From: Frankiales bacterium
GTDB taxonomy: Bacteria; Actinomycetota; Actinomycetes; Mycobacteriales; SCTD01
Length of the DNA stretch: 12,872 bases
Assembly (NCBI GenBank): GCA_025464695.1
Contig: JAODNQ010000165.1
Coordinates: 1 to 12,872, forward strand
Direction: 5' to 3'
Part shown: positions 1 to 12,872 of the stretch, piece by piece
Numbering within the stretch: the first letter of the stretch is position 1
Layout: each line of letters opens with the position of its first letter
The notes under the pieces: model-generated
The model's database searches: none
Seen by the model: only the letters and a program-made list of their open reading frames with translations
What the model was told of the DNA's origin: nothing
Program-made: the position numbers and the translations under genes

Positions 1-77
1 GTCCAGGTCCGGGCGCTTGCCCATCGCCCGGGCGTACTCGGCGTCGTCCCTGCGGAACGTGGTCACCGGGGTGCCGC
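1..77. repeat. Left arm of a 77-bp perfect inverted repeat (partner 386-462)
   Basis: The reverse complement of 1-77 matches 386-462 base for base. The first mismatch is at 78 versus 385. The left end is set by the window edge, so the true repeat may be longer. A perfect match this long, including third codon positions, cannot come from protein-level similarity alone. Confidence 0.95.
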
Positions 78-114
78 CCGGCGTGTCGCCCGGAGGGGGA
101 GGGGCACTCGTCAT
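1..114 (-). CDS. Partial reading frame with half an Excalibur domain, running off the window edge
   Basis: This - strand frame opens with ATG at 114-112 and continues past base 1. Its first 13 residues (MTSAPPPPGDTPG) are proline-rich, with no signal peptide. From there it is identical to residues 57-81 of the Excalibur protein encoded at 220-498 (GTPVTTFRRDD...KRPDLD), because bases 1-77 are an exact inverted copy of 386-462. The copy begins in the middle of the Excalibur domain, so the first conserved cysteine region (YANCTAY...PHGVGKK) is absent here. The calcium-loop end (DxDxDG...CE) would lie beyond the edge. The frame is also open upstream of this ATG, and the ribosome site (GGCAGGGCG) is weak, so the start is uncertain. 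It may be a real chimeric or duplicated gene, a pseudogene, or an assembly artefact. Nothing more can be said without the flanking sequence. Confidence 0.45.
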   Translation of the reverse strand, partial: MTSAPPPPGDTPGGTPVTTFRRDDAEYARAMGKRPDLD

Positions 115-219
115 CGCCCTGCCAGCGTAGGTGAGGAGCGGCACCACCCGCGGCGCGCGGGCCCGGCCGGACTCCCCGTTCGCGCCTCGCCGAGCCCTCG
201 AGCGTGGGACCCTCCGCCC
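115..219. other. Divergent intergenic spacer between two Excalibur-related frames
   Basis: About 105 bases separate the - strand frame (start 114) from the + strand Excalibur start (220). Promoters for both directions should lie here, but I see no convincing -35/-10 pair in either direction. No hairpin or known operator stands out. Confidence 0.4.
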
Positions 220-498
220 GTGCGCACCCCGTCGATGACCCCCGTCCTGCTGGTCGTCGTCGTGGCAGGGGTGCTCGCGCCGTCGACCGCCGCCCTCGCG
301 ACGACCCCGAGCTACGCCAACTGCACGGCGTACCAGAAGACGTTCCCGCACGGCGTCGGGAAGAAGGCGGCCAAGGACAGGACGAGCGGCACCCCGGTGA
401 CCACGTTCCGCAGGGACGACGCCGAGTACGCCCGGGCGATGGGCAAGCGCCCGGACCTGGACCGGGACAAGGACGGGATCGCCTGCGAGAAGCGGTAG
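220..498 (+). CDS. Secreted Excalibur calcium-binding domain protein
   Basis: A 92-residue secreted protein. The GTG at 220 is preferred over the ATG at 235 because it gives the signal peptide a basic N-terminus (MRTPS). The hydrophobic core LLVVVVAGVLA follows, then a type I cleavage site after ALA (residue 27). The mature part is one Excalibur domain (residues about 31-92). It has YANCTAYQK with C35, then PHGVGKK (43-49), a middle strand TFRRDDAEYA, and a C-terminal calcium loop D81-R-D83-K-D85-G followed by IACE with C89. In this family the two cysteines usually form a disulfide, and the loop resembles an EF-hand half. Excalibur domains occur on extracellular and wall-associated proteins in Gram-positive bacteria, often beside nucleases; here the domain stands alone. 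No clear Shine-Dalgarno sequence precedes the GTG. Its TAG stop touches the stop of the convergent MaoC gene with no spacer. Codons 56-81 form one arm of the inverted repeat. Confidence 0.88.
   Translation: MRTPSMTPVLLVVVVAGVLAPSTAALATTPSYANCTAYQKTFPHGVGKKAAKDRTSGTPVTTFRRDDAEYARAMGKRPDLDRDKDGIACEKR
386..462. repeat. Right arm of the 77-bp perfect inverted repeat (partner 1-77)
   Basis: This arm lies inside the Excalibur gene and covers residues 56-81. It is the exact reverse complement of 1-77; the arms are separated by 308 bases that include the divergent 5' ends of both reading frames. Confidence 0.95.
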
Positions 499-954
499 CT
501 ACCGCAGGAGCAGCACGAGGGTCTCGGCGACGCAGACCGGCTTCGGCAGCCCCTCGCCCTCGACCACGAGCTTGTTCTTGACCATGAACCCGAGCGGGTG
601 GTCGACGACCTCCACCGGCGTGGCGGTGGCCCGGATGCGGGTCCCCACGGGCAGCGGCTGCGGGTAGCGCACCTTGTCGCTGCCGTAGTTGAGCGCGCCC
701 GAGAAGCCCTCGCGCGGGACGAGGCCCTCGGCGAGGGTCGGCAGCAGCGACAGCGACAGGTAGCCGTGCGCGATCGTCCCGCCGAACGGGCCGGCCTTGG
801 CGCGCTCGACGTCGACGTGGATCCACTGGTGGTCGCCGGTGGCGTCGGCGAAGGCGTTGACCCGCTCCTGGTCGACGAGCAGCCACTCCCCGGGCTCGGT
901 GGGCTGCCCGAGGCGGGCGCGGAGGGCGGTGACGGCGTCGTCGGGGGAGGTCAT
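499..954 (-). CDS. MaoC-family hotdog dehydratase ((R)-hydratase 2 type, Rv0130/HtdZ-like)
   Basis: A 151-residue protein, the same length as mycobacterial Rv0130 (HtdZ), which it resembles along its whole length. The (R)-specific hydratase motif is present: FADATGDHQWIH holds the catalytic pair D41 and H46, followed by GPFGGTIAHGYLSLSLLP. Further on are NYGSDKVRYPQPLPVGTRIRA and a C-terminal strand ending VCVAETLVLLLR. The family adds water reversibly to trans-2-enoyl-CoA to give (R)-3-hydroxyacyl-CoA in the cytoplasm; the acyl chain length used here cannot be read from sequence. The ATG at 954 has a TAGGA sequence about 9 bases upstream, which overlaps the stop codon of the preceding methyltransferase gene. 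The gap between the two is 10 bases, so it is almost certainly the last gene of the NUDIX-TrmH-MaoC operon. Its stop abuts the convergent Excalibur stop, leaving no room for a dedicated terminator. Confidence 0.9.
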   Translation of the reverse strand: MTSPDDAVTALRARLGQPTEPGEWLLVDQERVNAFADATGDHQWIHVDVERAKAGPFGGTIAHGYLSLSLLPTLAEGLVPREGFSGALNYGSDKVRYPQPLPVGTRIRATATPVEVVDHPLGFMVKNKLVVEGEGLPKPVCVAETLVLLLR

Positions 955-964
955 GCCTGCAGTC

Positions 965-1621
965 CTACAGCAACCGCCACCGGTAGAGCACGGCCGACAC
1001 CGCCGTCGCCAGGTTCAGGCTGCTGACACCGGCCCGCATGGGCAGCGCCACGACCCTGTCCGCCCGGGACCGCAGCTCCGCCCCGACGCCGTCGCGCTCG
1101 CTGCCGACCACGAGGACGGCGTCGTCGGGCAGGTCGACGCCGCGCAGGTCCTCGCCCTCGGCGTCGAGGACGAGCAGCGGCCCGGTGACGTCGCCGGGCG
1201 CGACGGACAGCACCGGCAGGGCGAGGTGCAGCCCGGCGCTGCCCCGCACGCACGACGGCGTCCACGGGTCGAGGTCTCCGGTCACGGCCACGCCGGAGGC
1301 ACCCGCGGCGGCGGCGACCCGGACGACGGCGCCGACGTTGCTCGGGTGGCGCGGCGCGTCGAGCAGCACCAGGGGCGCGGCCCGGGCGGTCAGCACCGAC
1401 CGGTCGCCGTCGGGCCGGGACGCGACGGCGGCCACGCCGGTGGGGTGTGGGACCTCCCCGACGACGGCCCGGGAGAGCAGGGCCTCGACGACGTCGGGTG
1501 CCAGGCGCTCGCCGAGCGCGCGGGCGTCGTCGACCGAGCGCACCACGACCGACGTCACGAGCGAGGGCGCGAAGCGCAGGGCGTGCTTGACGGCATGGAA
1601 GCCGTCGAGGGGGACGGTCAC
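965..1621 (-). CDS. TrmH/SpoU-family SPOUT RNA methyltransferase
   Basis: A 218-residue protein with the three knot motifs of SPOUT 2'-O-ribose methyltransferases. Motif 1 is VLLDAPRHPSNVGAVVR (about 85-101), with the conserved N95 and R101. Motif 2 is VLVVGSERDGVG (169-180). Motif 3 is ALPMRAGVSSLNLATAVS (192-209), with N203. A TPxGV-like element (HPTGVAAV, 59-66) precedes the domain, as is usual in this family. The enzyme would transfer methyl from S-adenosylmethionine to a ribose 2'-OH in tRNA or rRNA; the target nucleotide is unknown. Motif 2 has R176-D where many members have E/G-G, a modest departure. The GTG start at 1621 overlaps the TGA of the NUDIX gene as GTGA, so translation is probably coupled. 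The N-terminal 80 residues look like a short substrate-binding region rather than a full L30e-like domain. Confidence 0.9.
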   Translation of the reverse strand: MTVPLDGFHAVKHALRFAPSLVTSVVVRSVDDARALGERLAPDVVEALLSRAVVGEVPHPTGVAAVASRPDGDRSVLTARAAPLVLLDAPRHPSNVGAVVRVAAAAGASGVAVTGDLDPWTPSCVRGSAGLHLALPVLSVAPGDVTGPLLVLDAEGEDLRGVDLPDDAVLVVGSERDGVGAELRSRADRVVALPMRAGVSSLNLATAVSAVLYRWRLL

Positions 1622-2070
1622 GCAGGCAGGCGTGACAGGAACGGCACCTGGCGGGGCGCCAGCTTGACCGCGGCCTCCGCCATCCCGAACCAGGCCACCC
1701 GGTCGACCTCGGGGAACGGCTGCGTCCGGCCGCTGCGGGGCGGCCACTCGAGCTCGAAGGTGCCGGGGTCGAAGCCGGTCAGGTCGGGGTCGGCCTCCAG
1801 CGCCCAGGCGGTGACCACCTTCCCGCTCTTGAGCACGACGGCCCCCAGCGGCACCGGCGGGGCGTCGGGCGCAGGCAGGCCCAGCTCCTCGGCGTACTCC
1901 CGGCGCGCGGCCTCCAGCGGCTCCTCCTCCGGTCCGTGCTCGCCCTTGGGGACGCTCCAGACCCCGTCGTCCTTCTTCGCGAACAGCGGACCGCCGGGGT
2001 GGGCCAGCAGGACCTCGACCTCGCCGTCGCGCCGGCGCCACAGCAGGAGTCCCGCGCTCGTCTTGGGCAT
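1618..2070 (-). CDS. NUDIX hydrolase
   Basis: A 150-residue protein with a perfect Nudix box at residues 43-65: G43, then E49, R57, E58, E61, E62 and G64 in the required spacing (G-x5-E-x7-REU-x-EE-x-GU). The N-terminal strand MPKTSAGLLLWRR and the loop PGGPLFAKKDDGVWSVPKGE are typical of a common actinobacterial NUDIX group related to diadenosine-polyphosphate and NTP pyrophosphohydrolases. It would cleave a nucleoside diphosphate linked to some moiety X in the cytoplasm; X cannot be inferred. It is the first gene of a - strand operon and overlaps the methyltransferase start by four bases. The ATG at 2070 has no Shine-Dalgarno sequence. A CATCCT hexamer sits six bases upstream, where a -10 box of a leaderless message would be, but this is weak evidence. 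The start lies only nine bases from that of the divergent 2H gene. Confidence 0.92.
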   Translation of the reverse strand: MPKTSAGLLLWRRRDGEVEVLLAHPGGPLFAKKDDGVWSVPKGEHGPEEEPLEAARREYAEELGLPAPDAPPVPLGAVVLKSGKVVTAWALEADPDLTGFDPGTFELEWPPRSGRTQPFPEVDRVAWFGMAEAAVKLAPRQVPFLSRLPA

Positions 2071-2079
2071 GCCACGAGG

Positions 2080-2595
2080 ATGCAGCCTCTCGTGGTCAGC
2101 CTGGTCCTCGACCCCGTCGCACAGGAGCGCTTCGACGCCCTGCGCCGGCAGCACTTCCCCGCCGACCGGCTCGTGGTCGGCGCCCACGTCAGCCTGTTCC
2201 ACGCGCTGCCCGGGCAGGAGCAGGCCCGGGTCGAGGACGACCTGCGGCAGGCCGCGCGGCGCGCCCCGTTCGACGTCGCCGTTCCTCAGGTCCGGAGCCT
2301 GGGCCGCGGGGTCGCCTTCGCGCTGCAGGCCGAGGAGCTGTCGGTGCTCCACGCCGCCCTGCAGCAGCGCTGGCGCGACCTGCTCACGCCGCAGGACCGG
2401 CAGCGGCTGTCCGCGCACGTGACCGTGCAGAACAAGGTCGCGCCCGACGTCGCCCGCCGGCTCCACCGGTCGCTCCAGGAGGGCTTCGTGCCCTCCACCG
2501 TCCGGGCGGAGGGGCTGGCGCTGTGGCGGTACGCCGGCGGCCCCTGGGAGCCGGTCGGGACCTACCCCTTCGCGGCCGGGACCGGGGCGGAGTAG
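2080..2595 (+). CDS. 2H phosphoesterase (2'-5' RNA ligase / cyclic phosphodiesterase family)
   Basis: A 171-residue protein with the two HxS/T motifs that define the 2H superfamily: H36-V-S38-L after GAHVSL, and H113-V-T115-V after SAHVTVQNK. The N-terminal strand LVVSLVLDP and the spacing of about 77 residues between motifs fit the LigT/YjcG-like fold. Members act on 2',3'-cyclic or 2'-5' phosphodiester bonds in RNA or nucleotides; the natural substrate here is unknown. The ATG at 2080 follows GAGG immediately, too close for a normal ribosome site. Earlier in-frame starts would run antisense through the NUDIX gene and add no family sequence. The promoter must lie inside the 5' part of the NUDIX gene. 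The 3' end overlaps the convergent lysozyme gene by 34 bases (2562-2595). Confidence 0.87.
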   Translation: MQPLVVSLVLDPVAQERFDALRRQHFPADRLVVGAHVSLFHALPGQEQARVEDDLRQAARRAPFDVAVPQVRSLGRGVAFALQAEELSVLHAALQQRWRDLLTPQDRQRLSAHVTVQNKVAPDVARRLHRSLQEGFVPSTVRAEGLALWRYAGGPWEPVGTYPFAAGTGAE

Positions 2596-4418
2596 CCCAC
2601 GAGGTCGACGACGAGGCCGGCCGGGGCGCCGTGCAGGGTCAGGGTCACGCGGCCGAGAGCGTCGGTGCGGGTCATGACCAGACCGGTCTGCGACGCGCCG
2701 CGGCTGGTGGTGAGCGCCGTCGTCGTGGGCTCCTCGCCGGCCGGCCCGACCCGCAGGTAGCCGTCGCCGGTGGGGTCGACGGCGCTGACGTCGAGCAGCG
2801 CGGTCGCGCCGGCGGGGACCGGGGACGGCAGGGTCACCGTGACGCTGCGGCTGCCCTTGGCGCCGCCGAGGCCCTGGCGGGTGTCGACGACGCGGGCCGG
2901 GACGGTGCCGACGTGGCTGCTGCCGGTGGTGCTGTCCCCGGCGTAGTAGCCGAGCAGGTCGACGACGAGGTGCGCCGGCCCGCCGGACAGCGCGAGCGAG
3001 ACGGTGCGGCCGCCGGGGGCGAGCACCAGCCCGGTGCGGGACGTGCCGCCGTGCAGGTTGAGGACGGTCGCGCGCGACGCGCCCTGCACCACCTGGACGA
3101 AGCTGTCGTGCACCGCTCCGACCACCGACACGTTGAGGACGGCCGCGCGGGCGCCGGCGGGGACGGCGTCGGGCAGGGTCACGGTCACGCCGCCCGACGT
3201 CGCCGGGCTGCCCGCCCGACGGGTGTCGAGCACGCGGCTGGCGACGAGCGGGACGTAGTGGCCGCCGGTGCCGGGGGAGACGTCGTAGTACCCGACGAGG
3301 TCGGCGGCCAGGTGGGTCGCCCCGCCGGTGACGGTCAGGACGGCGCGGCGGGCGGCGTCGGTCCGGCTGACGACGAGGCCGGTGGTGCTCGCCCCGCGGA
3401 CGTAGGTGAGGGCGGTGGTGCGGGCGGGCTGGCCCGCGGCCGCGACCCGCAGGTAGCCGGCGCCGGTGGGGGAGACGGCGGAGACCGACAGCACCACGCC
3501 GGCGGCGTCGGCCGGCACCGTGGCGGGGAGCGTGAGGGTCAGCGCGCCGCGAGCGGGGCCGCGGGCCGCTCCGACGCCGGTGCGGGTGTCCAGCACCCGC
3601 TGGGCCGCGACGGGGACGTAGCGGCCGGGGGCGGTGTCGCTGGACACCTCGAGCGCGCCCGGGCTGGTGCCGGTGGGCGCGGTGTCGCTCGCCCCGACGA
3701 GGACGGGCGCCAGGGCGAGCCGGGCGAGGTCGGCGTCGGTGCCGGCGAACCGGTTCATGTCGACGTCCCCCTTGATGCCGGGGACGGTCGAGGTGGAGGA
3801 GTACTGCCAGAAGGTCCAGTCGTCCCAGCCGCTGGTCGTGGGGCGCGCGGCGCTCGTGTAGTGGGCGATCCAGAGCGGGTAGCCGGCGAAGGCCCGGGTC
3901 CCGCCCATGGAGGCCTTCCAGAACGACGGGTACGTGTAGACGACCGGCTGCCGGCCGGTGAGGCCCTCGAGGGTGGTCAGGAAGGTGCGCGTCCAGGACA
4001 CGAGCTGCGTCGCGGACAGGCCGGCGCTGGTCTCGAGGTCCAGGGCGGGCGGCAGCGTCCCGGGCAGCGACTGGTCGCCGATGCGGGCGGCGAAGGTGCG
4101 CGCCTGCGACGCCGCGCTGCCGGGCGACGTCGAGGGCCGGGCGAAGTGGTAGGCGCCGGTGTACAGGCCCGCGGCCCGCGCGCCGGTGCGGTCGCGGTCG
4201 TACCAGGCGTTCGTGACGTCGGTGCCCTCGGTGGCCTTGATGAAGGTGAAGTCCTGGCCGCCGGCGGCGAGGCGCTGCCAGTCGATCGGGCCGCCGTCGG
4301 GGTGCTGGTACCGGGAGACGTCGGGGCCGGTGGCCGCGAGGGAGGAGCCCGCCAGCGCGGGGGAGGCGATGGCGGCCGCGGCGAGCAGGACCGAGAGGGC
4401 GAGGCGGGGGAGTCGCAC
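2562..4418 (-). CDS. Secreted GH25 lysozyme (muramidase) with three RVLDTR-type C-terminal repeats
   Basis: A 618-residue exported protein. The GTG at 4418 is chosen because AGGAAG lies about nine bases upstream and a clean signal peptide follows (RLPRLALSVLLAAAAIASPALA, cut after residue 23). Earlier starts would lie in the riboswitch. The GH25 domain (31-226) has DVSRYQ (D33), FTFIKATEG, GAYHFARP, PPALDLE with the catalytic pair D127 and E129, YTYPSFW, PLWIAHYT and WTFWQYS...DVDMNRF. It should cleave the beta-1,4 bond between N-acetylmuramic acid and N-acetylglucosamine. An Ala/Thr/Pro linker leads to three beta-rich repeats of about 115-120 residues. Each opens with RV(L/V)DTR and closes with DL(V/L)GY. 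These repeats are widespread in actinobacterial surface proteins and are presumed to bind wall or carbohydrate. No LPXTG or membrane anchor is seen. Confidence 0.93.
   Translation of the reverse strand: MRLPRLALSVLLAAAAIASPALAGSSLAATGPDVSRYQHPDGGPIDWQRLAAGGQDFTFIKATEGTDVTNAWYDRDRTGARAAGLYTGAYHFARPSTSPGSAASQARTFAARIGDQSLPGTLPPALDLETSAGLSATQLVSWTRTFLTTLEGLTGRQPVVYTYPSFWKASMGGTRAFAGYPLWIAHYTSAARPTTSGWDDWTFWQYSSTSTVPGIKGDVDMNRFAGTDADLARLALAPVLVGASDTAPTGTSPGALEVSSDTAPGRYVPVAAQRVLDTRTGVGAARGPARGALTLTLPATVPADAAGVVLSVSAVSPTGAGYLRVAAAGQPARTTALTYVRGASTTGLVVSRTDAARRAVLTVTGGATHLAADLVGYYDVSPGTGGHYVPLVASRVLDTRRAGSPATSGGVTVTLPDAVPAGARAAVLNVSVVGAVHDSFVQVVQGASRATVLNLHGGTSRTGLVLAPGGRTVSLALSGGPAHLVVDLLGYYAGDSTTGSSHVGTVPARVVDTRQGLGGAKGSRSVTVTLPSPVPAGATALLDVSAVDPTGDGYLRVGPAGEEPTTTALTTSRGASQTGLVMTRTDALGRVTLTLHGAPAGLVVDLVGYSAPVPAAKG
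2565..3623 (-). repeat. Three tandem RVLDTR...VDLVGY protein repeats in the lysozyme gene
   Basis: Repeat 1 covers residues 266-385 (3264-3623), repeat 2 covers 386-499 (2922-3263) and repeat 3 covers 500-618 (2565-2921). Shared marks are RV(L/V)DTR near the start, TLP..VPA, a GYLRV strand, a TGLV strand and a final DL(V/L)GY(Y/S). Repeats 1 and 3 are the most alike (PTG-x-GYLRV, TTAL, TGLV-x-(S/T)RTDA). Repeat 2 has DSFVQVV in place of GYLRV and is the outlier. Divergence at DNA level indicates old duplication. Confidence 0.85.
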
Positions 4419-4431
4419 GAGGGGGGGCTTC

Positions 4432-4565
4432 CTGGCGGCACCTGCGAGCTGCTCCGCTGTCGGGTTCAAGGGCCAGGTGCCTTGGCCGGCGCCGCGAGGC
4501 GACCGGCTCCACCCCGAGGGCGCTGCGTGCAGCAACCCGGGTCTGCGGGAGTCCGTCCCTGCCGT
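4432..4565 (-). promoter_or_regulatory. c-di-AMP riboswitch (ydaO-yuaA type) upstream of the GH25 lysozyme
   Basis: Read on the - strand, the leader has the conserved elements of the ydaO-type aptamer in order. GACCCGGG comes first, then a GCTGC/GCAGC hairpin and CCCTCGGGGTGGAG. A CCGG...CCGG hairpin follows, then AAGG, and then the diagnostic 3' block GAACCCGACAGC followed by CGCAGGTG (about 4440-4467). CGGCA near 4564-4560 can pair with TGCCG at the 3' end to close P1. The stretch between ACAGC and CGCAGG is nine bases rather than the usual six, a local variant. The aptamer ends only a few bases before the AGGAAG ribosome site, leaving no space for a separate terminator hairpin. Ligand identity comes from family knowledge; boundaries are approximate. 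Confidence 0.75.
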
Positions 4566-4643
4566 TCCGTGCTCGACGTCCGCGTGGCCGGTGGCAGGGC
4601 TCGGCGCCCGTCCGCGCGCTGCCCGGGAGAGCGGGCGCTGCTC

Positions 4644-4649
4644 ACGCTA
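4644..4649 (-). promoter_or_regulatory. Possible -10 box for the GH25 lysozyme transcript
   Basis: TAGCGT on the - strand fits the actinobacterial TANNNT -10 pattern. It lies about 80 bases before the riboswitch, inside the 259-base gap after the DUF2203 stop. No good -35 was found. This is a weak assignment. Confidence 0.3.
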
Positions 4650-4677
4650 CGTACCGGGGCGGCTGCGCGCAGTCAGT

Positions 4678-5043
4678 TCACGGAAGTCGGCGTCGTCCCG
4701 CGATGCCGAGGTCGTGCCGGTGGTACCAGCGGAGGTCGTCGTCGCCCTCGAGCCAGCACAGCAGCACCGGCTCGCCGTCCAGCGACGAGGAGAAGTCGAG
4801 CAGCAGGGGCGCGAGGCCCTTCAGCTCCGCGCCGGTCTGCTGCACCGTGGTGAGGGCGTCGTCGAGCCGGGCCTGCAGGCCCTTCAGCTCCGCCAGACCC
4901 CCGAGCGGACTGCCGGTGCCGGTGCGGACCGCGGCGGACAGCTCGGCGGTGTCGGCACGCAGCCGGAGCACCTCGTCGAGCACCGGGCGCAGGTCGGCGA
5001 GGACCGCCCGGGCCTCCGCCAGCGTGAAGAGGGGGACGGTCAG
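4678..5043 (-). CDS. DUF2203 family protein, apparent CTG start
   Basis: About 121 residues, close to the usual DUF2203 length. The family pattern is clear: an N-terminal helix FTLAEARAVLADLRPVLDEV, a coiled middle with LKGLQARLDDALTTVQQTGAELKGL, then LLLDFSS...GEPVLLCWLEGDDDLRWYHRHDLGIAGRRRLP. Function is unknown. The start is a problem. No ATG, GTG or TTG lies between the stop of the upstream 55-codon gene and the conserved FTLAEAR segment. The first in-frame GTG falls inside the conserved helix. The best candidate is CTG at 5043, which overlaps the preceding TGA as CTGA, the same geometry as the GTGA overlaps elsewhere in the window. No Shine-Dalgarno sequence is visible, so translation may depend on coupling. 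It is probably the last gene of the operon. Confidence 0.8.
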   Translation of the reverse strand: MTVPLFTLAEARAVLADLRPVLDEVLRLRADTAELSAAVRTGTGSPLGGLAELKGLQARLDDALTTVQQTGAELKGLAPLLLDFSSSLDGEPVLLCWLEGDDDLRWYHRHDLGIAGRRRLP

Positions 5044-5207
5044 CGGGTCGCGTGGGCCCGGCAGACCAGCGTGCGCTGGCCGTCGACGGCGAGGACGGCC
5101 ACGGCGACGTCGTGGCAGCCGGCCTGCGAGCAGGTGGCGAGCTCGGTGCCCTTGGCGAGGTTGGCGAGGCTGGTGCGACGGGGGTTCGCGAGACGGGGCG
5201 AGGTCAT
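5040..5207 (-). CDS. 55-residue protein with a putative CxxxxC...CxxH zinc site
   Basis: A small gene with a strong ribosome site: GGGGAGG lies eight bases before the ATG at 5207. The protein has a basic N-terminus (MTSPRLANPRRTSLANLAKG), then C26-SQAG-C31, a hydrophobic strand DVAVAVLAVDGQRT, and LVC49-RA-H52. The spacing of three cysteines and a histidine suggests a single zinc knuckle or ribbon; this is inference from residue pattern only. I do not recognise a named family, though similar short actinobacterial proteins ending in C-x2-H are common. It lies 56 bases after the GlgC-like gene and its TGA overlaps the likely CTG start of DUF2203, so the two are probably translated together. Confidence 0.72.
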   Translation of the reverse strand: MTSPRLANPRRTSLANLAKGTELATCSQAGCHDVAVAVLAVDGQRTLVCRAHATR

Positions 5208-5263
5208 GGCCGCAGCCTCCCCGATCCGGGGCCCTCCTGGCGGTCCGGCGCCGGTGAGCCTTC

Positions 5264-6427
5264 TCACTCGGGCGGCGCGGGGCAGCGCGCACCGGCCGGG
5301 AGGTCGTCCGTCACGCGGGCGGCCAGGCCGACCAGGGTGACCGCGGACGGCCCCCCGACCCGGGCCCGGACGTCGGCCCGGTCGTCCAGCACGGCCCGCT
5401 CCACGACGGCTCCCGCCCGGACGACGGCGCCGGGCAGCAGGACGCTGTCGCGCACCACGGCCCCGGTCTCCACGACGACCCCCGCGCTCAGGACGCTCCG
5501 GACCACCTCGCCGGCCACCGTGCAGCCCGGCCCCAGCAGGCTGTCCTCGACGGTGGCGCCGCGCAGCAGCCGGGCGGGGTCGAAGCGGGTGGGGCGGGTC
5601 CGTACCGGCAGCCGGTCGTCGTGCAGTCGGAAGGCCGGGTCCTCGCCGAGCAGCTCCTGGTGGCCGCGCCAGTAGGAGTCCACGGTCCCGAGGTCGCGCC
5701 AGTAGCCGTCGATCGCGTGGGCGCGCATGCGGCCGGCGTCGGCCAGGCGGGGGAGCAGCTCGGTGCCGAGGTCCTGCAGCCCGTCCTCGCCGCAGTCCTG
5801 CGCCAGCTCCTCCAGCAGGTCGAGGACCTCGCCCGGGCTGCAGACGAACACCTCGGTGGCGACGACGTCGGACGCCGGCTCGTCGGGCTTGTAGGCGTAG
5901 GACACGACGCGCTCGCCGTCGACCTCGAACACGCCGAAGCGCGACGCCTCCTCCCCGGCCGGGACCGGTGCGGTGACGGCGGTGACGGCGGCGCCCGACT
6001 GCAGGTGCCCCTCGATCACCTCGTGCAGGTCGAGGCGGTAGCCGGCGTCGGCGCTCAGGACCACGAGGACGTCGGGGTCGGCGTCGCGGACCTGGGGGGC
6101 CTTGCGCCACAGCCCGTCGGCGGTGCCCTCGGTGAAGCCGGCCCGGTCGGTGCCCTGCGACGGCTGCAGCGCGAGCAGCCCCCCGGTGGTGCGGTCGAGG
6201 TCCCAGGGGCGGCCGTTGGCCAGGTGGGCGGCCAGCGACGTCGGGTGGTTCTGCTGCAGCACCCAGACGTCGTCGACCCCGGCGGCGGCGCACGCCGACA
6301 GCGGGACGTCGACCAGGCGGTGGGTGCCGGCGTAGGGGACGGCCGGCTTGGCGCGGTGCTCGGTCAGCAGCTCGAGGCGGCCGCCGGCACCACCGGCCAG
6401 GACGAGGGCGAGGGAGCGGGAGCGCAT
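5264..6427 (-). CDS. GlgC-like glucose-1-phosphate adenylyltransferase family protein
   Basis: A 387-residue nucleotidyltransferase with an N-terminal Rossmann-like domain and a C-terminal left-handed beta-helix (hexapeptide-like stretches from about residue 275). Matches to GlgC include LVLAGGAGGRLELLTEHRAKPAVPY (8-32), EGTADGLWRKA (100-110), VVLSADAGY (122-130) with the catalytic-type D127, FGVFEVDGERVVSYAYKP with K180 in the sugar-phosphate site, and GYWRDLGTVDSYW. True GlgC makes ADP-glucose from ATP and glucose-1-phosphate for glycogen or trehalose. Differences from classical GlgC are listed in the findings, so the sugar or nucleotide may differ. The ATG at 6427 has AGGGG upstream. The gene starts 37 bases after the exporter stop and could be co-transcribed with it. 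No glycogen genes are adjacent. Confidence 0.8.
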   Translation of the reverse strand: MRSRSLALVLAGGAGGRLELLTEHRAKPAVPYAGTHRLVDVPLSACAAAGVDDVWVLQQNHPTSLAAHLANGRPWDLDRTTGGLLALQPSQGTDRAGFTEGTADGLWRKAPQVRDADPDVLVVLSADAGYRLDLHEVIEGHLQSGAAVTAVTAPVPAGEEASRFGVFEVDGERVVSYAYKPDEPASDVVATEVFVCSPGEVLDLLEELAQDCGEDGLQDLGTELLPRLADAGRMRAHAIDGYWRDLGTVDSYWRGHQELLGEDPAFRLHDDRLPVRTRPTRFDPARLLRGATVEDSLLGPGCTVAGEVVRSVLSAGVVVETGAVVRDSVLLPGAVVRAGAVVERAVLDDRADVRARVGGPSAVTLVGLAARVTDDLPAGARCPAPPE

Positions 6428-6464
6428 GGAGCGCCCCTACCCCCTCGCCCCCGGTCGAGCAGGT

Positions 6465-8114
6465 CTAGACGACGGCGCTCTCCGCGCGGGCGGCCGACAG
6501 GCGCTCCTCGGTGTCGGCGTCCTGCTTGGCGGCGGCGAGGGCGCCGGTCGACCGCAGCGGGATCTCCTTGATGAACAGCGAGAGCACGAAGGCCGGCACC
6601 AGCAGGAACGCCACCGTGAGGAACGAGGTGTGCATCGAGTCGGCGAAGCCCTCGAGCACGACGCGCTTGACCTGGGGTGGAAGCGTGTTGAGGATCGAGG
6701 TGTCGTTCAGCGAGGAGGCCTCGCCGAACCGGTCGATGACGTCCTGGGGCAGCTTCGCCGCGACCGCGCGGTCCCGGATGTTGCCGCCGACGGAGCCGAA
6801 CAGCACCGACAGCGCCACGGCCGCGCCGAACGTCCCGCCCATGGAGCGGAAGAAGGTCACCGACGACGTCGCCACGCCCATGTCCTGCGGGGGCAGGGCG
6901 TTCTGCACGCTGATGACGAGCGTCTGCATGGACAGGCCCAGACCGGCACCCATGACGACCATGAAGGCGCTGGCGTGCCAGAGCGGCGTGTCGACCCCGA
7001 GCGTCGCGAACAGCAGCACCGCCACGAACATGACGGCGCAGCCGATCACCGGGAACACCTTGTACTTGCCGGTGCGGGACATGACCTTGCCGGTGATGCC
7101 GGACGAGATGATGATGCCGACCATCAGCGGGATGAGGAGCAGGCCCGCCTTGGTGGGCGTCTCGCCCTTCACGATCTGCAGGTAGAGCGGCAGCCCGACG
7201 AGCGCGCCGAACATCGCGGTCCCGACCAGCAGCGAGACGGCGCTGCTGACGTTGAACACCCGGTTCCGGAAGATGCGGAGCGGCAGGATGGCGGCCTCGC
7301 CCATGTGCCCCTCCCAGGGCACGAACGCGACGAGCGAGACGACGCCGACGGCGAGCATCCCGAGCGACAGCCCCGAGCTCCAGCCCCACTCGCGGCCCTT
7401 CTCGGCCAGCAGCAGGACCGGCACGATGGCGGCGGTCAGCAGCGCGGCGCCGACGTAGTCGATGGCGTGCGGCGAGCGGCGGGTCGGCAGGTGCAGCTTC
7501 TTGACGACGACCACGAACGCGGCCAGACCGATCGGGACGTTCACGTAGAAGATCCAGCGCCAGCCGTCGAACCCGAGCAGGCGGTCCTGGCCGGCGAGGA
7601 AGCCACCGAGCACCGGCCCCAGCACGCTGGAGGTGCCGAACACGCTCATGAAGTAGGCCTGGTACCGACCGCGCTCCCGCGGCGGGACGATGTCGCCGAC
7701 GATCGCGAAGGCCAGCGACATGAGGCCACCGGCGCCGAGGCCCTGGATCGCCCGGTAGCCGGCGAGCTGGTAGATCCCGGTGGCCGTGCCGCAGAGCAGC
7801 GAGCCGACCAGGAAGATGATGATCGCGGCGAGGTAGAACTTCTTGCGCCCGTAGGAGTCGGACAGCTTCCCGTAGAGCGGCGTCGAGATCGTCGAGGTGA
7901 TCAGGTACGCCGTCGTCACCCAGGCCTGCGCGGTCTGGCCGTCGAGCTTGTCGGCGATGGTCCGCATGGCCGTGGAGACGATGGTCTGGTCCAGCGCGGC
8001 GAGGAACATGCCGAGCAGCAGGCCCGACAGGATCACGAGGATCTGGCGGTGCGTCAGCGGCCCCGAGGCGGCATCGGCCGAGGCTGCGGGCGGTCGGTCG
8101 GCGGTCGTGGTCAC
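6465..8114 (-). CDS. DHA2-family (14-TM) MFS drug exporter, EmrB/QacA type
   Basis: A 549-residue integral membrane antiporter. Diagnostic motifs are LDQTIVSTAMRTI in TM1 (motif D1), GKLSDSYGRKKF in the loop between TM2 and TM3 (motif A), QGLGAGGLMSLAFAIVGDIVPPRERGRYQ (motif B region) and GTSSVLGPVLGGFL (motif C, typical of exporters). The following WRWIFYVNVPIGL is typical of DHA2 members. Length and segment count fit 14 helices, with a large outer loop near residues 440-495. It should export toxic compounds using the proton gradient; substrates cannot be named. The GTG start at 8114 overlaps the MarR stop as GTGA, and a perfect AAGGAGG lies four bases upstream inside the MarR gene. Control by the adjacent MarR protein is therefore very likely. 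Confidence 0.92.
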   Translation of the reverse strand: MTTTADRPPAASADAASGPLTHRQILVILSGLLLGMFLAALDQTIVSTAMRTIADKLDGQTAQAWVTTAYLITSTISTPLYGKLSDSYGRKKFYLAAIIIFLVGSLLCGTATGIYQLAGYRAIQGLGAGGLMSLAFAIVGDIVPPRERGRYQAYFMSVFGTSSVLGPVLGGFLAGQDRLLGFDGWRWIFYVNVPIGLAAFVVVVKKLHLPTRRSPHAIDYVGAALLTAAIVPVLLLAEKGREWGWSSGLSLGMLAVGVVSLVAFVPWEGHMGEAAILPLRIFRNRVFNVSSAVSLLVGTAMFGALVGLPLYLQIVKGETPTKAGLLLIPLMVGIIISSGITGKVMSRTGKYKVFPVIGCAVMFVAVLLFATLGVDTPLWHASAFMVVMGAGLGLSMQTLVISVQNALPPQDMGVATSSVTFFRSMGGTFGAAVALSVLFGSVGGNIRDRAVAAKLPQDVIDRFGEASSLNDTSILNTLPPQVKRVVLEGFADSMHTSFLTVAFLLVPAFVLSLFIKEIPLRSTGALAAAKQDADTEERLSAARAESAVV

Positions 8115-8611
8115 GAGGCCTCCTTCTGGTCGTGAGCGATCAGCGCGGGGGCCGACTGCAGGGACGGGGTCGCGGCGGAGCGGGCGGCGGACAGGTCGGT
8201 GTTGAACCGGGACAGGGACGAGGCGAGGGCGCCGAGCTCGTCCTCGCTCCAGTCGGGCAGCGCCTCGGTGAGCAGGGCGGCGTGTGCACGGCGTCGGTCG
8301 GCCAGGGCCTCGCGCCCGGCCGGGGTGAGCCGGAGCAGGTGGGCGCGGCGGTCACCCGGGTCTGCCTCGCGGTCGACCCAGCCCTCGCGCTCGAGCGCGG
8401 GGACCTGACGGCTCACGGTCGAGACGTCGAGGCAGAGCCGGTCGGCCAGCTCGGACAGCCGCAGCGGCCCGAAGTCGCCGACGTGGGCGAGGACGGCGGC
8501 CGCGGACTGGTCCAGCCGGCGGCCCGAGGTGGGCGGCAGCGTGGTGCTGAGCTCGCGCAGGCCGCGCACGAGCAGCACGATCTCGCGGGCGAGGGCCTCG
8601 GTGGCGGACAC
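8111..8611 (-). CDS. MarR-family transcriptional regulator
   Basis: A 166-residue winged-helix regulator. The recognition segment is LRLSELADRLCLDVSTVSRQVPALEREGWVDR (about 51-82), followed by the wing EADPGDRRAHLLRLTPAGREAL with the classical D-x-R-R signature. Flanking helices (residues 1-40 and 100-166) would form the dimer interface. A cysteine sits in the helix just before the recognition helix; whether it senses oxidation is speculation. The GTG at 8611 is preceded by CTGGAG with five bases of spacing. The gene is first in the MarR-exporter unit, and a 6-3-6 dyad lies 22 bases upstream of the start. MarR proteins usually repress their own operon until a phenolic or other ligand binds. 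Confidence 0.9.
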   Translation of the reverse strand: MSATEALAREIVLLVRGLRELSTTLPPTSGRRLDQSAAAVLAHVGDFGPLRLSELADRLCLDVSTVSRQVPALEREGWVDREADPGDRRAHLLRLTPAGREALADRRRAHAALLTEALPDWSEDELGALASSLSRFNTDLSAARSAATPSLQSAPALIAHDQKEAS

Positions 8612-8632
8612 GGGTGCTCCAGGGGCAGTGGT

Positions 8633-8647
8633 TGCTTGCTACAAGCA
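8633..8647. promoter_or_regulatory. Candidate MarR operator, TGCTTG-CTA-CAAGCA
   Basis: A perfect 6-3-6 inverted repeat lies 22 bases before the MarR start codon. Its size and symmetry fit a MarR dimer site (family sites are usually 15-20 bp dyads). The position allows it to overlap the promoter or early transcript and so to repress marR and the exporter. The assignment rests on symmetry and location. Confidence 0.65.
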
Positions 8648-8694
8648 TCGACCAGGGGCACTCCTTCCGCAGTCCCGGGACCCCGAGACCTGTC

Positions 8695-8710
8695 TGTGAC
8701 CTGTCTCACG
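8695..8710. promoter_or_regulatory. CRP/GlxR-like binding site, TGTGA-N6-TCACG
   Basis: The site matches the CRP-family consensus TGTGA-N6-TCACA at nine of ten fixed positions. It lies about 310 bases upstream of the NlpC/P60 start and about 85 bases upstream of the MarR start, in the divergent region. CRP-family regulators control resuscitation and wall-hydrolase genes in mycobacteria and corynebacteria, so the NlpC/P60 gene is the more likely target. A CATCGT-like -10 was not found, but CATGCT at 8754-8759 would put the site near -63. Confidence 0.6.
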
Positions 8711-8722
8711 CATGGACCGGAC

Positions 8723-8777
8723 GGGTCGTGGGGACGCGCGCCCGCCGGGATGCCATGCTGTCCCCACAGCACGACCC
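8723..8777. repeat. Long interrupted dyad in the NlpC/P60 promoter region
   Basis: GGGTCGTG (8723-8730) is the exact complement of CACGACCC (8770-8777), and GGGAC (8731-8735) pairs with GTCCC (8760-8764). Together they give 13 base pairs with a five-base bulge on one side and a 24-base loop. It could be a hairpin at the 5' end of the leader transcript, or a protein site. Confidence 0.55.
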
Positions 8778-8837
8778 TCCAACGCCAGACCGGAACGCCG
8801 AGTCCCGCCCCCGGTCAGCACGGCGTCCGAACGAGCT

Positions 8838-9005
8838 CCTGGGCGGGAGCGGGGGACCCAGGTTCCTCGGGCACTCGGCCGCACGTCCCTGAGACGGGGA
8901 CGGCAGCCGCGTGCCCTCGGGGCGAAGCGCACCCCTGCATCACGAGGGGAGCGCCGGGCAGACCACTCCGCCCGAGCCCGACAGCTCACTCCGCAGGCGT
9001 GCGAG
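8838..9005 (+). promoter_or_regulatory. c-di-AMP riboswitch (ydaO-yuaA type) upstream of the NlpC/P60 gene
   Basis: The + strand leader carries the ydaO aptamer elements in order. GGGGGACCCAGG is at 8851-8862. A stem GGGCAC/GTGCCC (8869-8874/8911-8916) encloses a CGTCCC/GGGACG hairpin. CCTCGGGGCGAAGC follows (about 8915-8928), then an ACCCCT...AGGGG hairpin, and the diagnostic 3' block GAGCCCGACAGCTCAC followed by CGCAGGCG (8974-8999). The 3' block is nearly identical to the actinobacterial consensus. The GAGAGG ribosome site begins about four bases after the aptamer and the start codon follows ten bases later. Ligand and mode are from family knowledge; exact ends, especially the 5' end of P1, are approximate. 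Confidence 0.85.
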
Positions 9006-9018
9006 AGGTCACCCACCC

Positions 9019-9951
9019 TTGTTCGCCCTGCCCTGCTCGTACGTCCCCAGGCACGCCGCTCCCCGCGAGCCGCTCGCCCCCTCCACCCGCTCGGCGCTCG
9101 CCGTCGGCCTCGCCGCCGCGGTCCTGCCGCTCGGTGCCACGACGGCCTTCGCCGAGAGCACCCCGGCGACGACGACGGTCGCGGACTCCAGCAGCGCGAC
9201 GGCCACGACCGGGACCGCTCCCGAGGCCCGGGCGCCCTACGACGCCGGCACCCCGGCCGCGGCGCCCGCTGCTGCTGCCTCCGCCCCTGCTGCTGCGCAG
9301 CCGAAGGCCAAGACCCGCGCCGAGACCGACCTGGCGTTCCGGGCTCCCGCGTCCGCGCGCAGCGCCAAGGTGCCGGTCGGCATCCGCCTGACCTCCGGCG
9401 GACGGGCCGTGCGCAACGGCTACGTCCGGCTCGAGAAGTCCACGCCCGACGGCTGGACCTACGTCGGCCGCCTGCTCACCAACGGCGACGGAGTCGGCAC
9501 GGGCACCCTGCGGGTCGCGGGCAGCGCCAAGCTCCGCGCCGCCTACACCGGCAGCCAGGTCCGCACCCCGGCCGTCAGCGCGGCCCGGGTCGTCCGCACC
9601 GCCGCCGTCGACGGCTCGGCCGTCCTCGAGGAGGCCGCCAAGCACGTCGGCGCGCCGTACGTGTACGGCGCCGTCGGCCCGGACGCCTTCGACTGCTCGG
9701 GGTACACCCGCTACGTCTACGGGCGGCTCGGCAAGAGCCTGCCGCACAACGCGCGCGCCCAGGAGCAGGCCACCACCCGCGTGAGCAAGGCCGACGCGCA
9801 GCCCGGCGACCTCGTGTTCATGCAGGACGTCAACGGCCACGTCGGCATCTACGCGGGGAACGGCCAGATGTACGACGCGCCCCGCAGCGGCAAGACCGTC
9901 AGCCGCCGGGCCATCTGGTCGCAGAACTACACCGTCGGCCGCGTCCTGTAG
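9019..9951 (+). CDS. Secreted NlpC/P60 peptidoglycan endopeptidase
   Basis: A 310-residue exported enzyme. The TTG at 9019 is chosen because GAGAGG lies ten bases upstream and all earlier in-frame starts fall in the riboswitch; no ATG exists in this stretch. The signal peptide (about 1-45) has a basic region PRHAAPREP and core ALAVGLAAAVLPLGATTAFA. An Ala/Pro/Thr-rich linker follows, then an Ig-like beta domain (about 95-190: VPVGIRLTSGG...GYVRLEKS...LRAAYTGS). The NlpC/P60 domain spans about 200-310. AFDCSGY holds nucleophile C226, GHVGIY holds H274, and MYDAPRSG has D286 where E. coli Spr has its third catalytic histidine. It should cut the stem peptide of peptidoglycan, probably the D-Glu to diaminopimelate bond. 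Upstream control signals suggest regulation by c-di-AMP and perhaps cAMP. Confidence 0.92.
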   Translation: MFALPCSYVPRHAAPREPLAPSTRSALAVGLAAAVLPLGATTAFAESTPATTTVADSSSATATTGTAPEARAPYDAGTPAAAPAAAASAPAAAQPKAKTRAETDLAFRAPASARSAKVPVGIRLTSGGRAVRNGYVRLEKSTPDGWTYVGRLLTNGDGVGTGTLRVAGSAKLRAAYTGSQVRTPAVSAARVVRTAAVDGSAVLEEAAKHVGAPYVYGAVGPDAFDCSGYTRYVYGRLGKSLPHNARAQEQATTRVSKADAQPGDLVFMQDVNGHVGIYAGNGQMYDAPRSGKTVSRRAIWSQNYTVGRVL

Positions 9952-9968
9952 GACGTCCCCGACGTCGA

Positions 9969-10004
9969 CCGGCCCGGTCCCTCCTCGCGGAGCGGCCGGG
10001 CCGG
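9969..10004. terminator. Bidirectional hairpin terminator between NlpC/P60 and PAC2 genes
   Basis: CCGGCCCGG (9969-9977) pairs exactly with CCGGGCCGG (9996-10004), giving a nine-base GC stem and an 18-base loop between two convergent genes. There is no U tract, as is common for actinobacterial hairpin terminators. Confidence 0.6.
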
Positions 10005-10021
10005 CGTCGTACAGGGGTGAC

Positions 10022-10948
10022 CTACGGGTCGGTGCGCTCGGCGAGGAAGCGCTCGAGCTCGGCGCCGAGCTCGTCGGCACTGGGCAGCTCGCCCTCGCTG
10101 TCGAGCAGGCTGCCGTCGGCGTCGAGCAGGCTCTTCTTGCCCCGGCCCGCGACGAACGCGTCGTACTGCGCCTCGAGCGCGGCGACGACGGCCGCCACCT
10201 CCTCCGACCCGGCGACCTGCGCGTCGATCGCGTCGCGGGTGCGGACCGCCGCGGCCTCGAGGTCGGCCAGCGGCAGGGTCAGGCCGGTCATCTTCCCGAC
10301 CTCCCGGAGCAGCACCACGGACGCCGCCGGGAAGTCTGCCTGCGACACGTACTGCGGCACGTGGACGGCGAACCCCGCGGTGCTGTGGCCGACGTCGGCC
10401 AGCCGGTGCTCGATCAGGTGGCCCGCCGACGCCGGCACCTGGACGGTGCCGATCCAGGGCTCGTAGCCCGCGACGAGCTCCTTGTCGCGGCTGTGGGCGA
10501 TGACCCCGACCGGGCGGGTGTGCGGGAGGGCCATGGGGATGGCGTTCAGCCCGACGGTGAGCCGCACGTCGAAGTGCTCGACGAGCTGCTGGACCGCCGC
10601 GGTGAAGCGCTCCCACTGGGCGTCGGGCTCCGGGCCGGCGAGCAGCAGGAACGGCACGCCCGTCTCGTCCTCGACCCGGTGCAGCGCCAGCTGCGGCGCC
10701 TCGTAGGTCTCCCAGTGGTCCTCGACGAACAGCATCGGGGGGCGGCGGGCGCGGTAGTCGTGCAGCTGGTCGTGGTCGAACACGGCGACGACCTGCGAGG
10801 GGAGCCGGTCGAGCAGGGCGGTGCGGGCGAGGCTGGTGGCGTTGCCGGCGTCGACGAAGCCGTCCAGGGCCTGCACCAGGACCGGGCGGTCGAGCGGCGG
10901 CACGTCGGGGCTGAGCTCGTAGAGCCCGGAGGGGTCGAGGCGGTCCAT
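10022..10948 (-). CDS. PAC2-family protein (proteasome assembly chaperone homologue, Rv2125-like)
   Basis: A 308-residue cytoplasmic protein matching mycobacterial Rv2125 throughout. Landmarks are PVLVQALDGFVDAGNA (22-37), VVAVFDHDQLHDYRARRPPM, GVPFLLLAGPEPDAQWERF, VGLNAIPMALPHTRPVGVIAHS, VPASAGHLIEHRLADVGH, GFAVHVPQYVSQADFPAAS and a helical C-terminal region ending LPSADELGAELERFLAE. PAC2 proteins resemble eukaryotic proteasome assembly chaperones and occur in actinobacteria with 20S proteasomes; the bacterial role is not established. Near the C-terminus the segment YDAFVAGRGKKSLLDADGSLLDSEGELPS has a short internal duplication (SLLDADG/SLLDSEG), not seen in my recollection of Rv2125. The ATG at 10948 lacks a clear Shine-Dalgarno sequence. 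It diverges from the FmdB gene across 50 bases. Confidence 0.9.
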   Translation of the reverse strand: MDRLDPSGLYELSPDVPPLDRPVLVQALDGFVDAGNATSLARTALLDRLPSQVVAVFDHDQLHDYRARRPPMLFVEDHWETYEAPQLALHRVEDETGVPFLLLAGPEPDAQWERFTAAVQQLVEHFDVRLTVGLNAIPMALPHTRPVGVIAHSRDKELVAGYEPWIGTVQVPASAGHLIEHRLADVGHSTAGFAVHVPQYVSQADFPAASVVLLREVGKMTGLTLPLADLEAAAVRTRDAIDAQVAGSEEVAAVVAALEAQYDAFVAGRGKKSLLDADGSLLDSEGELPSADELGAELERFLAERTDP

Positions 10949-10986
10949 GACCGTGCAACGCCCGGCGCGGCCCGATCCTTTCCTCG

Positions 10987-10992
10987 TAGCCT
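10987..10992 (+). promoter_or_regulatory. -10 box TAGCCT for a probable leaderless FmdB message
   Basis: TAGCCT fits TANNNT and sits six bases before the GTG at 10999, so transcription would start at or next to the start codon. No Shine-Dalgarno sequence precedes the GTG. A -35 match is poor. Confidence 0.5.
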
Positions 10993-10998
10993 GACCGG

Positions 10999-11205
10999 GT
11001 GCCGACCTACGCCTACCGCTGCCGGACCTGCGACACCGCGTTCGAGGTGCAGCGCAGCGTCACCGCCTCCCCGCCCGTGACCCCGTGCCCGGCCGGCCAC
11101 GAGCAGACCAGCCGGGTCTGGTCGCCGGTCGCCGTCGGGGGCGGTGCAGCCGCGCCGTCCGGTGGTGGCGGCGGCGGCTGCTGCGGCGGGGGCTGCTGCG
11201 GCTGA
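10999..11205 (+). CDS. FmdB-family zinc-ribbon protein
   Basis: A 68-residue protein that opens with the family signature PTYAYRCRTC (C8, C11), FEVQRSV and then C30-PAGH34, a CxxC...CxxxH zinc site. The C-terminal tail is glycine-rich with two cysteine pairs (C61-C62 and C66-C67), as in many FmdB proteins. FmdB proteins are presumed regulatory or metal-handling; no biochemical role is firmly known for the short actinobacterial form. It probably starts at GTG from a leaderless message. It precedes the MoxR gene by 38 bases on the same strand, so the three + strand genes may form one unit. Confidence 0.88.
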   Translation: MPTYAYRCRTCDTAFEVQRSVTASPPVTPCPAGHEQTSRVWSPVAVGGGAAAPSGGGGGGCCGGGCCG

Positions 11206-11243
11206 GCGGGAGTGAGCGCGCCTCGCCGGGCGTTGACCCGACG

Positions 11244-12377
11244 ATGACCTCCGAGGGGACGCCGCTGACGCCGTACGAGACGACCCTCGGTGCGCTCGGC
11301 GTTTCCGTGGCCGCGGGCGTCCCGACCGTCCTGTGGGGCGGGCCGGGAGAGGGCAAGACCAGCGTCGTCTCCGCCACCGCGGCGGCCCTCGGCCTGCACC
11401 TCGAGGTCGTGCTCGCCAGCGTCCGGGAGCCCACCGACTTCGCCGGGCTGCCCGTCGTCGAGGCAGGTCGGGTGCGGCTGGCCCCGCCCGACTGGGCCCA
11501 GCGGCTGGTCGACGCGGACGCCCGCGGGCAGGTGCCGGCGGTCTTCTTCGACGAGGTCAACACCGCCTCGCCCGCCACCCAGGCAGCGCTGCTGCGCGTG
11601 TGCAGCGAGCGCGTGGTCGGCGACCTCGCCCTCCCCGCGTCCACCGTCGTGCTCGCCGCCGCGAACCCGCCGTCGGTCGCCGCCGACGGCTGGGACCTCG
11701 CCGCCCCCATGGCGAACCGGTTCTGCCACCTGGACTGGCGGCTGCCCGCCGACGTCGTGTCGGCCGGCTTCCTCGGCGGCTGGCCGGCGCCGGTCGTGCC
11801 CGTGCTCCCCGCCGACCTCGGGCCGTTCCTGCGCCAGGCGCTCGCGCAGGTGTCGTCCTACCTGCGGGTCCGGCCGTCCGACGTCTCGGTGCTGCCGTCC
11901 GACGCCGCCGCGGCCGGCCGGGCCTTCCCGACCCCCCGCACCTGGGAGCACGCCGCCCGCCTCCTCGCCGTGTGCGACGCCGCCGGCTCGCCCGCCGAGG
12001 TCCGCCGCCGGGTCGTCGCCGGCGTCGTGGGGGAGGCCGCCGCGCTGCAGCTGCTGACGTTCCTGGAGGAGCTGGACCTGCCCGACCCGGAGCAGGTGCT
12101 GGCCGACCCGGCGTCGTTCGTGCTGCCCGAGCGGGGCGACCGCGCCTACGCCGCGCTGGCCGCCGTCGTCGCCGCGGTCCTGTCCGACCCGACGCCGGAC
12201 CGCTGGCAGGCCGGGGTGCGGGTCGTGGCCCAGGCCGCCCAGCAGGGCAAGGCCGACGTCGGCGCCGTCGCCATGCAGGCCCTCGTGCAGCACCGGCCGG
12301 CCGCCACCGCGCTGCCGGTGGAGATCCGCGCGTTCGTGCCGGTGCTGACCCGGGCGGGCCTGCTGCCGGCGTCGTGA
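11244..12377 (+). CDS. MoxR-type AAA+ ATPase
   Basis: A 377-residue AAA+ ATPase. Walker A is GGPGEGKTS (32-40) and Walker B is AVFFDE (99-104). The sensor-1 strand VLAAANPP follows, then an ANRF segment that includes the arginine expected near the ATP site. The lid domain holds FPTPRTWEHAARLL. Such ATPases act as metal- or protein-loading chaperones with a VWA-domain partner, as RavA does with ViaA. The next gene supplies that partner. The ATG at 11244 gives a compact N-terminus, but no strong ribosome site precedes it. The stop overlaps the next GTG as GTGA, so the two are coupled. Confidence 0.88.
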   Translation: MTSEGTPLTPYETTLGALGVSVAAGVPTVLWGGPGEGKTSVVSATAAALGLHLEVVLASVREPTDFAGLPVVEAGRVRLAPPDWAQRLVDADARGQVPAVFFDEVNTASPATQAALLRVCSERVVGDLALPASTVVLAAANPPSVAADGWDLAAPMANRFCHLDWRLPADVVSAGFLGGWPAPVVPVLPADLGPFLRQALAQVSSYLRVRPSDVSVLPSDAAAAGRAFPTPRTWEHAARLLAVCDAAGSPAEVRRRVVAGVVGEAAALQLLTFLEELDLPDPEQVLADPASFVLPERGDRAYAALAAVVAAVLSDPTPDRWQAGVRVVAQAAQQGKADVGAVAMQALVQHRPAATALPVEIRAFVPVLTRAGLLPAS

Positions 12378-12872
12378 CCCGCTCCTTCACCGCCGACGAG
12401 CTCGAGGTCCTGCAGGCGGCGCGGGTGGTCGCGACCCGGGGGCAGCCGTACCTCGCCGTCGCGCTGCACAGCCTCGTCCTGCGCCCCGCGCCGGGCCTCG
12501 GGACCTTCGCCGTGGACCGTGCCTGGCGGCTCTACGTCGACCCCGTGCGGCTGACCGACTGGTCGGTGCCCCAGGTCGCCGCCGTGCTGGTGCACGAGGT
12601 CTGGCACCTGCTGCGCGACCACGCGTCGCGGGGCGAGCGGCTCGGCGTGACGGGCCGGGAGCGGGCGTGGAACACCGCCTGCGACGCCGAGATCAACGAC
12701 GACCTGCTCGAGGCCGGCCTGCCGCTGCCCGGCACGCCCCCGACCCCCGCCCGGCTGCGGCTGCCCGACGGCCTGCTCGCGGAGCAGTACTACGCGGACC
12801 TCCCGGCCGGGCGCAGGTGGACCGTCGACTGCGGCAGCGGCGTGGACGGCCTGGCTCGGGAGTGGGAGGACG
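12374..12872 (+). CDS. DUF2201 putative metallopeptidase / VWA-like protein, 3' truncated by the window
   Basis: The first 166 codons of a gene that runs off the right edge. The GTG at 12374 overlaps the ATPase stop (GTGA). The sequence matches the N-terminal DUF2201 metallopeptidase region. A strand VDRAWRLYVDP is followed by VAAVLVHEVWHLLRDH with a zinc motif H74-E-x-x-H78. Then comes RAWNTACDAEINDDLLEAGLPLPG, where an aspartate could be a third metal ligand. In the family a VWA-like domain follows this part; here it lies beyond the edge. Partnership with the MoxR ATPase is inferred from adjacency and from known MoxR-VWA pairs. Peptidase activity has not been shown for the family. Confidence 0.85.
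   Translation, partial: MTRSFTADELEVLQAARVVATRGQPYLAVALHSLVLRPAPGLGTFAVDRAWRLYVDPVRLTDWSVPQVAAVLVHEVWHLLRDHASRGERLGVTGRERAWNTACDAEINDDLLEAGLPLPGTPPTPARLRLPDGLLAEQYYADLPAGRRWTVDCGSGVDGLAREWED

Follow-up and report, generated by a model that had tools for sequence, protein, structure and literature searches.

The closest described relatives of the leaders considered here form the ydaO/yuaA class of c-di-AMP riboswitches (Rfam RF00379). According to the accessible text of PMC9960051, the nlpC leader of C. glutamicum is a tested c-di-AMP OFF switch acting at translation; it precedes an NlpC/P60 gene, has no terminator and contains a pseudoknot proposed to block the Shine–Dalgarno (SD) sequence. 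In Streptomyces, a genome-wide regulon of glycan and peptide hydrolases under such RNAs is described in the accessible parts of PMC8079986 and PMC10117811. An earlier note on the present DNA had stated that c-di-AMP leaders before actinobacterial wall hydrolases are known. Together with PMC11481543, these parts place six or seven hydrolases that cut different bonds, for example rpfA, behind leaders of a single kind within the same genome, and they name no GH25 target among them. Control of S. coelicolor rpfA is reported, in the available portion of PMC10117811, as premature termination, unlike the translational level proposed below, and the level of control may therefore differ.

The window, which is the whole stretch of 12 872 nucleotides that we analysed, encodes a GH25 muramidase and a secreted NlpC/P60 peptidase on opposite strands (Table 1). 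The muramidase comprises a signal peptide, the GH25 domain and a C-terminal region repeated three-fold, its best solved relative being the 1jfx muramidase (E 3e-36); solved NlpC/P60 relatives were also found for the peptidase, the best being 6b8c (E 6e-20). The Pfam domain search scanned longer frames than those beginning at the assigned starts. Between the two leaders lie genes for a DUF2203 protein, a small ORF, a sugar nucleotidyltransferase, a DHA2-type MFS transporter and a MarR regulator. We think it likely that both hydrolase genes follow translational OFF leaders for c-di-AMP, that of NlpC being normal and that of GH25 divergent, within a genome-wide hydrolase regulon and with a nearness that is most likely incidental.

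Detection and anatomy of the two leaders

A search of the window with RF00379, the check proposed in the earlier note, nowhere reached the gathering score of 38, so that on Rfam's own threshold neither leader falls within the c-di-AMP class. In permissive mode, the NlpC leader scored 25.4 bits at 8867–9012(+), with E-values of 0.00055 for a short stretch and 0.018 for the whole window, and the GH25 leader 16.7 bits at 4456–4522(−), with E-values of 0.12 and 4.7, respectively. Because the P2 loop of the NlpC leader is long, the alignment displaced its 5′ half downstream by about 80 bases; P1 begins at 8795. A covariance model of the lineage, R1 (145 positions), constructed from 34 canonical leaders found in related genomes, the window and all GH25-type sequences being excluded, matched the NlpC leader at full length (98.1 bits, E 8e-20, 8841–9021) and the GH25 leader over model positions 30–109 only (34.7 bits, E 7e-6, 4456–4536(−)), both in a search of 119 kb, while the GH25 leaders of two further genomes, G009 and G015, scored 52.6 and 52.2 bits over the full length. 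RF00379 gave six matches at E ≤ 10 in G001, the closest genome (2.9 Mb), three of them above the cut-off, and the leaders syntenic with those of the window were the fifth and sixth, at 22.2 and 14.9 bits. The RF00379 gathering score was dropped as the only test because these syntenic leaders score low and yet are found by the lineage model. Folding compared with dinucleotide shuffles gave a z-score of −2.74 for the NlpC leader and no excess for the GH25 leader (z 0.21), making minimum free energy folding useless as evidence for the latter.

The earlier note had placed ydaO-type aptamers before both hydrolases, and this assignment is supported by homology to R1, by synteny with the nearest relative and by a common anatomy; by these measures the NlpC leader appears as an ordinary member for its lineage and the GH25 leader as a strongly altered relative. 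The likeness to RF00379 extends to the P1–P7 layout, the GGGGyGAAG and GAaCCCGACAGC cores, the wall hydrolase targets and a loop–tail pseudoknot, which we read from the T. tengcongensis sequence in the available part of PMC5393176; the differences are the scores below cut-off and an extra helix, P0. The NlpC leader has P1–P3, with a P3 of the GCGGGG/CyCCGC type, and the GGGGACCC core. All the motifs that the earlier note quoted as shared are in the sequence, but GACCC(A/G)GG of the window GH25 leader is missing from its three orthologs, and we rejected it as a shared element, its presence in the window GH25 leader therefore looking coincidental.

Table 1. Coordinates of genes, leaders and leader elements in the window.
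Feature	Position	Strand	Remarks
GH25 muramidase gene	2562–4418	−	PF01183, E 5e-46, 157.7 bits (cut-off 27)
Muramidase start GTG	4418	−	Read by inspection; position common to the three orthologs (L072–L074)
Muramidase SD AGGAAG	4428–4433	−	
GH25 leader	about 4431–4619	−	Divergent ydaO relative, upstream of muramidase
GH25 leader core	4431–4563	−	R1 34.7 bits; alignment with three orthologs
P7 loop and SD tail	4472–4477, 4431–4436	−	Loop CCTGGC complementary to GCCAGG, which overlaps the SD
P1 3′ arm; P3 3′ strand; GAACCCGACAGC	4437–4442; within 4443–4457; 4456–4467	−	
P7 (AAGG..CCTT)	4468–4483	−	Order after P3 strand: P4 hairpin, GGGGTGGAGCC, P6, P7
Altered P3 strand CGGACTCCCGCA; P2 3′ arm	4544–4555; 4557–4563	−	
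GH25 leader 5′ part	4580–4619	−	P2 5′ arm 4593–4599, P1 5′ arm 4603–4608
P0 strands	about 4609–4619 with 4580–4591	−	Broken by mismatches
TAnnnT (TAGCGT)	4644–4649	−	Candidate −10 element, GH25 transcript
Genes separating the leaders	4678–8611	all −	Order common to nearest relative
CATGCT	8754–8759	+	Possible −10-like element, NlpC transcript; 43 nt before P1 core; weak
NlpC leader	about 8782–9010	+	Complete ydaO-type, upstream of NlpC/P60
P0	8782–8786 and 8788–8793 with 8811–8816 and 8822–8826	+	
NlpC leader 5′ part	8782–8826	+	P1 5′ arm 8795–8799, GAG, P2 5′ arm 8803–8810
NlpC leader core	8841–9010	+	R1 98.1 bits, RF00379 25.4 bits; order after P3: GACCC, P4 hairpin, GGGGCGAAGC, P6, P7, GAGCCCGACAGC, P1 3′ arm
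P2 3′ arm; P3	8841–8848; 8849–8854 with 8989–8994	+	
P7; P1 3′ arm	8956–8959 with 8970–8973; 8996–9000	+	
P7 loop GACCACTC and tail GAGAGGTC	8961–8968, 9003–9010	+	Complementary, one mismatch
NlpC SD GAGAGG	9003–9008	+	Inside GAGAGGTC
NlpC/P60 peptidase gene	9019–9951	+	Secreted; PF00877, E 1e-23, 83.4 bits (cut-off 23)
NlpC/P60 start TTG	9019	+	Read by inspection

The altered core of the GH25 leader

The altered leader also precedes the three GH25 orthologs, and the divergent variant, as recognized from these alignments, is so far found only before orthologs of this muramidase. P1 and P2 are present, P3 is altered, with an A–C mismatch in three of the four sequences, and in the alignment of the window with the orthologs the P1 and P3/P4 pairs show two-sided changes. 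The GGGGACCC core, carried in this or a close form by all 36 aligned canonical leaders, is absent; CGGACYnCYGCA takes the place of the GCGGGGGACCCA of RF00379, and CAGC is followed by an insertion of three bases. GGAG replaces the GAAG that is invariant in the canonical leaders (36/36) in the window and two orthologs, the third (L074) retaining GAAG.

With its P3 region rebuilt and its second GAA element changed, the GH25 leader could constitute a distinct ydaO variant class having an altered affinity for c-di-AMP or recognizing a different nucleotide, a reading that we regard as tentative and rather doubtful; if it is true, the muramidase and the neighbouring peptidase would respond to different levels of the signal or to different signals. 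It is unlikely that the leader is a decaying riboswitch that has lost c-di-AMP binding and remains as an ordinary 5′ UTR, as the changed core, the P3 mismatch and the lack of a folding excess might suggest. Such decay seems to occur in the lineage, the middle domain having been lost at G006:C24 and G001:C400, but here the altered core is common to four sequences from three or four species, P1, P2, P4, P6, P7 and the loop–SD complementarity are kept, with compensating changes, and each of the four has a TAnnnT element, 44, 45, 44 and 44 nt upstream of its P1 core. Exchange of the ligand for another cyclic dinucleotide or a related nucleotide is improbable. The G that three of the four GH25 leaders have in the otherwise invariant GAAG, the rebuilt bubble region and the variants known in other classes (c-di-GMP-I to c-AMP-GMP, and ykkC, in the accessible part of PMC7266159) favour it, but L074 keeps the GAAG and the target remains a wall hydrolase.

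P0 and the level of control

P0 crosses P2 and is contiguous in 38 of the 40 leaders analysed, the window GH25 leader not being among the 38; L140, L162, L173 and L174 (P2 not found) and L164 and L172 (P3 pattern unmatched) were left out of the 40. P2 itself is standard-paired in all 36 canonical leaders, with both sides varying. Column-wise counts of P0 on alignment A5 were low (25–31 standard pairs of 36 per column), since the register shifts with the length of the P2 arms (8 or 9 bp), and were replaced by scoring leader by leader. Among 30 diverse leaders from other actinobacterial families (L042–L071), of which the search patterns lost 10, a contiguous P0 of at least 6 bp was found in two of the 20 analysable (L065 and L069), and P0 therefore looks lineage-limited. 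If real, it would be a second pseudoknot, linking the extreme 5′ end of the mRNA with the loop of P2, and possibly a folding gate. Both P0 and the altered GH25 core seem to be new details on a known switch type; our literature search returned neither a P0 helix nor a GH25 gene under a c-di-AMP riboswitch, from a body of papers that excluded the main crystal and discovery reports and hence is no proof of novelty.

Both window leaders have a P7 loop complementary to the 3′ tail. Across 46 leaders, the pairing of the P7 loop with the SD tail had a native mean of −16.5 kcal/mol, compared with −14.9 kcal/mol on permutation, and none of 5000 permutations was as low; measured by the longest contiguous pairing the effect was weaker (6.11 native, 5.67 permuted, with 12 of 5000 permutations reaching the native value), and in the window NlpC leader the longest loop–tail run differs from the SD pairing. 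A terminator scan found none at either leader, and a sigma-70 scan found no two-hexamer promoter at either. The −10-like elements of canonical leaders are scattered, with none within 35–75 nt in nine of 40. A diadenylate cyclase domain was found in five of six related genomes, the domain search giving no match in G015.

Both leaders probably shut off translation at high signal. Each mRNA would start near the P0 strand and fold into the P1–P7 aptamer; bound c-di-AMP would then hold the P7 loop on the SD tail just past P1, and with this tail sequestered the hydrolase would not be produced. Compared with the C. glutamicum nlpC leader, as presented in the accessible text of PMC9960051, there are here two nearby leaders known from sequence alone, in which homology, gene context, helices and P7 loop–SD complementarity can be read, and we infer that c-di-AMP is the likely ligand, that the direction of control is OFF and that it would act at translation.

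A locus pair or a genome-wide regulon

The nearest relative (L001, in G001) retains the gene order and both leaders at approximately 80% DNA identity, and no case of both genes together was found beyond the window and this genome. On a 25-kb G009 contig bearing a GH25 ortholog, 13 other proteins of the window were searched for, without a match; the G015 ortholog lies on a contig of just 4.9 kb, too short to judge pairing. GH25 genes adjoining leader–NlpC genes at G009:C19 and G014:C220 were rejected as further pairs, there being no R1 leader before GH25; other coding-like sequence separates the two genes in each. At G014:C59, two divergent leader–NlpC genes lie about 1.5 kb apart. The 20 related genomes searched contain one to eight R1-type leaders each, and 10 chosen downstream proteins comprised six NlpC/P60 proteins and four Rpf-like transglycosylases; with leaders before both kinds of gene, the glycan and peptide cutters therefore form a genome-wide regulon. 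In simulations, two of six to eight leaders fell within 4.5 kb by chance in 4.4–8.5% of runs.

It is improbable that the two leaders are a dedicated device of this locus by which one signal releases the glycan cutter and the peptide cutter jointly. The leaders and intervening genes retained in L001 speak for it, but two species of one lineage may share this order simply by descent, the whole G009 contig lacks the pairing, that of G015 is uninformative, the distance can arise by chance and genes for Rpf transglycosylases and for NlpC peptidases at other sites in those genomes have the same leaders. The coordinated glycan-plus-peptide pair suggested by the earlier note is thus weak, given the unpaired G009 ortholog, the genome-wide regulon and the simulated frequencies, and the closeness of the two genes is most likely incidental.

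A normal and a core-altered leader side by side offer a natural pair for probing what the ydaO pocket requires. As the Rfam model misses at least these lineage-specific leaders, the reach of the signal in the actinobacteria, muramidases included, is probably undercounted.

Homology of the leaders before the two hydrolase genes

The window carries, on the - strand, a gene for a GH25 muramidase and, on the + strand, one for a secreted NlpC/P60 peptidase, divergently transcribed with five - strand genes in between (see the table), and their leaders lie ~4.2 kb apart. Among the intervening genes, the DHA2-type MFS transporter matches TIGR00711 at 263 bits against 230. The earlier note had placed a ydaO-type riboswitch before each hydrolase and suggested a search with the Rfam ydaO-yuaA model (RF00379); at the gathering score (38 bits) this gave no match within the window, and in permissive mode the leaders reached 25.4 bits (NlpC) and 16.7 bits (GH25). 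With the same model, 54 of 61 related genomes had a match above the cut-off, and G001, the MAG Frankiales bacterium RYN_184, gave six matches at E ≤ 10, of which the top three exceeded the cut-off; the two leaders syntenic with those of the window ranked fifth and sixth.

A covariance model, R1, was built from an alignment (A6) of 34 canonical leaders of related genomes, with the window, the syntenic G001 contig L001 and all GH25 leaders excluded. R1 found the NlpC leader over its full length at 98.1 bits and the GH25 leader at 34.7 bits, the two L001 leaders at 82.1 and 32.8 bits, and the GH25 leaders of G009 and G015, both full length, at 52.6 and 52.2 bits; whole-genome E values were 7e-15 and 4e-4 for G001, 3e-8 for G009 and 2e-8 for G015. 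These values identify both window leaders as homologs of the ydaO riboswitch, the GH25 one divergent, and the sighting of two switches of a known kind, one of them a new variant, is sound. L001 has ~80% DNA identity to the window across most of the window length, and 11 of the 14 window proteins, including all five inter-leader genes, were matched there by tblastn; because L001 breaks off within the NlpC coding sequence, that gene's identity rests on its first codons and its leader.

Features and further leaders in the window and related genomes
Feature	Location	Strand	Remark
GH25 protein, C-terminal part	window 2562-3700	-	repeat (RVLDTR...), also present in numerous other large proteins encoded by related genomes
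DUF2203, small ORF, nucleotidyltransferase, MFS transporter, MarR		-	intervening genes
MarR regulator and DHA2-type MFS efflux transporter	window 6465-8611	-	likely operon, divergent from NlpC leader
Leader-NlpC gene (L107)	G014:C59:4202-4341	-	divergent from the next, ~1.5 kb apart; tighter than the window pair
Leader-NlpC gene (L107)	G014:C59:5886-6023	+	
L205	G024:C117:4706-4861	-	a further divergent leader; R1 score 50.5 bits
L206	G006:C24:82819-82878	+	P0, P1, P2, part of P3 kept; middle domain missing
L207	G001:C400:5193-5286	+	P0, P1, P2, part of P3 kept; middle domain missing

The GH25 variant and the crossing helix P0

Of 30 GH25-like loci, only three, those with the highest similarity (75, 56 and 56% identity), have the CCCGACAGC core in the 420 bases preceding the protein match, and the strict variant pattern occurs in three of 298 genomes, one copy each, immediately before those genes. 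In the four aligned GH25 leaders, CGGACYnCYGCA stands where canonical leaders have GCGGGGGACCCA, and CAGC is followed by a three-base insertion. In this region RNAalifold (n = 4) pairs CYGC with GCRG, with one two-sided change; a second pair alternates U-A and C-G, and two-sided changes also occur in P1 and the P4 hairpin. P6 and P7 are evident by eye, though misplaced by the alignment. Read by hand, P3 has an A-C mismatch in three of the four. Three of the four have GGAG in place of the GAAG that is invariant in 36 canonical leaders. RNA-Puzzles describes an interhelical bubble, mostly unresolved, in the T. tengcongensis aptamer (PMC5393176), and the region rebuilt here may correspond to it.

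The P2 loop opens with a stretch complementary to the strand directly 5' of P1; the helix these would form, P0, crosses P2, itself standard-paired in 36 of 36 leaders. Mean P0 pairing energy over 43 leaders was -23.7 kcal/mol vs -17.6 with permuted partners (0 of 5000 as low), and a contiguous P0 of at least 5 bp was present in 38 of 40 leaders (27 distinct 5' arms). Among swapped pairs the share was 31.5%, and among stretches taken from elsewhere in these leaders 14.5%; the controls leave relatedness among leaders in place. The two leaders without a contiguous P0 of this length, both of the GH25 type (window and G001), have 3 bp, then a mismatch, then the remainder. Outside the lineage P0 is rare (at least 6 bp in two of 20 analysable leaders of other families). 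P0 may represent a genuine pseudoknot that stacks on P2; alternatively, it may be a hairpin formed early that later gives way.

L206 and L207 have neither GGGGTGAAG nor CCCGACAGC, and are half-aptamers, decayed copies or assembly errors. L205 has CAGGACCC after the core instead of CAGCTCAC, and GTGAGGCC instead of GTGAAGCC. A GTCATCGAATCGTCATG-like sequence, perhaps a regulator site, is repeated upstream of several canonical NlpC leaders (e.g. L151, L158, L159, L161).

Proposed control of translation

The tail after P1 contains the Shine-Dalgarno sequence. Over 46 leaders, pairing of the P7 loop with this tail averaged -16.5 kcal/mol vs -14.9 for permuted tails (0 of 5000 as low), and the longest run 6.11 vs 5.67 (12 of 5000). 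In the window, GACCACTC would pair with GAGAGGTC in the NlpC leader, with one mismatch, and CCTGGC with GCCAGG in the GH25 leader. The start codon lies a short way downstream in most leaders, and a terminator scan at the window's leaders saw none. These features fit a translational OFF switch in which the P7 loop would pair with the Shine-Dalgarno tail; we infer the ligand and the direction of control. Such a switch has been demonstrated for C. glutamicum nlpC (PMC9960051), which the window leaders would resemble, whereas Streptomyces rpfA is reportedly terminated early (PMC10117811). A diadenylate cyclase domain was found in five of six related genomes tested, with no match in the sixth, G015.

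A probable regulon rather than a pair

The earlier note took the nearness of the two leaders to suggest a coordinated pair, which over-reads it. The other 13 window proteins give no match on the GH25 contig of G009 (C11, searched over its entire 25,390 bases as two segments); the MarR-leader-NlpC neighbourhood recurs in G009, G012 and G015, and PAC2 adjoins NlpC in G007, in each case without GH25 nearby. When six to eight leaders were placed at random, two fell within 4.5 kb in 4.4-8.5% of simulated runs. The nearness, though common to the window and G001, is best taken as incidental. Genomes carry between one and eight leaders of this kind (R1 search, 20 genomes), and the genes behind 10 scanned leaders encode NlpC (six) or an Rpf-like transglycosylase (four); the same leaders thus precede both, which argues for a signal common to glycan and peptide cutters genome-wide.
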